From Thiotrichales bacterium (GTDB lineage: Bacteria; Pseudomonadota; Gammaproteobacteria; Beggiatoales; Beggiatoaceae), in the NCBI GenBank assembly GCA_016745035.1, contig JADGDE010000001.1, forward strand, positions 782,507-846,506: a DNA stretch of 64,000 nucleotides. Reading direction: 5' to 3'. The notes beneath the pieces are model-generated. The model did not search any database and was not told the origin of the DNA. It saw only the letters and a program-made list of their open reading frames with translations. Positions 1 to 64,000 of this stretch are shown here, piece after piece. How positions within the stretch are numbered: the stretch's first letter is position 1; the number at the start of each line of letters is the position of its first letter. The position numbers and the translations under genes were made by a program.

Positions 1-2
1 TG

Positions 3-3000
3 CGTAAAATCGGTGCCGGTTCAGGGATTGAACAAGCGGAATATGTCGAAGATGTCCCAACCACACCCACAACACCGGATCCCAATGTTCCGCCTGTCAC
101 CGACCCGGGGACAACACCTGACCCCGGTACACCGACTGATCCTGGCACACCAACAGACCCAGACAATCCTACCGTCCCGGTCACACCGCCCGATAGCGCC
201 CAAACTGTACGTTTACAAATAGAAAAAGTTGGCAATGGTGAGGGCGTGGTTAGCGCCGCAGGCGGGCTGAATTGTGGTGGTGCTTGCAGTGTTGATTATC
301 CCCAAAACACCGCTATTAGCCTGCGTGCAGAACCGGGCAATAACACCTTGTTTAGTGGTTGGAGTGGCGCTTGTTCGGGAACAGATAGCAGCATTGACCT
401 AATTCTAAATGCCGATACCAACTGTACTGCCATTTTTAATCTCAAACCTGAGGGGGATTTAATTGTCACTATTGCAGGTGTGGGCAGTAGAGGCGATGGG
501 GGAGATGGTGGTTTAGCGGCTCAGGCACAATTCTCCGATAGCATTGACAGCCTTGCCATTGATAGCCAAGGGCGTTTATACATTGCTGACACGGGTAATC
601 ATAAAATTCGTAGGCTTAGTACCGATGGGATGTTAGAAAGCTTTGCTGGTACAGGTGTGGCAGGATATGCGGGTGATGGTGGACAAGCGAATGTGGCGCA
701 ACTCTCCGTCACGGATATGGTTTTTTATCAACAGGATCTATACATTGCTGATGCCCTACATCATGTGATTCGCAAAATTGATAACACTGGGGTGATCAGT
801 ACCATCGCAGGCACCGGTGTCGCTGGTTTCGATGGTGATGGTAACTCTGCTTTCGATGCGCAATTACAACAGCCCAGCGGCATTGCCTTTGATACCCAAG
901 GGCTGCTTTATATTGCTGATAGTGGCAACCACCGCATTCGTTATATTGATGCCCAAGGGCTGATTCATACCGTGATTGGCACGGGCGACGCTAGCTTTAA
1001 CTCAGCCGATACGATCCCTTTGAGTACGCGCCTGAACGCACCGACAGACATGCTTTTTGACCCGCAAGGGCGTTTGTGGTTTGCTGACAGTGAAAATGCC
1101 CTTGTCAGACGCTTAAATACCGATAACACCATCAGTAATATCGCAGGCAATGGTGTTGCTGGTTATTTGGGCGACGGTTTGTTAGCAAACACAGCGGCTT
1201 TAAGCTTCCCGGCAGATTTAGCTCTCGATAGCCAAGGACGCTTATATATTGCGGACCGCGATAATCATGTGATTCGTCTGGTCGATAATCAAGGCTTGAT
1301 TCATACTGTCGCGGGTAACTCTCAAGCCGGTTTTAGTGGCGATGGACAAGCCGCTTTATTAGCGCAACTCAACGAGCCTAATGGGCTAGTTCTTGATGTC
1401 GCAGATAACCTTTATATCGGCGATAGCCTCAACAGCCGTGTGCGCTTACTTGCCAGTGGGGATAAGCAAGTATTAACGCTTAATCTCGGCGGTAATAAAT
1501 TGGGTAAAGTCATCTCTGATGATTTACAAATTCAATGCGGCAAACAATGCCAAGCGGCCTATACAATGAATAACGTCGTGCTATTAACCGCTGTGCCCGA
1601 TGCGGGGCAACGTTTTGTTGGTTGGCGTGGAGACTGTAGCGGCACGTTGCCTGAAATTGATGTGAGTCTGAGTGAGGACAATGTTTGTACGGCTTTATTC
1701 GAATCCTTACTTCCCCTTGCAGCACAAGGTATAGTCAACACTGTCGCTGGCACAGGCAGTAGCGGTTTTTCAGGTGACAGCGGTGCAGCTAAAGATGCGC
1801 AACTGCGTTTTCCCGCTCAAATTGTCTTGGATAATAATGAGTTGTTATATATGGCTGATAGCCTCAATAACCGCATTCGTAGGATTGATGGGCAAGCGGT
1901 AATCAACAGCATAGCAGGTACAGGGCAATTTGGTTTTTCTGGTGATGGTAATCTTGCCCACAATGCCGAATTGCGCAACCCTTATGGTATAGCCAAGGAT
2001 AACCAAGGCAATTGGTATATTGCCGACAGCCTGAATCACCGGGTGCGCCGCATAGATGCCGCTGGAAATATCAGCACCATCGCTGGCAATGGCAGTTTTG
2101 GCTTTGCAGGTGATGGCGCAGCCGCTGTCGATGCGCGCTTGAATTTACCTCATGGGCTAGCCGTAAACAGCAATGGCATTATTTATATTGCCGATAGTAA
2201 CAACCATCGGGTGCGTAAAATTGACTCTGAGGGCAATATCAGCACTATTGCCGGAACAGGTACGGCAAGCTTTAGTGGCGATGGCGACTTTGCTTCTCTT
2301 GCCGAGTTAAATTATCCCACTGGACTTTATTTAAGCCCGGTTGGTGAATTATATATTGCTGATAGTTTTAATCATCGGATTCGTAAACTCGATATTAACG
2401 GCATTATCACGACTGTGGCTGGCAGTGGCGATATAAATGCGCCCTTAGGTGATGGTGGCACAGCAATTTTGGCTCGGCTTAATAACCCCAGAGCCATGAT
2501 TTTAGATAGTCTAGGACAATTATATATTGCCGATACGGCCAACCACCGCGTGCGCCGAGTTGATAGCAGCGGTATTATCAACACCTTGGTCGGTACGGGC
2601 ACAGCAGGCTATAACGGCGATGGTATGCCACCGAGTGAAACCCAACTCAATCAACCCGTGGGTTTGGCTCTCAATGCGACGGGGAATTTATATATTGCTG
2701 ATTATGCCAATCATCGTATCCGTCAAGTGATTGCCAGCAATCCGACTTTGACTGTTAGCAGCAATGGCACAGGCTCAGGGGATATTAATGCCCCAACAGG
2801 ACTGGGGAATGGTATTGGCTGTGGTGAAAATTGTACCGAGGAATATCCACTTTATAGCAACATTACACTTAATGCGATAGCCACGGGCAATAGTTTGTTT
2901 GTGCGCTGGGAAGGGGATTGCAGTGGTACAATGGCAATAATTAACCTCGATTTGCGACAAGATATGAATTGTATCGCCATCTTTGACCTAGACCCAGCCG

Positions 3001-4199
3001 CTGGGCTTAGCGCTTGCTTAGCTACTGACACGGATATAAATGCTGACTGCAATGGTGCGGGGATTAATCTAACGGATGTCAATATCGCCGTTGGGGTCAA
3101 GGTATACAATGCCCGTTTTAGTGGCACGATTAATAACCTAGGGCAAATTATCAATGCTGAATTGACTGCAGGAACATCCGTGATCGGCGGACAACTCAGT
3201 GGTGATTTGAAAGGCGAGGCAAGTAATGATTTAGCCCAGATCCAACAAGCCAATATCTTAAGTGGCAGCCAACTAGCATATCTATGGATTAGCACGGGCA
3301 GTCAATTAGACTCAGGTGTCGATGTCGGCAAGTCTGTGCGCTTTGTTGATAGCAGCAATTTGACAGTCGGGCAAGATCTGAGTCAAAGCATTAACCCAGT
3401 ATCCGAGAGCTGTAACAGTGTAGAGCAAAGCCCCGCGCTTAATTTACAACAAACAGTCTACACCAGTAGCATTGCTCCTATTTTAAGCCAGTTGAACCAG
3501 TTACCAGTTTTATTAGATGCCGGTTGGCAATTACAGCAATCACGCGATAATGGTTATTTAAGCTTAGATGCGGGCGGAATCCGCTTAAGCGCCCGCCCAC
3601 AAAGCTTGATATACACGGGTAATACAACAGCAACGGTTGTCCGTGATAGCCAAGACCGACTCCGTTTTAGCTTAGCCAATGGTCTCGAAGTGCAAACTCA
3701 ACCAGCGATGCAAGATTTATGTGGCTTAAATATTTGGTTCTCGCAGCAAGGCTTATTAGGCTTAAGCGTCGATAGCTCAGGACAATTGCAAATCAACTCA
3801 GGTAGCATTGGACGACGCTTTGTATTCCGTCCAGATTTACTGAGCAATTTAGTCACAGGTGAATCGTTAGGCTTAGGTGTAGAAACCCATCCGGTACGCG
3901 CTAACCTGCCTTTGGCTTATTTTATTTTTAGCGATAATGCGGGCGCACTAAGGCGGCAAAACATCTATCCTGCCCCTGCTGATGTCAATGCCATACTTGC
4001 CGCTGACCCCAATGCAAATATTCAGGTCAATGGGCAATTGAGTTTTAGCTTGGGAGACCAAACTTATCAAGGTATCTTAGATTATCAAGTCGTTGCCGAT
4101 ATATCGCTTGCTAATGATTTAATTGTCCAAAGTATTGCAGCAAGCCCTGATGTCAACTTGGTTTATCCAGATGGCTCCAGACAACGCTTATATCAATAA
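3..4199 (+). CDS. Secreted multi-NHL-repeat protein with InlB-type repeats (5' end outside window)
   Basis: The reading frame is open from the first bases, so the gene starts upstream of the window; about 1398 residues are visible. The first ~70 residues are a Pro/Thr/Asp-rich linker (repeats of the type PGTPTDPG). Then come about twelve NHL-type units, each with a LYIADSxNHRIRxID core and a GTGxxGFxGDG loop, which in this family form a six-bladed beta-propeller per six units. They are interrupted by three cysteine-containing divergent InlB B-repeat-like modules (pattern CGxxC...FxxWxGxCSG...CxAxF) near 225-440, 1480-1710 and 2750-2990. The last ~400 residues are not recognised. NHL propellers bind proteins or ligands; an extracellular or cell-surface role is inferred from the linker, paired cysteines and repeats. 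No membrane anchor is visible at the C terminus. A downstream ATG is not the real start because the upstream coding continues in frame. Confidence 0.85.
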   Translation, partial: RKIGAGSGIEQAEYVEDVPTTPTTPDPNVPPVTDPGTTPDPGTPTDPGTPTDPDNPTVPVTPPDSAQTVRLQIEKVGNGEGVVSAAGGLNCGGACSVDYPQNTAISLRAEPGNNTLFSGWSGACSGTDSSIDLILNADTNCTAIFNLKPEGDLIVTIAGVGSRGDGGDGGLAAQAQFSDSIDSLAIDSQGRLYIADTGNHKIRRLSTDGMLESFAGTGVAGYAGDGGQANVAQLSVTDMVFYQQDLYIADALHHVIRKIDNTGVISTIAGTGVAGFDGDGNSAFDAQLQQPSGIAFDTQGLLYIADSGNHRIRYIDAQGLIHTVIGTGDASFNSADTIPLSTRLNAPTDMLFDPQGRLWFADSENALVRRLNTDNTISNIAGNGVAGYLGDGLLANTAALSFPADLALDSQGRLYIADRDNHVIRLVDNQGLIHTVAGNSQAGFSGDGQAALLAQLNEPNGLVLDVADNLYIGDSLNSRVRLLASGDKQVLTLNLGGNKLGKVISDDLQIQCGKQCQAAYTMNNVVLLTAVPDAGQRFVGWRGDCSGTLPEIDVSLSEDNVCTALFESLLPLAAQGIVNTVAGTGSSGFSGDSGAAKDAQLRFPAQIVLDNNELLYMADSLNNRIRRIDGQAVINSIAGTGQFGFSGDGNLAHNAELRNPYGIAKDNQGNWYIADSLNHRVRRIDAAGNISTIAGNGSFGFAGDGAAAVDARLNLPHGLAVNSNGIIYIADSNNHRVRKIDSEGNISTIAGTGTASFSGDGDFASLAELNYPTGLYLSPVGELYIADSFNHRIRKLDINGIITTVAGSGDINAPLGDGGTAILARLNNPRAMILDSLGQLYIADTANHRVRRVDSSGIINTLVGTGTAGYNGDGMPPSETQLNQPVGLALNATGNLYIADYANHRIRQVIASNPTLTVSSNGTGSGDINAPTGLGNGIGCGENCTEEYPLYSNITLNAIATGNSLFVRWEGDCSGTMAIINLDLRQDMNCIAIFDLDPAAGLSACLATDTDINADCNGAGINLTDVNIAVGVKVYNARFSGTINNLGQIINAELTAGTSVIGGQLSGDLKGEASNDLAQIQQANILSGSQLAYLWISTGSQLDSGVDVGKSVRFVDSSNLTVGQDLSQSINPVSESCNSVEQSPALNLQQTVYTSSIAPILSQLNQLPVLLDAGWQLQQSRDNGYLSLDAGGIRLSARPQSLIYTGNTTATVVRDSQDRLRFSLANGLEVQTQPAMQDLCGLNIWFSQQGLLGLSVDSSGQLQINSGSIGRRFVFRPDLLSNLVTGESLGLGVETHPVRANLPLAYFIFSDNAGALRRQNIYPAPADVNAILAADPNANIQVNGQLSFSLGDQTYQGILDYQVVADISLANDLIVQSIAASPDVNLVYPDGSRQRLYQ

Positions 4200-4218
4200 C
4201 TTATATCAGGAATACGCC

Positions 4219-4593
4219 ATGACAACACCCGAAATAAAAATTAATGTCCGCACAGCTTACATCCCTGAGCAATCCGAACCTGCCGAGGATCGGTATGTAT
4301 TTGCTTACACCATCAATATCGAAAACCAAGGTGAACAGGCGGCTCGCCTATTAAACCGTCATTGGTTAATTGCCGATGCTGACGGTAAAACTCAAGAAGT
4401 CGAAGGTGAAGGCGTGGTTGGCAAACAACCCTATCTAACGCCGGGTGAAGCTTTCGAATATACCAGTGCGACTTTAATCAATACCCCCGTAGGCAGTATG
4501 CGCGGCAGCTATGAAATGGTCGATGATGAAGGCACGGTATTCCAAGCTGATATTCCTATCTTTACCTTAGCGCAACCACATGTATTGAACTAG
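4219..4593 (+). CDS. apaG: ApaG family protein
   Basis: The 124-residue length matches the family. ApaG is a single fibronectin-III-like beta-sandwich domain historically linked to Co2+/Mg2+ resistance; its biochemical role is unsettled. Recognisable segments are the N-terminal IKINVRTAYIPEQSEP, the central FAYTINIENQGEQAARLLNRHW, and the GVVGKQPYLTPGEAFEYTS glycine-containing motif typical of ApaG. The ATG at 4219 is preceded by TCAGGA, whereas a longer open frame reaching back into the previous gene lacks support. It starts 19 bp after the NHL protein gene on the same strand, and is followed by a 240-bp gap before rbfA. In many gammaproteobacteria apaG is next to ksgA and apaH; that neighbourhood is absent here. 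Confidence 0.92.
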   Translation: MTTPEIKINVRTAYIPEQSEPAEDRYVFAYTINIENQGEQAARLLNRHWLIADADGKTQEVEGEGVVGKQPYLTPGEAFEYTSATLINTPVGSMRGSYEMVDDEGTVFQADIPIFTLAQPHVLN

Positions 4594-4834
4594 AGCACTC
4601 AATAGCAATTTTCAGTATAAAACCGTAAACCAATACAGATTCTCTCTCATGGTTTATCTGACCTCATGGGCGGTTTTATCTTGAGCATTACGTCCGACAC
4701 CATGTCGCACTTTTTATCTTCATTCCAGAATGCTATCAAGACCGCCCCTGTTTTTTGTCAACAGAACAGGGGAATTTAACCGTAAAATTTGCTATGATCT
4801 CCCTCCTTTTTACTTTTTCATAGATAAAAACTAT
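4594..4834 (+). other. apaG-rbfA intergenic region with two inverted repeats
   Basis: This 241-bp gap holds a long imperfect inverted repeat at about 4618-4678 (AAACCG ... CGGTTT, with a nested TAAACCA/TGGTTTA) that could terminate apaG transcripts. It also holds a perfect 8-bp stem, CCCCTGTT (4745-4752) with AACAGGGG (4765-4772), in what would be the rbfA leader. Neither stem is followed by a convincing T-run. A TATGAT at 4793-4798 is a possible -10 for rbfA but I find no good -35 at the right distance. Confidence 0.35.
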
Positions 4835-5194
4835 ATGGCATTAGAATACGGACGTAATCAACGGGTTGCCGAGCTAATTCAGCGTGAATTAGCCGATTTA
4901 ATTCGGGATTTAGAAATACAAGGTCTCGGACTGATTACCATCTCAGCTGTTGATGTTAGCCCTGATTTACGTCAAGCCAAAATTTATGTGACCCAAATTG
5001 CAGGCACTTTATCCGAAGATGATGCTGTCGCGGCATTGACTGAAGCTGCGCGTTATTTGCGTCGAGAGCTGGCACATCGGGTCAAATTGCGTGGTGTACC
5101 GCGTTTATATTTTAAATACGATACCAGTATTTCAGAGGGCGCTCGCATGAGTGCTTTAATTAATAAAGTAAATAACCCAGAGCAAGATGGCTAG
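4835..5194 (+). CDS. rbfA: Ribosome-binding factor A
   Basis: RbfA (119 residues) is a KH-fold factor that binds the 30S subunit during 16S rRNA 5'-end maturation and cold adaptation. The N-terminal RNQRVAELIQRELADLI segment, the ITISAVDVSPDLRQAKIYV core and the RxLRxELAHRVKLRGVPRLYF helix are diagnostic. The start at 4835 gives the usual length; an in-frame upstream ATG at 4730 would add 35 residues rich in Phe and Pro that do not resemble the family. It overlaps truB by 8 bp, so the two are likely translated together. The usual upstream partners nusA and infB are about 41 kb away on the other strand. Confidence 0.95.
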   Translation: MALEYGRNQRVAELIQRELADLIRDLEIQGLGLITISAVDVSPDLRQAKIYVTQIAGTLSEDDAVAALTEAARYLRRELAHRVKLRGVPRLYFKYDTSISEGARMSALINKVNNPEQDG

Positions 5195-6134
5195 AAAACC
5201 CCGAGGACGCGTCTTACACGGCATTGTTCTTTTAGATAAACCCGCAGGTGTGAGTTCCAACGCTGCTTTACAACGAGCGAAACGTGTATTTAATGCCCAA
5301 AAGGCCGGACATACAGGCAACCTTGACCAATTAGCCACCGGCTTGCTACCAATTTGTTTTGGCAAAGCGACTAAAATTGCCAGCTATTTGCTGGATGCCG
5401 ATAAACATTACGAAGCCTTGTGCCATTTAGGGCAAACCAGCAACACAGGTGACATGGAAGGCGACATCACCGAAGTTGATCCCGCCAAAGCAATATCTTT
5501 AAGCTTGACCGATATTGAGCAAGTTATACCGCAATTCATGGGCAAACAACAGCAAATTCCGCCCATGCACTCGGCGATTAAACACCAAGGCAAGCGTTTG
5601 TATGAATTGGCGCGTAAGGGCAAAGAAATCGAGCGCCAAGCTCGTGAGATAGAAATCCTTGCCCTAGAGCTACTAGAATTTAATTCCCCCATGCTACGTT
5701 TACGCGTGCATTGCTCCAAAGGTACTTATATTCGTACTTTAGTCGAGGATATTGGTAATGCGTTAGGCTGTGGGGCGATGCTGGCTCATTTGTGCCGCAC
5801 GGGCGTGGGGCAGTATCAGCAAATGTTTGATTTTGCCACACTAGAACAAGCCGCTGAGGAAGGACTGGCACAACTTGATGCCCATATTCTGAGCATTGAA
5901 TCAGCGCTGACCGACTACCCAACGCAACTGCTCAGCCTTGCGGAAATGAATAAACTGCATTTTGGGCAAAAAATCTATAGCCAGGATTTTAGCGCTGGAT
6001 CTTATGTCAATCTCAGCAGTGCGCTGACGCAATGGTGTGGCTTTGCGAAAATTGACCCAGATTTACGAATTCGCCCAATTGTCTTTATCGAGCCTGAACT
6101 TGAAACGACAAGCTTACTAAGCCAGCAGGCATAG
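5187..6134 (+). CDS. truB: tRNA pseudouridine(55) synthase
   Basis: TruB converts U55 in the T-loop of nearly all elongator tRNAs to pseudouridine. The 315-residue protein has the GIVLLDKPAGVSSN opening, the catalytic motif GHTGNLDQLATGLLP (catalytic Asp kept, but the usual TLDP is NLDQ), the YxALxHLGxxTxTxDxEG-like region, and a C-terminal PUA-like segment. The substitutions around the catalytic loop are unusual for the family but leave the Asp intact. It overlaps rbfA by 8 bp at its start. Its 3' end overlaps the convergent tilS gene by 50 bp, so both C termini are coded on opposite strands of the same DNA. Confidence 0.95.
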   Translation: MARKPRGRVLHGIVLLDKPAGVSSNAALQRAKRVFNAQKAGHTGNLDQLATGLLPICFGKATKIASYLLDADKHYEALCHLGQTSNTGDMEGDITEVDPAKAISLSLTDIEQVIPQFMGKQQQIPPMHSAIKHQGKRLYELARKGKEIERQAREIEILALELLEFNSPMLRLRVHCSKGTYIRTLVEDIGNALGCGAMLAHLCRTGVGQYQQMFDFATLEQAAEEGLAQLDAHILSIESALTDYPTQLLSLAEMNKLHFGQKIYSQDFSAGSYVNLSSALTQWCGFAKIDPDLRIRPIVFIEPELETTSLLSQQA

Positions 6135-7380
6135 CCTTGTGCAAGCGGTCACACAGTGCGACATCTGGGATAGCGATTAATTCATCGCCTTGATACAACA
6201 AGGGCAAATAGGGGCGCAACCACGGGGCTATATCGGCTTGTTGGAGTAGGTTTTTAACGGTTTTCTCTTGCCTATAATAACGCAGCCGCTCGCCGCCTTG
6301 GCGTAGTCGCACCGTCAAAGGGGCTAAGGTCTGCCAAGTGCTAAGATTAGCCTTAATACGCAATTCCCCCGCGCCGATGATAAGTGGCTGAGATAGGTCT
6401 TGCCAAAGCCATGTTTGTTGCTGGGGCAAAGCGGGGAGTTGCTGTTGCAAATACAGCGCGCCACGATAGCAACGGATTTCATAATCTTGCCATTGTAATA
6501 ATAATTGCGTATCGGTTCGCTGGTTAAAACTGGCTTGTAAATTATGCAAGCGGGCTTGATTGGGGCTGGGAAAGCCCGCTTGTTGAATCCAATAGCGTAG
6601 CACATGACGTTGGCGTATATCGCTCAAACCCTCTACAGCCGATAGAGACAAACGCCTTTGTGCCAACAAACAATGTTGATAATCCGCCTCGGTTAATTCT
6701 GCCAGTAATTGCACATGCTCGGCTTGATGTTGCGCGGCGCGATTTAAACTTTTCACCGCGCCTTGCCAACGGCTCGTGAGTAAGGGCATGATTTGCTGGC
6801 GTAAATAATTTCTATCAAAGCGCAGGTCTTGATTACTGGGGTCTTCTATCCACTGCAGTTGCGCGGCTTGAGCATAGGCTTGTAAACTGGCTTGCGAGCA
6901 AGTTAATAAGGGGCGCAGTAAAAAACCTTTTCCCAAAGCGCGCTGCTGGGGCATGGCTGCTAAACCTGCGGCGCTGCTGCCGCGCAATAATTGCAATAAT
7001 AAGGTCTCGGCTTGGTCATCGGCATGTTGGGCTGTGAGCAGATAATCCCCTGCACTGAGTTTAGCTGCAAAGGCTCGATAACGCCCCGTGCGCGCCAAGG
7101 CTTCGATGCTCTCCCCTGTACTGGGGTTCAAATGCAGATGCACGACTTCTAAGGCAATGCCTAGCTCATCACACACGTGTTGGCAATGTTTGACCCAGTT
7201 ATCAGCAACGGTTTGCAAACCATGATGAATATGAATGGCTTTTAGTTGTTGTGTTAAGGGCATCGTTGCCAAACTGTGCAGCAACACATGTGAATCCAAG
7301 CCACCGCTATAGGCGACCCATAAAGTGCTTGTCTCTGGGAGTTGCTGAATTTGGCTTTGAATCTGGCTTGAAATTGACAT
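6085..7380 (-). CDS. tilS: tRNA(Ile)-lysidine synthetase
   Basis: TilS ligates lysine to C34 of tRNA-Ile2 (CAU), switching it from Met to Ile identity; it is normally essential. The 431-residue protein shows the PP-loop AYSGGLDSHVLLH near residue 20, the IHHGLQ motif, the QHADDQAETLLLQLLRG motif, and the C-terminal VRLRQGGERLR and KTVKNLLQQADIAPWLR segments of the tRNA-binding domain. The chosen ATG at 7380 overlaps the stop of the upstream integrase by one base (TGATG), so translation is probably coupled. A longer frame would run into the integrase gene. The 3' end overlaps truB by 50 bp on the other strand. Confidence 0.95.
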   Translation of the reverse strand: MSISSQIQSQIQQLPETSTLWVAYSGGLDSHVLLHSLATMPLTQQLKAIHIHHGLQTVADNWVKHCQHVCDELGIALEVVHLHLNPSTGESIEALARTGRYRAFAAKLSAGDYLLTAQHADDQAETLLLQLLRGSSAAGLAAMPQQRALGKGFLLRPLLTCSQASLQAYAQAAQLQWIEDPSNQDLRFDRNYLRQQIMPLLTSRWQGAVKSLNRAAQHQAEHVQLLAELTEADYQHCLLAQRRLSLSAVEGLSDIRQRHVLRYWIQQAGFPSPNQARLHNLQASFNQRTDTQLLLQWQDYEIRCYRGALYLQQQLPALPQQQTWLWQDLSQPLIIGAGELRIKANLSTWQTLAPLTVRLRQGGERLRYYRQEKTVKNLLQQADIAPWLRPYLPLLYQGDELIAIPDVALCDRLHKAMPAGLVSLSFQVQAR

Positions 7381-8576
7381 CAGTCGTTGACGCTGGCTTG
7401 TAAACCATCGAGCCAATCGGCCCAAGCTTGCATCATCTCGCGGCGCTCGTCCAAGTATTGCGTGCGGTTATAAGCCCGCCCGTTGGCATCTCTGACTGCG
7501 TGGGCGAGCTGCATTTCAATTGCTTCAATTCGATAGCCCAAGATTTCATCCAAATTGGTACGTGCCATCGCCCGAAAACCGTGAGCGCTCATTTCGTCTT
7601 TGCTATAACCCATGCGCCGCAATGCGGTGTTTAAGGTGTTATCACTCAAAGGTTGTTGGCGTTGGTGCATAGCATGAAACACATAGGGACTATGGCGAGC
7701 AGTCACGGGTTTGAGTTTTTCTAAAATGCTTAAGGCTTGCTTGGATAAGGGCACTAAATGATCGGTTTTCATTTTCATTTTATGCGCGGGAATCAGCCAT
7801 AAGGCTTTGTCAAAATCAATTTCATCCCAGCGGGCGTTGCGCAATTCACCGGGGCGAGTAAACACCAAAGGCAAAAACTGCAAGGCACAGCAAGTAATAA
7901 AACGCCCCTGATAGGCGTGAAGCGCCTGTAATAACGGCCCGATTTTTATCGGTTCGGTAATTGAGGCATAATGCGAGCCGCGTACTTTTGAGAGCGCCCC
8001 GCGCAAATCACGACACGGGTCACTGTCAGCCAAACCAATGGCGACGGCATAGCGAAACACTTGCCCGCAGACTTGCAAAACGCGATGGGCGGTATCAACC
8101 GCGCCACGGGCTTCGACTTTACGCAAGACTTGCAAGACCTCGGGCGGTTTGATTTGTCCCGGCGGGCGATTGCCTAACCACGGAAACACATTGGCTTCCA
8201 AACGCCGCAGCAGAATATGCGCATGTTTCTCTGACCAGTGCGGCACTTGTTTGCTGTGCCATTCGCGGGCAAGGGCTTCAAAGCTGTTGAGGGCTTCGGC
8301 TTTGCGGGCTTGTTTTTGTGCTTGCTTATGAGCGCTGGGGTCGATGCCATCGGCAAGTAATAAACGCGCCTCAGCGTGTTTTTGCCGGGCTTTTTTTAGC
8401 GGGATTTCAGGATAAACGCCGATAGATAAGGTTTTTTGTTTACCGTTAAAACGATAGCTATAACGCCAATATTTGCCGATGGGTTTGATAAGTAAAAACA
8501 AGCCGCCGCCATCAGAGAGTTTATAGGTTTTATCTTGGCGCTTGAGATTACGGATTTTGACATCAGTCAAGGGCAT
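7380..8576 (-). CDS. P4-type tyrosine recombinase / integrase
   Basis: A full-length 398-residue integrase of the P4/DUF4102 class. It has the arm-binding N-terminal domain (KLSDGGGLFLLIKP, GVYPEIPLKKAR), a core-binding domain, and a C-terminal catalytic domain with the expected residues: Arg in FTRPGELRNARWDEID, HGFR (His-x-x-Arg), the His of LAHAVRD, and the nucleophile Tyr in RAYNRTQYL. Such enzymes usually integrate islands at tRNA genes. Here it sits 12 bp downstream of prmA and its stop overlaps the tilS start, with no tRNA, att repeat or cargo visible on either side. All catalytic residues are present, so it is not obviously decayed. It may be the last remnant of an island or a domesticated recombinase. 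By eye it is more GC-rich than its neighbours. Confidence 0.93.
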   Translation of the reverse strand: MPLTDVKIRNLKRQDKTYKLSDGGGLFLLIKPIGKYWRYSYRFNGKQKTLSIGVYPEIPLKKARQKHAEARLLLADGIDPSAHKQAQKQARKAEALNSFEALAREWHSKQVPHWSEKHAHILLRRLEANVFPWLGNRPPGQIKPPEVLQVLRKVEARGAVDTAHRVLQVCGQVFRYAVAIGLADSDPCRDLRGALSKVRGSHYASITEPIKIGPLLQALHAYQGRFITCCALQFLPLVFTRPGELRNARWDEIDFDKALWLIPAHKMKMKTDHLVPLSKQALSILEKLKPVTARHSPYVFHAMHQRQQPLSDNTLNTALRRMGYSKDEMSAHGFRAMARTNLDEILGYRIEAIEMQLAHAVRDANGRAYNRTQYLDERREMMQAWADWLDGLQASVND

Positions 8577-8588
8577 TAGCGCAAGCCC

Positions 8589-9455
8589 TTATATTTTGCG
8601 CTGTCCAACAATGCGTACCCAATCATCTTGTTGTTGCCATTCAATCAAATCAAAATAATTTTGATAGGCGGTGCTGACTTGTTCGCGCTGCTCGGCGAGA
8701 ATACCGGAAAGGACGATATAGCCCTTGGGCTTGATTAAACCCGCCAAAGTCTCGACCAGCTCACATAAGGGATTGGCTAAAATATTAGCAAGAATACCAT
8801 CGGCTTGTTGCTTGGGGAGTTGTGCGGGTAAACATAAAGGAAATTGTGCGGCGACATGGTTTTTCATCGCATTGTCTAAACTGGCTTGCAAAGCTTGCGG
8901 GTCGGTATCCACTCCCCAAACCATGTCCGCACCGAGCTTGAGTGCCGCAATGCCTAAAATCCCTGAGCCACAGCCATAATCGAGCCATTGCTGTCCCTTG
9001 AGGCTCTCTTGCGTATCCAGCCATTGTAAACACAAAGAAGTGGTGGCATGAGTGCCCGTACCAAAGGCAAGCCCTGGATCTAGGGAAATATTGAGGGCAT
9101 CTGGTTCTGGTGGCGTAGACCAACTGGGGCAAATCCAAATCCGTTCACCAAAGCGGGTCGGCTGGAAATTGCGCTGACACAAACGCAACCAGTCTTGTTC
9201 TTCCAAGACTTCAATACGATATTCTGGTTGCGGCTCTAGGCGGGCGGCAATGGCTTGCACGTCGGTGTCATCGGTAAATAAGCCGACAATTTTGGTGTGA
9301 TCCCAAAGCGGGGTGGTATTTAAGTCCGGTTCATACAAAGGCTGATCAGCCGCATCTTGCAGGGTAATAGATAACGCGCCGAATTGTTCTAATTGTTCAC
9401 TGAAATGATTAGCCGCATTCGCTGCAACGGTAAAGGTAATTTGTAACCAAGCCAT
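8589..9455 (-). CDS. prmA: Ribosomal protein L11 methyltransferase
   Basis: PrmA uses S-adenosylmethionine to trimethylate ribosomal protein L11. The 288-residue product has the N-terminal L11-recognition domain (AWLQITFTVAANAANHFSEQL), the WxxxWxxxFxPxxxGxRxWICPSW-type linker, and the Rossmann motif LDPGLAFGTGTHATTSLCL followed by WLDYGCGSGILGIAALKLGA and the NILANPLCELVETLAGL segment. The start at 9455 gives the normal family length; an upstream in-frame ATG at 9497 would add 14 atypical residues. It lies between ispF (102 bp upstream) and the integrase (12 bp downstream) on the same strand. Confidence 0.96.
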   Translation of the reverse strand: MAWLQITFTVAANAANHFSEQLEQFGALSITLQDAADQPLYEPDLNTTPLWDHTKIVGLFTDDTDVQAIAARLEPQPEYRIEVLEEQDWLRLCQRNFQPTRFGERIWICPSWSTPPEPDALNISLDPGLAFGTGTHATTSLCLQWLDTQESLKGQQWLDYGCGSGILGIAALKLGADMVWGVDTDPQALQASLDNAMKNHVAAQFPLCLPAQLPKQQADGILANILANPLCELVETLAGLIKPKGYIVLSGILAEQREQVSTAYQNYFDLIEWQQQDDWVRIVGQRKI

Positions 9456-9557
9456 GAGAGTTCTATCGATTTTGAAAAGCCGTACATGGTAGCACAATAT
9501 AGCCTAGCCATTGTCCGCATGATGCGAATAAATCAAATCAGCACTTTACGGCGAACC

Positions 9558-10043
9558 TTAGTCGATACGGTTGCCGACGGTGACGATGACCAAGGCTTGA
9601 ATCCCCTCGCCACGCCCAAATGCGGTTAAACCCTCGCCGCTGGTAGCGGTAATGCCTATATCGGTTAGGCGTAGGGATAATAAATGGGCTAAATTTTGTT
9701 TCATCGCGCCAATATGGGGGCTAATTTTGGGGCGTTGGCATTCAAGGCTTACTGAGACGTGTTGCACTTCTAAGTTGCGTAAGCTATGTAGGGCGTGCTT
9801 TAAGTAAACACTGCTGTTGGTATGACCTTGTTGGCATAATTCATCGCTGACTTTGCCTAAAATATTCGTGCCACTGACCCCTGAAATGGCGTTGGTTAAG
9901 GCGTGTAAGACCACATCCGCATCGCTATTGCCGAGTAATCCTGGTGTGCCATCTTTGATTTCAATACCGGCGAGCACCAAAGGCTTGCTAGGATTATCTA
10001 AATCAAAACGGTGGCTATCTTGTCCGAGACCGACTTTAATCAT
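9558..10043 (-). CDS. ispF: Divergent 2-C-methyl-D-erythritol 2,4-cyclodiphosphate synthase
   Basis: IspF cyclises CDP-ME 2-phosphate in the non-mevalonate isoprenoid pathway. The 161-residue length fits. Metal ligands are visible in GQDSHRF (D9, H11) and in VVLHAL, and the C-terminal GEGLTAFGRGEGI loop corresponds to the TTEKLGFxGRGEGI of common IspF. Several usual features differ: the AHSDGD loop reads GNSDAD, and the DIGxxFPDTDP segment is replaced by NILGKVSDELCQQGH. The divergent form recalls a subfamily I associate with Chlamydiae and candidate phyla (from memory, unchecked). The start at 10043 is the only ATG giving the conserved N terminus. ispD, the usual partner, is not in the window. 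Confidence 0.85.
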   Translation of the reverse strand: MIKVGLGQDSHRFDLDNPSKPLVLAGIEIKDGTPGLLGNSDADVVLHALTNAISGVSGTNILGKVSDELCQQGHTNSSVYLKHALHSLRNLEVQHVSVSLECQRPKISPHIGAMKQNLAHLLSLRLTDIGITATSGEGLTAFGRGEGIQALVIVTVGNRID

Positions 10044-10125
10044 TGTGATGTGGGAGTGTTTGGGAGGGTGGTGAAGATAGGGGTTTAAGTGAGGCATGAG
10101 CGTGCTCATGCCCAACTTGCAACAT

Positions 10126-10338
10126 TTAGCTGGCGCTACTACGCGCGTATTTACGACGGAATTTGTCAACACGTCCAGCGGTATCAATGATTTTTTGCTT
10201 GCCGGTGTAGAAAGGGTGACAAGCTGAGCATACGTCTAAATGCACTTCTTTTTCTAAAGTAGAACGGGTGGTAAAGGTATTACCACAGCTACAACTTACG
10301 GTAATGTCTTGGTATTGTGGATGGATATCCGCTTGCAT
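10126..10338 (-). CDS. rpmE: 50S ribosomal protein L31 (zinc-binding type)
   Basis: A 70-residue L31. The start [20 protein letters not shown] and the [13 protein letters not shown] segment are diagnostic. The cysteines near residues 16/18 and 37/40 make this the zinc-binding (C+) form. L31 sits at the subunit bridge of the 50S particle. It is transcribed toward ispF, 82 bp away. A leader and promoter should lie in the 378-bp gap upstream. Confidence 0.97.
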
Positions 10339-10716
10339 GGTCAGCCTCTTTTAATAAAACCCAACCTGAACTCTTCTCTCTAAAATCTCAACAGAGCCTA
10401 AAGCTAAATGCTGGATAATTCGTCCGACATCGCCTGATGTTGTCCGTCGAATTCAAGTTAATGGAAAAAAACCGAGTAATTTTAACAAAATAATGCCAGA
10501 GACTCAAATAAAATCTTGAGGCTACAGCCATTTTTATTTTGGACGCAATGTCGCAATAATTAGCGCTCCTAACTGAATGTTACGCATATGCTAGCTTTTA
10601 AAATTTAAACGGGTTTAGAATTAAACCGCCAAAACCCTAACGCATTTGTTTGTAGTGAAAATTAAACTGCTTGTGGCACAATAAGCAGGTTTTTCTGTAA
10701 AAATCATAAGGCCGAC
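10339..10716. other. Divergent intergenic region (rpmE / globin) with an imperfect inverted repeat
   Basis: This 378-bp region separates rpmE (minus) from the globin operon (plus), so it must hold both promoters. An imperfect inverted repeat spans about 10417-10454 (AATTCGTCCGACATC ... GATGTTGTCCGTCGAATT). A lone AACTGAATGTTACGCAT at about 10575-10592 resembles one end of the 84-bp repeat family described elsewhere, but I see no matching second end. No confident -35/-10 pair was picked. Confidence 0.35.
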
Positions 10717-11592
10717 ATGGACAATAAAATACAACAACGCTTACAAGTCAAAGCCTGTATTGAAGAAATCAAAGACATTGATGAGTTATCGCGTTTATTT
10801 TTTCGGGAATTATTTCACCTTGATGTCAGTTTAGAACATCTTTTCCCTGGAAGTGTGTTGGTATTGAATCGTAAATTTGCCAATATGCTTAACACCTTAA
10901 AAAATGTGAAACACCTAGAAAAAATCAGTGATTCACTTGCGAGTATGGGCGAGCGTCATTTACAAAAATATGGGGTAAAAGTTGAGCATTTACCATTGGC
11001 GCAACACGCTTTACTTGCTGCTTTAGAAGCCTATCCTGCGGTCAATTTAGCAGAAAATAATCTTAAACATGCTTGGGAAAATGTTTTTAATGATGTTGCT
11101 GACTTAATGATAGCGGCCATGCAGCAAAGTGATTCCAGTGATGTGCAGCTAAATACGTATACTTGTAGTCATCCACATTTTTTAGCTGACATTGGCGGCG
11201 AGGAGGTGGTCACGCGGGTACATGAGCGTTTTTATGATGTGATGTTTGAGCATCCATGGTTAGAAGGTTTTTTTTATGGCAAATCCAAATCTTCGTTGAT
11301 TATGAAACAATCCCAATTTATGGTTGCAGCTTTTGGCGGCAAAAATGAATACCAAGGCGATACCCCCGCTTTTGCACATATGCATATGTTTATCACTGAC
11401 GCGATGCTTGATGAGCGTCAACACGTTTTGCGTGCCGCGATTTTAGCGGAAGGTTTAAGCCCGGATGAGGCGCAATATTGGCTCGACGTGGATGACAGTT
11501 TTAGAAGTGGTATTGCTAAACAAGATGTGTCCGAGTGTGTAACCAAATGTCCGGGGCAATTTCCATTGGTGGTTAAAGACAGAAAAAATTGA
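10717..11592 (+). CDS. Tandem globin protein (globin domain plus truncated-hemoglobin domain)
   Basis: A 291-residue soluble protein with two heme-globin domains. Residues ~10-135 resemble a classical bacterial globin, with a probable proximal His at H81 in MGERHLQKYGV followed by the ALLAALEAYP helix. Residues ~150-270 resemble a group I-like truncated hemoglobin: IGGEEVVTRVHERFYD, AAFGGKNEYQGD, and a probable proximal His at H221 in FAHMHMFITDAMLD. Domain assignment rests on pattern recognition. It begins a same-strand run with a REC-kinase, a FIST (NosP-like) protein and a hybrid kinase, which suggests sensing or buffering of O2 or NO for that pathway. There are no transmembrane or DNA-binding segments. 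Confidence 0.8.
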   Translation: MDNKIQQRLQVKACIEEIKDIDELSRLFFRELFHLDVSLEHLFPGSVLVLNRKFANMLNTLKNVKHLEKISDSLASMGERHLQKYGVKVEHLPLAQHALLAALEAYPAVNLAENNLKHAWENVFNDVADLMIAAMQQSDSSDVQLNTYTCSHPHFLADIGGEEVVTRVHERFYDVMFEHPWLEGFFYGKSKSSLIMKQSQFMVAAFGGKNEYQGDTPAFAHMHMFITDAMLDERQHVLRAAILAEGLSPDEAQYWLDVDDSFRSGIAKQDVSECVTKCPGQFPLVVKDRKN

Positions 11593-11665
11593 AAAAATGC
11601 GACCCGTGCGTCACATTAAGTTGCATACGCCTCACCTTTTATTCACCCAAACACCGCACCCTGCT

Positions 11666-12760
11666 ATGAAACATACCATTTTGGTCGTTGATGATACCCC
11701 TGAAAACTTGGATATGATGAGCGCATTATTGCTGCCTGATTATCAAGTCAAACTCGCGACCAACGGCAAGATGGCGCTTAAAATTATTGAAGGGCAACAA
11801 CCCGATTTGGTTTTACTCGATGTCATGATGCCTGATATGGATGGCTATGAAGTTTACCATCATATTGTGAATGATTTGGGTTATGCACATATGCCGGTTA
11901 TTTTTGTCACCGCCAAAGCTGAATTAGAAAGCGAAGTGTCTGCTTTAGCTATGGGTGCGGTGGATTACATCACTAAACCCATTCGTGCCGAAATTCTCAA
12001 AGCGAGGATTCACACTCAATTACAATTACGCGATGCCTATCAAACCATCGCCGCACAGAATCTAGAATTAAAAAAGAGTCTATCTTTACGTGAGAATATT
12101 GAGCGTATTAATCGCCATGATCTCAAAGCGCCTTTAAACATTGTCTTGAATGTCCCTGAGATGCTAAAAGAAGAATTAACACTGGATAGCGAGCAATTAG
12201 AGCTTTTAAATCTGTTAGAAAAAGCTGGCAAACAAATGCTCAATATGGTCAATAATTCTCTACAGCTTTACCATATTGAAACGGGTAAATATGAAGCACA
12301 GCTCGATACGATCAATGTTATTGCTTTATTAGAGCAAATTATTCAAGAACAACAAGCCGCTGGACTGGCACAAAATATCCCCATTGATTTAAACCTAAAT
12401 CCGCCTGATTTTTCCGGCTCGATTATTGCCGAACGGGTATTGTGCTATAGCATTTTTAGTAATTTATTAAAAAATGCCTTGGAAGCTTCTCCCGCTGGTG
12501 GCTATGTAAATATAGATATAGAACCAAACACGCGTTGTCATATTCAAATATGTAATCAAGGTGCAGTGCCTGAAGCACTGATACCGCATTTTTTTGAAAA
12601 ATATATCACCGCAGGTAAACAAGATGGCACAGGTCTTGGTACGTATTCAGCCAAACTCATGACCGAGGCACAAGGTGGCCATATCAGTATGAAAAGCTCA
12701 CAACAAAAAAATTGTACCTGTGTTGCTCTCAGCTTTCCTTTAAATCAAGGAGACAATTAA
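11666..12760 (+). CDS. Soluble REC-HisKA-HATPase histidine kinase
   Basis: A 364-residue protein with a response-regulator receiver at the N terminus (VVDDTPENLD; phospho-acceptor D52 in LVLLDVMMPDMDG; Thr/Lys of VTAK and ITKP) and a kinase core behind it. The H-box is RHDLKAPLN with H151, the N-box NLLKNALEAS, and the G-box GTGLGTYSAKLM. The order is opposite to usual hybrid kinases: the receiver comes first and can gate the kinase. No membrane segment is present. The ATG at 11666 directly precedes the conserved KHTILVVDD strand; an earlier in-frame ATG at 11597 would add 23 atypical residues. Its stop overlaps the FIST start by one base (TAATG), so the two are likely co-translated. Confidence 0.88.
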   Translation: MKHTILVVDDTPENLDMMSALLLPDYQVKLATNGKMALKIIEGQQPDLVLLDVMMPDMDGYEVYHHIVNDLGYAHMPVIFVTAKAELESEVSALAMGAVDYITKPIRAEILKARIHTQLQLRDAYQTIAAQNLELKKSLSLRENIERINRHDLKAPLNIVLNVPEMLKEELTLDSEQLELLNLLEKAGKQMLNMVNNSLQLYHIETGKYEAQLDTINVIALLEQIIQEQQAAGLAQNIPIDLNLNPPDFSGSIIAERVLCYSIFSNLLKNALEASPAGGYVNIDIEPNTRCHIQICNQGAVPEALIPHFFEKYITAGKQDGTGLGTYSAKLMTEAQGGHISMKSSQQKNCTCVALSFPLNQGDN

Positions 12761-13893
12761 TGTCTGCATATGTGCGTCGTGCTGCTGTCAATGGCTTTGA
12801 TATAAACACCACACTTGCAAGCTTAGCGACACAATTGCAACAAGATAAGCTGGGGGGCATTATTTTCTTTTGCTCGCCTAAGTATGATTTAGAACAATTG
12901 GCAATGGCGCTTAAACAGCAGTTTGATTGCCCGCTTTTGGGTTGTACTGCCGATAATGGTTTAGGGCTTGGTGAGCAACACCATGATTTAGTCGCCTTAA
13001 GTTTATCGGCTAATATGTTTCACATGCATGTACGTGGTATCGAGCAAATAGATAAATTCACGGCACAACAAGCACAACAGCTGGTTAATGATATTCAAAC
13101 ACAGTTAGCCTTTTCACCTTATTTAGATCATGAAAAAATGTTTGTGTTTAGTTTGATTGATGGTTTATCTCAATGTGAAGAACATATGGTGTCCTTTTTG
13201 TACCATGCTTTACAGGGCATTCCGTTAATTGGTGGCTCTGCCAGCGATCATTTTACTTTTACAAAAACGGCTGTTTTTGCAGGTGATCGGTTTTGTGAAA
13301 ACGCAGCAGCACTGGCGCTGATTGAAACCAAATTACCCTTTGAGGTGTTTAAATTCCAGCATATGCAACCTTTGCTTGAACAAGAAATGGTGGTCACAGA
13401 TGCTGATCCTAAGCGACGCATTGTCTATGAAATCAATGGTGAAATTGCTGCTAAGGAATATGCCGATTTAATTCAAATCAGCCCAGATCAATTAACCCCA
13501 GCTATTTTTTCAAAATATCCACTAATGTTACAAATGGGCGATGATTGGTTTGCGCGGGCAGCGGGTTACCCTTTAGCTGATGGCAGTTTACAGTTTTATT
13601 GTGCTATTGAGGCGGGTATCCCCTTAACATTAGCTAAGACAGGCAAACTGGTCTCGACTATGGCTGAGCAGTTTTCGACATTAAAACAATCTTTTCAAGA
13701 AGTTGTTGTCACCTTAGGTTGTGATTGTGTGTTTAGGCAATTGGAGTTATCAAGCTGCCCTGAATCAGAGCAAGCAAACTATAGACAAAACCTACAAAAC
13801 ATGAATTTTGTCGGCTTTAGTACCTATGGTGAGCAAATTAATGGTGTGCATGTCAATCAAACTATGACGGGCATTGTATTGGGGCTAAAATGA
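12760..13893 (+). CDS. FIST-domain sensor protein, NosP-like
   Basis: A 377-residue protein with FIST_N and FIST_C domains. Visible marks are the [10 protein letters not shown] segment (typical LxGCSTxGxI position), [11 protein letters not shown] (FIST_N end), and [20 protein letters not shown] at the C terminus (typical FIST_C GFSTYGE motif). Proteins of this type encoded next to a hybrid kinase are known as NosP; they bind heme and NO and control the kinase. The ATG at 12760 has an AAGGAG ribosome-binding site 7 bases upstream and overlaps the preceding stop. Its own stop overlaps the next gene by 4 bp (ATGA). Heme binding itself cannot be read from the sequence. Confidence 0.88.
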
Positions 13894-15857
13894 GCAAAGT
13901 AGCACAGCTTGAACAAGAAATTGTCGACTTAAAACAAGCGCTGCTTAAACGTGACAAAATTAATGCCGCCCTGTTACGTCGAGTTAAACGCAACCTTGGC
14001 TCAGCTGGGGGATCTTTTGCTGTATTTGAACATAACATCACTTTAAGTCAAGAAGTCGAGCAGCAAACCCAAGCGCTACGAGAAGCGAAGCTCAGTGCTG
14101 AAAGTGCCAATCACGCTAAAAGTCGTTTTTTAGCCAATATGAGCCATGAAATCCGTACACCGCTGAATGCCATTATCGGACTGAGCCATTTAAGTTTACA
14201 AACCGAACTTAGCCCTAAACAACGTGATTATTTAGAAAAATTACAAATATCTGCCGAATCTTTATTTGATTTACTCAATGATATTTTAGATATTTCCAAA
14301 ATTGAATCGGGTAAAATGGTCTTAGAACAACGCCCCTTTGCGACAGAAAACCTATTCAACCACATCCATTCACAACTTGAAAATCAAGCGTTACAAAAAA
14401 ACTTAACATTTATCGTCGAAATAGCCGATGATGTGCCGACATGGCTCTCTGGTGACGAGTTGCGTTTACGTCAGGTGATTGTCAACCTTTGCAATAATGC
14501 GATTAAATTTACCGAACAAGGTCAAGTTTTGTTGCGAATATCTCTCAGCCAACAATATCAACAACAAGTGCAGCTTTTATTTGAAATAAAAGATACGGGT
14601 ATTGGTATTAGCCCAGAGCAACAATTATATTTATTCAAACCCTTTACTCAAGCCGATGACTCCACCACTAGGCGCTATGGTGGTACGGGGCTGGGGCTTG
14701 CTATTTGTCAACAATTAACAGAAATGATGGGCGGCGCAGTCCATGTACAAAGCCAATTAGGACAAGGCACGTGTTTTTGTTTTGAACTCAAATTCCCTCT
14801 GCCTGACGACAAGCATATTTTTGAACAAAAACAACCTGCGCTTTATCACAAGCTCAATGCCGAACAGCAACAAGCGCTGGCAGAAAAACGGATTTTATTA
14901 GTAGAAGATAACGAAATTAATCAAGAAGTGGCTTATGAAATTCTTCGTAAAAAAAATCTTAGCGTCGATATTGCTAATAATGGTGCAGAAGCGCTGTCTT
15001 TATGTCAAAACCAGCGTTATGACGCAATTTTAATGGATATTCAAATGCCTGTGCTTAATGGGCATCAGGCCACAGAAAAAATTCGTCAATTAGCAGGCTA
15101 CGAAAACATGCCTATTTTGGCAATGACTGCGAACAATACCAAAGAAGATCAACAAAAAAGCCGACAGGCTGGCATGAACGATCATATTGCCAAACCGATT
15201 AATCCCACCGAATTATTTGCGGTCTTGAGCCATTGGCTTGCCCCTGACTTAACGCCAAATAAACCCTCTGTTCATCGAGTTGAATACCGCACCAATACCC
15301 ACGAAGACTTACGTATGGTGTTGGATAATCAGCCATTACAGCTAAAGCTCTTAAATAAATTTGTTCTCAGCAATGCGGATGTGTTTGAAAAAATACGCAC
15401 AGCCGATACCACTGAGGCGCAATACCTTGCACATACCATCAAGGGGACGGCTGCTAATTTGGGCGCAACGCGCGTATCTGATTTAGCGCAACAAATCGAA
15501 CAACTACTAACAGAACAGCCAGAGGATCAACTCACACGAGATGAATATTGCCAACGGGCTATGCAGGCTTTTGTACGTTTACAAAGTCAAATCAAACAGC
15601 TTTCTGAACGCATTCACAAACCAAATATCCAACCCAAGCCACAAGTGACAAGCTTATCAACCGCGCAAAAAGAAAGCCTGAAGCAGCTACAAACGTTGCT
15701 CAAAACCTATGATGCTGAAGCCAAACCGTGTTTAGAGCAATTACTCGATCAAGCATTACCCTCAGCACTAGAAACTCAATTGCAGGCGGTATTGAAAAAA
15801 TTAGAACGCTATGATTTTGATGCCGCTTATCAATCGCTGGATTTGAGTGCGATATAA
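13890..15857 (+). CDS. Hybrid histidine kinase with REC and HPt domains (NahK-like)
   Basis: A 655-residue cytoplasmic phosphorelay kinase. The N-terminal coiled coil ([15 protein letters not shown] then [13 protein letters not shown]) matches the stretch I recall from kinases encoded beside NosP. It is followed by HisKA ([18 protein letters not shown]86), HATPase (N-box [24 protein letters not shown]), a receiver (D383 in [13 protein letters not shown]) and an HPt domain (H515 in [15 protein letters not shown]). So the full His-Asp-His relay lies in one chain, and a separate output regulator is expected elsewhere. No PAS or transmembrane domain is present, so the signal probably comes from the FIST partner, with which it overlaps by 4 bp. 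Confidence 0.92.
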
Positions 15858-15952
15858 ACCAACTCCGTTTGAGCGACATTTGCAGATAAAAAACCGTCTA
15901 TGAATCACTGATTATTTTTTTATCTCATATGGGGTTCACACATCAAAAAAAG

Positions 15953-15988
15953 TTGACAGTATAAAACCTGAGTATTATACTCAGGTTT
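15953..15988 (+). promoter_or_regulatory. Consensus sigma-70 promoter overlapped by a 25-bp perfect palindrome
   Basis: TTGACA (15953-15958), a 17-bp spacer and TATACT (15976-15981) form a near-perfect housekeeping promoter reading toward rpoH. A perfect palindrome with half-site AAACCTGAGTAT around a central T covers 15964-15988 and so masks the -10 box: a repressor operator by position. The half-site CCTGAGTA is reminiscent of Rrf2/IscR-type sites, but the regulator is unknown. The transcript would carry a leader of about 165 nt before rpoH. Confidence 0.75.
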
Positions 15989-16090
15989 AATTATTAGTTA
16001 TTACTAATATTGTGAACAAGCAGTGTGTCTGCGCCTTGAGCGGCCCATAACCGCTTATCAAGCCAACATGACCATCGCCGGTATTTATTA

Positions 16091-16117
16091 TTAGCACTCT
16101 ATATTAATGAGTGCTAA
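16091..16117 (+). promoter_or_regulatory. CIRCE element (HrcA operator) upstream of rpoH
   Basis: TTAGCACTC (16091-16099), a 9-base spacer and GAGTGCTAA (16109-16117) match the CIRCE consensus exactly. CIRCE is bound by the heat-shock repressor HrcA, as DNA and also in the 5' region of mRNA. It ends 38 bp before the rpoH start codon, so it would act on the rpoH leader or on a nearer promoter. Confidence 0.93.
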
Positions 16118-16155
16118 AATAGATGTATATCTTCAAATAATCGGGAGTAAAACTT

Positions 16156-17007
16156 ATGAGTTTAGCCTTTTCTCTGACTGTACCTGGTCAAAATATTGAA
16201 AGCTATACCCAAGCGCTAAAAGCGATTCCTATTTTAACCGTTGAAGAAGAACAACAATTAGCGATCCAATATCGTAACAATGAAGACACCGAAGCGGCAC
16301 GGACTTTGGTCATGTCGCATCTGCGTTTTGTGGTACATATTGCCCATAGTTATCGCGGTTATGGTTTGCCTCATGCTGATTTAATCCAAGAAGGCAATAT
16401 TGGTTTGATGAAAGCGGTTAAACGTTTTGACCCAGAAGTGGGTGTGCGTTTGGTCTCGTTTGCAGTGCATTGGATTCGTGCTGAAATTCACGAATATATT
16501 TTACGTAACTGGCGGATTGTCAAAGTGGCAACCACTAAAGCACAACGTAAATTGTTTTTTAACCTGCGTGGTGCAAAAAAACGTTTAGGTTGGCTTAATG
16601 CCAAAGAAGTGGACAAAATTGCTGATGACTTAGGTGTTACCAGTAAAGATGTGCGTGAGATGGAAATGCGCCTGAGCATGGGTGATGCGGCTTTTGATGG
16701 TTCTTATGATGATAACGACGAGGGCGAAGCACTGACACCAGCAGCTTACCTTGAAGATAATCGTTTTAATCCAGAAGAGCATGTTGAAAACCATGAATTC
16801 CGTGAACACGGTAACAAACGTTTGCGTGATGCCTTGGCACAACTTGATGAGCGTAGTCAGGATATTTTGACAAAACGTTGGTTAAGTGAAGACAAAACCA
16901 CTTTGCAAGTATTGGCAAAACAATACAATATTTCAGCTGAGCGGATTCGTCAAATTGAAAAAAATGCCATGCAAAAAATGAAAAAAGCCTTGGTTGCCTC
17001 AGCTTAA
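16156..17007 (+). CDS. rpoH: RNA polymerase sigma-32 factor
   Basis: The 283-residue protein is the heat-shock sigma factor. Region 2 reads [20 protein letters not shown] and [21 protein letters not shown], the RpoH box is [16 protein letters not shown], and region 4 ends in [21 protein letters not shown]. Regulation looks unusual: a consensus promoter masked by a 25-bp palindrome lies about 175-200 bp upstream, and a perfect CIRCE element just before the gene. An ATCGGGAGTAAA ribosome-binding region precedes the ATG. A strong terminator follows 26 bp after the stop, so the gene is monocistronic. Confidence 0.97.
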
Positions 17008-17032
17008 TACTCCCTTTTATTATCTCCCTTAG

Positions 17033-17069
17033 AATGCTAAGCCACTTGATTGGCTTAGCATTTTTTTTT
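17033..17069 (+). terminator. Rho-independent terminator of rpoH
   Basis: A 12-bp perfect stem (AATGCTAAGCCA / TGGCTTAGCATT) with a 6-base loop is followed by nine T residues. It lies between rpoH and the convergent exosortase-associated gene. Confidence 0.95.
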
Positions 17070-17078
17070 GCGACAAAT

Positions 17079-17732
17079 TTAGTCTTCAGCTTGCACTCGA
17101 CCCAAACCTTGTGACCACCAAGAGCGGTTTAAATAATAAACCAAAGCTAAAGGCAAAAATAAAACCACACAATACAACAAGGCGCTATAACTCATGCCAA
17201 GCATCTCCGCTTGCCAAGGGTAATAAGGTTTAAGATAAGTATTGATATGGGTGTTGCTAAAGACATAATAGCTATGTCCATCTGTTAGCGCGGATATTAA
17301 TTTTTCACTTAACCACAAACCTGTCAATAAAACGATGGCTAAAGCCATGCTGGCTGTGCCAATGGCTAAATGTTTCAAGCGCTGCTGAGGAACAGCAAGC
17401 AATAAAGCCCAAAGAATTGGCAAACCCAAGCTTATATTTTCTGGGGCTTTTTTTAGCGCCAGATTAAGCAAATGACGTTTATTTGGATCGCTGGGTTGTT
17501 CTGGCATCAATACCCGTGTATTAATAACCCAATCACCATTAGCTTGCACCTGTAATTGCGCATACAAATGATCAAAGCCTTGTCGTAACCACAGTTCTGT
17601 GCTGAGCTGTAAAAACGGGACAATGACTATCGGCAATAAATACCACCAAAGTAAAATCGCCAATATTAGCCAAGCACTGGCACGTAATACTAGCCAAACA
17701 AGTGCCTGAATATTATGCGTTTGCAAGTTCAT
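17079..17732 (-). CDS. Exosortase H-associated membrane protein
   Basis: A 217-residue membrane protein with about four hydrophobic helices: near the N terminus (WLVLRASAWLILAILLWWYL), mid-protein (LPILWALLLAVP; IGTASMALAIVLLTGLW) and near the C terminus (SALLYCVVLFLPLALVYYLN). It overlaps the exosortase gene by 20 bp, and a membrane partner of this size regularly accompanies XrtH exosortases. A soluble loop with VNTRVLMPEQ lies between the first and second helices. The function is inferred only from this partnership. Confidence 0.7.
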   Translation of the reverse strand: MNLQTHNIQALVWLVLRASAWLILAILLWWYLLPIVIVPFLQLSTELWLRQGFDHLYAQLQVQANGDWVINTRVLMPEQPSDPNKRHLLNLALKKAPENISLGLPILWALLLAVPQQRLKHLAIGTASMALAIVLLTGLWLSEKLISALTDGHSYYVFSNTHINTYLKPYYPWQAEMLGMSYSALLYCVVLFLPLALVYYLNRSWWSQGLGRVQAED

Positions 17733-18222
17733 GACTTTCTTTCTGAGTCGGTAAAACTAACCACAACCAAGTAATAAAGGCAATGATAACGGCAAAGTGT
17801 AATAACAAGGGCCACAATAATTCATGTACGACATCAAATTGTGTCCGCTCAAAGAAAACGCCGACGTATAACAGGCTAACAATACGGATTAAATTTAGCG
17901 CTTGAATAAAGCATAAACCGACGATTAAACCAATTAACTTCACATTCCAAGTTGCCGGATAACTCAATACGGCTGCCAGCCATAAAGCACAAATGGATAA
18001 GGCACTGCACACCTCTGTGATTTCCAGCGCAAACCCCGTGGGGGTATGACGAATAATCGCAGCGCTTAAACTAACTTGGTCATCAAATAATTGTATTAGC
18101 CAAAAACTGCTGTTTGCTAAACCCAGACAAAAACTATCGACCGCAGGCTTGATAGCCTCTAATTCTAAAACCCCCAGCAGGGCAATAGTTAAGAGAAAAA
18201 ACAAAGTTAAAAAGCGTAGCAT
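17713..18222 (-). CDS. xrtH: Exosortase, XrtH type
   Basis: A 169-residue integral membrane protein with the three exosortase catalytic positions: Cys C72 in ITEVCSALSICALW, Arg R113 in LNLIRIVSLLYVG and His H133 in DVVHELLWPLLL. Exosortases recognise short C-terminal sorting signals on exported proteins and cleave them. The small size and the associated membrane protein point to the XrtH subgroup. An AAAGGA site lies just before the ATG. No protein in this window carries an obvious matching sorting tail, so its substrates are elsewhere. Confidence 0.82.
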   Translation of the reverse strand: MLRFLTLFFLLTIALLGVLELEAIKPAVDSFCLGLANSSFWLIQLFDDQVSLSAAIIRHTPTGFALEITEVCSALSICALWLAAVLSYPATWNVKLIGLIVGLCFIQALNLIRIVSLLYVGVFFERTQFDVVHELLWPLLLHFAVIIAFITWLWLVLPTQKESHELANA

Positions 18223-18350
18223 AGGGTTCCTTTGAAGGTTTTTCGATATGTATTAGTCGATATACGCCGCGCAATTATATGCCAAAAACCGCTCTTTTAA
18301 CATCATCAAGCGAGTACTTAATTGGATTTGAATATCAACAAAAGACAGGC

Positions 18351-18378
18351 AAAAAAAAGGCGCGACCTAAGTCGCGCC
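18351..18378 (-). terminator. Rho-independent terminator of the putative small RNA
   Basis: On the minus strand GGCGCGAC, loop TTAG, GTCGCGCC (18378-18359) is followed by eight T residues (18358-18351). It would also stop guaB read-through. Confidence 0.93.
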
Positions 18379-18457
18379 AAACCACCAAAGGAGGATGGAG
18401 GAGTCTGTTGGCTGTTAGCACCAAAGGAGGAGAGGAGGAGGATGGCTAACAACCAAT
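18351..18457 (-). ncRNA. Putative small RNA with CCUCC (anti-Shine-Dalgarno) loops
   Basis: The gene is read from DNA signals on the minus strand. A sigma-70 promoter (18493-18465) predicts a start near 18457. A 10-bp stem follows (GGUUGUUAGC, 18454-18445, with GCUAACAGCC, 18419-18410), closing a 25-base loop (18444-18420) made almost only of CCUCC and UCCUCC motifs and ending in UUUGGU. A 31-nt single-stranded linker (18409-18379) repeats the same motif (CUCCUCC, UCCUCC, UUUGGUG). A perfect 8-bp GC-rich hairpin with eight U residues ends the RNA at about 18351. The CCUCC motifs are complementary to ribosome-binding sites, so pairing with mRNA leaders is the natural hypothesis, as for the CCUCC-motif sRNAs of alphaproteobacteria. 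No long open frame is present on this strand. Confidence 0.75.
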
Positions 18458-18464
18458 GAGCAGC

Positions 18465-18493
18465 AGTATATAGAATATAAGTATATTAGTCAA
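18465..18493 (-). promoter_or_regulatory. Sigma-70 promoter of the putative small RNA
   Basis: On the minus strand TTGACT (18493-18488), a 17-bp spacer (18487-18471) and TATACT (18470-18465) differ from consensus by one base in each box. It points to a start near 18457, exactly at the base of the first RNA stem. Confidence 0.8.
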
Positions 18494-18550
18494 TACTTAT
18501 TTTGAAAAATAATAGCTGGCATTACGCAGCAACTGCTTTTGGTTTGGGAG

Positions 18551-18568
18551 GCGGGACTTGAGTCCCGC
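18551..18568 (-). terminator. GC-rich hairpin after guaB
   Basis: GCGGGACT / AGTCCCGC form a near-gapless inverted repeat 33 bp after the guaB stop. It lacks a T-run, so it may terminate guaB weakly or protect the mRNA 3' end. Confidence 0.5.
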
Positions 18569-18600
18569 TCAAATAAGTTTTAGCACGATGGTATTAGATT

Positions 18601-20082
<1,482 letters not shown>

Positions 20083-20211
20083 TCAGCGCTTCCCTTGTTC
20101 TGTTTTTTCAGGCGCATTTGAAAAAATGAACAGGCTTACTTAGGGTGAAAATGGTTGATCGCCCGATTATACGCTCTAAGTGACCTAAGGCAAAGGGCTT
20201 TAAAAAATCCT

Positions 20212-20340
20212 TTAGTCTGCAGGCTTTTCACATTGCTGTTTGACTTCATCCCAGCGCCCGCCTTGATCAAGGCAGCAATCAATCTCGATAAATTGGCAGG
20301 CGGACAAAGGTAGCAATAATAATAACAGCTTGGTTTTCAT
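20212..20340 (-). CDS. Small lipoprotein coupled to uvrA
   Basis: A 42-residue gene, [17 protein letters not shown] at its start, with a lysine n-region, a leucine h-region and a lipobox LSAC, giving a mature peptide of only about 28 residues. The mature part contains [12 protein letters not shown] and a further Cys (KQQCEKP). The ATG (20340-20338) overlaps the uvrA stop as ATGA, so it is probably translated by coupling. I recall short lipoproteins with a C-x-DxGGRWD motif in other gammaproteobacteria, without known function. It is too short for usual gene-calling cut-offs. Confidence 0.75.
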
Positions 20341-23156
20341 TGGAATAATGGCACTAAAAATTGCCCTGTATAGGAATGCGCCAGTTTGCTGACTTGTTTC
20401 GGATTGCCTGTGGCAATAATCTGCCCGCCATTTTCGCCGCCCTCGGGGCCTAAATCAATCAGCCAATCGGCGGTTTTAATCACATCCAAATTATGTTCAA
20501 TCACAACGATGGTGTTGCCGTTTTCGCGCAGTTGATGTAAGACTTTTAAGAGCTGGGCAATATCGTGAAAATGCAGCCCGGTGGTCGGTTCGTCGAGAAG
20601 ATACAAGGTGCGTCCAGTATCGCGCTTGGAGAGTTCTCGGGCTAATTTAACCCGCTGCGCCTCGCCGCCGGAGAGCGTTACCGCATTTTGTCCCAAAGTT
20701 AAATAGGATAAGCCCACCGCCATTAGGGTATCGAGTTTGCGTTTAATCATCGGAATCGCGGCAAAAAATTCATGCGCCTCTTCGACGGTCATTGCTAACA
20801 CATCGGCAATGGTTTTATCTTTGTAGCGAATTTCTAAGGTTTCGCGGTTATAGCGCTGTCCGCCACAAATATCACAAGGCACATAGACATCGGGCAAAAA
20901 GTGCATTTCAACCTTAATCACGCCATCGCCTTTGCACGCTTCACAGCGTCCGCCTTTGACGTTAAAACTAAAGCGCCCCGGTTTATAGCCTCGCGCCCGC
21001 GATTCGGGCACAGCGGCGAATAATTCTCGAATCGGGGTAAACAAGCCGGTATAAGTAGCAGGATTGGAGCGTGGCGTGCGCCCGATAGGGCTTTGGTCTA
21101 TATCGACGACTTTATCGAAATGCTCTAAGCCTTCAATTTTTCCGTAAGGCGCGACCGTGTGTTGTCCTCGGTGCAAATGATTTGCTACCAGCGGATAGAG
21201 CGTGTCATTAATCAAAGTCGATTTACCCGAACCGGATACGCCCGTAACACAGGTAAGCAAACCCACGGGCAAGCTTAAATTAACCTTTTGTAGATTATGC
21301 CCACAGGCATTTTTAAGCCGCAATTGCTTGGCTTTATCGGGTTTGTGGTAGCTTTTAGGAATCGCGATTTCGAGCTTTTTAGATAAATATTGCCCTGTGA
21401 GAGAGTCTTTATGCTGCAAAATCTCGGCATACGTGCCAGCGGCAACCACTTCCCCCCCATGTGCACCCGCACCCGGGCCTATATCGACAATATGGTCGGC
21501 GCTGCGAATCGCATCTTCGTCATGCTCGACCACAATCACGGTGTTACCCAAGTCGCGTAAGTGAAACAAAGTTTTGAGTAAACGGGCATTATCGCGCTGG
21601 TGCAGCCCGATAGAGGGTTCGTCTAAAATATACATCACCCCGACCAGCCCCGCGCCGATTTGCGAGGCTAAACGAATCCGTTGTGCTTCACCACCGGAGA
21701 GGGTTTCAGCACTGCGTCCCAAGCTTAAATATTCCAGCCCGACATTAACCAAAAATTGTAAGCGGGTGCTGATTTCTTGGCAGATTTTCGCCGCAATTTC
21801 ACCGCGCCAGCCGTCCATTTCTAGCTGATTGACAAAATCCAAGCTTTTCGCAATCGGCAACTGGGTGAGTTCTGGTAAGTTTTGCCCTTGCACGAATACA
21901 TGTCGTGCCGAGGGATTGAGTCGCGTACCTGCACACGCGCCGCATTCTTGCTGGCTCATAAAGCGGCTGAGTTCGTCACGCATTTTATCCGAGTCAGTCT
22001 CATGATAGCGCCGTTGTAAATTTGGAATCACGCCTTCAAAAGCTTTGTTTTTGTGATGTGAGCCACGGTCGCTGACCCAGTGGCATTCAAAAGCCTGTTC
22101 ACCACTGCCATATAACACCAAAGACTGGGTTTTGTCGTCTAAATCCTCAAACGGGGTATCCAAGTCAAAACCGACTTGTTTGGCAACACATTGCAGCCAA
22201 TTAAAGTAATAGCGGCTGCGTTTATCCCAACCTTTAATCGCCCCCGCTGCAAGACTTAAATGCGGCTTAGAGGCGACTTTTTGCGGGTCAAAAAAATGAT
22301 GTGTGCCCAGTCCATCGCATTGTGGACACGCGCCGATATGGCTGTTAAAGGAGAATAAACGCGGCTCTAAAGCCGCGAGGCTATAGCCGCATTCGGTGCA
22401 GGAGAAATTTTCCGAGAATAATAAATCCGCGCCCTCACCTGCTTTCATGGGTTTGACTTCCACCAAGCCATCGCCGAGTTTTAAGGCGGTCTCGAACGAT
22501 TCGGCCAAGCGCTGCCCCAAGTCCGGGCGAATTTTAAACCGGTCTACCACCACGCTAACATGGTGTTTTTTCCGCAACGCCAGTTTCGGTGGGTCGTCGA
22601 GTAAATAAATCTCGCCATCAATCAAGACCCGCACATAGCCTTGCGCCCTGAGTTGTTCTAAAAGCTGTTGATGCGAGCCTTTGCGGTCTTTGACCACGGG
22701 GGCAAGAATCATCCACGCCGAGCCTTCAGGCAAAACTAACACTTCATCGACCATTTGGCTTACGGTTTGCGCTTCCAAGGCTTGCCCGTGTTCGGGGCAA
22801 CAGGGCTGCCCCACCCGCGCAAATAACAGACGCAAATAATCATAAATTTCGGTGACTGTGCCAACGGTGGATCGCGGGTTATGAGAGGTGGATTTTTGCT
22901 CGATAGAAATCGCAGGTGATAAACCCTCAACATGATCCAGCTCGGGCTTTTCCATCATCGACAAAAATTGCCGTGCATAAGAGGACAGCGATTCGACATA
23001 ACGCCGCTGCCCTTCGGCATAAAGGGTATCAAACGCCAGCGACGATTTACCCGAGCCGGAAAGACCCGTGATCACAATCAATTGATCACGGGGTAAATCT
23101 AAATCGATATTTTTAAGATTGTGGGTACGAACCCCACGCAGGCTGATTTTATCCAT
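20337..23156 (-). CDS. uvrA: Excinuclease ABC subunit A
   Basis: UvrA is the damage-recognition ATPase of nucleotide excision repair. The 939-residue protein has two ABC modules: Walker A motifs [10 protein letters not shown] and [10 protein letters not shown], signature motifs [12 protein letters not shown] and [12 protein letters not shown], and Walker B motifs followed by DEPSIGLH and DEPTTGLH. The two zinc modules show CTECGYS...CPQCDG and CEACKGDG...[10 protein letters not shown]. The length is normal. It is followed by an ATGA-coupled small lipoprotein gene and lies downstream of speD, with a 41-bp gap between them. Confidence 0.98.
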
Positions 23157-23197
23157 GATGCAGTCTATGTTTTGTGTGCTTAGCTACAATAGTTGGT

Positions 23198-23902
23198 CTA
23201 AATTGCCAAATATAAAGCCTGCATTTGTTGTTGTAATTGGGCGTGATAATCAGGCATTGCTGGGCTGGATTTTAAAAATAAGCGTTGCGGTGCTTGACTG
23301 AGAAAATGGGCATAAGAGGCGCGCAAAGGCAGCCAGTGTTGCTGGCGAATTTGGTAGTTTTGGCGCTGCTCAGGGCTTAAATACTCACCTATCCAAGCAA
23401 CAGGCTGATCGCGATAATGTCTTTTATCCTGCTGCCCACGGGTAAAACCGCGAATATGGTAATCCAAACGTATTACCGAAGCAGGAAATAAATCTAATAA
23501 GGGGGCGAGCGCCGCCAAGGGGCTAATATTGCCGCAAGTGGCAATGTCGATATCTAAACGGAAAATATGCACGCCAGCATCGGGATTATTGTCGGGATAA
23601 GTGTGTACATGGATATGGCTTTTATCCAAATGTGCGTCCCAATCTTGCTCAGTGTGTTTATCGGCTAACAACAGGTTTAGGCTTGCCCCTTGGGGCTGAT
23701 AATCGACCCGTGAGCTGCGGATAATATGGGCATCAATAGCGCTGGCAAGTTGGCTTAATAATTGTTCGAGCGCACGGGCATCGTCGTATTGTTGTAGATG
23801 TTGCTGATAAGCGGGCAGATTCTCGACGTAACAAAATTCGTAAAGATTACAAACTAAGGTTTTGGAGAGGTTGTTAAAACCAGAAAGGGGGAGACCTTGC
23901 AT
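23198..23902 (-). CDS. speD: S-adenosylmethionine decarboxylase proenzyme (SpeD)
   Basis: SpeD makes decarboxylated S-adenosylmethionine, the aminopropyl donor for spermidine. The 234-residue proenzyme resembles the gammaproteobacterial type: LSGFNNLSKTLVCNLYEFCY at the N terminus, YQPQGASLNLLLA, the self-cleavage site AHLDKSHIHVHTYPD (S95 becomes the pyruvoyl group), STCG-like ATCGNISPLAAL, and DYHIRGFTRG. It is about 30 residues shorter than the E. coli enzyme, mainly in the middle and C terminus. Its ATG lies 11 bases after the CCA end of tRNA-Met with no visible Shine-Dalgarno sequence, so after tRNA processing the mRNA would be almost leaderless. speE is not adjacent. Confidence 0.93.
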   Translation of the reverse strand: MQGLPLSGFNNLSKTLVCNLYEFCYVENLPAYQQHLQQYDDARALEQLLSQLASAIDAHIIRSSRVDYQPQGASLNLLLADKHTEQDWDAHLDKSHIHVHTYPDNNPDAGVHIFRLDIDIATCGNISPLAALAPLLDLFPASVIRLDYHIRGFTRGQQDKRHYRDQPVAWIGEYLSPEQRQNYQIRQQHWLPLRASYAHFLSQAPQRLFLKSSPAMPDYHAQLQQQMQALYLAI

Positions 23903-23913
23903 AAGCAGGAAAA

Positions 23914-23990
23914 TGGTGGCTATGGGTGGATTTGAACCACCGACCTCAGCATTATGAGTGCCGCGCTCTAACCAACTGAGCTACATAGCC
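23914..23990 (-). tRNA. tRNA-Met (CAT), elongator type
   Basis: A 77-nt gene including encoded CCA. The acceptor stem is GGCTATG / CATAGCC, the D-arm AGCTCAGTTGGTTAGAGC, the anticodon loop CTCATAA with anticodon CAT, and the T-loop GTTCAAATC. It closely resembles the elongator tRNA-Met of E. coli: the first acceptor pair G-C and the absence of the initiator GGG/CCC anticodon stem rule out the initiator. It is probably co-transcribed with speD, which starts 11 bases downstream. Confidence 0.97.
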
Positions 23991-24462
23991 GTAGATATGA
24001 AAGGAGAGAATTATAAGCATTTTTGGGCACTTGTCAATATTTTTTTAAGCCCTGCATGTTGAGCCGTCAAAAATGCCACTGCTGTATGCCTGAATTCTAT
24101 TCTTTAGGCGAAAAATTAGCATCGTTTAGCAACGAGTATTTTAGTGTATAACCAACTAATATTCTAAGCATATTACAAAATATAAAACTCCTATATCTAT
24201 GTTATATATAGAATATATTGAATAGATATACATTTATACCGTTTGTCATTTAATCGCACTAAATTGATGGTTATCTATATTAAATTGTACTAACATGCGC
24301 TCGTACAAAACAGCATGATATATGTTGTTTTGGTAAAAGCTGACATAACTCAAGTTCAGTGACTTAAATAAAGATGTGACGCACTAACATCGTTTGGGGT
24401 ATTGAAAAGCCTTTGCGCCACATCCGTTAATCAACACTTTTGCCCAATAGCGAGGTAATCGT
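23991..24462. other. AT-rich intergenic region between tRNA-Met and the CBS kinase
   Basis: This 472-bp region must hold the tRNA-Met promoter (minus) and the CBS-kinase promoter (plus). It is AT-rich at about 24110-24300, and no convincing open frame was seen. A shortened copy of the 84-bp repeat family sits at 24373-24424. Confidence 0.4.
24373..24424. repeat. Shortened copy of the 84-bp inverted-repeat element
   Basis: GATGTGACGCACTAACATCG at the left and AAGCCTTTGCGCCACATC at the right correspond to the two ends of the 84-bp family, with GATGTKRCGCA ends. The centre is about 30 bp shorter. Assignment is by eye and less certain than for the full copies. Confidence 0.5.
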
Positions 24463-25776
24463 ATGACCGCATCAGCAACAGTACATATTGGCAATATTTC
24501 GGTATTGATTCATGATACACAGCCGCTTGATGCCAGTGCCACGGTGAACGAAGTCGCCGAATTATTTTTAAACAGTGATCAAGATGATGCAACCAAGCAA
24601 TTATTGTCCTTACCTGTAGTAAAAGCCGGTCGCCCTGTTGGCACGATCAGCCGTTATCGGATGTTGAAAATTTTTCTACAAAATTATGGGCGAGAATTAT
24701 ATGGCAAATATCCCATTGAGCATTTTATGAATACCAATCCCATGATTTTGCCTCACAATACCGCACTGGACACGGCCAGTCAGTATTTGACCGAAAACAT
24801 GAAATATCCTATTCGAGAAGACTTTATTATCACCGAAAACGGACAGTACAGGGGAACTGGGATTGTGATGCAGCTCTTAAAAGCCATTACTGAATTAAAG
24901 TTTAAATCCCATAATCAAGAAATGGCGCAAAAAGTGGTGCAACTAGAACAGCGTGAACTAGAGCTTGAAGCCGCGATGCGTGATGCACAAGCTGCCAACC
25001 GAGCTAAAAGCCGCTTTTTAGCTAATATGAGCCATGAATTACGCACGCCTTTAAATGCAATTATGGGCTATAGCGAATTGCTCATGGAAGACATGCAGGA
25101 AATGCAGCAAGACGAGTGCGTGGAGGATTTGCGTAAAATCTACGGTGCTGGTTCACACCTATTACAATTGATTAGCCATGTGTTGGACATTTCCAAAATT
25201 GAATCAGGGAAAATGGAGTTACAACTCAGTCAATTTTCACTGCCGAACTTACTTGAAAAAGTAACCGATATTGTTAATCCAATGATGGACAAAAACAATA
25301 ACCGTTTGATTGTTGAAACAGCCAAATCCTTACAACAGGTCAAAGCTGACCGTGGGCGCTTAAAACAATGCTTGTTAAACTTACTGAGCAATGCTGCTAA
25401 ATTCTCAGAAAATGGCATTGTACGTTTAACACTGAACCCCTACCAACAAGCGGATAAAACCTGGATCAAGTTCTCTATCACCGATCAAGGCGTAGGCTTA
25501 ACAAGCACACAAATTGAACGTTTATTTGAACCCTTCCATCAAGCAGATAACTCATCGACGCGTCATTACGATGGCACAGGACTGGGGCTGACAATTACCA
25601 AACAATTTGTCACTATGATGGGCGGGCAAATTGAAGTTGAGAGCGCACCCAAACAAGGCAGCACGTTTACCTTGATGATTCCTGTGGAAATAGCACCTCC
25701 CACACCTATAGACGACAGTGTGGGCGTATTTGAGCAAGCAGGCTTGGGAGCAAAATGTTTAGCGGTGGGCTTTTAA
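24463..25776 (+). CDS. CBS-domain histidine kinase
   Basis: A 437-residue soluble kinase. Residues ~10-145 look like a CBS pair (VNEVAELFLN...LPVVKAGRPVGTISRYRMLKIF and FMNTNPMILPHNTALDTASQYL), a module that often binds adenine nucleotides. A coiled linker leads to HisKA ([22 protein letters not shown]191) and HATPase (N-box LNLLSNAAKFSENG; GTGLGLTITKQF). The C-terminal ~30 residues are not recognised. There is no receiver domain, so a separate response regulator is needed; none is adjacent. Its kinase core is very similar to that of the CHASE kinase near 61 kb, suggesting duplication within the genome. Confidence 0.9.
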   Translation: MTASATVHIGNISVLIHDTQPLDASATVNEVAELFLNSDQDDATKQLLSLPVVKAGRPVGTISRYRMLKIFLQNYGRELYGKYPIEHFMNTNPMILPHNTALDTASQYLTENMKYPIREDFIITENGQYRGTGIVMQLLKAITELKFKSHNQEMAQKVVQLEQRELELEAAMRDAQAANRAKSRFLANMSHELRTPLNAIMGYSELLMEDMQEMQQDECVEDLRKIYGAGSHLLQLISHVLDISKIESGKMELQLSQFSLPNLLEKVTDIVNPMMDKNNNRLIVETAKSLQQVKADRGRLKQCLLNLLSNAAKFSENGIVRLTLNPYQQADKTWIKFSITDQGVGLTSTQIERLFEPFHQADNSSTRHYDGTGLGLTITKQFVTMMGGQIEVESAPKQGSTFTLMIPVEIAPPTPIDDSVGVFEQAGLGAKCLAVGF

Positions 25777-25870
25777 GCTAAATATTGGCTTAGGAGGAGA
25801 GGCGTTTGTGTTTACGTTTTTTGACAAAGTCCACGACGAGATGTCATTGCCTTTCTCCTAGCACATTACT

Positions 25871-26512
25871 ATGGTAAATAGTAATATTTGGAGAAAAAAT
25901 ATTAGTTTGACAGGATATAATGGTTTGGGTGTTAAATATTTTTTAGTAACTATTGGAGGTTTTTATATTTTTTCTAAATTTCCCTACTTACTTGATTTAT
26001 TTTTTCTTTTTTTACCTACTTATTTATTATTCAAAGTTTATTCAAATAATAAAAAAAACCTTGCTCAAATAAAAACAGAGAAAATATCTAAATCTTGGTT
26101 ATTTTATCGTCATGTTGAAATCAATAAATTTGGTCGGAAAAATTTAATTTATGCTGGCAACATCTCATTAGTATTATCAATCAGCTATTTTATTGCTGTA
26201 TTATGGATATTAGTTTATAACATTGCCCTTGCTGTATTTATTGCCGAAGTTATGTTTCGTGCTATGTTAGCAATGATAGCAATATTCATATTTTTAATAC
26301 TCATATTTATTTGTATTAATTGTATAATCAACAGACTATACTTAAAAGAAAATAAACGCATACTTGAAACTCAATATTCGGATAGCTGTACACTTGCGGT
26401 CATTCTATTATCCTTCTTTTTTTCGCTTGCATGGATATGGTTTGTTTGGTTCTTTGGGATTAAATATGGTTTGCCTATCGGTGAAATGTCTGGGTTAAAA
26501 TGCTTTGTTTAA
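25871..26512 (+). CDS. Hypothetical AT-rich membrane protein
   Basis: A 213-residue frame with five or six hydrophobic segments (for example YLLDLFFLFLPTYLLF, LVLSISYFIAVLWILVYNIAL, MLAMIAIFIFLILIFICINCI, LAVILLSFFFSLAWIWFVWFF). I do not recognise the family. Codon use is strongly A/T-ending, unlike the flanking kinase, which marks the start of an AT-rich island. No good ribosome-binding site precedes the ATG, so the start is uncertain. Confidence 0.6.
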   Translation: MVNSNIWRKNISLTGYNGLGVKYFLVTIGGFYIFSKFPYLLDLFFLFLPTYLLFKVYSNNKKNLAQIKTEKISKSWLFYRHVEINKFGRKNLIYAGNISLVLSISYFIAVLWILVYNIALAVFIAEVMFRAMLAMIAIFIFLILIFICINCIINRLYLKENKRILETQYSDSCTLAVILLSFFFSLAWIWFVWFFGIKYGLPIGEMSGLKCFV

Positions 26513-26801
26513 TCCAATATTTTTATAATTTCGGAACATCATTATATTTTATTTTCAAGTGATATTATTCCTAAACATTAATACCCTTCTTGCCCATCAT
26601 TTCTAAAAAATTCTAAAAAATATTGAATTTAGTAAACTAAAATTGAGGCTTTCATAAGTAAGTTAAGTGACAAAAATACATAATCAATCACTATGAATTT
26701 TTAGTCATACAATAACCTATTTGTATTGGTTTGAAAATTTTAAAGCCAATTTTTAAATCACAAAAAGATGTGGGCAATTATATGTTTTTAATCCATGGTT
26801 A

Positions 26802-27797
26802 TTAATTTGAACGAAAATGATGAAAATCGTCTAAATAAATATATAACCCATCCTCATAAATAGTAATATTAAAATTATCCCAAATTTTAGCCCAAGAACC
26901 TTTTAATGGATATTTAAAATTATTTTTTTCCATTGCGTTAAGGTATTCTATTCGAATTTTATTTTTATCTTCTTTTTTTAACTCATTAAAAAAATTACTA
27001 AAAATTTTAGGTTCCATATTTCTTTTAATAATATTAACAGCAGTATATATGGAGTTATCAAACAAGTTTAAATACTCTGTTTTAACAAAATGTTGAATTC
27101 CTTTTAATAAAATAGGAGATTTAAGTACGCCAGCAGCACAAAGTATATCTTCCCGGCCTTCTTCTATTTTTATATCAGGGAGAAGCAACATCAGTTTTTC
27201 GATGGGTTTAGAATCATGTGTTAATACTGCTGAAATTGTTAAATTGTGCAATAAAATACTTGGTCGTTGAGCATTATTAATCGTTTTAATATTACTCATA
27301 TCCATCACAGTGTTCTTACTTATATTGGCATCTAATAGTGTTGCTAATAATAGTGCATTAGAGCATAATACAACATCTTTATTGCAACTATTAGATGCAA
27401 TGATTTCTATTTTATCTGTCTTATAATTAAGATTTTTTAGTCTATTTTGAAACTGCATGAAAATATATATATTTTCTTTATAAGTGTAAAAATAACTTTT
27501 ATTCTTAGCTAGTATAACGGAACCATTGAACAGTAAATCGACTTTATCGAGTAAAACAACAAAAGCCTGTACTTTTTCTTTTTCACTTAATTCGCTGTTA
27601 AGGATATTTTTAATCGCATTGCTAGACCCTTGATATGATAAAAGTTCATTTAAATGATATTGATTGATTATGTTTTTTGCTGCCTTTGATAATTCAAAAG
27701 AAGGTTGTTTATGGTTTTCTGGGGCTACTTCAGCCTCCAAAGAGGCTGTATTTATTAAAAATATAATCAATAGTGGCTTAAATAGATAATTATTCAT
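26802..27797 (-). CDS. Hypothetical exported protein in AT-rich island
   Basis: The start at 27797 has GAGAAAC nine bases upstream and gives a signal peptide (MNNYLFKPLLIIFLINTASL then EAEVAPE); longer frames reaching 27881 overlap the preceding gene and lack a ribosome-binding site. The mature part, about 310 residues, is mostly alpha-helical in character (ELSKAAKNIINQYHLNELL, NSELSEKEKVQAFVVLLDKV) with a pair of cysteines in SCNKDVVLCSN. I do not recognise a domain. A 288-bp AT-rich gap with no visible gene separates its 3' end from the convergent membrane-protein gene. Confidence 0.6.
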   Translation of the reverse strand: MNNYLFKPLLIIFLINTASLEAEVAPENHKQPSFELSKAAKNIINQYHLNELLSYQGSSNAIKNILNSELSEKEKVQAFVVLLDKVDLLFNGSVILAKNKSYFYTYKENIYIFMQFQNRLKNLNYKTDKIEIIASNSCNKDVVLCSNALLLATLLDANISKNTVMDMSNIKTINNAQRPSILLHNLTISAVLTHDSKPIEKLMLLLPDIKIEEGREDILCAAGVLKSPILLKGIQHFVKTEYLNLFDNSIYTAVNIIKRNMEPKIFSNFFNELKKEDKNKIRIEYLNAMEKNNFKYPLKGSWAKIWDNFNITIYEDGLYIYLDDFHHFRSN

Positions 27798-27849
27798 TTT
27801 ATTGTTTCTCATAAAGTTTTTATAACATCTCTGGCTAGAGAAATTATAG

Positions 27850-28953
27850 CTATTCTGTTCTATTTCCTTTTTTTCTGTCATTATACGTTATTATTTTTAA
27901 TAATAAAAAAATAATAATATATAAGAATAACTCGATAATCAACAAGATTATGTAGACTATATCTGCTTGAATTTTTGTTTTTATTTTACTGGATATTTTA
28001 GGTGCAACTTTATTATATATTTTTCGCAGTAAATTATGTGATTTTGTAAAATATACTTCCAATATTTTTTCAAAAAATTTAAAAATAAATAATTGCCGAA
28101 ATATATATTTTCCATTGGGCATTTTTACTTTGCCAATCAAAATACTATGCCCTTTGGTACTGGCAGAGACAATAAAACAATCACCATAACCTTTAGGAGG
28201 ATTTTCAGGTAAATATAAATAAATATTTTGTGCTAGTGGGTATTTAGCCAACGTGGAAATAATAAAACTAAATAACCAAGAAAAAATATATAATATATTA
28301 TTATATGTATTTTTATTCTTTTTGTTAAAAACATATATTAAAAAGCCAATATAAAATAAAGCACTAATAGCAGGAATACTTAAAAGAAATATTTCATCAC
28401 CGAATGCCCCTTTAGTTAAATTAAATTTAATAATAGAAATGACATACCATATACAAATGGATATTAAAGTTATTAACATAACAATTAATATATTACGATA
28501 TTTATATAAGAAATTAATATTTAGTATAGATTTATAAATAAAAACACTGGAAATGATATAAAACGGTATCCACATAAAGCTAGCAGGATAATCATTTATA
28601 TAATATAACCAATTATCTCCTTTTTCATATTTATATGCAGATGTAAAAGCAATGGTAGATAATAAAAAGGATAAAAGTGGTGTAATAATTAATATTAAAA
28701 CCATGAATATTTTTTCAAATTTAGATAATATTCCAACATGGAAAATCATTTTATAAATAAAATATAGACTAATAAAAAATAAAATAAATTGAGAAATAGG
28801 GTTAACAAGAGGAATTAAAAAAATAACAATTGGAATAGAAATATAATCAATAATATTCTTTAATGGGGAAAAAAAGGACTCATCAAACCTTTCTATAAAT
28901 AAGCTTATTATAACCGTACATAATAAGACAATATAAACATATTTATTCAACAT
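27850..28953 (-). CDS. Hypothetical polytopic membrane protein in AT-rich island
   Basis: About 367 residues from the ATG at 28953 (preceded by GGTGAA); an upstream in-frame start at 28989 is possible. There are about eight hydrophobic helices through residue ~230, then a soluble stretch with PPKGYGDCFIVSASTKGHS, a basic segment, and a last helix near the C terminus (YIILLIIELFLYIIIFLLL). The GDCFIVSAS stretch could be a short catalytic or binding loop, but no family is recognised. It overlaps the long form of the next gene, whose likely start lies 52 bp downstream of its stop. Confidence 0.65.
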   Translation of the reverse strand: MLNKYVYIVLLCTVIISLFIERFDESFFSPLKNIIDYISIPIVIFLIPLVNPISQFILFFISLYFIYKMIFHVGILSKFEKIFMVLILIITPLLSFLLSTIAFTSAYKYEKGDNWLYYINDYPASFMWIPFYIISSVFIYKSILNINFLYKYRNILIVMLITLISICIWYVISIIKFNLTKGAFGDEIFLLSIPAISALFYIGFLIYVFNKKNKNTYNNILYIFSWLFSFIISTLAKYPLAQNIYLYLPENPPKGYGDCFIVSASTKGHSILIGKVKMPNGKYIFRQLFIFKFFEKILEVYFTKSHNLLRKIYNKVAPKISSKIKTKIQADIVYIILLIIELFLYIIIFLLLKIITYNDRKKGNRTE

Positions 28954-29070
28954 TTTTTCACCATCCCCAAATTGAGAGTTTTGTCTCATTTATCAATATA
29001 AAATAATTTTGCATAGAAGATATATTTGCATTGTAAAGTATATTTATGAAAAATGCTAATAAAGGAGTTT

Positions 29071-30045
29071 TTAAATCGTATCATGAACTATAAGTACACG
29101 ACATTGAATTTGAAAAATCCGATATTTTCGTGATTTAAAATTGGCTTGCTGTTTATTCTCCCCCGCATCACGCGCCCGATACCAGCTTGACAGTAAATGA
29201 ATATCTTCGGTAGAGCCAATCACAATCAATAAGGCAGGGATAATCGAGGTCATGACATTGATGCTAATACCTAAATAAGCCATTAATCCCAATGTCCATA
29301 GCACGCTTAAACTGGCGGTCAGAAAGGGCAGCAAGACTCCAGACCAGCGCCGTAGGCTTACAAATAACACCAATAATAAGGCTAATAAGGCCAGCGGTAA
29401 TAATTGGCTTTGATCGTTGACAATTAAGCGACTTAAACCATCCAGCTCATAAATGCGACCCAGCGCAAATAGGTGTTCAAACTGTGGCTGGTAAGTGGCT
29501 AGAATGGCGTTAATGGCTTGGACTATATCAGCATGGCTGTTGTGCTCTGCATAGTCATCAGCTAACACCAAGTTGAGCGCCAGTGTTGTGCCATCTTCTG
29601 AAATCAGTTGGTGATTAACAAAGGGGTTGTGTTGGGTTCTTGATAGTAATGCTTCGGGGTCTTTAGGTAAGGTGTCAAAATATGGCTTAAAAACCACCTC
29701 GCCATCAGGGCTGGTTTGCACTTCATCAATGCTATAGAGACTATCCAGCCGTTCAATAAAGGGGAGGGTTTTGAGTTGTTGCTCGAGTGTTTTTAGCGTT
29801 TGTAATTTTTCAGCACGGATAAGCTGTGGGTCAATGGCAATAATAGCGAGACTTTGCTCATTGCCAAATTCGGCTAATAATTGTCTATGGGCTATTCTAA
29901 CCGGATCATTTTTGCCGATTAGACCATCAACGCTGACTTCGATTCGCAATTGCCCTAGCTGTGCTAAGGCAAGTAACGAAAAGGCGATAATGATACTGAT
30001 AAGCGCAAGTGCGTGCTTGGCAGCAAATTGAATCAGGCGATTCAT
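29071..30045 (-). pseudogene. Truncated RND/MMPL-type exporter
   Basis: The first ~300 residues match the start of a predicted RND exporter: an N-terminal helix (LALISIIIAFSLLALAQL), a periplasmic domain with VDGLIGKNDPVR, then helices LLPLALLALLLVLFVSLRRW, LLPFLTASLSVLWTLGLMAYLG and the MMPL motif IPALLIVIGSTEDIHLLSSWYRA. The frame then switches to an unrelated 22-residue tail and stops, so the second half of the first transmembrane block and the whole second repeat are missing. Full proteins of this class exceed 700 residues. The break at about 29137 coincides with the edge of the AT-rich island. Confidence 0.8.
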
Positions 30046-30136
30046 GGTTCAGACCTTCTTGGGAAAGGAAGATCTATTCTAGATTAATATTTCAGAAGGT
30101 CAAAGGAATTGTTGATAAACCATTGAGATTACTTAA

Positions 30137-30220
30137 TTGATGTTACGCAAAGCTAAATAGCACTAGGCAGGTGGAAAATCACCTTATTGTGGCAAAAATT
30201 GGCTTAGCGCATCACATCAG
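30137..30220 (-). repeat. 84-bp inverted-repeat (MITE-like) element, copy 1
   Basis: Ends TGATGTTACGCA and GCGCATCACATCA, interior with CACTAGGCAGGTGGAAAATC. It is the same 84-bp length as the copies at 32748 and 50764 and lies in the same orientation as the latter. It sits between the truncated exporter and the stop codon of the MazG-like gene. Confidence 0.85.
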
Positions 30221-30224
30221 TTAT

Positions 30225-30575
30225 TTAATACTCACTTGCCCGCCGTGCATCTCCTTTGACTTGCTCAACCGGATAGCGATCTTCATTTTTTTTCATTTTA
30301 CTTTCGGTGCTGGCGATTAAATCCACGTCCAGTCTGTCGCTAATGCGCAGTAAATAGATAAAAATATCGGCTAGCTCTTCGGCGACCGCGTGTTGTTTTT
30401 CTAGCGGTAAGTTTTCGCTTTGTTTTTCAGTTAGCCATTGAAAATGCTCGACCAATTCCGCTGCCTCGGCAATCAGAGCCATCGACAGATTTTTTGGGGA
30501 ATGGAATTGTTCCCAATCGCGTTGTTTGGCAAAGTCTGCGAGTTTTTCTTGCAGTTGTTGAATGTCTGTACTCAT
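30225..30575 (-). CDS. MazG-like nucleotide pyrophosphohydrolase
   Basis: A 116-residue all-alpha NTP pyrophosphatase of the dCTPase/MazG-like type. Metal-binding acidic residues are in AEAAELVEHFQW and VAEELADIFIYLLRISD, and the C terminus has KMKKNEDRYPVEQVKG. Members hydrolyse non-canonical or modified dNTPs to monophosphates. It starts 3 bp after the thioredoxin-like gene stop, so it belongs to that operon; its stop is 4 bp from the MITE-like repeat. Confidence 0.9.
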   Translation of the reverse strand: MSTDIQQLQEKLADFAKQRDWEQFHSPKNLSMALIAEAAELVEHFQWLTEKQSENLPLEKQHAVAEELADIFIYLLRISDRLDVDLIASTESKMKKNEDRYPVEQVKGDARRASEY

Positions 30576-30578
30576 AAG

Positions 30579-31094
30579 TTATTTCGCCGCTTTGCGTTGT
30601 GCGCGTAGGTATTTGCTAAAACGCTGTTTTTGGTACATGCCTTGGTCAATATATTCCGCCAACCATAAAAATTCTTGGCTATTGCGTAAAGGCCCTGTGT
30701 GACGATATAGGGTTTTGCCTTCCAGATCATAAAAAATCATCACTGGGGTGGCGCGCACGCGGTTGTGTTTTTGGGCAAAGACTTTACTGGTGAGGGTGTT
30801 GCCAGCAAAATCAGTTAATTCGGTATCGCCTTCGATGTCGATAGCTAAAGCACGAAAACGGGGTTTGAAATAAGCTTGGACTGTTTCTTGGCTAAAAACT
30901 TGGGCTTTCATACGGCTACAAAAGGGGCATTCGTCCATTTCGTAAAATAAAAATAAGCCTTTTTGTCCGGCTTCTTTGGCAAGATTGAGGTCTTCTTTTA
31001 AGTCGCCCCAACTATCATCAAAAAATTCAGCCTGCACGCTGGGGATAAAACTCAGACAGAGGATAAGTAAGGGGATTATGCGTAAAGGTTTCAT
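30579..31094 (-). CDS. Periplasmic thioredoxin-fold protein (SoxW-like)
   Basis: A 171-residue exported protein: signal peptide (IIPLLILCLSFIPSVQA), then a thioredoxin fold with the redox motif CPFC in YEMDECPFCSRMK and the cis-Pro loop RATPVMIFYD. It resembles SoxW/DsbC-like reductases that handle oxidised periplasmic thiols. Its ATG overlaps the upstream TlpA-like gene stop by 4 bp, so the two redox proteins are made together, as a likely relay. Confidence 0.85.
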   Translation of the reverse strand: MKPLRIIPLLILCLSFIPSVQAEFFDDSWGDLKEDLNLAKEAGQKGLFLFYEMDECPFCSRMKAQVFSQETVQAYFKPRFRALAIDIEGDTELTDFAGNTLTSKVFAQKHNRVRATPVMIFYDLEGKTLYRHTGPLRNSQEFLWLAEYIDQGMYQKQRFSKYLRAQRKAAK

Positions 31095-31591
31095 CGTTTG
31101 ATCAACTCTTCTATTTGGTTAATGTTAATAGCGCCTTCATGACGGTGTACTAAGCGCCCTTGAGGGTCTATCAAGTAGGTTGTTGGTAAACCTCTAGGTG
31201 ACGGGTATTTGCGTAAAAAGGCTTGTTTATGGACATGATCTTGCTGTCCGCCACGCAACATAATGACAGGGTAGTTGATCATTTGCCCTTCGACAAATTG
31301 TTTTAGACGGGATGGGCTAATATTTTCTGAGCTAACCCCTAGGACTTGAACATTTTCGAGTAGTTGCACCGCATCAATCAGGTGAGGAATTTCTTTTAGG
31401 CAAGGAGGGCACCAGGTTGCCCAGTAATTAATTAACAACCATTTGCCTTGTTGGGCTTTGAGGCTGTGGGTTTGACCTTTAAGATCGACGAGGTTTATAT
31501 CTTTAATATCGGCTGCTGCGTCAGTATCGCTAGAGGTGCAAGCAAGGGGAAGGCAGCAAAGTAATAATAATCCAGCGAAGTATTTTTTCAT
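31091..31591 (-). CDS. TlpA-like thiol-disulfide lipoprotein
   Basis: A 166-residue protein with a lipoprotein signal (LLLLCCLPLAC, lipobox LPLAC) and a TlpA/ResA-type redoxin domain: the active site WATWCPPCLKEIP and the cis-Pro motif GLPTTYLIDPQG. Likely a membrane-anchored reductase for periplasmic cysteines, for example in cytochrome maturation. It is the first gene of the TlpA-SoxW-like-MazG run. Confidence 0.92.
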   Translation of the reverse strand: MKKYFAGLLLLCCLPLACTSSDTDAAADIKDINLVDLKGQTHSLKAQQGKWLLINYWATWCPPCLKEIPHLIDAVQLLENVQVLGVSSENISPSRLKQFVEGQMINYPVIMLRGGQQDHVHKQAFLRKYPSPRGLPTTYLIDPQGRLVHRHEGAININQIEELIKR

Positions 31592-31639
31592 AAATAGTAA
31601 TAGAGGAAAGTGGATGGGGCATACTGCCCCAAATAGGGC

Positions 31640-31810
31640 TTAAACTGCAACCATTTCAAAGTGGTCTTTACCCATATCACAATCAGGGCAAAGCCAATCT
31701 TCGGGAACATCTGCCCAGCGTGTGCCAGGTGTTAAGCCGTGTTGAGGATCGCCTGCTGCTTCATCATAAACATAGCCGCAAATCACACAAACCAATGTTT
31801 GATATGCCAT
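31640..31810 (-). CDS. Rubredoxin
   Basis: A 56-residue one-iron electron carrier. The two iron-binding motifs are CVICGYVYDEAAGD and CPDCDMGKDHFE, with the usual GLTPGTRWADVPEDWLCP between them. Rubredoxins deliver electrons to alkane hydroxylases, oxygen or peroxide reductases, or photosystem assembly enzymes; no such partner is adjacent. GAGATAATAAT precedes the ATG. Confidence 0.97.
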   Translation of the reverse strand: MAYQTLVCVICGYVYDEAAGDPQHGLTPGTRWADVPEDWLCPDCDMGKDHFEMVAV

Positions 31811-31846
31811 ATTATTATCTCAAAATGTTGGAAAGGGAGGGAGAGG

Positions 31847-31872
31847 AAAAGGCAGTGCTATTGAGCACTGCC
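31847..31872 (-). terminator. Terminator of the BI-1 gene
   Basis: On the minus strand GGCAGTGCT, loop CAAT, AGCACTGCC (31872-31851) is followed by TTTTCC. It lies 8 bp after the BI-1 stop. Confidence 0.85.
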
Positions 31873-31879
31873 TTAGGGC

Positions 31880-32620
31880 TTAGTCTTCGCCTGCAAGACC
31901 GCCGAATAACATCAATAAGTGAATGAACAAGTTATAAATGTTCACATATAAAGACACGGTCATCATGATGTAGTTGGTTTCGTATCCATGTACCATGTTG
32001 CTGGTGTCATAAAGGATGTAGCCTGCCATCAACAGTACAATCATGGCAGAAATACCCAATTGAATCCCAGGGATGTTAAACAGCCAGGCGGCAAGCATTG
32101 CGACAACAGCGACAATCAAGCCAATAAATAAGAAGCCACCTAAAAAGCTGAAATCTTTACGGCTGGTTAAAGCATAAGCAGACAGACCAAAGAACATCAC
32201 GGCCGTCGTCCCAAACGCCATCATAATCAGCTCATCACCATTAACAAAACGGGCAAGATACATATCTAACACACCGCCTAGACTTAGCCCCATAAAGCCA
32301 GTTAAGGCAAACACAGAGACTAACCCCCAAACGCTGTTTTGCAGTTTGGCGGTTAAGAAAAATAAGCCAAAGAAGCCAATCAATGTGACGATCCAATGCA
32401 TTCTAGGCAGGTCTAGCCACATCGCCAGTCCTGCGGTGACGGCACTGAACATCAAAGTTAAAGCCAATAAACTGTAAGTATTACGAATCAGTTTATTGAT
32501 TTCTAAACTAGAGGGTTTTTCGCCAATGGCGATACTTGCCTCGTTATTTTGTGCAGCGACATCTACACTGCGAACCGTTTGCTGAGCATTAAACGCTGCA
32601 AAAGGGTCTTTGTTAGACAT
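31880..32620 (-). CDS. Bax inhibitor-1 (YccA/UPF0005) family membrane protein
   Basis: A 246-residue protein with seven hydrophobic helices after a ~45-residue cytoplasmic N terminus. Typical segments are LIRNTYSLLALTLMFSAVTAGLA, FALTGFMGLSLGGVLDMY, DFSFLGGFLFIGLIVAVVAML, and the C-terminal YILYDTSNMVHG and ASLY-like VSLYVNIYNLFIHLLMLFGG with the conserved acidic Asp of YDTS. Bacterial BI-1 members include calcium-leak channels and the FtsH-interacting YccA. GGAGA precedes the start. Confidence 0.93.
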   Translation of the reverse strand: MSNKDPFAAFNAQQTVRSVDVAAQNNEASIAIGEKPSSLEINKLIRNTYSLLALTLMFSAVTAGLAMWLDLPRMHWIVTLIGFFGLFFLTAKLQNSVWGLVSVFALTGFMGLSLGGVLDMYLARFVNGDELIMMAFGTTAVMFFGLSAYALTSRKDFSFLGGFLFIGLIVAVVAMLAAWLFNIPGIQLGISAMIVLLMAGYILYDTSNMVHGYETNYIMMTVSLYVNIYNLFIHLLMLFGGLAGED

Positions 32621-32737
32621 TTGAGTCTCCTTAAGTAAACAACGGAATAGGCAAAATAAAACTCACCTATTTTCTCAACGTTATAATGTGGATTGGCTCA
32701 GGAATCAAGAGCTAATTTTAGAAAAAGTATAAAAATG

Positions 32738-32841
32738 CCCTTATTAACTGATGTTACGCACTGATCGTTTTTTGCTTCATTATTCAAATTTTTTACCTGC
32801 ATGGTGAAGATTAGCCTTTGCGTAACATCAGCTATTAAGGG
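32738..32841 (+). repeat. 84-bp inverted-repeat (MITE-like) element, copy 2, with flanking palindrome
   Basis: Core 32748-32831 (84 bp) with perfect ends CTGATGTTACGCA and TGCGTAACATCAG. The inverted repeat extends outward as CCCTTATTAA / CTATTAAGGG. It lies between the divergent BI-1 and epimerase genes, in the opposite orientation to copy 1. Confidence 0.88.
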
Positions 32842-32877
32842 ATTTTAGATGCCAAATAATAACAGGGGGCGGCGCGG

Positions 32878-33768
32878 ATGAATATTGTGATGACAGGTGC
32901 ATCAGGATTAATTGGCACAGCGCTGAGTCAAGCACTGGCGCAAGCGGGGCATACGGTGTTTGCCATGCAGCGTGGAGAAAATATCAATGCGCCGTTTGCA
33001 TGGCAACCTGAACGGGGTGTGATTCATTGGGATAAAAACCGTGATATTGATGCAGTGATACATTTAGCCGGGGCAAATATTGCCGATGGGCGTTGGAGCA
33101 AAGTACGCAAGCGCTTAATTTTGGAAAGCCGTAAACATGGCACTGAATTGTTGGCGCAAACCTTGGCGCAATTGCCTAAACCCCCCAAGCATTTTTTATC
33201 CGGCTCAGCGATTGGTTTTTATGGCGATACGGGGGTTCAACAAGTTGATGAGCAAAGCCCTTTAGGTACAGGTTTTTTAGCCGAGGTTTGCAAGCCTTGG
33301 GAAACAGGTGCTCAGGCGGCGGTTGATGCGGGGATTCGTACGGTTTTTTTGCGCACGGGGGTGGTTTTAAGTAGCCAAGGCGGCGCTTTGGCGAAAATGT
33401 TATTGCCCTTTAAATTGGGGCTAGGTGGTCGAGTTGGGGATGGCAAGCAATATATGAGCTGGGTTAGTTTGCCGGAAATTGTGCAGATGTTGCAGTTTAT
33501 CTTAAACCATGAAGAGATTAAGGGAGCGGTGAATTTGGTCTCTAAACCTGCGCTGAGCAATCAGGCGTTTACTAATACCTTGGGTAAGGTGTTAAAACGT
33601 CCTACTGTCTTGCCTTTACCTGCGTTTATGGTGCGTTTAATTTTTGCTGAAATGGGCGAGTATTTATTGTTGGGTAGTAGCCGCGTATATCCGCAAGTGC
33701 TGGAAGAGGCGGGTTATCCGTTTATGGATAACAGTTTGGAAATGGCTTTGCGGCGGGTGTTGATTTAG
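32878..33768 (+). CDS. TIGR01777-family NAD(P)-dependent epimerase
   Basis: A 296-residue extended-SDR protein (the YfcH type). The Rossmann motif is MTGASGLIGTALSQALAQAGH; the HLAGANIADGRW, SGSAIGFYGDTG and MSWVSLPEIVQML segments are characteristic, and the C-terminal LPLPAFMVRLIFAEMGEYLLLGSSRVYPQ stretch is the DUF1731 tail. The substrate is unknown for the family. The ATG follows GGGGGCGGCGCGG. Confidence 0.93.
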   Translation: MNIVMTGASGLIGTALSQALAQAGHTVFAMQRGENINAPFAWQPERGVIHWDKNRDIDAVIHLAGANIADGRWSKVRKRLILESRKHGTELLAQTLAQLPKPPKHFLSGSAIGFYGDTGVQQVDEQSPLGTGFLAEVCKPWETGAQAAVDAGIRTVFLRTGVVLSSQGGALAKMLLPFKLGLGGRVGDGKQYMSWVSLPEIVQMLQFILNHEEIKGAVNLVSKPALSNQAFTNTLGKVLKRPTVLPLPAFMVRLIFAEMGEYLLLGSSRVYPQVLEEAGYPFMDNSLEMALRRVLI

Positions 33769-33779
33769 TTCAAGATAAA

Positions 33780-33808
33780 GGATAACACCCCTTGGAGGGG
33801 TGTTATCC
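33780..33808 (+). terminator. Shared terminator-like hairpin between convergent genes
   Basis: A perfect 12-bp stem GGATAACACCCC / GGGGTGTTATCC with a 5-base loop lies between the epimerase and ppk2 stops. The T-tract is short on either strand (TTTATC on minus), so it probably works for both. Confidence 0.75.
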
Positions 33809-33833
33809 CTATGGTTGTTAAACCTAGCCGTAA

Positions 33834-34601
33834 CTAATCGATGTCTAGTTCTTGATCAACCGTGCGAATAATCCGAGGATCAATATCCAATAATTCTTCA
33901 CGTTTGTTAGGATAATCAACGTGTTTGAGGATATAGCGCATGGTATTAATCCGTGCACGTTTTTTATCATCCGATTTAACAATAATCCAAGGAGAATCGG
34001 CTGTGTCGGTGTAGAACAACATATCTTCTTTAGCTTGGCTGTACTCATCCCATTTGGTTTGTGCCAATTTATCAATGGGGCTGAGTTTCCATTGTTTTAG
34101 GGGATCAGTACGGCGTTTTTTGAAGCGACGGGCTTGTTCTTGTTGGCTAACTGAGAAATAAAATTTGAAGGTAAGGATGCCAGAGCGAATCAACATGCGT
34201 TCAAATTCTGGAGTGGAGCGTAAAAAATCTTTAACTTCATCACCAGTACAGAAGTTCATGACCCGCTCTACCCCAGCGCGGTTATACCAACTACGGTCAA
34301 ATAAGACGATTTCACCAGCAGAAGGTAAATGTTGGGTATAACGCTGAAAATACCATTGAGTTACTTCACGTTCTGAGGGTTTTTCTAAAGCCACAACGCG
34401 ACAACCACGAGGGTTGAGATGTTCGACTACGCGTTTAATCGTACCGCCTTTACCGGCTGCATCACGACCTTCAAATAAGCCTACCATGCGCAAACCTTCG
34501 GATTTTACCCAGTTTTGCATTTTGAGGAGTTCTACATGCAAAGGCTCAATAAGTTCCAAATATTTGTCATTCTTTAATTTTTTAGGCTTCTCTAGGGACA
34601 T
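33834..34601 (-). CDS. ppk2: Polyphosphate kinase 2
   Basis: PPK2 transfers phosphate between polyphosphate and nucleotides. The 255-residue single-domain protein has Walker A GRDAAGKGGTIKRVVEHLNPRG, the lid-module region EREVTQWYFQRYTQHLP, and Walker B VLFDRSWYNRAGVERVM. The C-terminal SPWIIVKSDDKKRARINTMRYIL is typical. The ATG at 34601 has GGAAG at a suitable distance; the ten-residue upstream extension is not conserved. Confidence 0.95.
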   Translation of the reverse strand: MSLEKPKKLKNDKYLELIEPLHVELLKMQNWVKSEGLRMVGLFEGRDAAGKGGTIKRVVEHLNPRGCRVVALEKPSEREVTQWYFQRYTQHLPSAGEIVLFDRSWYNRAGVERVMNFCTGDEVKDFLRSTPEFERMLIRSGILTFKFYFSVSQQEQARRFKKRRTDPLKQWKLSPIDKLAQTKWDEYSQAKEDMLFYTDTADSPWIIVKSDDKKRARINTMRYILKHVDYPNKREELLDIDPRIIRTVDQELDID

Positions 34602-34834
34602 GCTATACTTCCTATGCTTGACCTGAGGCAAAAACAGTCATTGTCTAAGGCTCTCTTTACTTGATATGACAGACGACTGAGCTATATTCAGGTTGGTTAG
34701 TGACATGCCCACATCGTGTGTGGTGTGGGCGACAAAAACCACCATGATACCACAGCTTATAAGGCATCTGTATGCCAGCGCTTAATATTATTATGAATTT
34801 ATACACCCATCAAAAAAATTTTAGTTTTGGTTAT

Positions 34835-34918
34835 ATGATGTTACGCATTTATCATTTTTTTGTCTCATTATTCAAGTTGTCGACCTGCCTAGTGAGACTC
34901 AGCCGTGAAGCAATGGCA
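34835..34918 (+). repeat. 84-bp inverted-repeat (MITE-like) element, copy 3 (right end decayed)
   Basis: The left end TGATGTTACGCA and the interior (TTTTTTGTCTCATTATTCAAG, CCTGCCTAGTGA) match copy 2 in the same orientation, but the right end is degenerate. The likely start codon of the cadherin-like gene at 34913 falls inside this end. Confidence 0.7.
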
Positions 34919-37543
34919 ATTTTTTGGTCTAAAACGCTAGAAAAAAGTGTGTACGTCATATCAATGAGCTGTTTACTCAGTTTAATGCTCAATCCAACAT
35001 GGGCAGCAGACTCGATTGGTATATGGCCAAGTACAGCACAAGCCTCTGCCGCTTTTAGGCTCAGCGGTATCGAAAAACAGTCTTTAACCCTTGCTAGTGA
35101 ATCACTGTGGCAGGGTGACTATCCGATTGACTTAAATACGCAGGCGGTAAAATCGCCGAATGGACATTGGTTAGAGACCGAACAAACATTACGTTATTGC
35201 TTAGATCGGGATTTACCCGCTAGCACCGCCGAGCATCCTGTCTTGATGCAATTCACTTTAGATGGGGCACAGTGGCAAGATCAAACCTTCCATTTATATT
35301 TAGAAGAAGCGCAAACACGCCAACCCTTAGCAAATAAACCTTTGCAATTTCATCTCGGCAACACACAAGCTGGGGATGAGGTCATTCGCGTGCCCAGCCA
35401 TATTGAAACAGGCGGGCAAGGTTCCAGCCGGGTGGTCTTGAGTTTAGATCTGGGTGTGGATTTGCCCGATAAAGCTTGCTTGTTATTAGGACAGCAAGCT
35501 TTTGAAAGCCATACGGGACAAGCATATGGCACGAAGGGGAATTTTAAGCTCAACATCCAGCAAGGCGCGAGCCGGGTCAGTATTCAAGCGGATAGTTATT
35601 TTTTTGCCGAGCAGCAATTCCAACATGTGCAAACCCGCAATGATTACATCGAAATCAAACCGCAATTTCAATTTGAAATCAGCCACTATGATAAAGCGCG
35701 TTTAAAACTGGGCGATAGCGCCCCTTATAATCGTCACTTTCAAAGTCTGAATACCCCAGCGACCGCGTTAAATCAATTTCATGCCCAATACCATTTACAA
35801 ATAGCTAAGGATATTGAAGATCCCCTCGTCTTAGATAGCGCTGATAAACTGCAATTACGTTTACATACCAATTTGAGTGAAGCACAAGCTCAGCGGCATA
35901 TAGAAAAAATTTGGTCAGATAATCAACAGGTGTGGCAAAAAGCCATTGGACAACCACAGTGGCAACAACACAGCAGCGCCTTATTGTGGCAGGACGTTTC
36001 ATCACATAATCTACAATTACAATACACGCAGCGTTTATCTCTGCCTGCGCATTCATGGTATATCAGCGCCTATTTGCAACGTCCATCCTGGTCACACGCT
36101 TTTTTGTTATATCAACACGCAGGGCAAACGCCGTTGTTGCAACTGGAAACAGCAGTTAAAGGGGCAGCTTTGCGGGCGAATCCAGTCACCAATAGCCATT
36201 TACGCTGGCGCGCTGATACTGAAGTGGCTCAAATCAAAATCAGTGCGGTTGGCGATCACAACTTGGTCTTATCACGCCCCAATCAGGGCTTTTTTAGTGG
36301 TATTGATGCCAAAGCGTTCAGTCTTAACAATAAAGTTGAGCGTTGGCAGTTAAATAGCGATGATCAAGCCTTAGAATTAAGCATACAATGCAAAGCGCCG
36401 AAAGCGGGCACAAGCCAGCAAGCTGTTTTAAGTCTCATGAGCAATGATCCTTTACAGCCAATATTAAATTACACCCTGCATTGTTATATCCCTGCACCGA
36501 TTAAACCACCACCAGCAGATGTCGGCAGCCAACTATTATTTCAAAATAGCTTAGGGCAGCTTGTAACGCACATTGATGCCTCACAATGGGTTAAAATCAG
36601 CGCCCACTTATATCCCGAAGCGACTCATCAAGGACAAAGCGCCCAAATCGGTTTGTTATATCGTTATCAAACCCCAGCAGGTCGACAACAAAGTTTTCCC
36701 ATTATATTGGCAGAGGCACAGACTTTAAGTGCAGAGATGTCTTGGTTGCTATACCAAGGGCGTTTGCAACATTTACCCGGCTTTTTGAGTTTGAATTTGT
36801 ATTATCAACTCGCAGATGGCAGCAACTATCAAAGCCCAGAACAGCGCTTGCAAATTCACCCAAACCGCGCACCCAACCATATGCGTTTAATTGGCAATCA
36901 AATTGCTGAAAATAGTCAAGCAGGGGCGGTTATCGGCTACTTAGAAACCTTAGACCCTGATAAAGAAGAGGCATTTCGCTATAGTTTATTAGAAAATCCC
37001 GGCGAGCCGTTTGGCTATTTTCGGATTGATGGCAAACAGTTACAGCTAAGTAATGGTTTCCCGCCGGATTTTGAACAAAACCAAACCCTAAGCATTCGGG
37101 TACGCAGTTGGGATCGCAGCGGTGCTTACCTTGATCAAGACTTTCTGATTCAGATACGTAACCAAATTGAAGCCCACATTGAAGCCACCTTAACCACAAC
37201 GGAAGAGGACTGGCATCAAAGCGATGACATTCAGCTCTCAGCCAATGAAGAATTTAAGCTATCTTTACACCTACAACCTGATGGTGCGCATGTGGGTAAA
37301 CTAGCTGATGTGCTCTTACACTTGAGTTATTACAATCAAGCCGGAGAATTACACCGCGTTACCGAACGCTTACAAACCGCCTCACCTTTAGATGCCGATA
37401 TGCAATTACAAGTCTATCAAGGCAATGCTCAAGGTTTGGAGGGCTATTTTGAAGTTCAAGCAGGGTATCAACTCCTAGAATCTAATCGCCATAATTTGGT
37501 AACGGTGATGCAGCCAGTGTTAGCGTTTACCGTTAAGCCTTAG
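34913..37543 (+). CDS. Secreted protein with cadherin-like repeat
   Basis: From the ATG at 34913 the protein has 876 residues: a signal peptide (EKSVYVISMSCLLSLMLN, cleavage after TWA), a long beta-rich region that I do not recognise, and near residues ~705-790 a cadherin-type module (RLIGNQIAENSQAGAVIGYL, TLDPDKEEAFRYSL, FGYFRIDGKQL, PPDFEQNQTLSIRVRSWD) with the calcium-binding acidic motifs. A repeated segment, LLYRYQTPAGRQQ...YQGRLQHLPGFLSLNLYYQL and LLHLSYYNQAGEL...YQGNAQGLEGYFEVQAGYQL, flanks it. The frame is open to 34772, but that part is the MITE-like repeat. Likely an adhesion or surface protein. Confidence 0.75.
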   Translation: MAIFWSKTLEKSVYVISMSCLLSLMLNPTWAADSIGIWPSTAQASAAFRLSGIEKQSLTLASESLWQGDYPIDLNTQAVKSPNGHWLETEQTLRYCLDRDLPASTAEHPVLMQFTLDGAQWQDQTFHLYLEEAQTRQPLANKPLQFHLGNTQAGDEVIRVPSHIETGGQGSSRVVLSLDLGVDLPDKACLLLGQQAFESHTGQAYGTKGNFKLNIQQGASRVSIQADSYFFAEQQFQHVQTRNDYIEIKPQFQFEISHYDKARLKLGDSAPYNRHFQSLNTPATALNQFHAQYHLQIAKDIEDPLVLDSADKLQLRLHTNLSEAQAQRHIEKIWSDNQQVWQKAIGQPQWQQHSSALLWQDVSSHNLQLQYTQRLSLPAHSWYISAYLQRPSWSHAFLLYQHAGQTPLLQLETAVKGAALRANPVTNSHLRWRADTEVAQIKISAVGDHNLVLSRPNQGFFSGIDAKAFSLNNKVERWQLNSDDQALELSIQCKAPKAGTSQQAVLSLMSNDPLQPILNYTLHCYIPAPIKPPPADVGSQLLFQNSLGQLVTHIDASQWVKISAHLYPEATHQGQSAQIGLLYRYQTPAGRQQSFPIILAEAQTLSAEMSWLLYQGRLQHLPGFLSLNLYYQLADGSNYQSPEQRLQIHPNRAPNHMRLIGNQIAENSQAGAVIGYLETLDPDKEEAFRYSLLENPGEPFGYFRIDGKQLQLSNGFPPDFEQNQTLSIRVRSWDRSGAYLDQDFLIQIRNQIEAHIEATLTTTEEDWHQSDDIQLSANEEFKLSLHLQPDGAHVGKLADVLLHLSYYNQAGELHRVTERLQTASPLDADMQLQVYQGNAQGLEGYFEVQAGYQLLESNRHNLVTVMQPVLAFTVKP

Positions 37544-37702
37544 AGTCTATGCGAGGTATGGGAATCGTCGCGAAAATCAGATATTTTGAGGCTAATTCCG
37601 TGGTTTTGTGAGGCGAATAACGTATTATTTAACGAATAAAAGCGCGGAATTAGACCAAAATAGCGGATTTGCAGTAGATTATTCATATGTCGCATAGACT
37701 CT
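37542..37702. repeat. 161-bp palindromic inverted-repeat element
   Basis: A 13-bp perfect terminal inverted repeat, AGAGTCTATGCGA (37542-37554) and its complement (37690-37702), bounds a sequence that is itself a long imperfect palindrome (AAATCAGATATTTTGAGGCT with its near-complement AAATCCGCTATTTTGGTCT; TAATTCCG / CGGAATTA). It fills the whole convergent gap: the stop codon of the cadherin-like gene (37541-37543) and that of the cupin gene (37704-37702) lie at its edges. Confidence 0.85.
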
Positions 37703-38079
37703 TAATGTGCAGTAAAACCGAAGGCTTTATCGTGGACATAAACCAATTTACATGCTTCTAAATACTGCGCGTCGTGAATTTCACCTGCTTGAATATAACC
37801 GGTTTCACCTTGGTTTAAGACCACAGGCTCGCCCCGTTTGACCAAGCCCGCAGCGGTTTTATCATAAAACTGAATTTGCATTTTTCCTTCGATGACGACG
37901 GTCATATCATCGCCTGGATGTGAATGCGGAGGCTCAGCACTGCCCGCTTCCCAGCGCTCAAGCATGACTTCAGCACCATTGGGGTTGTTAGGATAGGTGG
38001 TTCTAAGCGTGAAACCCTCAGGGGTATCAGGAACTGCGACATGGTTATCCCATACTTTACTCTTATCAGACGCTGCCAT
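37702..38079 (-). CDS. Cupin-domain protein
   Basis: A 125-residue single-cupin protein. Motif 1 reads PPHSHPGDDMTVVIEGKMQI with candidate metal ligands His/His/Glu-Asp, and motif 2 reads GYIQAGEIHDAQYLE with a third His. Small cupins bind metals or small ligands; the function is unknown. No partner gene is adjacent. Its stop codon is formed by the edge of the 161-bp palindrome. Confidence 0.88.
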   Translation of the reverse strand: MAASDKSKVWDNHVAVPDTPEGFTLRTTYPNNPNGAEVMLERWEAGSAEPPHSHPGDDMTVVIEGKMQIQFYDKTAAGLVKRGEPVVLNQGETGYIQAGEIHDAQYLEACKLVYVHDKAFGFTAH

Positions 38080-38208
38080 TTTAAATCCTTGTTGTATTAA
38101 AAACCTGAGTATATTGCTCTGATTTATGCGATGTTTTTTGTCGAAATCAAGGCTTAAAAAAGCATTGCATCTGCATCCAAGTTGGAGTAAACTGCAAGCA
38201 TCAAGTCT

Positions 38209-38229
38209 AAATGATAATTATTATCATTT
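38209..38229 (+). promoter_or_regulatory. Fur box upstream of feoAB
   Basis: A perfect 21-bp palindrome with half-site AAATGATAAT around a central T, very close to the Fur consensus (GATAATGATAATCATTATC). It lies 39 bp before the feoA start. Confidence 0.9.
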
Positions 38230-38268
38230 CCCGTTAAATATAGACTAATTCAGATAAGGAATTCACTC

Positions 38269-38502
38269 ATGATCAAACGATTGCAACAACTGAAAAAAGG
38301 CGAAAACGGCGTTATTCAAAAATTGCACATCGAACAAGGTCATTTAGCTCGCCGTCTCCACGCCAGTGGTTTTCGCATGGGCAAGTCTATTAAATTATTG
38401 CGTCGCGCTTTTTTTGGCGGGCCTTTACATATCCAAATCGGTACAACCGAAGTCATGCTCCGCCCCTCTGAGGCGAAATTCATTGAAATCCGCTGTTGCT
38501 AA
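38269..38502 (+). CDS. feoA: Ferrous iron transport protein A
   Basis: A 77-residue SH3-like protein that assists FeoB. Motifs: LKKGENGVIQKLHIEQGHLARRL, the LHASGFRMGKSIKLLRRA segment and IQIGTTEVMLRPSEAKFIEI. AAGGAAT precedes the ATG. The feoB start follows 9 bp after the stop and a perfect Fur box lies upstream, so iron repression is expected. Confidence 0.95.
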   Translation: MIKRLQQLKKGENGVIQKLHIEQGHLARRLHASGFRMGKSIKLLRRAFFGGPLHIQIGTTEVMLRPSEAKFIEIRCC

Positions 38503-38511
38503 AACAAACAG

Positions 38512-40326
38512 ATGGCAAAAGTCGCCCTGTTAGGGATGCCCAATACGGGCAAGAGCACCTTTTTTAATCGCTTAACTGGAGCGAGCGCTCGCGTTGGTAA
38601 TTGGCCGGGAATTACGGTTGATTTGCTCAGTGCTAAAATTCCCCTCGGCGCACACTTACTCGAATTAATCGATTTGCCCGGTATTTTTGATTTTCCCGGC
38701 GACTCTGAAGATGAAAAAGTGGTATGGGAATTTCTCAAAACCACCCCCGTCGATGCCATTGTTGTGGTACTCAATAGCAGCCAAATCGACCGCCAACTCC
38801 ACCTCTTACTGCAACTCAAACGTCTCAACTGCCCCATGCTGGTACTGCTCAACATGAGCGATGAATCCCAGCGTTATGGCATTTATATCGACAATCAAAA
38901 AATTTCTGATGCCTTAGATGGTGCGCCCGTGTTGAGCATCAGTGCTAAACATGGTGACAGCTATCCTGAGATTCGCGCCGAATTTGCCAAAGTGCTTGAC
39001 CACGCCAAAGCTGAAAAAGGCGATTATGATTCCACGCAAGCGGCTGAAAACATCAGCATCAATAGCGATGATGCCGCTGTATTACAACACCAGACCGAAC
39101 AGCTATTAGAAAACGCGGTCGAATACCCGATAGAACTGCCGAAAAACCTGACTCATAAACTTGACCAGGTGTTGATGAATCCGTTTTTAGGTTTGCCTTT
39201 ATTTTTTGCCACCATGTATCTATTGTTTCAAACCGTGTTTGAGCTGGGTGCGCCTTTGCAAGACGCGGTGGCTTGGGTTTTAGATGGCATTCGCGGTTAT
39301 GTGCTCGAACCGGCTTTAAGTTTCTTGCCTGCCATGCTACAAGGTTTGCTCCTCGATGGGGTCTATGATGGTATCGCCACCGTTGCCTCTTTTGTACCGA
39401 TTATCGTCCTGTTTTTCTTGCTAATGACCATCGTTGAGGATTCAGGCTATCTCTCCCGCGCAGCGTTTTTAATGGATGCCCTAATGCTACGCTTGGGGCT
39501 GGATGGGCGCAGTTTTGTCATGCTATTGATGGGCTTTGGCTGTAATGTCCCTGCGCTGATGGGCACACGGGTGATGCGCACCCGAGGTTTGCGTTTTTTG
39601 AGCATGATGATTATTCCCTTTTCCTTATGTGCTGCGCGTTTACAAATCTTTTTATTTTTTATCGCCGCTTTATTTTTACCCGAACACGCCGGATTAGTCT
39701 TATTTAGCCTTTATGTTGCCAGTTTTTTCGCCGCTTTTTTAACTGCCTTTTTATTCAAAGGGCGTTATCCCAGCAAAGAGCCGCTAGTCTTAGAGCTTCC
39801 TCCCTACCGTTTGCCTACCGTGCATCAAATCCTGCTGCGGGCTTGGCTAGAAGTCAGCCACTTTTTAGTCCGTGCCAGCCGTTTTATTATCATCGGTGTG
39901 GTCTTAATTTGGATTTTAACTAACTTCCCAGCGGGTGTTCCCGCAGGCAGCAGTGAGACATGGGCTGGGCAAATCAGCGCATGGCTAGCACCGATATTTA
40001 ACCCCATTGGTATTGAAGGTAATTTAATTATTAGCCTATTTTTCGGCTTTGTGGCTAAAGAAGTGGTTTTAGGGGCGATGGCGGTGATTTATAACAGCGA
40101 AGGCACAGGTTTAAGCCAAATGGTCGCTAGCCAACTTGACTGGGTACAAGCCTATAGCTTTATGTTATTCACCTTGTTATATACCCCTTGCGTCTCGACT
40201 ATTGCCACCATTCACGCAGAGGCAAAACACGCAGGCTTTACCCTCCTTAACCTTATCTGGCCGCTGAGCTTCGCTTGGTTTATCAGCTTTGTTTTTTATC
40301 AAAGTGCGCGAGCATTAGGCTATTAA
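38512..40326 (+). CDS. feoB: Ferrous iron transporter FeoB, compact form
   Basis: FeoB couples a G-protein domain to a membrane pore for Fe2+. G1 is GMPNTGKSTFFNRL, G2 lies in GITVD, G3 is DLPGIFDFP and G4 is NMSD. The membrane part has two gate motifs: LLMGFGCNVPALMGTRVMRTRG with IIPFSLCAARLQIFLFF, and FGFVAKEVVLGAM with LYTPCVSTIATIHAE. At 604 residues it is about 150-170 shorter than E. coli FeoB, mainly through a shorter spacer and C-terminal end. No FeoC gene follows. Confidence 0.95.
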   Translation: MAKVALLGMPNTGKSTFFNRLTGASARVGNWPGITVDLLSAKIPLGAHLLELIDLPGIFDFPGDSEDEKVVWEFLKTTPVDAIVVVLNSSQIDRQLHLLLQLKRLNCPMLVLLNMSDESQRYGIYIDNQKISDALDGAPVLSISAKHGDSYPEIRAEFAKVLDHAKAEKGDYDSTQAAENISINSDDAAVLQHQTEQLLENAVEYPIELPKNLTHKLDQVLMNPFLGLPLFFATMYLLFQTVFELGAPLQDAVAWVLDGIRGYVLEPALSFLPAMLQGLLLDGVYDGIATVASFVPIIVLFFLLMTIVEDSGYLSRAAFLMDALMLRLGLDGRSFVMLLMGFGCNVPALMGTRVMRTRGLRFLSMMIIPFSLCAARLQIFLFFIAALFLPEHAGLVLFSLYVASFFAAFLTAFLFKGRYPSKEPLVLELPPYRLPTVHQILLRAWLEVSHFLVRASRFIIIGVVLIWILTNFPAGVPAGSSETWAGQISAWLAPIFNPIGIEGNLIISLFFGFVAKEVVLGAMAVIYNSEGTGLSQMVASQLDWVQAYSFMLFTLLYTPCVSTIATIHAEAKHAGFTLLNLIWPLSFAWFISFVFYQSARALGY

Positions 40327-40410
40327 TCGCTAAAACCCTAACAATTATAGGTTATCATGTTAGTATAGCCATCACAGCGCACACCATCCCCCAGCCAAAT
40401 AAAACATCCT

Positions 40411-40700
40411 ATGATTAAACTAAAAACGGCGACCATTCATAAATACAAGTCCATAGAAACCGAACAAAGTCTGGATCTCAACGCCGATATAACCGTGCTG
40501 GTGGGCTTAAATGAGTCGGGGAAAACTTCGGTTTTAGAAGCCTTGGCGAAAACCAATGATTAAACTAAAAACGGCGACCATTCATAAATACAAGTCCATA
40601 GAAACCGAACAAAGTCTGGATCTCAACGCCGATATAACCGTGCTGGTGGGCTTAAATGAGTCGGGGAAAACTTCGGTTTTAGAAGCCTTGGCGAAAACCA
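40411..40700 (+). repeat. Perfect 145-bp tandem duplication at the 5' end of the OLD-like gene
   Basis: Positions 40411-40555 and 40556-40700 are identical as far as I can read, each beginning with the ATG of the ATPase gene. The unit is not a multiple of three, so the first copy yields a 50-residue stub (40411-40563, ending after the Walker A motif), while the second copy opens the full gene. The stub stop overlaps the second ATG by 8 bp. Confidence 0.95.
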
Positions 40701-42418
40701 ATTATTTTGAGCCTGACCCTGCTTTTAAGTTTAATCTAAGCCACGATTACCCACGCCGAGAAAAAAAGAAAATCGATAAAGCCGGGATTACTCCCAAGGC
40801 AGTCACTTCCACTTACACACTCACAGACGACTTACGCGCACAAATTGACGAAGACGTGGGCACAGGCGTATTTGCACAAGCCGATTTTTCCACCCGGGCG
40901 GAATATGACAATGTTGAAGCATGGCTGGATATACAAACCGACTTTAACGTCTTTATCCGCGCCCAAAGTGACAAATTTGGGCTAAATAAGGCAGCAACAA
41001 AAGCCCTCTTGGAGATTAAAGACCTCGCCAGCTTGCAAGCGCTCTATGAGCAAATGCCGGAACAAAACCTCAGCGCGTTAGAAAAATATTTTGCTAATAG
41101 CTGGGGCTGGCAAGCCGACCCCATCAGTGAATATGTCACCCGCTGCTGGCTCGCACCGCATTTACCCAAGTTTTTATATTATGACGAGTTCTACAGCCTG
41201 CCCTCGCGCATCAGCATCGAATCCCTGCAACAACAGACCCTAACCCAAGAAGCGCAAAAAACTGCTAAAGCTTTGTTTGAACTGGCAGATATTAACTTGA
41301 ATGAAATTCTTAATGCCGATAATTTTGAAGATTTCAAAGCCGAATTAGAGGCAACTGAGGTCAATATCAGCGAAGAAATGTTCAGCTATTGGACAACCAA
41401 CACCAATTTAGAAATCCAGTTTGATATTGATAAAACCACCGAAACCGACAGCAAAGGACAGGTTCAGGTTAAAGAGCATATTCTCGATATTCGCGTGCGC
41501 AATAACCGCACACGGATGAGTTTACCGCTGAAAAACCGCAGCAAAGGCTTTAACTGGTTTTTTTCCTTTTTAGTTTGGTTCAAAAAAATCCAAGAACAAA
41601 TCCATGAAAATTATATTTTGTTGTTAGACGAACCAGGGCTAAACTTGCACGCCTCAGCGCAAGCAGACTTACTCGCTTTTATCGAAAACCTAGCTCAAGA
41701 TTATCCCGTGGTCTATACCACCCACTCGCCATTTATGCTCAACCAAAGCGCTATGGACAGGGTGCGCACCGTGGTCGAAACCGAGCAAGGCACATGTATT
41801 TCAACTTTGGATAAAGAAACCGATAAAAAAACCCTTTATCCGCTACAAGCGTCGATGGCTTATGGGCTTTGTCAGCACCTATTTGCCCCCAAGCAAAGTT
41901 ATTTATTAGTCGAGAGCAGCAAAGATTTAGTCTATTTGCAAGCGCTCTCTAGTTACTTAAAAGCCAAAGGTTTAACTGGGTTGCCAGCGCATATTAGCAT
42001 CATGCCAGTCGGTGGTTTAAGCCATATTGCCCGTTTTAATGCCTTATTGAATGAAGAAAATGCTTATGTTGGTTTATTCGCACAAATACCTCATACACCG
42101 CTGTTAAAACCGCGTTTAATCGCTTATCAAGAATTTTGCCCTCAGATCACTTCAGCCAGTTTAGAAGATTTATTCAGCAAAGCTGAATACCTAAAGCTGT
42201 TACACCAAGCTTACCCACAGCATAAAAATTTAAAAACCACCCAGCTCAAAAATAATAAAACCCCGGTTCTTATTCAAATCGCAGCACATATTGATATCGA
42301 TTCCTTACAAATGGCACAAATGTTAGCGCAGCAAGGACAAAAGCTAACACTCAGTAAAAAAACCCTAGGGCATTGGCAACAATTATTTATACGTATTCAA
42401 CAAGAAATGGGTTTTTAA
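40556..42418 (+). CDS. OLD-like AAA ATPase with degenerate TOPRIM domain
   Basis: A 620-residue protein of the overcoming-lysogenisation-defect (OLD) type. The N-terminal ABC-like ATPase has Walker A GLNESGKTSVLEAL, a Walker B and D-loop region YILLLDEPGLNLHASAQ, and the switch histidine VYTTHSPFML. The C-terminal part aligns with a TOPRIM nuclease: the first Glu is kept in YLLVESSKDLVYLQALSSYL, but the usual LLDxDxxG strand reads AYVGLFAQIPH, lacking the acidic pair. This suggests loss of nuclease activity. Standalone OLD proteins can be antiviral (compare GajA), but no partner gene is adjacent. No good ribosome-binding site precedes either ATG; re-initiation from the upstream stub is possible. 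Confidence 0.85.
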   Translation: MIKLKTATIHKYKSIETEQSLDLNADITVLVGLNESGKTSVLEALAKTNYFEPDPAFKFNLSHDYPRREKKKIDKAGITPKAVTSTYTLTDDLRAQIDEDVGTGVFAQADFSTRAEYDNVEAWLDIQTDFNVFIRAQSDKFGLNKAATKALLEIKDLASLQALYEQMPEQNLSALEKYFANSWGWQADPISEYVTRCWLAPHLPKFLYYDEFYSLPSRISIESLQQQTLTQEAQKTAKALFELADINLNEILNADNFEDFKAELEATEVNISEEMFSYWTTNTNLEIQFDIDKTTETDSKGQVQVKEHILDIRVRNNRTRMSLPLKNRSKGFNWFFSFLVWFKKIQEQIHENYILLLDEPGLNLHASAQADLLAFIENLAQDYPVVYTTHSPFMLNQSAMDRVRTVVETEQGTCISTLDKETDKKTLYPLQASMAYGLCQHLFAPKQSYLLVESSKDLVYLQALSSYLKAKGLTGLPAHISIMPVGGLSHIARFNALLNEENAYVGLFAQIPHTPLLKPRLIAYQEFCPQITSASLEDLFSKAEYLKLLHQAYPQHKNLKTTQLKNNKTPVLIQIAAHIDIDSLQMAQMLAQQGQKLTLSKKTLGHWQQLFIRIQQEMGF

Positions 42419-42610
42419 CCTTAGCCTAACTCTCCATTAGCCCCACTCTATCTTCTTAAAAACCCTGTGTTTTTTTCTTTACCAAGATAATGATTCCATC
42501 GAGGCTATTTTATTACCCTTGAACTTATGGCATTATGAACGACATAGTCCTGCACCATTTATTTGATGCAGCTATTATTTTGACAATCACTGACGCTAAG
42601 GAGAACCATT

Positions 42611-42790
42611 ATGGGTTCAGATAAATCAAAGAAAAAGGCTAAAAAAGCCAAAAAAGCAATTAAATCAACCAAAAAAGCGCTGAAGCAAAACAAAAAATCG
42701 ATCAAAAAATCTAAAAAAATAGAAGCGAAAGCGAAGAAAGCTAAAAAAGCCAAAAAGGCTAAGAAAGCCAAAAAAGCGAAAAAAAGCTAA
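42611..42790 (+). CDS. Lysine/alanine-rich histone H1-like small protein
   Basis: A 59-residue protein composed almost only of Lys, Ala, Ser and a few others, with tandem KKAKKAKKA units after MGSDKSKKK. It resembles the tails of histone H1-like bacterial proteins and would bind DNA or RNA by charge. The ribosome-binding site AAGGAG is ideal and a strong terminator follows, so I consider it expressed. The frame on the opposite strand here is a shadow. A 190-bp gap precedes it with no other gene seen. Confidence 0.8.
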   Translation: MGSDKSKKKAKKAKKAIKSTKKALKQNKKSIKKSKKIEAKAKKAKKAKKAKKAKKAKKS

Positions 42791-42820
42791 TCGCTTAGGT
42801 TGACGAAAACCACCTTAATA

Positions 42821-42858
42821 TTGCCCGCTGTTTGCTCAAAACAAGCGGGCAATTTTTA
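42821..42858 (+). terminator. Terminator of the lysine-rich gene
   Basis: TTGCCCGCTGTTT pairs with AAAACAAGCGGGCAA (one bulge) and is followed by TTTTTAT. Confidence 0.88.
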
Positions 42859-42950
42859 TACTGCAACTGTCCCTTCGAATCAAAAAACTGCTATTTAATC
42901 CAAACGAATTTATCTCATGATGATGAGAGTCATTATTTATAGAGTTGGTA

Positions 42951-43388
42951 TTACCAATTAACAATATCGGTATTTTCACCTTTACCACCGGCTTTCCCAT
43001 CCGCACCATAACTGAATAAATCAAAATCGTTGCCATGAATGCTGGGCATACGGTAATGATAATCTCGATCCCACGGGTCTTTGGGGATGTTTTTTTTAGT
43101 ATAAGGACCGTTCCAGTGTGGATTATTGATGTTGTTATGTCTTAAGCCATTTAAATTATAGGGGTAGTGTCCTGTATCGAGTCGATAGGTGTCTAAGGCA
43201 TGTGATAGCATTGCCATTTGGGCTTTGGCAGAATACTGATATCTTGGTTGGGGACATGAGTGGATCATCTTAGGTCCTATAAATGCAGCCAGCAGCAAAA
43301 ATAAGCCAATAATCACAAGCAACTTAATCAAAAGACTTCTAAATGGGTGAGGTCGCTCATCTTCAGCGTCCATATCTACATCATTCAT
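42951..43388 (-). CDS. GspG-like protein without a prepilin cleavage motif
   Basis: A 145-residue paralogue of the adjacent GspG. The C-terminal half is clearly the type II secretion G domain (QMAMLSHALDTYRLDTGHYP, WNGPYTKKNIPKDPWDRDYHYR, HGNDFDLFSYGADGKAGGKGE). The N-terminal KGFTLIE prepilin motif is replaced by an acidic segment (NDVDMDAEDERPHP), a short basic stretch, and a plain transmembrane helix (LLIKLLVIIGLFLLLAAFIG). So it is probably a fixed membrane protein presenting a pseudopilin-like head. The ATG at 43388 is used; a GTG just before it is possible. Confidence 0.82.
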   Translation of the reverse strand: MNDVDMDAEDERPHPFRSLLIKLLVIIGLFLLLAAFIGPKMIHSCPQPRYQYSAKAQMAMLSHALDTYRLDTGHYPYNLNGLRHNNINNPHWNGPYTKKNIPKDPWDRDYHYRMPSIHGNDFDLFSYGADGKAGGKGENTDIVNW

Positions 43389-43452
43389 CACATGGATAGC
43401 TCTTGAAAGTATTTATACAGGAAACGCAGAATTAGCCGCATTTGAATGGGAC

Positions 43453-43475
43453 AAAAAAAACCTCCCAAAGGGAGG
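43453..43475 (-). terminator. Terminator after gspG
   Basis: On the minus strand CCTCCC, a 3-base loop and GGGAGG (43475-43461) are followed by eight T residues. Confidence 0.93.
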
Positions 43476-43486
43476 CTTTTCAGTGT

Positions 43487-43903
43487 TTACCAGTTGACGA
43501 GGTCGGCGTTTTCGCCTTCGCCGCCCTCTTGCATATCAGGGCCATAACTATACAAATCGAAATCGTTATTATGACTACCTGGTGCTTGGTAATGGTAGTC
43601 TTGATCCCAAGGGTCTTTGGGGATGGCTTTTTTGATATAAGGACCACTCCAGCGTGGGCTGCCGCTGTCATTTTGAAGCAAGCCCTCTAAGCCACTGGGA
43701 TAACGTCCAACATCAATGCGATAGGTATCCAAGGCTTGCGATAACATTTCAATTTGCGCTTTGGTTGTATTAATTTGTGCGCCGCCTAATTTATCGATAA
43801 TCGTAGGCCCCACCAAAGCCGCCAACATAGCGATAATCGCCATCACGATGAGCAATTCAATCAGGGTAAAGCCTTTTTGAATACGGTTTTTTTTCTGTTG
43901 CAT
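43487..43903 (-). CDS. gspG: Major pseudopilin GspG (type II secretion)
   Basis: A 138-residue pseudopilin. The class III signal is QKGFTLIELLIVMAIIAMLAALVGP (listed here only by its key residues: cleavage after Gly, Phe+1, Glu+5), and the body has the G-family pattern QIEMLSQALDTYRIDVGRYPS, PYIKKAIPKDPWDQDYHYQ and YSYGPDMQEGGEGENADLVNW. AAAGGA lies six bases before the ATG at 43903; two upstream ATGs are in frame. No other gsp genes are in the window, so it is an orphan copy with its paralogue 98 bp downstream. Confidence 0.92.
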   Translation of the reverse strand: MQQKKNRIQKGFTLIELLIVMAIIAMLAALVGPTIIDKLGGAQINTTKAQIEMLSQALDTYRIDVGRYPSGLEGLLQNDSGSPRWSGPYIKKAIPKDPWDQDYHYQAPGSHNNDFDLYSYGPDMQEGGEGENADLVNW

Positions 43904-44053
43904 GAGCATTCCTTTCATATGAGGTGTGTGGTGACGCGGCTAAACCAGCGCCGAAAACTTGAAGTATAGCCAATCTTTTATTTTTGGGCTGATTTTATGA
44001 GATAAAAGGGCGGTTTTTTTGCTTAAGTGTCACAAAATGTCCGATAAAATGCG

Positions 44054-44461
44054 TCAGTCTTCCTTTTTGTCCCCAGCCTGAAAACGTAAAGACATGGAAT
44101 TGATACAATAACGCTGTCCTGTAGGCTTAGGACCATCTGGGAACACATGCCCTAGATGCGCATCACAACGCGCGCAGGTGACTTCGGTTCGCTGCATTCC
44201 ATGACTGCGGTCGGTGTGTTCCTCGACTTGTTCGGACAAAGCAGTATAAAAACTCGGCCAACCACTGCCCGAATCATATTTAGTTTCAGACTCAAACAAA
44301 GGCGCACCACAACAAAGACAGTGATAAACACCCTCGGTTTTGTTGTCGTTATATTCACCGGTAAAACTGCGCTCAGTGCCTTTTTGCCGACAAACCCAAA
44401 ATTGCTCGGGGCTTAGTTCTTCGCGCCATTGTGCTTCGGTTTTTTTGATTTTAACCATCAT
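44054..44461 (-). CDS. msrB: Peptide-methionine (R)-S-oxide reductase
   Basis: MsrB reduces methionine-R-sulfoxide in proteins. The 135-residue protein has the zinc cysteines CLCCGAPLF and [12 protein letters not shown], the substrate loop [11 protein letters not shown], and the catalytic Cys of [17 protein letters not shown] lies just before two adjacent ATG codons. It overlaps the 3' end of queG by 8 to 11 bp, so the two are co-translated. Confidence 0.96.
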
Positions 44462-45494
44462 CGTCTCCTTGTAAACGCGCTAATGCCCAATGAATATGCT
44501 CGCGTAGCATTATATTTGGGTGATCGAGGTGCTGTTTTAAAGCCTTGAGCACTTCAGGGCTGGCGATACCATTGCCTAAAGCCACGGCAATATTACGTAA
44601 CCAAGCGGTGTGCCCTATGCGCCGAATTGGCGAACCTTGCAACTGCTGTAAAAATTCTGCCTCAGTCCATGCGAATAAATGAAGTAAATGGGCGCTGTCG
44701 AGATTATAACGCGGTTTAAAATCAGTTTCTTGGCTGAGTTTGGCAAAACGATTCCACGGGCAAACCAATTGGCAATCATCACAACCATAAATGCGATTGC
44801 CGATTAAGGCACGGTATTCGATGGGGATTGCGCCTTGGTTTTCGATGGTTAAATAAGAAATACAGCGCCGAGCATCGACTTGGTAAGGGGCGACAATCGC
44901 TTGTGTTGGGCAAATATCTATGCAAGCGCTGCAACGCCCACAATGATTGGCTTGGGCTTTGTCGGCAGGCAAATCTAAATCCAGATAAATTTCGCCAAGA
45001 AAAAACCATGAGCCGGCATTGCGGGAAATCAAGTTGCTGTGTTTGCCTTGCCAGCCCAAGCCTGCGCGCACGGCTAGCGGTTTTTCCATCACAGGCGCAC
45101 TGTCGGTAAATACGCGCCATTGGCAAGGAGTATGCTCGGCGATTTGTTTTGCCAGTTGTTGTAGGCGTTTACGCATCAATTTGTGATAATCCCGCCCCAA
45201 GGCATAGCGAGAGATATAAGCTCGATGCGGCATGTTCAGCAACGTCATCATATTGTCTGGGGTATCGTGCAAATAATCCAAACGTGCTGAAATCACGCTT
45301 AGCGTGCCCGCTTCCAGTAATTCAGGGCGGGTGCGTTTTTGCCCGTGGCGCTGCATATAGTCCATATCGGCGTGATAATCTGCCGCCAACCATGCTGCCA
45401 GTTCAGCTTCGGCAACTGGCGGCTGAGCTTTGGCAATGCCTACAGCACTAAAGCCTAGGGCTTGCCCCCATGTTTTGATTTGTTGTGCCAGCAT
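44451..45494 (-). CDS. queG: Epoxyqueuosine reductase
   Basis: QueG performs the last step of queuosine synthesis, reducing epoxyqueuosine in tRNA, with cobalamin and two 4Fe-4S clusters. The 347-residue protein has the N-terminal [14 protein letters not shown], the proton-donor region [28 protein letters not shown], cluster motifs [16 protein letters not shown] and [12 protein letters not shown], and a HEAT-like C terminus. It is the normal length. It overlaps msrB at its end. Confidence 0.96.
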
Positions 45495-45581
45495 GAAGTG
45501 CCTTTACCAAGCGCTTTTACTGTTGTAATGGCTAGGTTAGAGGTAAGTGTTTTTAAGAAAAGATTTGAGGTATGAGAAAGG

Positions 45582-45611
45582 CAATTGATACCTCGTTTGA
45601 GGTATCAATTG
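45582..45611 (-). terminator. Terminator-like hairpin after infB
   Basis: A 13-bp perfect stem CAATTGATACCTC / GAGGTATCAATTG with a 4-base loop lies 43 bp after the infB stop, with GCCTTTC following on the minus strand. The T-run is short. Confidence 0.75.
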
Positions 45612-45653
45612 ATTGTCAGTCTGCGCTGACTTAGAGAGCTTATAAAGGATATG

Positions 45654-48614
45654 TTAGAGCTTACGCTTAACCATCACTTGTTCATAAACCTCGATTTGGT
45701 CGCCTTCTTTAACATCAGCGTAGTTTTTCACCCCAAGGCCACATTCCATCCCCGCTTTCACTTCGTTGACATCGTCTTTAAAGCGGCGCAAGGATTCGAG
45801 TTCACCCTCGAAAATCACCACGTTCTCACGCAAGACCCGAATCGGTGCATTACGTTTGAGCATCCCTTCAAGTACCATACAACCGGCGACAGCGCCAATT
45901 TTAGCCACCCGGAAGACATCACGGACTTGCGCCAGCCCGACAATTTCTTCTCGCATTTCAGGCTCTAACATACCCGTTAAGGCTTGTTTGACTTCTTCTA
46001 GGGCTTCATAAATGATGCTGTAGTAATGTAAGTCCACATCTTGCTCAGAAATCAAACGGCGGGCATTGGCATCGGCACGAACATTAAAGCCGATCACAAT
46101 CGCGTTGGAGGCAACAGCTAAGTGCACGTCTGATTCGTTAATACCACCGACACCAGCGGCAACAATGGAAACTTTCACTTCGGAGGTGGACAGTTTGACC
46201 AAAGATTCGCGCAGCGCTTCCATAGAACCATGTACGTCAGCTTTAAGGACGATGTTGAGGCTACTGCTTTCACCGGATTCCATTTGCGAGAACATATTTT
46301 CCAGTTTCGCCGCTTGTTGACGCGCGAGGCGCACTTCGCGGTATTTGCCTTGACGGAATAGGGCAATTTCACGCGCTTTGCGCTCATCGGCAATCATAGA
46401 GGCTTCAGCACCGGCTTCAGGTGTGCCTGAGAGACCGAGAACTTCAACAGGGATGGAGGGGCCTGCGGATTGAACCGACTGCCCATTTTCATCCAGCATG
46501 GCACGAATACGGCCGTATTCTTGCCCAGCGAGGAGAATATCGCCTTTGTTTAAAGTTCCGCGTTGAACGAGAACGGTAGCCACGGCACCACGACCTTTAT
46601 CAAGGCGAGATTCGATGACCATACCCATGGCAGGACCTTCGGCAACAGTTTTGAGTTCGAGTACTTCAGATTGCAGCAAGATGGCATCGAGTAATTCATC
46701 AATCCCTTGCCCGGTTTTGGCTGAGACTTCCATAAACATGGTATCGCCACCCCATTCTTCAGGGACGACTTCTTGAGCTACCAATTCTTGTTTAACACGT
46801 TCCAAGTCAGCCGTAGGCTTATCGATTTTGTTAATCGCCACCACGATAGGCACTTCTGCTGCGCGGGCATGTTGAATTGCTTCAATGGTTCGAGGCATAA
46901 CACCATCATCCGCTGCCACCACGAGAATAACGATGTCGGTGATTTTTGCACCACGGGCACGCATGGCGGTAAAGGCCTCATGCCCCGGGGTGTCGAGGAA
47001 ACTTATCATGCCCTTGTCGGTTTCGACATGGTATGCACCAATGTGCTGGGTAATCCCCCCGGCTTCACCAGCGGCCACTTTAGCAGCACGGATATAATCG
47101 AGTAAGGAGGTTTTACCATGGTCAACGTGACCCATGATGGTGACCACAGGGGCGCGTGGGACTTCTTCGCCTTCTTCTTCGACTTGTGCCAGTTCCATTT
47201 CCAGTGCATCTTCTTTGAGCATCACGGGTGTGTGCCCCATTTCCTCAACCACAATACCAGCGGTTTCTTGGTCAATCACTTGGTTAATGGTCACCATGCT
47301 GCCCATCCCCATCATCGCTTTGATGACTTCGGCCGCTTTGACGGACATTTTTTGCGCTAGATCAGCAACGCTCATGGTCTCTGGTAAACGCACCTCATGG
47401 ACAACAGGGGCTGTGGGTTTGGTAAAACCGTGTTGATTATCAGCAGATGCGGCACTTGGGCGACCTTTTTTACGGTGCCGTCCCATGCGCTCATCACCTT
47501 GTAATAAGCGTTGAGCATTTTTGTTGCGGCGATCATTGCGATCATTGCCACGCCGTCCACGACCACGGCCATCTTCGTTACTGTTACGATGATTGGCGCT
47601 GCCTTTTTTCGGCGCAGCCGGTTTATTGGCAAATTTTGACGCGGTATCGTTAGCAGGTGCAGCAGCAGTCGTAGGACTTGCAGCAGGGGCATTTCTTCTG
47701 CCAGCGCCACCACCACTAGGAGTGCTATTACCGGGTTTACTGGGTTTTTTATGACTGCTGCGACTCTCAGCAGGCTTGTCTTTGGCTCTGAGTTTGGCTT
47801 GTTCTGCTTCTTGCTTACGGCGCAGTTTTTCCGCCAATTCCGCAGCTTGCTTCGCTTTGGCTTTGGTTTCGAGCTTGGCTTTTTCCTCGGCATCAAGTTT
47901 AGCTTTGGCATCTGCTTCGGCTTTGGCTTTGGCTTTTACTTTGGCACGCTCTTCGGCAACCACTTTAGCTTCAGCGTCTAGTTTAGCGCGTTCTTTAGCA
48001 AGGCGCTCACGCTCTTGCTTTTCAGCCGATGCTTGTTCACGGGTGAGTTTTTTCTGCTCAGCGGCTTTGGCTTCAGATTTTTTACGCTCCTGAGCTTCAC
48101 GGGCTTCGGCTTCTATTTTTGCCTTTTTGCGCGCGGCTTCCTCAGCTGCATTTTTGGTATTAATACTTGGCGTGGTACTTCCCATTGAAGCCATACCGCC
48201 TAAGACCGAACCGCCAGCACCGGGCATTGCTGAGGGCATCGCCGCCCCTGCACTGGGCATACCTAAGCCGCCAGCAACTGGCGCTGATGGCGCAGCAGCA
48301 CCTGGGGGTACAAAGGTGCGTTTTTTGCGCACTTCGACATTCACCGTGGTTTTTTTGCCTTGGTTGCCTAAGACTTTTAATTTACTGGTGGTTTTGCGAT
48401 TGAGGGTAATCTTTTTCGGTGACTTACTCGCCCCTTCTTCGCCTTTTTTACCGTGTGTTTTGCGCAGGTGTGCCAACAGATGACGTTTTTCATCTTCATT
48501 GAGCACATCATTGGCTGTTTTTCCAGCATAACCCGCCTCTTCTAGTTGGGTTAGCAACTTTTCTAGTGGAACCTTAATTTCTTTCGCAAACTCTTTAACT
48601 GTGACTGTAACCAT
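45654..48614 (-). CDS. infB: Translation initiation factor IF-2
   Basis: IF-2 brings fMet-tRNA to the 30S subunit. The 986-residue protein has the N-terminal IF2N domain ([20 protein letters not shown]), a long Ala/Lys/Glu coiled region (~residues 155-300) with a Gly/Ser/Asn/Arg-rich linker after it, and the G domain with G1 [19 protein letters not shown]3 [17 protein letters not shown] and G4 VAINKIDKP. The C-terminal domains end normally. GGGGTGG precedes the start. It follows nusA by 15 bp. rbfA and truB, the usual next genes, are missing downstream and lie at 4.8-6.1 kb. Confidence 0.98.
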
Positions 48615-48629
48615 GTAATGTCCACCCCT

Positions 48630-50126
48630 TTAATCCTGCGCTTCATCTTCAAACCAAGGTGCTCTGGCTGCCATGATAAGCTCTGCCGCGCGGGTTTGAT
48701 CGTCTATAATGCCTAAATCCATTAGATCATCAACAGCTTGTTCTGCTAAGTCCTCCATGGTTGCAATACCACTGGCAGCTAGGCGTGTTGCCAGTTCTTC
48801 ATCCATCCCCTCAAGACCAAGTAAGTCTTCACTAGGGGTTTTTTCCAAGGTCTCTTCTGATGCAATCTCTTCTGTCAGGAGTGCATCTTTAGCCCGTTGT
48901 TGTAATTCTAAGGTCGTCTCCTCATCAAAAATCCCCATACCGAGCATTTCTTCAAAAGGCACATAGGCGATTTCATCAAGGTGACTAAAGCCCTCTTCAA
49001 TTAAGGCAGCAGCCACGTTTTCATCGACTTCTAATTTTTGCATGAACAATTCGGCGACGGCTTGATGTTCACCTTGGTTTTTCTCTTGTGCTTCACCTGT
49101 GGTCATCACATTGAGCGTCCAGCCCGTCAGTTGACTAGCTAAGCGTACGTTTTGTCCACCGCGACCAATAGCCAATGATAATTGGCTCTCTGGGACGGCA
49201 ACATCCATGCTATGCAGGTCTTCATCAATGACTATGGATTCAACATCGGCAGGTGACATGGCGTTGATGACAAACTTGGCCGGGTTTTCATCCCAAAGGA
49301 TAATATCCACGCGCTCGCCATTGAGTTCATTGGAGACCGCTTGCACGCGAGAGCCACGCATACCGACACAAGCGCCGACGGGGTCGATACGGGTATCAGT
49401 GGCATGTACGGCAATTTTAGCCCGTAGCCCCGGATCGCGGGCTGCGCCTAAAATTTTAATATAACCTTCGTTAATTTCGGGGACTTCTAAGGTAAACAAT
49501 TGAATTAACAATTCTGAATCGACCCGGTTTAAGAAAATTTGCGGACCGCGATTCTCAGCTCGGACTTCTTTAAGATAAGCCCGAATTCTGTCGCCAGGTC
49601 GCAGCGCTTCGCGCGGAATCAAGTCTTCGCGGTAAATCACCGCATCAACATTGCCACCGAGGTCAATAATCACATTGCCTTTATCTATACGTTTTACCGT
49701 ACCACTAATGAGTTCACCTTGGCGGTGGGCATATGCATCGATGACTTGGCGGCGTTCTGCTTCTCTGACCTTTTGGATGATGACTTGGCGTGCGGCTTGG
49801 CTGGCGATACGACCAAAGACTTCAGATTCAATTTGTTCTTGAATGTATTCACCGACTTCGATATCAGGATGGGTTTCTCGTGCATCTTCGATGGTGATTT
49901 GACCATCTAAAGTTTCGATCATTTCGTCCTCGACCACTTCCCAACGTCGCCAAGTGGTATAGCTGCCTGTGTGTTCGTCAATATTAACAATAATATCGCT
50001 CTCAGCCGGAAAGCGTTTTTTGGTCGCACTTGCCAAAGCACAAGCGAGGGCATCAAAGATGACGGATTTATCCACCCCCTTTTCATTTGATACCATTTCG
50101 ACAACGAGTAAAATTTCTTTATTCAT
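48630..50126 (-). CDS. nusA: Transcription termination/antitermination factor NusA
   Basis: The 498-residue protein has the N-terminal RNA-polymerase-binding domain (NKEILLVVEMVSNEKGVDKSVIFDAL), S1 domain (GELISGTVKRIDKGNVIIDLGG), the two KH domains (DPVGACVGMRGSRVQAVSNEL and SLAIGRGGQNVRLASQLTGW), and acidic C-terminal repeats with GMDEELATRLAASGIATMEDLAEQ. It is between rimP (9 bp) and infB (15 bp) on the same strand. Confidence 0.98.
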   Translation of the reverse strand: MNKEILLVVEMVSNEKGVDKSVIFDALACALASATKKRFPAESDIIVNIDEHTGSYTTWRRWEVVEDEMIETLDGQITIEDARETHPDIEVGEYIQEQIESEVFGRIASQAARQVIIQKVREAERRQVIDAYAHRQGELISGTVKRIDKGNVIIDLGGNVDAVIYREDLIPREALRPGDRIRAYLKEVRAENRGPQIFLNRVDSELLIQLFTLEVPEINEGYIKILGAARDPGLRAKIAVHATDTRIDPVGACVGMRGSRVQAVSNELNGERVDIILWDENPAKFVINAMSPADVESIVIDEDLHSMDVAVPESQLSLAIGRGGQNVRLASQLTGWTLNVMTTGEAQEKNQGEHQAVAELFMQKLEVDENVAAALIEEGFSHLDEIAYVPFEEMLGMGIFDEETTLELQQRAKDALLTEEIASEETLEKTPSEDLLGLEGMDEELATRLAASGIATMEDLAEQAVDDLMDLGIIDDQTRAAELIMAARAPWFEDEAQD

Positions 50127-50135
50127 GCGGCTTTC

Positions 50136-50582
50136 CTATAGCAAGACTCGACCTTGTTGAATTTGCTGCCAACCCAATTCTTGAGTTTGTCCATCAATTT
50201 CAAGCACAAGGCCCTCTGCATTGGTTTCGATCAGTTGCCCTGTAAAGTGGCGTTGTCCATTTTGTGAACGTGCAAGGCTAACTTTAATTTTTTCCCCAAC
50301 GAAAGTGTCGTATTGCTCTGGAAAGAATAAGGGTCGATCCCAGCCGGGGGAGGAGACTTCAAGGGTATATTCATCCTTGATCGGATCTTCAACAGTTAAA
50401 ATACCATCGACTTGATGGCTGACTTTGGCACAGTCTTCAATGACAATGCCATCTGCATGGTCGATATAAATACGTAGCAAGGTACCTTTACGTCCTTGGG
50501 AGACTCTTTCCACGCCCCAAAGTTCGTAGCCAAGCGCCTGCACACTGGCAAGTAATAGATCATATAAGTTTTTATCTAACAT
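50136..50582 (-). CDS. rimP: Ribosome maturation factor RimP
   Basis: RimP assists 30S assembly. From the ATG at 50582 the protein is 148 residues, the usual size: LYDLLLASVQALGYELWGVE, GTLLRIYIDHADGIVIEDCAKVS, and the PGWDRPLFFPEQYDTFVG segment. An extra 19-residue N-terminal stretch is possible in frame but not conserved. It begins the rimP-nusA-infB operon; a promoter with a 17-bp spacer lies upstream and a hairpin with a T-run sits in the predicted leader. Confidence 0.95.
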   Translation of the reverse strand: MLDKNLYDLLLASVQALGYELWGVERVSQGRKGTLLRIYIDHADGIVIEDCAKVSHQVDGILTVEDPIKDEYTLEVSSPGWDRPLFFPEQYDTFVGEKIKVSLARSQNGQRHFTGQLIETNAEGLVLEIDGQTQELGWQQIQQGRVLL

Positions 50583-50631
50583 CGGTTTTATCGTTACTGC
50601 GTTTACGTTTGCGGATGATTGATCACAATAC

Positions 50632-50663
50632 AGGCACAAAAAAAAATGGGCATAGCGCCCATT
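50632..50663 (-). terminator. Terminator or attenuator in the rimP leader
   Basis: On the minus strand AATGGGC, a 5-base loop and GCCCATT (50663-50645) are followed by a run of nine T residues. It lies about 54 bp downstream of the promoter predicted for rimP and 50 bp before the gene, so it would stop most transcripts unless controlled. Confidence 0.8.
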
Positions 50664-50716
50664 ATCGTTTCAAAAGCTTAGAAATCGCCAAGCCGTACCA
50701 ATCCGGTAATCCTCTA

Positions 50717-50745
50717 ATTGTAAGATATATAGCTAAAACTCGCAA
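50717..50745 (-). promoter_or_regulatory. Predicted promoter of rimP-nusA-infB
   Basis: TTGCGA (50745-50740), a 17-bp spacer and TACAAT (50722-50717) on the minus strand. The -35 matches 4 of 6 and the -10 matches 5 of 6 consensus positions. Confidence 0.6.
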
Positions 50746-50763
50746 CCGAAAAATTTTATTCTG

Positions 50764-50847
50764 CTGATGTTACGCAAAGGCTAAATATCACTAGGCAGGT
50801 GGAAAACCACAATATTGAGACAAAAACAAGTTTAGTGCGTCACGTCA
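50764..50847 (-). repeat. 84-bp inverted-repeat (MITE-like) element, copy 4
   Basis: Ends CTGATGTTACGCA and TGCGTCACGTCAG, interior CACTAGGCAGGTGGAAAACC; 84 bp, same orientation as copy 1. It lies between the YdjM-like gene and the rimP promoter. Confidence 0.88.
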
Positions 50848-50874
50848 GTTATTCTGCTGTAATGCACACGGCAA

Positions 50875-51591
50875 TCATAGTTTTTCCCACGGCCATTGTT
50901 TAGGAAAAAAGCCTTGCCCCATTTTCTCATAAGTCGCTGGGTTCCAAACAATGCGTTTAAATTGCCAAGTGGGCGGCGTATATTGTAATAGCACCACGAT
51001 CAAAGCAATTAGAAGCACGTTATGTTGCCATTGTTTGGGATTGATGAGCTTAAAAGCCGTGCCAAAGGATTTTTTTAAGCGTCTGCCATTAAAATCGACA
51101 CTGTACAGCTCATCTAACAATAAATGAACGATAAAGCCCAGACCGAGAAAAAAACCACTGAGCCATGCATAATGGGCTGGGAATTGAAACCAAGCATGAC
51201 TGATGCTGGTAAATAACAAGCCCATAAATACAGCCATGAGAATCGAATGATAAATGCCCCGGTGTACAGTGGAACGCTTGAAGATATCCAATAACACGTA
51301 TTGGAAAACAATGTAGAGCATGATCAGCAACAGCCACATTTCTAAAATGCTTAAGCTACCAGCGCCTTGCTGCACCAATGAAAAAGCCACCAAAGCATAA
51401 AAGCCAACAAAAATAATCCGTAAAGGGCGGGCATGTCCAGCATCAATATCGGGCAAAATCCCGCCGAGCGTACCAATCACACTTAGGACTAATGCTTCAT
51501 AACTGTCGATGCGTCCGGTGGCGAGATAGGCTGTTGCGGTCATGGTGCTGACCACAGCAGCGACACCGACATGGGTGGCAAAATTAGCCAT
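50875..51591 (-). CDS. YdjM-like membrane-bound metal-dependent hydrolase family protein
   Basis: A 238-residue membrane protein with about six helices. Family marks are the N-terminal FATHVGVAAVVS, the GTLGGILPDIDAGHARP motif, STVHRGIYHSILMAV, and FIVHLLLDELYSVDFNGRR, whose His and Asp residues are thought to bind metal. The cellular role is unknown; in E. coli the homologue YdjM is induced by DNA damage. It overlaps the MoeB-like gene by 8 bp. Confidence 0.85.
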   Translation of the reverse strand: MANFATHVGVAAVVSTMTATAYLATGRIDSYEALVLSVIGTLGGILPDIDAGHARPLRIIFVGFYALVAFSLVQQGAGSLSILEMWLLLIMLYIVFQYVLLDIFKRSTVHRGIYHSILMAVFMGLLFTSISHAWFQFPAHYAWLSGFFLGLGFIVHLLLDELYSVDFNGRRLKKSFGTAFKLINPKQWQHNVLLIALIVVLLQYTPPTWQFKRIVWNPATYEKMGQGFFPKQWPWEKL

Positions 51592-52345
51592 CAGTTTGAC
51601 ACACGGTACAAGCCGGGTCGGGTTTAAGTGTTAGCGCGCGCCATTGCATACTCAGGGCATCAAAAATGAGTAAGCACCCAGATAAAACTTCACCTAAATT
51701 TAATAACAATTTTAAGGTTTCCAGCGCCTGCATACTGCCTAAAACACCGACTAAGGGCGCGAACACGCCATTATTACTACAGGTTTCATAAACACTGTCA
51801 TCCATATTGTCTTGCTGAGGATAGAGGCAGTGATAACAGGGGCTATTTTTTTCTTGAGGAATAAACACACTGATTTGTCCCTCAAAACGAATCGCCGCAG
51901 CGGAGACTAAAGGGGTTTGGCTAAGAATGCTGGCATGATTGACTTGATAACGGGTAGCAAAATTATCACTACAATCAACAATTACATCGGCTTGCGCAGC
52001 GGCTTGATATAAGGCTTCGCCCTCCAGCGCATGATTATACAAAACCAATTCACAATCGGGGTTCAAAGCTTGCAAGCGTTGCGCGGCTGAGTGGGTTTTC
52101 TCTTGTCCTAACTGGGTTGTATCGTGAATGATTTGTCGCTGTAAATTGGATAACTCCACCGTGTCGGGGTCGGATAACAGCAAGCGACCGACCCCAGCTG
52201 CTGCCAGATAAAGTGCCACGGGTGAACCCAAGCCACCCACACCAATGATAAGCACGGTCTTTTCTTGCAGGCGCTGTTGCCCCGCCACATCTACCTGAGG
52301 CAACAATATGTGCCGACTATAGCGCAATAATTCCGCATCATTCAT
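51584..52345 (-). CDS. moeB: MoeB/ThiF-family adenylyltransferase
   Basis: A 253-residue E1-like enzyme that adenylates the C-terminal Gly of a sulfur-carrier protein (MoaD or ThiS). Motifs: RYSRHILLPQVDVAGQQRL, nucleotide-binding VLIIGVGGLGSPVALYLAAAGVG, catalytic Asp of VDCSDNFATRYQVN, zinc cysteines CYHC and the C-terminal CTVC, and the TCSNNGVFAPLVGVLGS segment. MoeB and ThiF cannot be told apart with certainty from sequence alone; no moaD or thiS is adjacent. Confidence 0.92.
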   Translation of the reverse strand: MNDAELLRYSRHILLPQVDVAGQQRLQEKTVLIIGVGGLGSPVALYLAAAGVGRLLLSDPDTVELSNLQRQIIHDTTQLGQEKTHSAAQRLQALNPDCELVLYNHALEGEALYQAAAQADVIVDCSDNFATRYQVNHASILSQTPLVSAAAIRFEGQISVFIPQEKNSPCYHCLYPQQDNMDDSVYETCSNNGVFAPLVGVLGSMQALETLKLLLNLGEVLSGCLLIFDALSMQWRALTLKPDPACTVCQTDG

Positions 52346-52406
52346 AGCATTTCTCCAGAGTCTAGCGTCTTTGATGGGGGCGAACAGGCGTTGAGAAAAG
52401 AGAGCA

Positions 52407-52426
52407 TTCCCCCAAGAAAGGGGGAA
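52407..52426 (-). terminator. Hairpin after the solute-binding protein gene
   Basis: TTCCCCC / GGGGGAA with a 6-base loop, 10 bp after the stop. There is no T-run, so efficiency is doubtful. Confidence 0.45.
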
Positions 52427-52435
52427 AAGGCAAGT

Positions 52436-53404
52436 TTATCGCGCACTCAAAGGCTTAATGCTTAATTCTTCTTTAGAAGCAGGGGCAAAACCATAGCTGG
52501 TATAAATCGCTTGCGCCGCATCAGTGGCTAAGTATTGCATAAAGGTTTTAGCGTGAGCGGGGTTGCGACCTTTGAGCATTGGGCCGATAGCATAACCGAC
52601 TTTATCTTGCTTATTGTGAGGTGCGGCAATTTCAACCCCTTCTAAAGTGCGACCTTGTTGTTTGGCATGAACCACTTCAGATGCCCAAACGATGCCGACA
52701 TCCGCTTCGCCTTGCTCGATACGGTGTGGGGTTTCACGGTGATGACGTGAAGTAAACCAGGTTTTACCCTCAACTGCCCAGCATTTTTTGCATTTTTTAT
52801 CAGCCGTCACTTGCTCGTATAGGCCTAAGTCTTTGAGCATTTCACTGCCATAAAATTTAAAAATACCCTCGGTTAAAGGATTCGGATGCGATTGCACCAA
52901 ATCATCACGCCCTAAGTCTTTCGCACCTTTAATGCCTTTAGGGTTGCCCTTAGCGACCATGAGTTCAAGCTTGTTATGAATATAAATCATGTGCTCGTCC
53001 ATCAAGCCTTTGCCGTTAAGCTTTTTCAAGTGATTGATATTGACGCTGGCAAACAAATCAGGATTCATGGCAGTTTTTTCACCATTGATCATGCCTTGCT
53101 TGAGTAATTGTTTTTTGAAAATTTGCCCCGGTGGGATGGTTTCCACATACACGGTTTTAATATCTTGATGTTTGCTTTGGAAGTCTTTGATTAACTCTTC
53201 CATGACCATGAACTGGTTTCCGGCTAAATACATCACCAAGTCAGCGGTATAAGAGTCGCCAATCTTGCCATAATCGATTTTACCATCGACATGGAAAGTA
53301 CGGTAATCGTGACCGTGTCCGGCATCTTTTGCCAGTGCCACAGGGCTGATTAAACTGCTTAACAATAAGCTAGCAGCACTTGCGATTGAAAATAATTTGA
53401 GCAT
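52436..53404 (-). CDS. Periplasmic solute-binding protein
   Basis: From the ATG at 53404 (GAGGA five bases upstream) the protein has 322 residues with a signal peptide (KLFSIASAASLLLSSLISPV, cleavage after ALA) and a two-lobed type II binding fold of the ModA/SBP_bac_11 kind (DSYTADLVMYLAGNQFMVMEELI, PDLFASVNINHLKKL, NKLELMVAKGNPKGI, EADVGIVWASEVVHAKQQ). A His-rich start (HGHDY) and a CKKC pair are notable and could bind metal. No ABC permease or ATPase is adjacent, so the ligand is open; the molybdate idea rests only on the MoeB neighbour. Confidence 0.82.
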   Translation of the reverse strand: MLKLFSIASAASLLLSSLISPVALAKDAGHGHDYRTFHVDGKIDYGKIGDSYTADLVMYLAGNQFMVMEELIKDFQSKHQDIKTVYVETIPPGQIFKKQLLKQGMINGEKTAMNPDLFASVNINHLKKLNGKGLMDEHMIYIHNKLELMVAKGNPKGIKGAKDLGRDDLVQSHPNPLTEGIFKFYGSEMLKDLGLYEQVTADKKCKKCWAVEGKTWFTSRHHRETPHRIEQGEADVGIVWASEVVHAKQQGRTLEGVEIAAPHNKQDKVGYAIGPMLKGRNPAHAKTFMQYLATDAAQAIYTSYGFAPASKEELSIKPLSAR

Positions 53405-53509
53405 GTTATTCCTCATCAGGTGGGTGAAATCATCAAAAAGAGCTACGATACTCTTTTTTCCTCCGCTGCGCATTGTATGTCGTTTGTGTCTTTGGCTCAA
53501 ATGGGAGTA

Positions 53510-54625
53510 TCACTTTTGTTCATAGTGATGAATTTTTCCATCAATAACTGTTGTATGTACTTGGTAAAAACCTAAACCACCCTGACGCAATTCAAATTCG
53601 TGCACTGTTTCTTGAGGAAATTGTTGCCAATAGTCTGAGTTTCTGAGTTGAATATTCGGTAAATGAGGTGCTAGTGGTTTAAATTCCCCCTCGCCTTGGT
53701 GAAGATATGGATAGGTTTGTAATCCATTTTTATCGGTCAGGTAATTTAGAGTTAATAAGGTCGAGGGTAAGGCGACAAAAACAGTTAGCCCCAGCAAAAA
53801 GCCGGTTACTAAACTATGGCCTTTTGGAATTTTTCCTCTCAACATCCAAAGGCTAAAAATAAGTGCTGTCAGTAAGCTAAGGATGACGTTTGTCTGTATA
53901 GAAGGTTTTTCTAAGGTATATATTTCATCCAAACCCACCTGAGCATACATGGGAAACATGAGCAACATAGGAAATAGCAAACTGAAGAGGACAATATAAC
54001 GATTCAAACAATTATAAAATGGCGTAGATAAATCAACATCGGCTTCAATTTCTAAACTAATACCTTGTTTTATAAGAGCTTGAGGCAGAGGGCTGTGGCG
54101 TAAGCACTCGGGTGCTATTGTATTATCCACATCCCAAGGCAGCATGTCCTTCGGTATACAAAGATGGTTAGCGGGATTTTGACTGTCTGTCCATTGGCAT
54201 AAAAAAATATGTTGGCGTTGTAAGCCCATATCTAATTCTAAGGTTAAAAACTGATTACCAGGAATAGGCGCTGTAGTGGGTTTTCTAATGTAAGCTGCTT
54301 TTATTTCTGACCATTTGACTGTCCAATCTTCCTTATAGAATTGTCCATTATTTGGGTTTAATAGTTGCCCCTGTAATTTGCGTGGCAAATTTGAACGGTA
54401 ATGAATGCCTTTATTATCAATAATTAAACGCTCTTTAAAGGCGGAAATTGCCAAATAAAATACTATAAGAGACGTAATCAACCCCAAACCTATCAGAATA
54501 TATCCCATTGGCATACTTGACATAAATACTGGCACTAATAGAGGGATTAATGGTATCAGAGGGGATAACAAAAGATGTATTTTAGTTGCGCGCGGTGGCT
54601 TTTGTAATACTAATTGCTTAACCAT
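53510..54625 (-). CDS. Hypothetical membrane protein with PH-like region
   Basis: A 371-residue protein with paired helices at the N terminus (IHLLLSPLIPLIPLLVPVFM, YILIGLGLITSLIVFYLAI), followed by a soluble stretch (RLIIDNKGIHYRSNLP...WTVKWSEIKAAYIRKP) whose pattern recalls a bacterial PH-like domain, then four more helices (VLFSLLFPMLLMF, VILSLLTALIFSLWML, GFLLGLTVFVALPSTLL) and a soluble C terminus. The family is not recognised. It starts 58 bp after the response regulator. Confidence 0.6.
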   Translation of the reverse strand: MVKQLVLQKPPRATKIHLLLSPLIPLIPLLVPVFMSSMPMGYILIGLGLITSLIVFYLAISAFKERLIIDNKGIHYRSNLPRKLQGQLLNPNNGQFYKEDWTVKWSEIKAAYIRKPTTAPIPGNQFLTLELDMGLQRQHIFLCQWTDSQNPANHLCIPKDMLPWDVDNTIAPECLRHSPLPQALIKQGISLEIEADVDLSTPFYNCLNRYIVLFSLLFPMLLMFPMYAQVGLDEIYTLEKPSIQTNVILSLLTALIFSLWMLRGKIPKGHSLVTGFLLGLTVFVALPSTLLTLNYLTDKNGLQTYPYLHQGEGEFKPLAPHLPNIQLRNSDYWQQFPQETVHEFELRQGGLGFYQVHTTVIDGKIHHYEQK

Positions 54626-54683
54626 GTGGTAGTCCTAAATAATTATTGATAATTACCTAATGAATGTTTAGTGCCAACCCTAG

Positions 54684-56090
54684 TCAACAAAAATAATCAA
54701 TACTATTGTCTTCTGGAAAAGTTTTTTTCAGTTGTTTGAAATCCGCCATCAAATCTGCGTTTTGTCCTTCGGCAATATAACGCTGCACCAGTTGTTCAAA
54801 CTGTGGTTGCGATTGCATTTTCACCCGTTGTTTTTGCTCATTTTCAGCATCGAGGACTTCAAAAATATTGTTTTGATGAACCTGGGTAAGCAAGCGGCTA
54901 CGATAACGCACAGCATGACGAAGATCTAACCAGACATTTTCAGTAATCAGCAGGGGAATATTGATACGGTAATTGATTCGGTTGAGTTCGAGTAGTTGAC
55001 TTAATATCGGTGAGCAACTGAGCAATTGCATTCTTTTTTGTGTGCCGACCAAGGTGATTTGTATTTCTTGGACATCATAGCTCATGCCCCAACTGATTTG
55101 ATCGGTTTTAATATTTATCAACTGTGCTTGTATCTCCAGGGCTGCTTGTAAGCCATCATCAACTTGCCGAGGAAAAAATAATAATACCCGCCCATCTGCA
55201 TGATAGGACTGCACAAAACCTTGATATTTACGGCTAATACTCTCGGAAATCTCAAAATAATCGTGTAGCTGTTCACAAGCTAAGCTATCACTGTTATCTG
55301 CTTGATAAAAACATAAAGACAACACGGGGATTTTTTGTTCGATTTGCTCACCTAGTTTTAAATCCAGCAAGCGTGTTTTATGAAACAGTTTGAGCATTTC
55401 TTGAGGGAAAAAATGCTCATAGGCTTGATTAACTTGCTCCAGCACCTCGGTACGTTTTTGCACCCGGCGTTCGAGCTTATCGGTCATTTGTTGTAAATTG
55501 CTATTGGCTTGTTCTAATTCCAAATTACGCTGCGCTAAAATATCGTTAACCGCTTCGAGACTGTCATTCATCATCGCCAGTTGATCATAAGCTGATTCCA
55601 GTTCTTGGTTGGCAATGGCTAAATTATTATTGGCGTGCCCCAGTTCTTTATTGGTATCGGCTAAATCACGATTGGCTTGCCTTAAGCGGTTTTGCAAATA
55701 CGTGAGATTGAGTTGATTTTTAACCCGAATCAAGACCTCGGCATTTTGAAACGGTTTAGGAATATAATCGACTCCGCCGACATTAAAGGCGCGTACTTTA
55801 TCCAAAGCCTCATCCAAGGCGCTGATAAAAATCACCGGAATCGTGCGGCTGTGTGGGTCGTTTTTTAGATGTTGACAGACTTCGTAGCCAGTCATGTCGG
55901 GCATATTAATATCCAACAAAATCAAATTAGGGCGTTCTTCTTTTACTGATAATAAAGCTGTTTTGCCATTTTTAGCCGTGCGCACGCGATAATGTTGGCG
56001 CTTGAGAATACTGCTAAGTAAACGTAAATTAAACGCCGTGTCTTCAACGACTAAAATCGTCACTTGATGGTCATGCTGTCTATCATTCAT
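54684..56090 (-). CDS. Response regulator with coiled coil and degenerate cyclase-like domain
   Basis: A 468-residue protein. The receiver has TILVVEDTAF, phospho-acceptor D60 in LILLDINMPDMTG, and the Lys of YIPKPFQ. A long coiled coil (~130-220) repeats LxxANxELxxAxxxL. The next ~180 residues align with the class III nucleotide cyclase domain seen after such coils (FFPQEMLKLFHKTRLLDLKLGEQIEQ), but the metal-binding strand reads LSLCFYQAD instead of FSDIRxFT, and the second Asp motif reads SYHADGRVLLFF. So it is probably a non-catalytic or altered output domain. It is the last gene of the mreB-linked run. Confidence 0.82.
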   Translation of the reverse strand: MNDRQHDHQVTILVVEDTAFNLRLLSSILKRQHYRVRTAKNGKTALLSVKEERPNLILLDINMPDMTGYEVCQHLKNDPHSRTIPVIFISALDEALDKVRAFNVGGVDYIPKPFQNAEVLIRVKNQLNLTYLQNRLRQANRDLADTNKELGHANNNLAIANQELESAYDQLAMMNDSLEAVNDILAQRNLELEQANSNLQQMTDKLERRVQKRTEVLEQVNQAYEHFFPQEMLKLFHKTRLLDLKLGEQIEQKIPVLSLCFYQADNSDSLACEQLHDYFEISESISRKYQGFVQSYHADGRVLLFFPRQVDDGLQAALEIQAQLINIKTDQISWGMSYDVQEIQITLVGTQKRMQLLSCSPILSQLLELNRINYRINIPLLITENVWLDLRHAVRYRSRLLTQVHQNNIFEVLDAENEQKQRVKMQSQPQFEQLVQRYIAEGQNADLMADFKQLKKTFPEDNSIDYFC

Positions 56091-56127
56091 GGCTCTGTGC
56101 TACCTTGCTGGCGGATGCGAGCTGGCT

Positions 56128-59100
56128 TTAAGGCTGCTCTTCACTAACATCATCCAAGAAAAAACGCCGTTTTTCCGCTGGGCTAAGTTGTCGTAATAAG
56201 TTATTACGGCTGTTTTCAAGCAATTGTGCGAGATTCTCATAGATAGGGTAGCGATGTACCACACCTTGCTTATCCAGTGCAAATAAAACCTCAGCGTCAT
56301 ATTGTATTTTGAGGATAGTTTGTTTGCTGAGTTGAATTTCTTGCCATGTTTGCAACTGATAGGATGCAGCCTTGTTATGCCAAATCTGTAAATGCTGTTG
56401 TTTGTCAATATTGAGCAAGCGGTGATTATCTAACCAGAGCCATTGCTGGCTGCCAGACCAGGTTAATGTTTGCGCATGATTGAGTAAGTTCTGGGTTTGC
56501 CAAGGCCAATAATGCAATAAAGTCTGTTTGCCCTTAGAGAGCAGAGCCAAGGTGTGTTTATTTGGGCTTAAGGCAAAGGAATGCCAATTTTGTTTTGCTG
56601 GTGCAGATAAGCGCTGTTGCTTATCGACTTGAGTGAGTGAATGGCGATACAAAGCGGTGTGGTTCAAAGCCAACAACCAATCTTGCTCGATAGCGATTTG
56701 CTTAACAGGGGTTTCAATTTTCCACTCAGATAATGAGCGATAACGCCCTTGAGGATTCATCACATAATGGTGAATGCGCCCTAAGCGGTCAGCCGCCACA
56801 AATTGTTCGCCTTTTTCGGCAAAGGCAATATGTTGAATGGCTGCGTTTTGAATTTTTAAGGTGTTTTTACGGCTACCATTGTGCATTCGCCATAATTGCA
56901 AGCCTCCGTCTCTATGCCCGGTGATTAAAGTACGTTTATCCGGGCTAAGTGCGAGGCTTTCAAATTTATCCAATAATTTATTGGCGGCTAACACATAGGT
57001 TTTATCGCCCTTTGTCCAGCGTTGCCATTCTATTTTATGTTGACGATTACGCCCAATAAAAATCAGATCTTGAGCATTGTTGGCGACCATTAAATAGATC
57101 AAACTTAAGCCCGTATTTAACTGGGCAAGTAATTCACGCCGTCTGGGATCCCATATATTTGCACGGGCTTGTTTAGCTTGGTGTGATAATAATAATTTGT
57201 CTTGATTTAACAGTAACAACTGATCTTGGGCTGTGGCAAAATGTTGTTGTGCGACTTGGTTGCGCCAAAGGTTGAGTTGATTGCCTTGCTCTTGCCATAA
57301 TTGCCCACCAATGCTGGCAATCAATTCGCCATTAGGGCTGAATTTAGCTTGATAAACACGCCCACTATGGGCTTGTAATGGTGTAATTAAGCGCCCGTTT
57401 TGGCTGTCCCATAACCGTACACTGTGGTCATTACTGCTACTTAATAGCTGTTTGCTGTTGGGGCTATAATCCAAGTGATACACTTCATCCTGATGTCCGT
57501 GTAGTACATGTTGACGTATGGCACTATCACTGTACCAAGTATAAATTTGCCCATCCCAACTGGCGGTGGCAAATTGACGGCTATCTGGACTAAATGCCGC
57601 ACTGCTGATATAGCTGCTATGAGCTGCGCGTTGTGCCAATAAACGCCCATGTCCATCCCACAATAAACAGCGGCCATCCATATCTGTACTTAATAAACGT
57701 TTTTGATCAGGACTGAATAAAACTTGCGTTAAAGCTGTCTGGTGTCCGTAAAGACTGTGTTCTTGGCTTTTTAAGCGCACCGACCATAAAATAGCCAGTT
57801 TATCTAAACCTGCGCTAAGCAGACGTTTACCATCAGGGCTATAATCCAAATGCATGACCGCCCCGGCATGACCCACCAACGGAGACTGGGTTTTACTACG
57901 CCAGTCCCATAAATGCAGACCTTGCCCTTCGATTAAACTTTCATCGCCACTGGCAATGGCTATTTGCTCACCGTCGGGGCTAAATTCAAAATGATTAATC
58001 CGCTGTGCTAGTATTAATTGACTTTGTAAGGTGCCACTCTCAAGTTGCCAAATCTTGATTAAGCCATCTTCACTGCTGGCAGCCAAGGCTTTTCCATCAG
58101 GGCTATAGAGCAATTGAGTTACGCCCCAATCATTAAGAATCAAGGGCTTGTATTGATGCTGCCCATCTTGCACTTGCCAGCGCCAAATCCGCCCTTGTAA
58201 ATCGCCAATCGCTAATTCTTTACCCTGTGGATGATAGGCTATTTTTAAGGGGGTCGCGCTGAGTTCAATTTGGGCTTGTCCGCGTTGTTTGCTATAAGCT
58301 TGATACAGTTGTTGCGCCAGTTCTGGAACTAAAGGACGGCTCTTATCTTCTATCGTGTTGGGCAAACCTTCCAAAGCCAATAAACTTGCCAAGGTATGAT
58401 CGCCTTTTTGATTCGCTTGTCGGGCTAAATCTGCTAAAAATAATGCCTGAGTACGCTGGGTTTTATGTCGGGCACGATCTGCCCGTTGTTTTTCCTGTTG
58501 AGCATAGTGTTTTTCTTGTTCAGCGATTTCAGCATTGCGTTTTGCCTTTTTTTGTTCTAATTCAGCGACATATTGTGCTGCCCTTGCTTCTTGACTTTGT
58601 TGATAGGCAATATACACACTGATAAATAACAAAATATTGAATACCGCAAACAAGGCAATAATTTGCCGACTGCGTTTGAGTTTATATTCCGCAGCTTTGA
58701 TTTCTGTCTCGGCCTTTTGCTTATATACCTGTTCTGACTGCTCGATATAAGCAATATCGGTCTCACTTAAAACTTCACGCCAATGTTGAAGTAATTCTAA
58801 GGCTTCGACCAAGGGTTTGCCTTCAGGTAGCAACAGATCCGCATGTTGTTGTGCCTGTTGCCAGCGATTGGCGGCTTCATTGATACGGTCGCGAATTAAT
58901 AAATAGGCGCGATCAGCAGCCAACCATTCTTTGAGTAATGGCCAATGGTTGAGCAAGGCTTCATGCGTGATGCGAATTACCTGTAAACCTTGTGGACCTT
59001 GTGCACTACTAAATAATCGGCTATTGACCAAACGTTGCAACAATTGTTGTTGTGCTGGAGTTTGGCTTAATTCCTTGATACTGATGGCGCGAGCGCTATA

Positions 59101-60621
59101 GCCTTGCCCTGAATCTTTATTGACTTTAACCAAGCTACGAATAAAACTACGTAATAAGGTTTGTTGTGATGCGCTCAACTCGGCATACACTTGCACAGCA
59201 TAACCGCTTAAAGCACCTTGTAGACCGCCGATACGCTTATAAGCTGCGTAAGTGAGCAGATTTTTTTCCCGCTGTTGATACAAAGCATTCAAGGCAAAAC
59301 TTAACAAAGCAAGGCTATAAGGTTGGGTGGCAATGGCATCAAAAATCAGCTGATTTAAGGCTTTTTTATTCGGGCTTTTTTCAAACACTAAACCTGCCCG
59401 CGCCGCAGGCTCGGTAATCATACGATAAATTTCGCTGGGACTTGGAGGCAATAACAAATAACGCCCACGCCCCGAAAGTAAGGTACTTAATTGTGGATAA
59501 TCACTCAGTTGCGCTAAAAATTCACTACGCATACTGGCAAGCAGCCATATTTTGCCGTTTTGCACCAATTTGTTGAGTGCGGTAAAAAAATAGCGCCGTG
59601 CTTGATGATCAAATTGTTCTAAGGTAAACAATTCCTCAAACTGATCAATATAAATCACCGCATAGGGCAAATCACGGCTGTCATTGGCCGGGAGATGTTT
59701 AGGCAAGCGTTCACGTAAACTATGCCAAAGATTTTTACCATTGCCTTGAGCAGCAAAGGCAGGGCGAAAAATAAAATTGGGCACTTTTAATTGTTCAAAC
59801 AAAGGTAATACGCCCGCTTGTAACAAAGAAGATTTACCGCTACCACTTTGCCCTAGAATCATTACAAACGGATGCCCGGCTTGTGCCTGTTGTTGCAGTG
59901 CGGCGTAAATATCATTGATAGCTAAATCACGCCCAAAATAAATGCGGCTATGTTCGGTTTGATAAGTCGCTAATCCCAGAAAAGGGTTGCCCTGCCAGTC
60001 ACTGTGACAAAAACGTAAATGTTGTAAAGATTTGGCTAAAAAACGCTGATGTAATAATTTACATACATGCCGTTCTAGTTGCTTGGCAAAGGCGGTGAGA
60101 TTTTTAAATTCGCTATGCCCGCGCGGATAGCGTCCTTGTTCATCTTGAAACCATTTATTAAAAAATTGTTCGACACCGTGGCGTTGTTTGGATTTATACA
60201 AAAAGTCCGGTGCTTGAGCATTCAGCTCAACGGGCGTGCGCTTAAAATACATTAAGATGGCGGGGGTTTTGTCGCGTTGATAAGCGTTTAAGGCATCTTC
60301 AAATTCGGCAATGGTACCCGATTCATATTCACTGCCATCAGCCCGGACAATCAGCGTACCATCAGAAAAAACGGAACCTTTAGGCAAAGGTGTGCCAATC
60401 CGTGACCACAGCAGGCAAATAAAAATATCCGAATCGGCGGCACGAGGGAACTGGGTTTGAAAGGTATCAGAAGCAAGCACTGGCTCGTCTTCCCAAAAAA
60501 AAAGCTCGAGTCTTAAATAAGGCTCAAAGCGTTTTTCTAGGGACTTAAAAACTTGTTTGCAAAGGTTACGCTCTGGGATTAAATCGCCAGGAGAGGAAAT
60601 AAACAGCTTAACCGTTTGCAT
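56128..60621 (-). CDS. DUF4062-STAND NTPase-WD40 protein
   Basis: A 1497-residue protein. Residues 1-~190 are a DUF4062/TIR-like domain (VKLFISSPGDLIPERNLCKQ; GTIAEFEDAL). Residues ~225-640 form a STAND-type P-loop NTPase of the nSTAND1 kind: Walker [20 protein letters not shown] (257-270), Walker B AVIYIDQFEELFTLEQ (~319-335), and the winged-helix part ending RITHEALLNHWPLLKEWL. One transmembrane helix follows (~654-672, IIALFAVFNILLFISVYIAY) with a coiled coil. The rest is a long WD40 region of about a dozen or more repeats (SPDGKALAASSEDGLIKIWQL and many similar). Such proteins act as ligand-triggered oligomerising switches, some antiviral. It lies 6 bp after a histidine kinase. Confidence 0.88.
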   Translation of the reverse strand: MQTVKLFISSPGDLIPERNLCKQVFKSLEKRFEPYLRLELFFWEDEPVLASDTFQTQFPRAADSDIFICLLWSRIGTPLPKGSVFSDGTLIVRADGSEYESGTIAEFEDALNAYQRDKTPAILMYFKRTPVELNAQAPDFLYKSKQRHGVEQFFNKWFQDEQGRYPRGHSEFKNLTAFAKQLERHVCKLLHQRFLAKSLQHLRFCHSDWQGNPFLGLATYQTEHSRIYFGRDLAINDIYAALQQQAQAGHPFVMILGQSGSGKSSLLQAGVLPLFEQLKVPNFIFRPAFAAQGNGKNLWHSLRERLPKHLPANDSRDLPYAVIYIDQFEELFTLEQFDHQARRYFFTALNKLVQNGKIWLLASMRSEFLAQLSDYPQLSTLLSGRGRYLLLPPSPSEIYRMITEPAARAGLVFEKSPNKKALNQLIFDAIATQPYSLALLSFALNALYQQREKNLLTYAAYKRIGGLQGALSGYAVQVYAELSASQQTLLRSFIRSLVKVNKDSGQGYSARAISIKELSQTPAQQQLLQRLVNSRLFSSAQGPQGLQVIRITHEALLNHWPLLKEWLAADRAYLLIRDRINEAANRWQQAQQHADLLLPEGKPLVEALELLQHWREVLSETDIAYIEQSEQVYKQKAETEIKAAEYKLKRSRQIIALFAVFNILLFISVYIAYQQSQEARAAQYVAELEQKKAKRNAEIAEQEKHYAQQEKQRADRARHKTQRTQALFLADLARQANQKGDHTLASLLALEGLPNTIEDKSRPLVPELAQQLYQAYSKQRGQAQIELSATPLKIAYHPQGKELAIGDLQGRIWRWQVQDGQHQYKPLILNDWGVTQLLYSPDGKALAASSEDGLIKIWQLESGTLQSQLILAQRINHFEFSPDGEQIAIASGDESLIEGQGLHLWDWRSKTQSPLVGHAGAVMHLDYSPDGKRLLSAGLDKLAILWSVRLKSQEHSLYGHQTALTQVLFSPDQKRLLSTDMDGRCLLWDGHGRLLAQRAAHSSYISSAAFSPDSRQFATASWDGQIYTWYSDSAIRQHVLHGHQDEVYHLDYSPNSKQLLSSSNDHSVRLWDSQNGRLITPLQAHSGRVYQAKFSPNGELIASIGGQLWQEQGNQLNLWRNQVAQQHFATAQDQLLLLNQDKLLLSHQAKQARANIWDPRRRELLAQLNTGLSLIYLMVANNAQDLIFIGRNRQHKIEWQRWTKGDKTYVLAANKLLDKFESLALSPDKRTLITGHRDGGLQLWRMHNGSRKNTLKIQNAAIQHIAFAEKGEQFVAADRLGRIHHYVMNPQGRYRSLSEWKIETPVKQIAIEQDWLLALNHTALYRHSLTQVDKQQRLSAPAKQNWHSFALSPNKHTLALLSKGKQTLLHYWPWQTQNLLNHAQTLTWSGSQQWLWLDNHRLLNIDKQQHLQIWHNKAASYQLQTWQEIQLSKQTILKIQYDAEVLFALDKQGVVHRYPIYENLAQLLENSRNNLLRQLSPAEKRRFFLDDVSEEQP

Positions 60622-60627
60622 AGGCTT

Positions 60628-62610
60628 TTAGGTATTTTTAATCGTAGCAGCCCCTGTGGGGGTGTTGGTCAAAGGTAAACGCAAAGTAAAACGCGAGCCT
60701 TTGTCTTGTTCGCTGTGGACATGAATATCGCCACCGAGCATTTTACTAAAATAGCGGCTAATGGTCAGCCCTAAGCCTGTGCCGCCATATTGTCCAAAAG
60801 TGGTGTTATCCGCTTGGGTAAATTCTTGGAACAGGTGGGCTAATTGTTCTTCGCTCATACCCACCCCGTTATCTTCGACTTCAAAATCGATCCAATGGCG
60901 TTGATATTTATATTCATCGCGAATATTGAGCACCACATTGCCATGATTGGTAAATTTACTGGCATTGCTCAATAAGTTCAGCAAAATCTGTTGTAAACGG
61001 GTGGCATCGGTGGGTAGCATTTTAACTTTGCATTGGTTATCAATATGAAACTGATTGCTGTTCTTTTTCATCAGCGGCATCACCACTTCTTCAACGGAAT
61101 TGAGTAATTTTATTAAATCACTTTCTTCGATAAATAAGTCGAGTTTACCGGCTTTGATTTTGGATAAATCTAACACGTCGTTAATCAGCACCAATAAATA
61201 TTGCCCAGAGGCATTAATGCTTTTTAAGTCGGTAACCGCTTGCTGTTGTTCCTCAGTTTCTTCATCATCTTGCGCTTCTTCGAGCAATAAACCACTATAG
61301 CCAATGATGGCGTTTAAAGGCGTACGTAGCTCATGACTCATATTGGCAAGAAAACGGCTTTGTGCCAGGTTAGCGGATTCGGCTTGCTCTTTGGCACGAC
61401 GTAGATCGGCGGTTTGTTCTTGAACCAAATCGCGTAATTGCTCAGTAACCCGTTTTTGCTCGCCTTCTTGTAAACAATAATAGGTATGGCGCATGGCGTT
61501 ATAAAAGTAGGCGCTTAACAGCAAGGTAGACAAAATACCTAAACCTAAGATCCCAAGTGATTTCCAACCCGGTTGCGCCAAATGGTAATCCGGTGCGGGG
61601 GTGCTGACCACTGACCAGTTACGCCCAGCGAGCATAAAGTTTTTCTCTACCCGCAAAGGGCTTGTTTCATTGGCATGAACTTGCTCTTCGATTAAATGTT
61701 CATGATCGGCATCAGATAGGCGACCGGCATGGAAATAAAGGAAATTGCCCGGTGTATTTTCTTCTGAAACATCATAAATACGTAGGTCAATGGCTCGGGG
61801 ATCTAAATAGGTCATGGCATCGTCAATGATATTGCCAATATGATAAGTCCCAACCACAAAACCTTTGAGGCTTTCTTGACGTTGTTTGATGGTTAAATTA
61901 ACTTGAGTAATATCATATACAGGGAAAAATACCAGCATCCCTTGTTGTCCTTGATCATCTTCACCAATAATTAAATGTGAAACGGCGAGCATTTCCCCCT
62001 CATCACGAACATGGTCTAAAGTGGCTTTAATTTCAGGATGGGAGTCAATATTGATACCAAGGGTTAATTCATTTCCCTTAAGTGGTTCGGTATATAAGAT
62101 GGGAAAATAATCGCTACGCGGCTCGACCGCTTCTAATTCGCCCTCAGCATTGATGTCATTCATCTGAAAATCAATCAAATAATCGTGCAAGTCCAAATTG
62201 ACTTGACGCACAAATTCATCACGCTCAGTGGCTTGGATACGTGGAACCCATTGAATCAACTCGGTGCCATTGTGTTCGCCATTTTGATTTTGATTATTGA
62301 GCAATAGGTCTTTACTAAACAGGGCAAATTCTTTGCGGTCGACATGGGAACTGGCGTTAAAAAAAGAGGCGACCATTTTTTGTAAAGCGAGGCGATGATA
62401 TAAAGCTCGCTGAATCACGATCACCCGGTCTTCAGCTTCTTGAGAGAAGACCTCAAGGTTTTGGCGATGTTCCCATTTTTCCACCACATAATAACTCATT
62501 AAGCTGAGTATAAGTCCTAAGAAAACACTCAGAACAATAGGACTATAGCTGACACCAGGCATCAGTAGTGGTGGGTGACGTAGGGTTTTAAAAGTAGTCA
62601 GTATATCCAT
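60628..62610 (-). CDS. CHASE-domain histidine kinase
   Basis: A 660-residue membrane kinase: helix ~23-43, a periplasmic CHASE domain (~70-320; WVPRIQATERDEFV, PILYTEPLKGNELTLGINIDSH, QGMLVFFPVYD), helix ~351-371, a coiled linker, HisKA ([22 protein letters not shown]426) and HATPase (LNLLSNASKFTNHG; GGTGLGLTISRYF). There is no receiver domain; the response regulator two genes downstream is the likely partner. The kinase core is very like that of the CBS-domain kinase at 24.5 kb. Confidence 0.93.
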   Translation of the reverse strand: MDILTTFKTLRHPPLLMPGVSYSPIVLSVFLGLILSLMSYYVVEKWEHRQNLEVFSQEAEDRVIVIQRALYHRLALQKMVASFFNASSHVDRKEFALFSKDLLLNNQNQNGEHNGTELIQWVPRIQATERDEFVRQVNLDLHDYLIDFQMNDINAEGELEAVEPRSDYFPILYTEPLKGNELTLGINIDSHPEIKATLDHVRDEGEMLAVSHLIIGEDDQGQQGMLVFFPVYDITQVNLTIKQRQESLKGFVVGTYHIGNIIDDAMTYLDPRAIDLRIYDVSEENTPGNFLYFHAGRLSDADHEHLIEEQVHANETSPLRVEKNFMLAGRNWSVVSTPAPDYHLAQPGWKSLGILGLGILSTLLLSAYFYNAMRHTYYCLQEGEQKRVTEQLRDLVQEQTADLRRAKEQAESANLAQSRFLANMSHELRTPLNAIIGYSGLLLEEAQDDEETEEQQQAVTDLKSINASGQYLLVLINDVLDLSKIKAGKLDLFIEESDLIKLLNSVEEVVMPLMKKNSNQFHIDNQCKVKMLPTDATRLQQILLNLLSNASKFTNHGNVVLNIRDEYKYQRHWIDFEVEDNGVGMSEEQLAHLFQEFTQADNTTFGQYGGTGLGLTISRYFSKMLGGDIHVHSEQDKGSRFTLRLPLTNTPTGAATIKNT

Positions 62611-62622
62611 GTGTTAATTCAC

Positions 62623-63390
62623 TCAGCACTGCTGCGCTAAAGCGGTTTGTGTTTGTGCCAATAACTCACTTTGTCGTGTGCGACCAAAATGTGCCCAAGG
62701 TTCTGTTTTTAATTGCGCCCCATTTTGCACATAATAAGCCTCAGCTGCTGCGACATTTTCGGGCAAAGTGTAAGTACGATAGATATTTAAAGCTTCCATC
62801 TGACGGCGATAGTCCTGCAATACTAACTGAGATTTAAAACAATTAATAGCCATGCCTTTACGCGCCTTAATATCACTTATATCCAATAATAGGTTGGGGC
62901 TTAAGGGAACGCCTATTTCGTACATGGCCAATTCCACTTGTTCACCGAAATTTTGCACGGCGGCAACTGCTACCTGTGCTAGGGCATAATGATCAGGATG
63001 AATCTCAGATAAGGCACAGGCATAAACCCGAGTAATGTGTTCTGATTGTATCAGATCAGATAGGCGCTGTACCCACCCTTGTTCATATTGAAAATTTCTA
63101 TCAGCAACATTCCAAAATGACAGCCGCTGATAACCTAAAATCTTCGCCGCAGCACGACTCTCTTGCCTACGGGTTTGAATATAAGCCTCACGCGCCGCTT
63201 CATGCGGGTGCGATATAGCGGCATCACCCTTGGTGATTAATACTACTTGGAGCTTATCCCCTTGCTCAATATGGCGCATAATCGCACCACCACAGCCAAA
63301 CACCTCATCATCAGGATGGGGTGCTAACACCAAAATATTCCCTTTCGGCGGAAAACGCTCGGCTGTATAAGGGATAAACCAGTGTTCCAT
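62623..63390 (-). CDS. PIG-L/LmbE family deacetylase
   Basis: A 255-residue zinc-dependent N-acetylglucosaminyl deacetylase-like protein. The metal motif is LAPHPDDEVFGCGGAIM, with the third ligand in EIHPDHYALAQVA. Substrates of the family include GlcNAc-phosphatidylinositol, bacillithiol or mycothiol precursors and other acetylamino sugars; which applies here is unknown. It starts 4 bp after the mreB stop and the CHASE kinase follows by 12 bp. Confidence 0.93.
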   Translation of the reverse strand: MEHWFIPYTAERFPPKGNILVLAPHPDDEVFGCGGAIMRHIEQGDKLQVVLITKGDAAISHPHEAAREAYIQTRRQESRAAAKILGYQRLSFWNVADRNFQYEQGWVQRLSDLIQSEHITRVYACALSEIHPDHYALAQVAVAAVQNFGEQVELAMYEIGVPLSPNLLLDISDIKARKGMAINCFKSQLVLQDYRRQMEALNIYRTYTLPENVAAAEAYYVQNGAQLKTEPWAHFGRTRQSELLAQTQTALAQQC

Positions 63391-63394
63391 ACAC

Positions 63395-64000
<606 letters not shown>

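Follow-up and report, generated by a model that had tools for sequence, protein, structure and literature searches.

A conserved two-globin protein adjoins a NosP-like locus in one Beggiatoaceae genome and recurs beside Roadblock and small-GTPase genes elsewhere

A link between bacterial globins and Roadblock/LC7 domains has been described in HGbRL from Methylacidiphilum infernorum (3wfw and 3wfx), in which the two are fused in one protein (PMC4476040). In the closed form of HGbRL the heme is ligated by Lys52 (E10), and its authors suggested that the globin signals through the Roadblock domain (PMC4476040). No description of a bacterial 3/3–2/2 globin fusion was found in the open-access literature (e.g. 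the globin paper PMC1457004). Here we consider such a fusion in a 4.18 Mb genome from the same family as Candidatus Venteria ishoeyi, within a stretch of 64,000 nucleotides (the window).

The region 10717-15857 of the window contains four ORFs, all on the + strand, which encode a globin fusion, a REC-HK, a FIST protein and an HK-REC-Hpt kinase (Table 1). Both the ORFs and their Pfam domains bear out what a previous interpretation made from the letters alone (the sequence-only reading) had observed, including a kinase with its receiver at the N-terminus (ORF2, REC, HisKA and HATPase) and the overlap of stops and starts across the last three genes, which is exact (TAATG at 12758-12762 for ORF2/ORF3 and ATGA at 13890-13893 for ORF3/ORF4). 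That reading also held the arrangement to be non-standard, and we found no description of it in the open-access literature. ORF1 lies outside the overlap chain, 73 bp from the probable start of ORF2 at 11666, or 4 bp from the in-frame ATG at 11597. No + strand terminator-like site was found between ORF1 and ORF2, and GC3 is alike in all four genes (0.345-0.356); this spacing and matching composition also fit a single operon of common function.

A promoter search gave 15 sites against 15.3 +/- 4.0 by chance, so no excess, and an RNA family search returned one tRNA and nothing else. Near matches to TTGATNNNNATCAA (FNR/DNR-type, 2 mismatches) are more numerous over the whole window, 1-64000, than expected (100 vs 53 +/- 8); they sit mostly within genes, and the surplus is perhaps due to codon usage. 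FNR/DNR-type sites were set aside because none, at the same two mismatches to TTGATNNNNATCAA, occurs in 10188-10716. Elsewhere in the window, a strong sigma-70-like site (15953-15988, TTGACA-17-TATACT, 11/12) overlaps an 11-bp hairpin between the ORF4 kinase gene and an apparent rpoH (16156-17007). On the - strand are Exosortase H (97.9 bits, above the cut-off) with an exosortase H-associated membrane protein (17079-18222), and what is by sequence a phage-type tyrosine integrase with no obvious element around it (7380-8576).

Table 1. Genes, domains and heme-pocket residues of the four-gene locus.
Feature	Position	Strand	Basis or remark
ORF1, tandem globin: 3/3 globin + group-1 truncated haemoglobin	10717..11592	+	291 aa; Pfam, predicted fold, alignments
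ORF2, REC-HisKA-HATPase kinase	11666..12760	+	domain matches; start 11597 also possible
ORF3, NosP-like FIST/FIST_C protein	12760..13893	+	domain matches, NosP profile score
ORF4, NosP-type hybrid kinase HisKA-HATPase-REC-Hpt	13890..15857	+	domain matches, N-terminal region
N-terminal 3/3 globin	aa ~3-137 of ORF1
C-terminal group-1 truncated haemoglobin	aa ~154-269 of ORF1
Conserved C-tail ECVTKCPGQ	aa 273-281 of ORF1		Cys274 invariant in family
H81, proximal His F8, N-terminal globin	10957..10959	+	invariant in 14 orthologues
K53 (E10), N-terminal globin	10873..10875	+	invariant
Y173 (B10), truncated haemoglobin	11233..11235	+	aligned to Tyr33 of HbN
Q198 (E11), truncated haemoglobin	11308..11310	+	aligned to Gln58 of HbN
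H221, proximal His F8, truncated haemoglobin	11377..11379	+	aligned to HbN His81; invariant

By sequence and by predicted fold, both domains of ORF1 are real globins. The N-terminal domain matches PF00042 (Globin) with 26.6 bits (cut-off 22) and the C-terminal domain PF01152 (Bac_globin) with 37.2 bits (cut-off 21), and both families are matched by 14/14 aligned orthologues. An AlphaFold2 model built from 14 orthologues (mean pLDDT 82) has two complete globin folds, with residues 3-133 resembling Hell's Gate globin I (3s1i; Z 17.1, rmsd 1.9 over 129) and residues 154-269 resembling the truncated haemoglobin of P. caudatum (1dlw; Z 17.0, rmsd 1.6 over 116); the latter domain also aligns to HbN (entry 1s56) with Z 16.8. 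The proposed fusion of a classical globin with a truncated haemoglobin therefore withstood structure prediction, the check that had been suggested for it. ORF1 has no FAD/NAD reductase domain, the C-terminal part being the truncated haemoglobin (PRK13289, 25.7 bits against a cut-off of 432), and no Roadblock domain according to Pfam.

H81 and H221, previously named as candidate proximal histidines, both align to F8, H81 by comparison with Hell's Gate globin and 3/3 globins. Together with K53, Y173 and Q198 they are invariant across 14 orthologues. In HbN of M. tuberculosis Tyr33 is B10, Gln58 is E11 and His81 is F8, which is consistent with the mutant chains listed. The N-terminal domain has F29 and L50 at B10 and E7, not the Tyr/Gln pair of NO-dioxygenase-type globins, and in other members of the family B10 is mostly Tyr and E7 mostly Leu, with Gln E7 missing in nearly all. 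Gas scavenging, which had been suggested for the fusion, is doubtful for this domain because Gln(E7) and, in ORF1, Tyr(B10) have been lost; its residues seem suited to regulation rather than O2 chemistry. The suggestion holds up better for the C-terminal domain, which looks like an ordinary group-1 pocket and could scavenge by means of its HbN-type Tyr/Gln pair.

Orthologues of the fusion are present in many Beggiatoaceae, Methylococcales, Oceanospirillaceae and Zetaproteobacteria, and for the most part the carriers oxidise sulfur, methane or iron. Among named genomes a full-length fusion occurs at 13 loci (Thiotrichales/Beggiatoaceae, Methylococcales, Marinobacterium and Zetaproteobacteria). 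Genome samples, which were drawn and not exhaustive, added 4 further genomes at the level of the class (369 genomes) and, at that of the phylum (398 genomes), 15 besides the window's own, one match being a fragment and several of the carriers being the same genomes as in the named set. One Zetaproteobacterial family accounts for 14/15 of these phylum-sample carriers. No full-length relative was found in viral contigs or in plasmids. The two-globin proteins form a conserved and apparently undescribed family.

The neighbourhoods of 27 fusion loci (the window and 26 others) were read out to 8.5 kb, although some contigs end near the fusion gene and the Zetaproteobacterial loci are related, not independent. 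Within this range FIST lies near the fusion at a single locus, that of the window. FIST domains are absent altogether from 11/20 of the other carrier genomes, and in 9/20 they are on a different contig. Conversely, five related genomes and a second site of the window genome have NosP and kinase pairs that no fusion adjoins. The sequence-only reading had made the fusion part of a NosP circuit and had proposed a search for the gene order in other genomes; as far as sampled, the globin-FIST order is unique to the window genome, an outcome that it had itself listed as contrary. On comparative grounds, the functional link to NosP fails because of this uniqueness, and the placement of the fusion beside a NosP locus is peculiar to the window genome.

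The genes downstream have relatives of their own. ORF3 scores above the cut-offs for FIST (140.9 bits) and FIST_C (59.8 bits), and at full length it reaches 361.8 bits against NCBIfam NosP, below the equivalog cut-off of 450; another FIST of the window genome reaches 453.2 bits. Two of its ten His residues (His201 and His364) are common to all 8 NosP-type sequences aligned, and no NosP relative was found by sequence among solved structures. These scores suggest that ORF3 is a divergent NosP. ORF4 carries canonical H, D and Hpt motifs (SHEIRTP, DIQMP and HTIKG), and from about residue 8 it is 39-41% identical to the NosP-adjacent kinases at loci L027 and L052-L054 and 35% identical to those at L050 and L051. 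It scores 197.6 bits against NCBIfam near_NosP_CTERM (cut-off 400), and it shares its region before HisKA with NosP-linked kinases. The sequence-only reading was right to see a NosP-family FIST protein and, after it, a kinase of the NosP type. Orthologues of ORF2 (about 38-47%) lie beside an ORF4-like hybrid kinase at 11/15 loci, none with a globin or FIST, and the pair is apparently a conserved relay cassette. Across the window's bacterial family such pairs (L098-L112, 11/15 loci) are widespread, and the sensor end of the hybrid kinase varies. It is likely that NosP controls ORF4, the Hpt domain of which would phosphorylate the receiver of ORF2.

A different neighbourhood recurs around the fusion. 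Roadblock/LC7 genes are present at 10/27 fusion loci, usually along with a Ras/MglA-like small GTPase, a metallophosphoesterase and an ABC1-type kinase, and gaps are sometimes 5-34 bp. A Roadblock-like gene of class RBc precedes the fusion in L092 (5-bp gap) and in L090 (9-bp gap), and in Marinobacterium (L041) the GTPase, Roadblock, phosphoesterase and fusion genes succeed one another in this order on one strand, the last after a gap of 33 bp. The neighbour GTPase profile matches MglA and Rab proteins. Class RBb is above the Roadblock Pfam cut-off, and RBa and RBc resemble it weakly in profile comparison. The predicted structure of RBa (pLDDT 85) has a Roadblock/MglB fold (Z 17.2 to 3kye and 16.7 to MglB), from which RBa is taken as Roadblock/MglB-like, and RBc is probably Roadblock-like, given its position and weak similarity. 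The module as seen in Zetaproteobacteria and Marinobacterium (L041 4929-8867; L092 5074-14835; L044 8936-16838) has up to three Roadblock/LC7-like classes, the MglA-like GTPase, the metallophosphoesterase, the ABC1 kinase and two uncharacterised proteins, cl8 (weakly similar to DUF2621) and cl10.

Mapped onto a tree of 26 fusions, linkage to Roadblock takes five changes, and therefore it is not one inherited synteny block. The chance of linkage this extensive is below 1e-4, a rough figure on the assumptions that clades are independent and that each genome has a single module. Among solved structures, those nearest to the N-terminal globin include the natural globin-Roadblock fusion 3wfw. The repeated small-GTPase neighbourhood suggests a gas-responsive role other than NosP sensing. 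Against a GTPase partner, Roadblock and FIST are both missing from the neighbourhood at 16/27 loci (at one of which the GTPase alone is present), and the closest relatives of the window (Ca. Venteria, Thiotrichales) belong to this group; the one GTPase-Roadblock pair of the window genome is ~690 kb from the globin. This pair (L065 7868-11081; contig C11, ~102.9-106.1 kb) comprises the sole Pfam-detected Roadblock gene and an MglA-like GTPase; a REC-HK paralogue of ORF2 (27% identity) lies on that strand too, farther upstream. Genome-wide co-occurrence in the phylum sample (GTPase in 15/16 fusion carriers vs 42/382 others) was set aside as proof because the carriers are nearly all Zetaproteobacteria and because, in the window's own family, 32/42 genomes have the GTPase but only 3 the fusion.

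The explanation that we favour, at slightly better than even confidence, is that the two-globin family is independent of NosP and provides a soluble two-heme sensor of O2 or NO (or of redox state), which usually partners a GTPase module and has here been set before a NosP relay. The ligand would bind in the C-terminal HbN-type pocket, and the N-terminal heme, with its invariant Lys E10 and no Gln E7, would switch between ligand-bound and internally ligated states; together these could alter the shape of the fusion, and a partner protein would respond to the change. For the lineages in which a partner can be proposed, it would be the Roadblock/LC7 and MglA-like GTPase module. In the window genome a lineage-specific rearrangement may have put the fusion gene upstream of an NO phosphorelay, in which the signal would pass from NosP to HK-REC-Hpt and, via Hpt, to REC-HK. 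Two separate units, a gas-sensor globin and a relay of NosP, hybrid kinase and REC-HK, make the most economical description, and co-transcription may couple them in this genome. We think it doubtful that the fusion, as a two-heme sensor of gas, directly controls an MglA/MglB-like GTPase switch (in Zetaproteobacteria and Marinobacterium, and in this genome perhaps in trans) and has in addition been wired to the NosP phosphorelay in the window's lineage.

Two other accounts must be weighed against an independent sensor with a GTPase partner. The fusion could be functional in the NosP circuit, buffering or scavenging NO/O2 and so leaving sustained NO alone for NosP to detect, with the four genes as one operon. 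Such a circuit is functionally plausible and suits the shared strand, the gap of at most 73 bp free of + strand terminators and the closely matching composition, but we rate it as distinctly improbable in view of the 0/26 other fusion loci with FIST, the 11/20 FIST-free carriers and the NosP/kinase cassettes, in five related genomes and at the second site here, that are without the globin. Slightly less improbable, though still unlikely, is that the fusion serves chiefly as an enzyme or a carrier, either an NO dioxygenase or an O2 store for microaerophiles, with no part in signalling and with incidental neighbours. The metabolism of the organisms that carry it would suit this, as would above all the HbN-type set of Tyr B10, Gln E11 and His F8 in the second domain, which counts against sensing without scavenging. 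However, the locus has neither a reductase domain nor a reductase gene, Gln E7 is missing from the N-terminal domain of almost every member, as is Tyr B10 from that of ORF1, and Roadblock and GTPase genes are repeatedly linked to the fusion. The preference for sensing over scavenging is read from the residues.

If the fusion did control a GTPase switch directly, the reading that we think doubtful, polarity, motility or another GTPase output could come under the control of O2 or NO in microaerophiles that live in gradients. The recurrent operon-level linkage to Roadblock and GTPase genes, taken with HGbRL, would make gas-controlled small-GTPase switching in bacteria directly testable. The 3/3 and 2/2 globin fusion is a conserved family although it was not found in the globin literature searched, and the present case illustrates that inferring a circuit from the gene order of a single genome can mislead.

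Each of the known systems resembles the locus in part. HGbRL is among the closest solved relatives of the N-terminal globin and shares with the fusion Lys E10 and the link between globin and Roadblock/LC7; in ORF1, however, the second domain is a truncated haemoglobin and Gln E7 has been lost, and Roadblock, where it neighbours the fusion in other genomes, is encoded by a gene of its own. The 3/3 fold and F8 His of the N-terminal domain are shared with Hell's Gate globin I (3s1i; 29% identical over 129 residues) and with the single-domain and flavohaemoglobin-type globins, whereas ORF1 has Phe B10 and Leu E7 for Tyr and Gln, is fused to a 2/2 globin and carries no reductase. The second domain shares with HbN (1idr) Tyr B10, Gln E11, His F8 and the fold (Z 16.8), but E15 is Met and not Phe, and the domain is part of a fusion with a conserved Cys-containing C-terminal tail. 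As in NosP-NahK and NosP-NosK (PMC12570481, PMC8846402), a FIST protein adjoins a soluble histidine kinase; here the FIST is below the NosP cut-off, there is an additional REC-HK and no c-di-GMP enzyme, and a globin gene lies in front. In other genomes the fusion has a GTPase and a Roadblock protein as neighbours that resemble MglA and MglB by sequence and by fold, but their module differs from the MglA-MglB GTPase/GAP switch in its extra phosphoesterase, ABC1-kinase and globin genes, and in the window genome it lies apart from the globin.

Follow-up and report, generated by a model that had tools for sequence, protein, structure and literature searches.

A candidate gammaproteobacterial branch of the betaproteobacterial double-hairpin small RNAs at a Beggiatoaceae locus

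The Rfam family RF02278 (Betaproteobacteria toxic small RNA) comprises the double-hairpin RNAs ncS03, ncS05, ncS27 and ncS62 of Burkholderia cenocepacia, bdhR1, and S17 of Bordetella pertussis. Its members have been described as double-hairpin or toxic RNAs (PMC5688073) and regarded as exclusive to the betaproteobacteria (PMC7011215). Overexpression of ncS27 slows growth and its silencing speeds it (PMC5688073). S17 has a 27-nt stretch that is fully conserved over the betaproteobacteria and directly represses BP2158; S17S impairs the growth of E. coli only modestly, on entry into stationary phase (PMC11722255). The Neisseria RNAs NmsRA and NmsRB (RcoF, NgncR_162/163) consist of three stem-loops and occur in tandem copies, with two anti-Shine-Dalgarno stretches, placed in the linker and in the loop of stem-loop 2, that cover Shine-Dalgarno sequences. 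When these stretches of NmsRA are mutated, every tested target except GltA escapes repression (PMC5362039).

The locus described here lies on the minus strand of the window, the 64,000-nt stretch of DNA from a Beggiatoaceae genome that was analysed. With a probability of about 80%, we read it as the gene of a trans-acting small RNA of the double-hairpin/toxic sRNA family, which would extend RF02278 to non-beta Gammaproteobacteria. At gathering thresholds, Rfam recognized only tRNA in the window. RF02278 matched the locus below its cut-off of 50 with 37.7 bits (E 2.4e-6 in a 261-base scan), collinearly over model positions 1-64 of 64 and including both hairpins and the U run. A UCUCCUCCA single strand, a CUCC-loop hairpin ending in GGUGG and a GC-rich terminator are common to the window RNA and RF02278, and several copies in some genomes are common to the RF02278 RNAs and the gammaproteobacterial copies. 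In contrast to the published double-hairpin RNAs, which are almost entirely two hairpins, the window RNA has a 5' hairpin directly after the promoter; its layout also differs from that of S17S, which is cut from a longer RNA. The Neisseria RNAs resemble the family of the window RNA in their stem-loops, tandem copies and two anti-Shine-Dalgarno stretches, but the window RNA has a further such stretch inside the loop of hairpin 1, and RF02877 (NmsRB) reached only 27.4 bits (cut-off 52).

Anatomy and conservation of the RNA gene

The gene (18351..18458, minus strand) has a predicted transcript of about 107 nt, supported by its promoter-to-terminator layout, its fold and the covariance model R1. 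The near-consensus promoter reported by the first-pass annotation is present as a sigma-70-like element, TTGACT-17-TATACT (18465..18493), with the -35 box at 18493-18488 and the -10 box at 18470-18465 separated by 17 bp; similar promoters occur in related copies. Transcription would start at about 18458, some 107 nt before the T run. Hairpin 1 (18408..18456) has stem arms at 18456-18445 and 18419-18408 with 12 pairs, one of them U-G, instead of the 10 first counted, around a loop CAUCCUCCUCCUCUCCUCCUUUGGU (18444-18420) that is exactly 25 nt long, as first stated. The hairpin is predicted by the fold and corresponds to a covarying 5' hairpin general in the family. Its loop holds tandem CCUCC and an extra copy of the 13-nt string UCCUCCUUUGGUG, whose last base lies within the stem. 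The same string recurs identically in the linker, which confirms the repeated CCUCC motif noted initially; the linker is, however, a small hairpin and not single-stranded. This core or linker CUCCUCCAUCCUCCUUUGGUGG (18382..18403), near-invariant in the alignment A1 and recovered by RNAalifold, consists of two single-stranded bases followed by hairpin 2 (CC.CCA/UGG.GG), with a U-U mismatch in the stem and the anti-Shine-Dalgarno loop UCCUCCUU, invariant across relatives. The GC-rich hairpin with eight T residues was correctly recognized: the intrinsic terminator GGCGCGAC-UUAG-GUCGCGCC-U8 (18351..18378) has its stem at 18378-18359 and the T run at 18358-18351, and its family stem pairs covary. 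The minimum free energy of the transcript is -39.9 kcal/mol, compared with -21.6 (sd 2.95) in dinucleotide shuffles (z = -6.2; 0 of 200 equally low).

A BLAST search with 156 bases against 57 relatives, independent of R1, detected CUCCUCCAUCCUCCUUUGGUGG-UUUGGCGCG-terminator as one block in many genera, both inside and outside the family. Relatives often have several copies, some of them in tandem arrays of as many as five, spaced by about 117 nt; the Burkholderia homologues, in contrast, are dispersed (PMC5688073). The core and terminator are almost invariant among the sequences compared. In A1, an alignment of 43 diverse copies, RNAalifold recovered the same two hairpins, and all 8 family stem pairs of the terminator have changed on both sides (97% of cells paired; 59 double-changed cells versus 13.3 in shuffles). 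The core hairpin hardly varies and gives no covariation information; its invariance in A1 is partly built in, since some rows were collected by the exact core pattern, but the BLAST search, which is free of this limit, gave the same core. Every copy allows a 5' hairpin to be drawn, though a freely folded sequence often yields one. In 30 copies it has 8 pairs, in which 94.8% of cells are paired and 50 are double-changed versus 16.5 in shuffles, and slid controls were far lower; these copies were picked for clean hairpins, a choice that favours pairing and to some degree also double changes. Sigma-70-like promoters precede 117 of 156 copies, compared with 8-15 in shuffled upstream regions; their spacer is nearly always 17 bp, and the -10 box mostly ends 25-50 nt before the core. 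The window copy shares with the gammaproteobacterial family defined by R1 the invariant core, the covarying terminator, the 5' hairpin and its own promoter. It is a single copy in its genome, matched by R1 with 71.6 bits (second-best place 15.8 bits), a score that is not independent because the window is among the 43 sequences from which R1 was built.

Only the window copy, out of 156, carries a second UCCUCCUUUGGUG/UUUGG module in hairpin 1, and among 5000 shuffles of the loop a 13-nt identity with the core arose just once. The most economical reading of these sequences is that the anti-Shine-Dalgarno module was copied into hairpin 1. C-rich 5' regions occur in 30 of the 156 copies, mostly as CCCC rather than CCUCC, and a second C-rich contact may be a trend of the family.

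In a scan of named genomes, 21 nt of the core were found exactly in at least 118 genome stretches. The matches listed include Thiocapsa, Chromatium, Halochromatium, Thiohalocapsa, Thioalkalivibrio, Sedimenticola, Thiothrix, Beggiatoa, Thiomargarita, Arenicella, Thiodiazotropha symbionts, one Gallionellaceae MAG and one Acidiferrobacteraceae MAG. R1 matched 163 of 370 genomes drawn evenly from the class at E 1e-3 and about 112 (~30%, counted from the table) with at least 40 bits. Across 150 genomes sampled from the whole phylum, no other genome exceeded 36.1 bits and none outside the class exceeded 29 bits; weak matches should therefore be disregarded, and a threshold of 40 bits is cautious. 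No member of the family was found in the plasmids, phages and viral contigs searched. Weak R1 matches of 31-32 bits (L206 and L207; family f145, genomes of 3.7-6.7 Mb) read AUCUCCUCAUCA(A/G)GCUAAUCACGGUUUU followed by a terminator, with up to four copies per genome, and perhaps represent a separate small-RNA family.

Relation to RF02278

The likeness to RF02278 is not confined to the window. Nearly all copies of the relatives match the model over its full length as well, and in the whole genome (4.18 Mb) the RNA locus is its best place (E 9.2e-6). RF02278 matched 105 of the 370 class genomes, passing the cut-off in two. One of these two belongs to a family in which 27 of 39 genomes were above the cut-off, and the RF02278 matches suggest that this family is betaproteobacterial. 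A comparison of the tables showed that R1, which was built from copies outside this family but includes one Gallionellaceae MAG, recovers the RF02278 site at identical coordinates in 22 of these 27 genomes, with up to 53 bits. Because of the full-length matches and this reciprocal recovery, the gammaproteobacterial RNAs and the RF02278 RNAs are probably two branches of one family, a judgement made on about 50 nt, too short for a reliable tree. The copy of a Gallionellaceae MAG (L077) is intermediate, with the gammaproteobacterial core between beta-like UGUCUCCUCCA and GGAUAUUCAGC flanks.

Independent convergence, that is, a gammaproteobacterial anti-Shine-Dalgarno RNA that does not descend from RF02278, is the strongest rival to this reading, and we consider it unlikely. 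CCUCC combined with a GC-rich terminator is a simple design, and CCUCC RNAs of other design exist (ar14, NmsR and AniS, all weak matches). Scores below the RF02278 cut-off in the window and in all but two of the 370 class genomes would also fit, as would the central hairpin, whose stem is continuous in the beta RNAs but interrupted by a U-U mismatch in the gammaproteobacterial ones; UUUGG in hairpin 2 is a further difference from RF02278. Against convergence stand the collinear full-length matches, with none at 1e-3 in 14 control genomes, the recovery by R1 at the same sites of the beta genomes, and intermediates such as L077. The proposal of mere convergence with the alphaproteobacterial CCUCC RNAs is not supported: ar14 (RF02344) reached 24.5 bits in the window, far from its cut-off of 58.8, while RF02278 matched over its full length. 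The CCUCC loops in stable hairpins and the terminator that ar14 shares with the window RNA speak for similar working and not for membership.

Under descent from a common family, the betaproteobacterial regulator (PMC7011215) looks like one branch of a family present in about 30% of the sampled class genomes, with carriers that include purple sulfur bacteria, Thioalkalivibrio, Thiothrix, Beggiatoa relatives and bivalve symbionts. The papers listed by a literature search with the core sequence were all unrelated, and there seems to be no earlier description of the gammaproteobacterial branch. The novelty lies in this branch, with its anatomy and its range, and in the double module. R1 offers annotators a ready model.

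Candidate targets and mode of action

The beta relatives repress translation by covering Shine-Dalgarno sequences, and the window RNA most likely does likewise, judged by analogy and probable descent. Its U-rich 3' end would be bound by Hfq, whose gene is present in the window's genome (103.8 bits), and its two exposed UCCUCC/UUUGG modules would pair with Shine-Dalgarno regions in a subset of mRNAs, those whose ribosome-binding sites are long and rich in purines, thereby blocking initiation. With the second module in the 5' loop, one RNA could hold two sites or pair more strongly. The exposed anti-Shine-Dalgarno motifs most likely make it a translational repressor, one of the two roles originally suggested, though repression would not be broad. 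A Shine-Dalgarno match of at least 6 nt precedes only 84 of 1173 called genes (~7%), so that the RNA would be selective rather than global. Buffering of the ribosomal 3' end, also suggested by the first-pass annotation, is unsupported: CCUCC has the same sense as the 16S tail, so that the RNA would compete with the tail for mRNA instead of binding it.

On the 1.45-Mb contig holding the window, an exact complement of at least 10 nt to the core lies at the translation start of 6 of the 1173 genes, compared with none inside the same genes, a contrast inflated by a start choice that favours Shine-Dalgarno matches in crude gene calls (no trained gene finder). Shuffled cores gave a mean of 0.4 and a maximum of 5 at starts; this contrast is partly inflated too, as shuffling breaks the CCUCC string. 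Duplex energies to the start regions of the 1173 called genes were no better than those of shuffled cores. The six matches precede genes for an LprI-like protein, a PAS histidine kinase, a cytochrome c554-like protein, a cytochrome c7-like multihaem protein, a TonB receptor and a DUF302 protein, and would fit a regulator acting on the envelope and on respiration. The best complements were not significantly enriched in exported proteins. Genome-wide, a 17-nt complement with at most 3 mismatches occurred five times, once as the gene itself, versus three times for a reversed-pattern control; two of these matches are the ribosome-binding sites of genes for a TonB-dependent receptor and an exported protein with calcium-binding repeats. 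Among the 36 matches listed for CCAAAGGAGG-ATG starts in 37 genomes of the family, no ortholog clearly recurred as a target: the recurrences were repeat copies without a reading frame and the complement of the RNA gene itself, except for one response-regulator kinase resembling a candidate from the window's genome. Judged from sequence, the complement counts establish a match of the RNA to strong ribosome-binding sites but do not tell which mRNAs are regulated.

A sponge or decoy, whose C-rich loops would bind another RNA or an RNA-binding protein without repressing mRNAs, is less probable still than convergence. Several C-rich loops per RNA, the tandem arrays of relatives and the predominance of CCCC over CCUCC in the 30 copies with C-rich 5' regions would suit it. 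The invariant part is, however, exactly the Shine-Dalgarno complement plus UUUGG, the 10-nt complements concentrate at start sites, and the known relatives act on mRNAs (PMC5362039, PMC11722255). A core that stays frozen across such distances while neighbours, promoter details and 5' hairpin change points to many conserved targets or a universally shared partner. A wider reading, which we put forward only tentatively and think rather doubtful, is a pan-gammaproteobacterial family outside the Rfam cut-offs with a near-frozen 22-nt anti-Shine-Dalgarno core. It would be of ancient origin and control genes of respiration and the envelope post-transcriptionally in sulfur-oxidizing and related bacteria, with the window RNA as an evolved version whose anti-Shine-Dalgarno module was copied into the 5' hairpin to make two. 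The family raises a testable general question, namely how an RNA that mimics the anti-Shine-Dalgarno tail of the ribosome is selective.

Elsewhere on the window's contig (L221:16913-17302, plus strand), a small exported protein with GWNNGPW-type repeats is sulfur-globule coat-like by eye, had no Pfam match, and has an 8-nt core complement at its start.

Promoters and neighbouring genes

The guaB gene lies upstream on the same strand with its stop at 18601, which would suit a terminator or 3'UTR element of the guaB transcript, but the RNA has its own promoter, element and promoter recur in unrelated contexts, and guaB is not the neighbour elsewhere, so that this explanation is very improbable. 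The tie to guaB initially seen is likewise unsupported: guaB adjoins the RNA in the window genome only, and two other fetched loci have it 3-6 kb away. Flanking genes are not conserved among relatives; together with the own promoter and the 5' hairpin, these changing neighbours indicate a free-standing gene, as first proposed, and the layout, the fold and a conservation far above chance agree. Downstream of the small-RNA gene, two overlapping small membrane-protein genes (17079-18222, minus strand) were noted; the first is exosortase-like by eye, and neither had a Pfam match.

The single-copy promoters of the window (18471-18500), L009-L011, L013, L022, L039 and L175 share the element TTGACTAATAT at -35, and its reverse, ATATTAG, lies at the -10 box in copies of sulfur oxidizers; from their sequence and position, the two could be the site of a common regulator. 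Array-type and some single copies in Beggiatoa relatives (L012, L016-L021, L026, L027, L030, L081 and L137) have a different promoter and a palindromic box TGTTGCAnnGCACAA near the presumed start, mostly about 105-150 nt before the first core. We take this box to resemble PhaR-type operators. By eye, an alr-like gene precedes the array in L019, L026 and L027, and an mdh-like gene lies beyond it in L016, L018 and L019.
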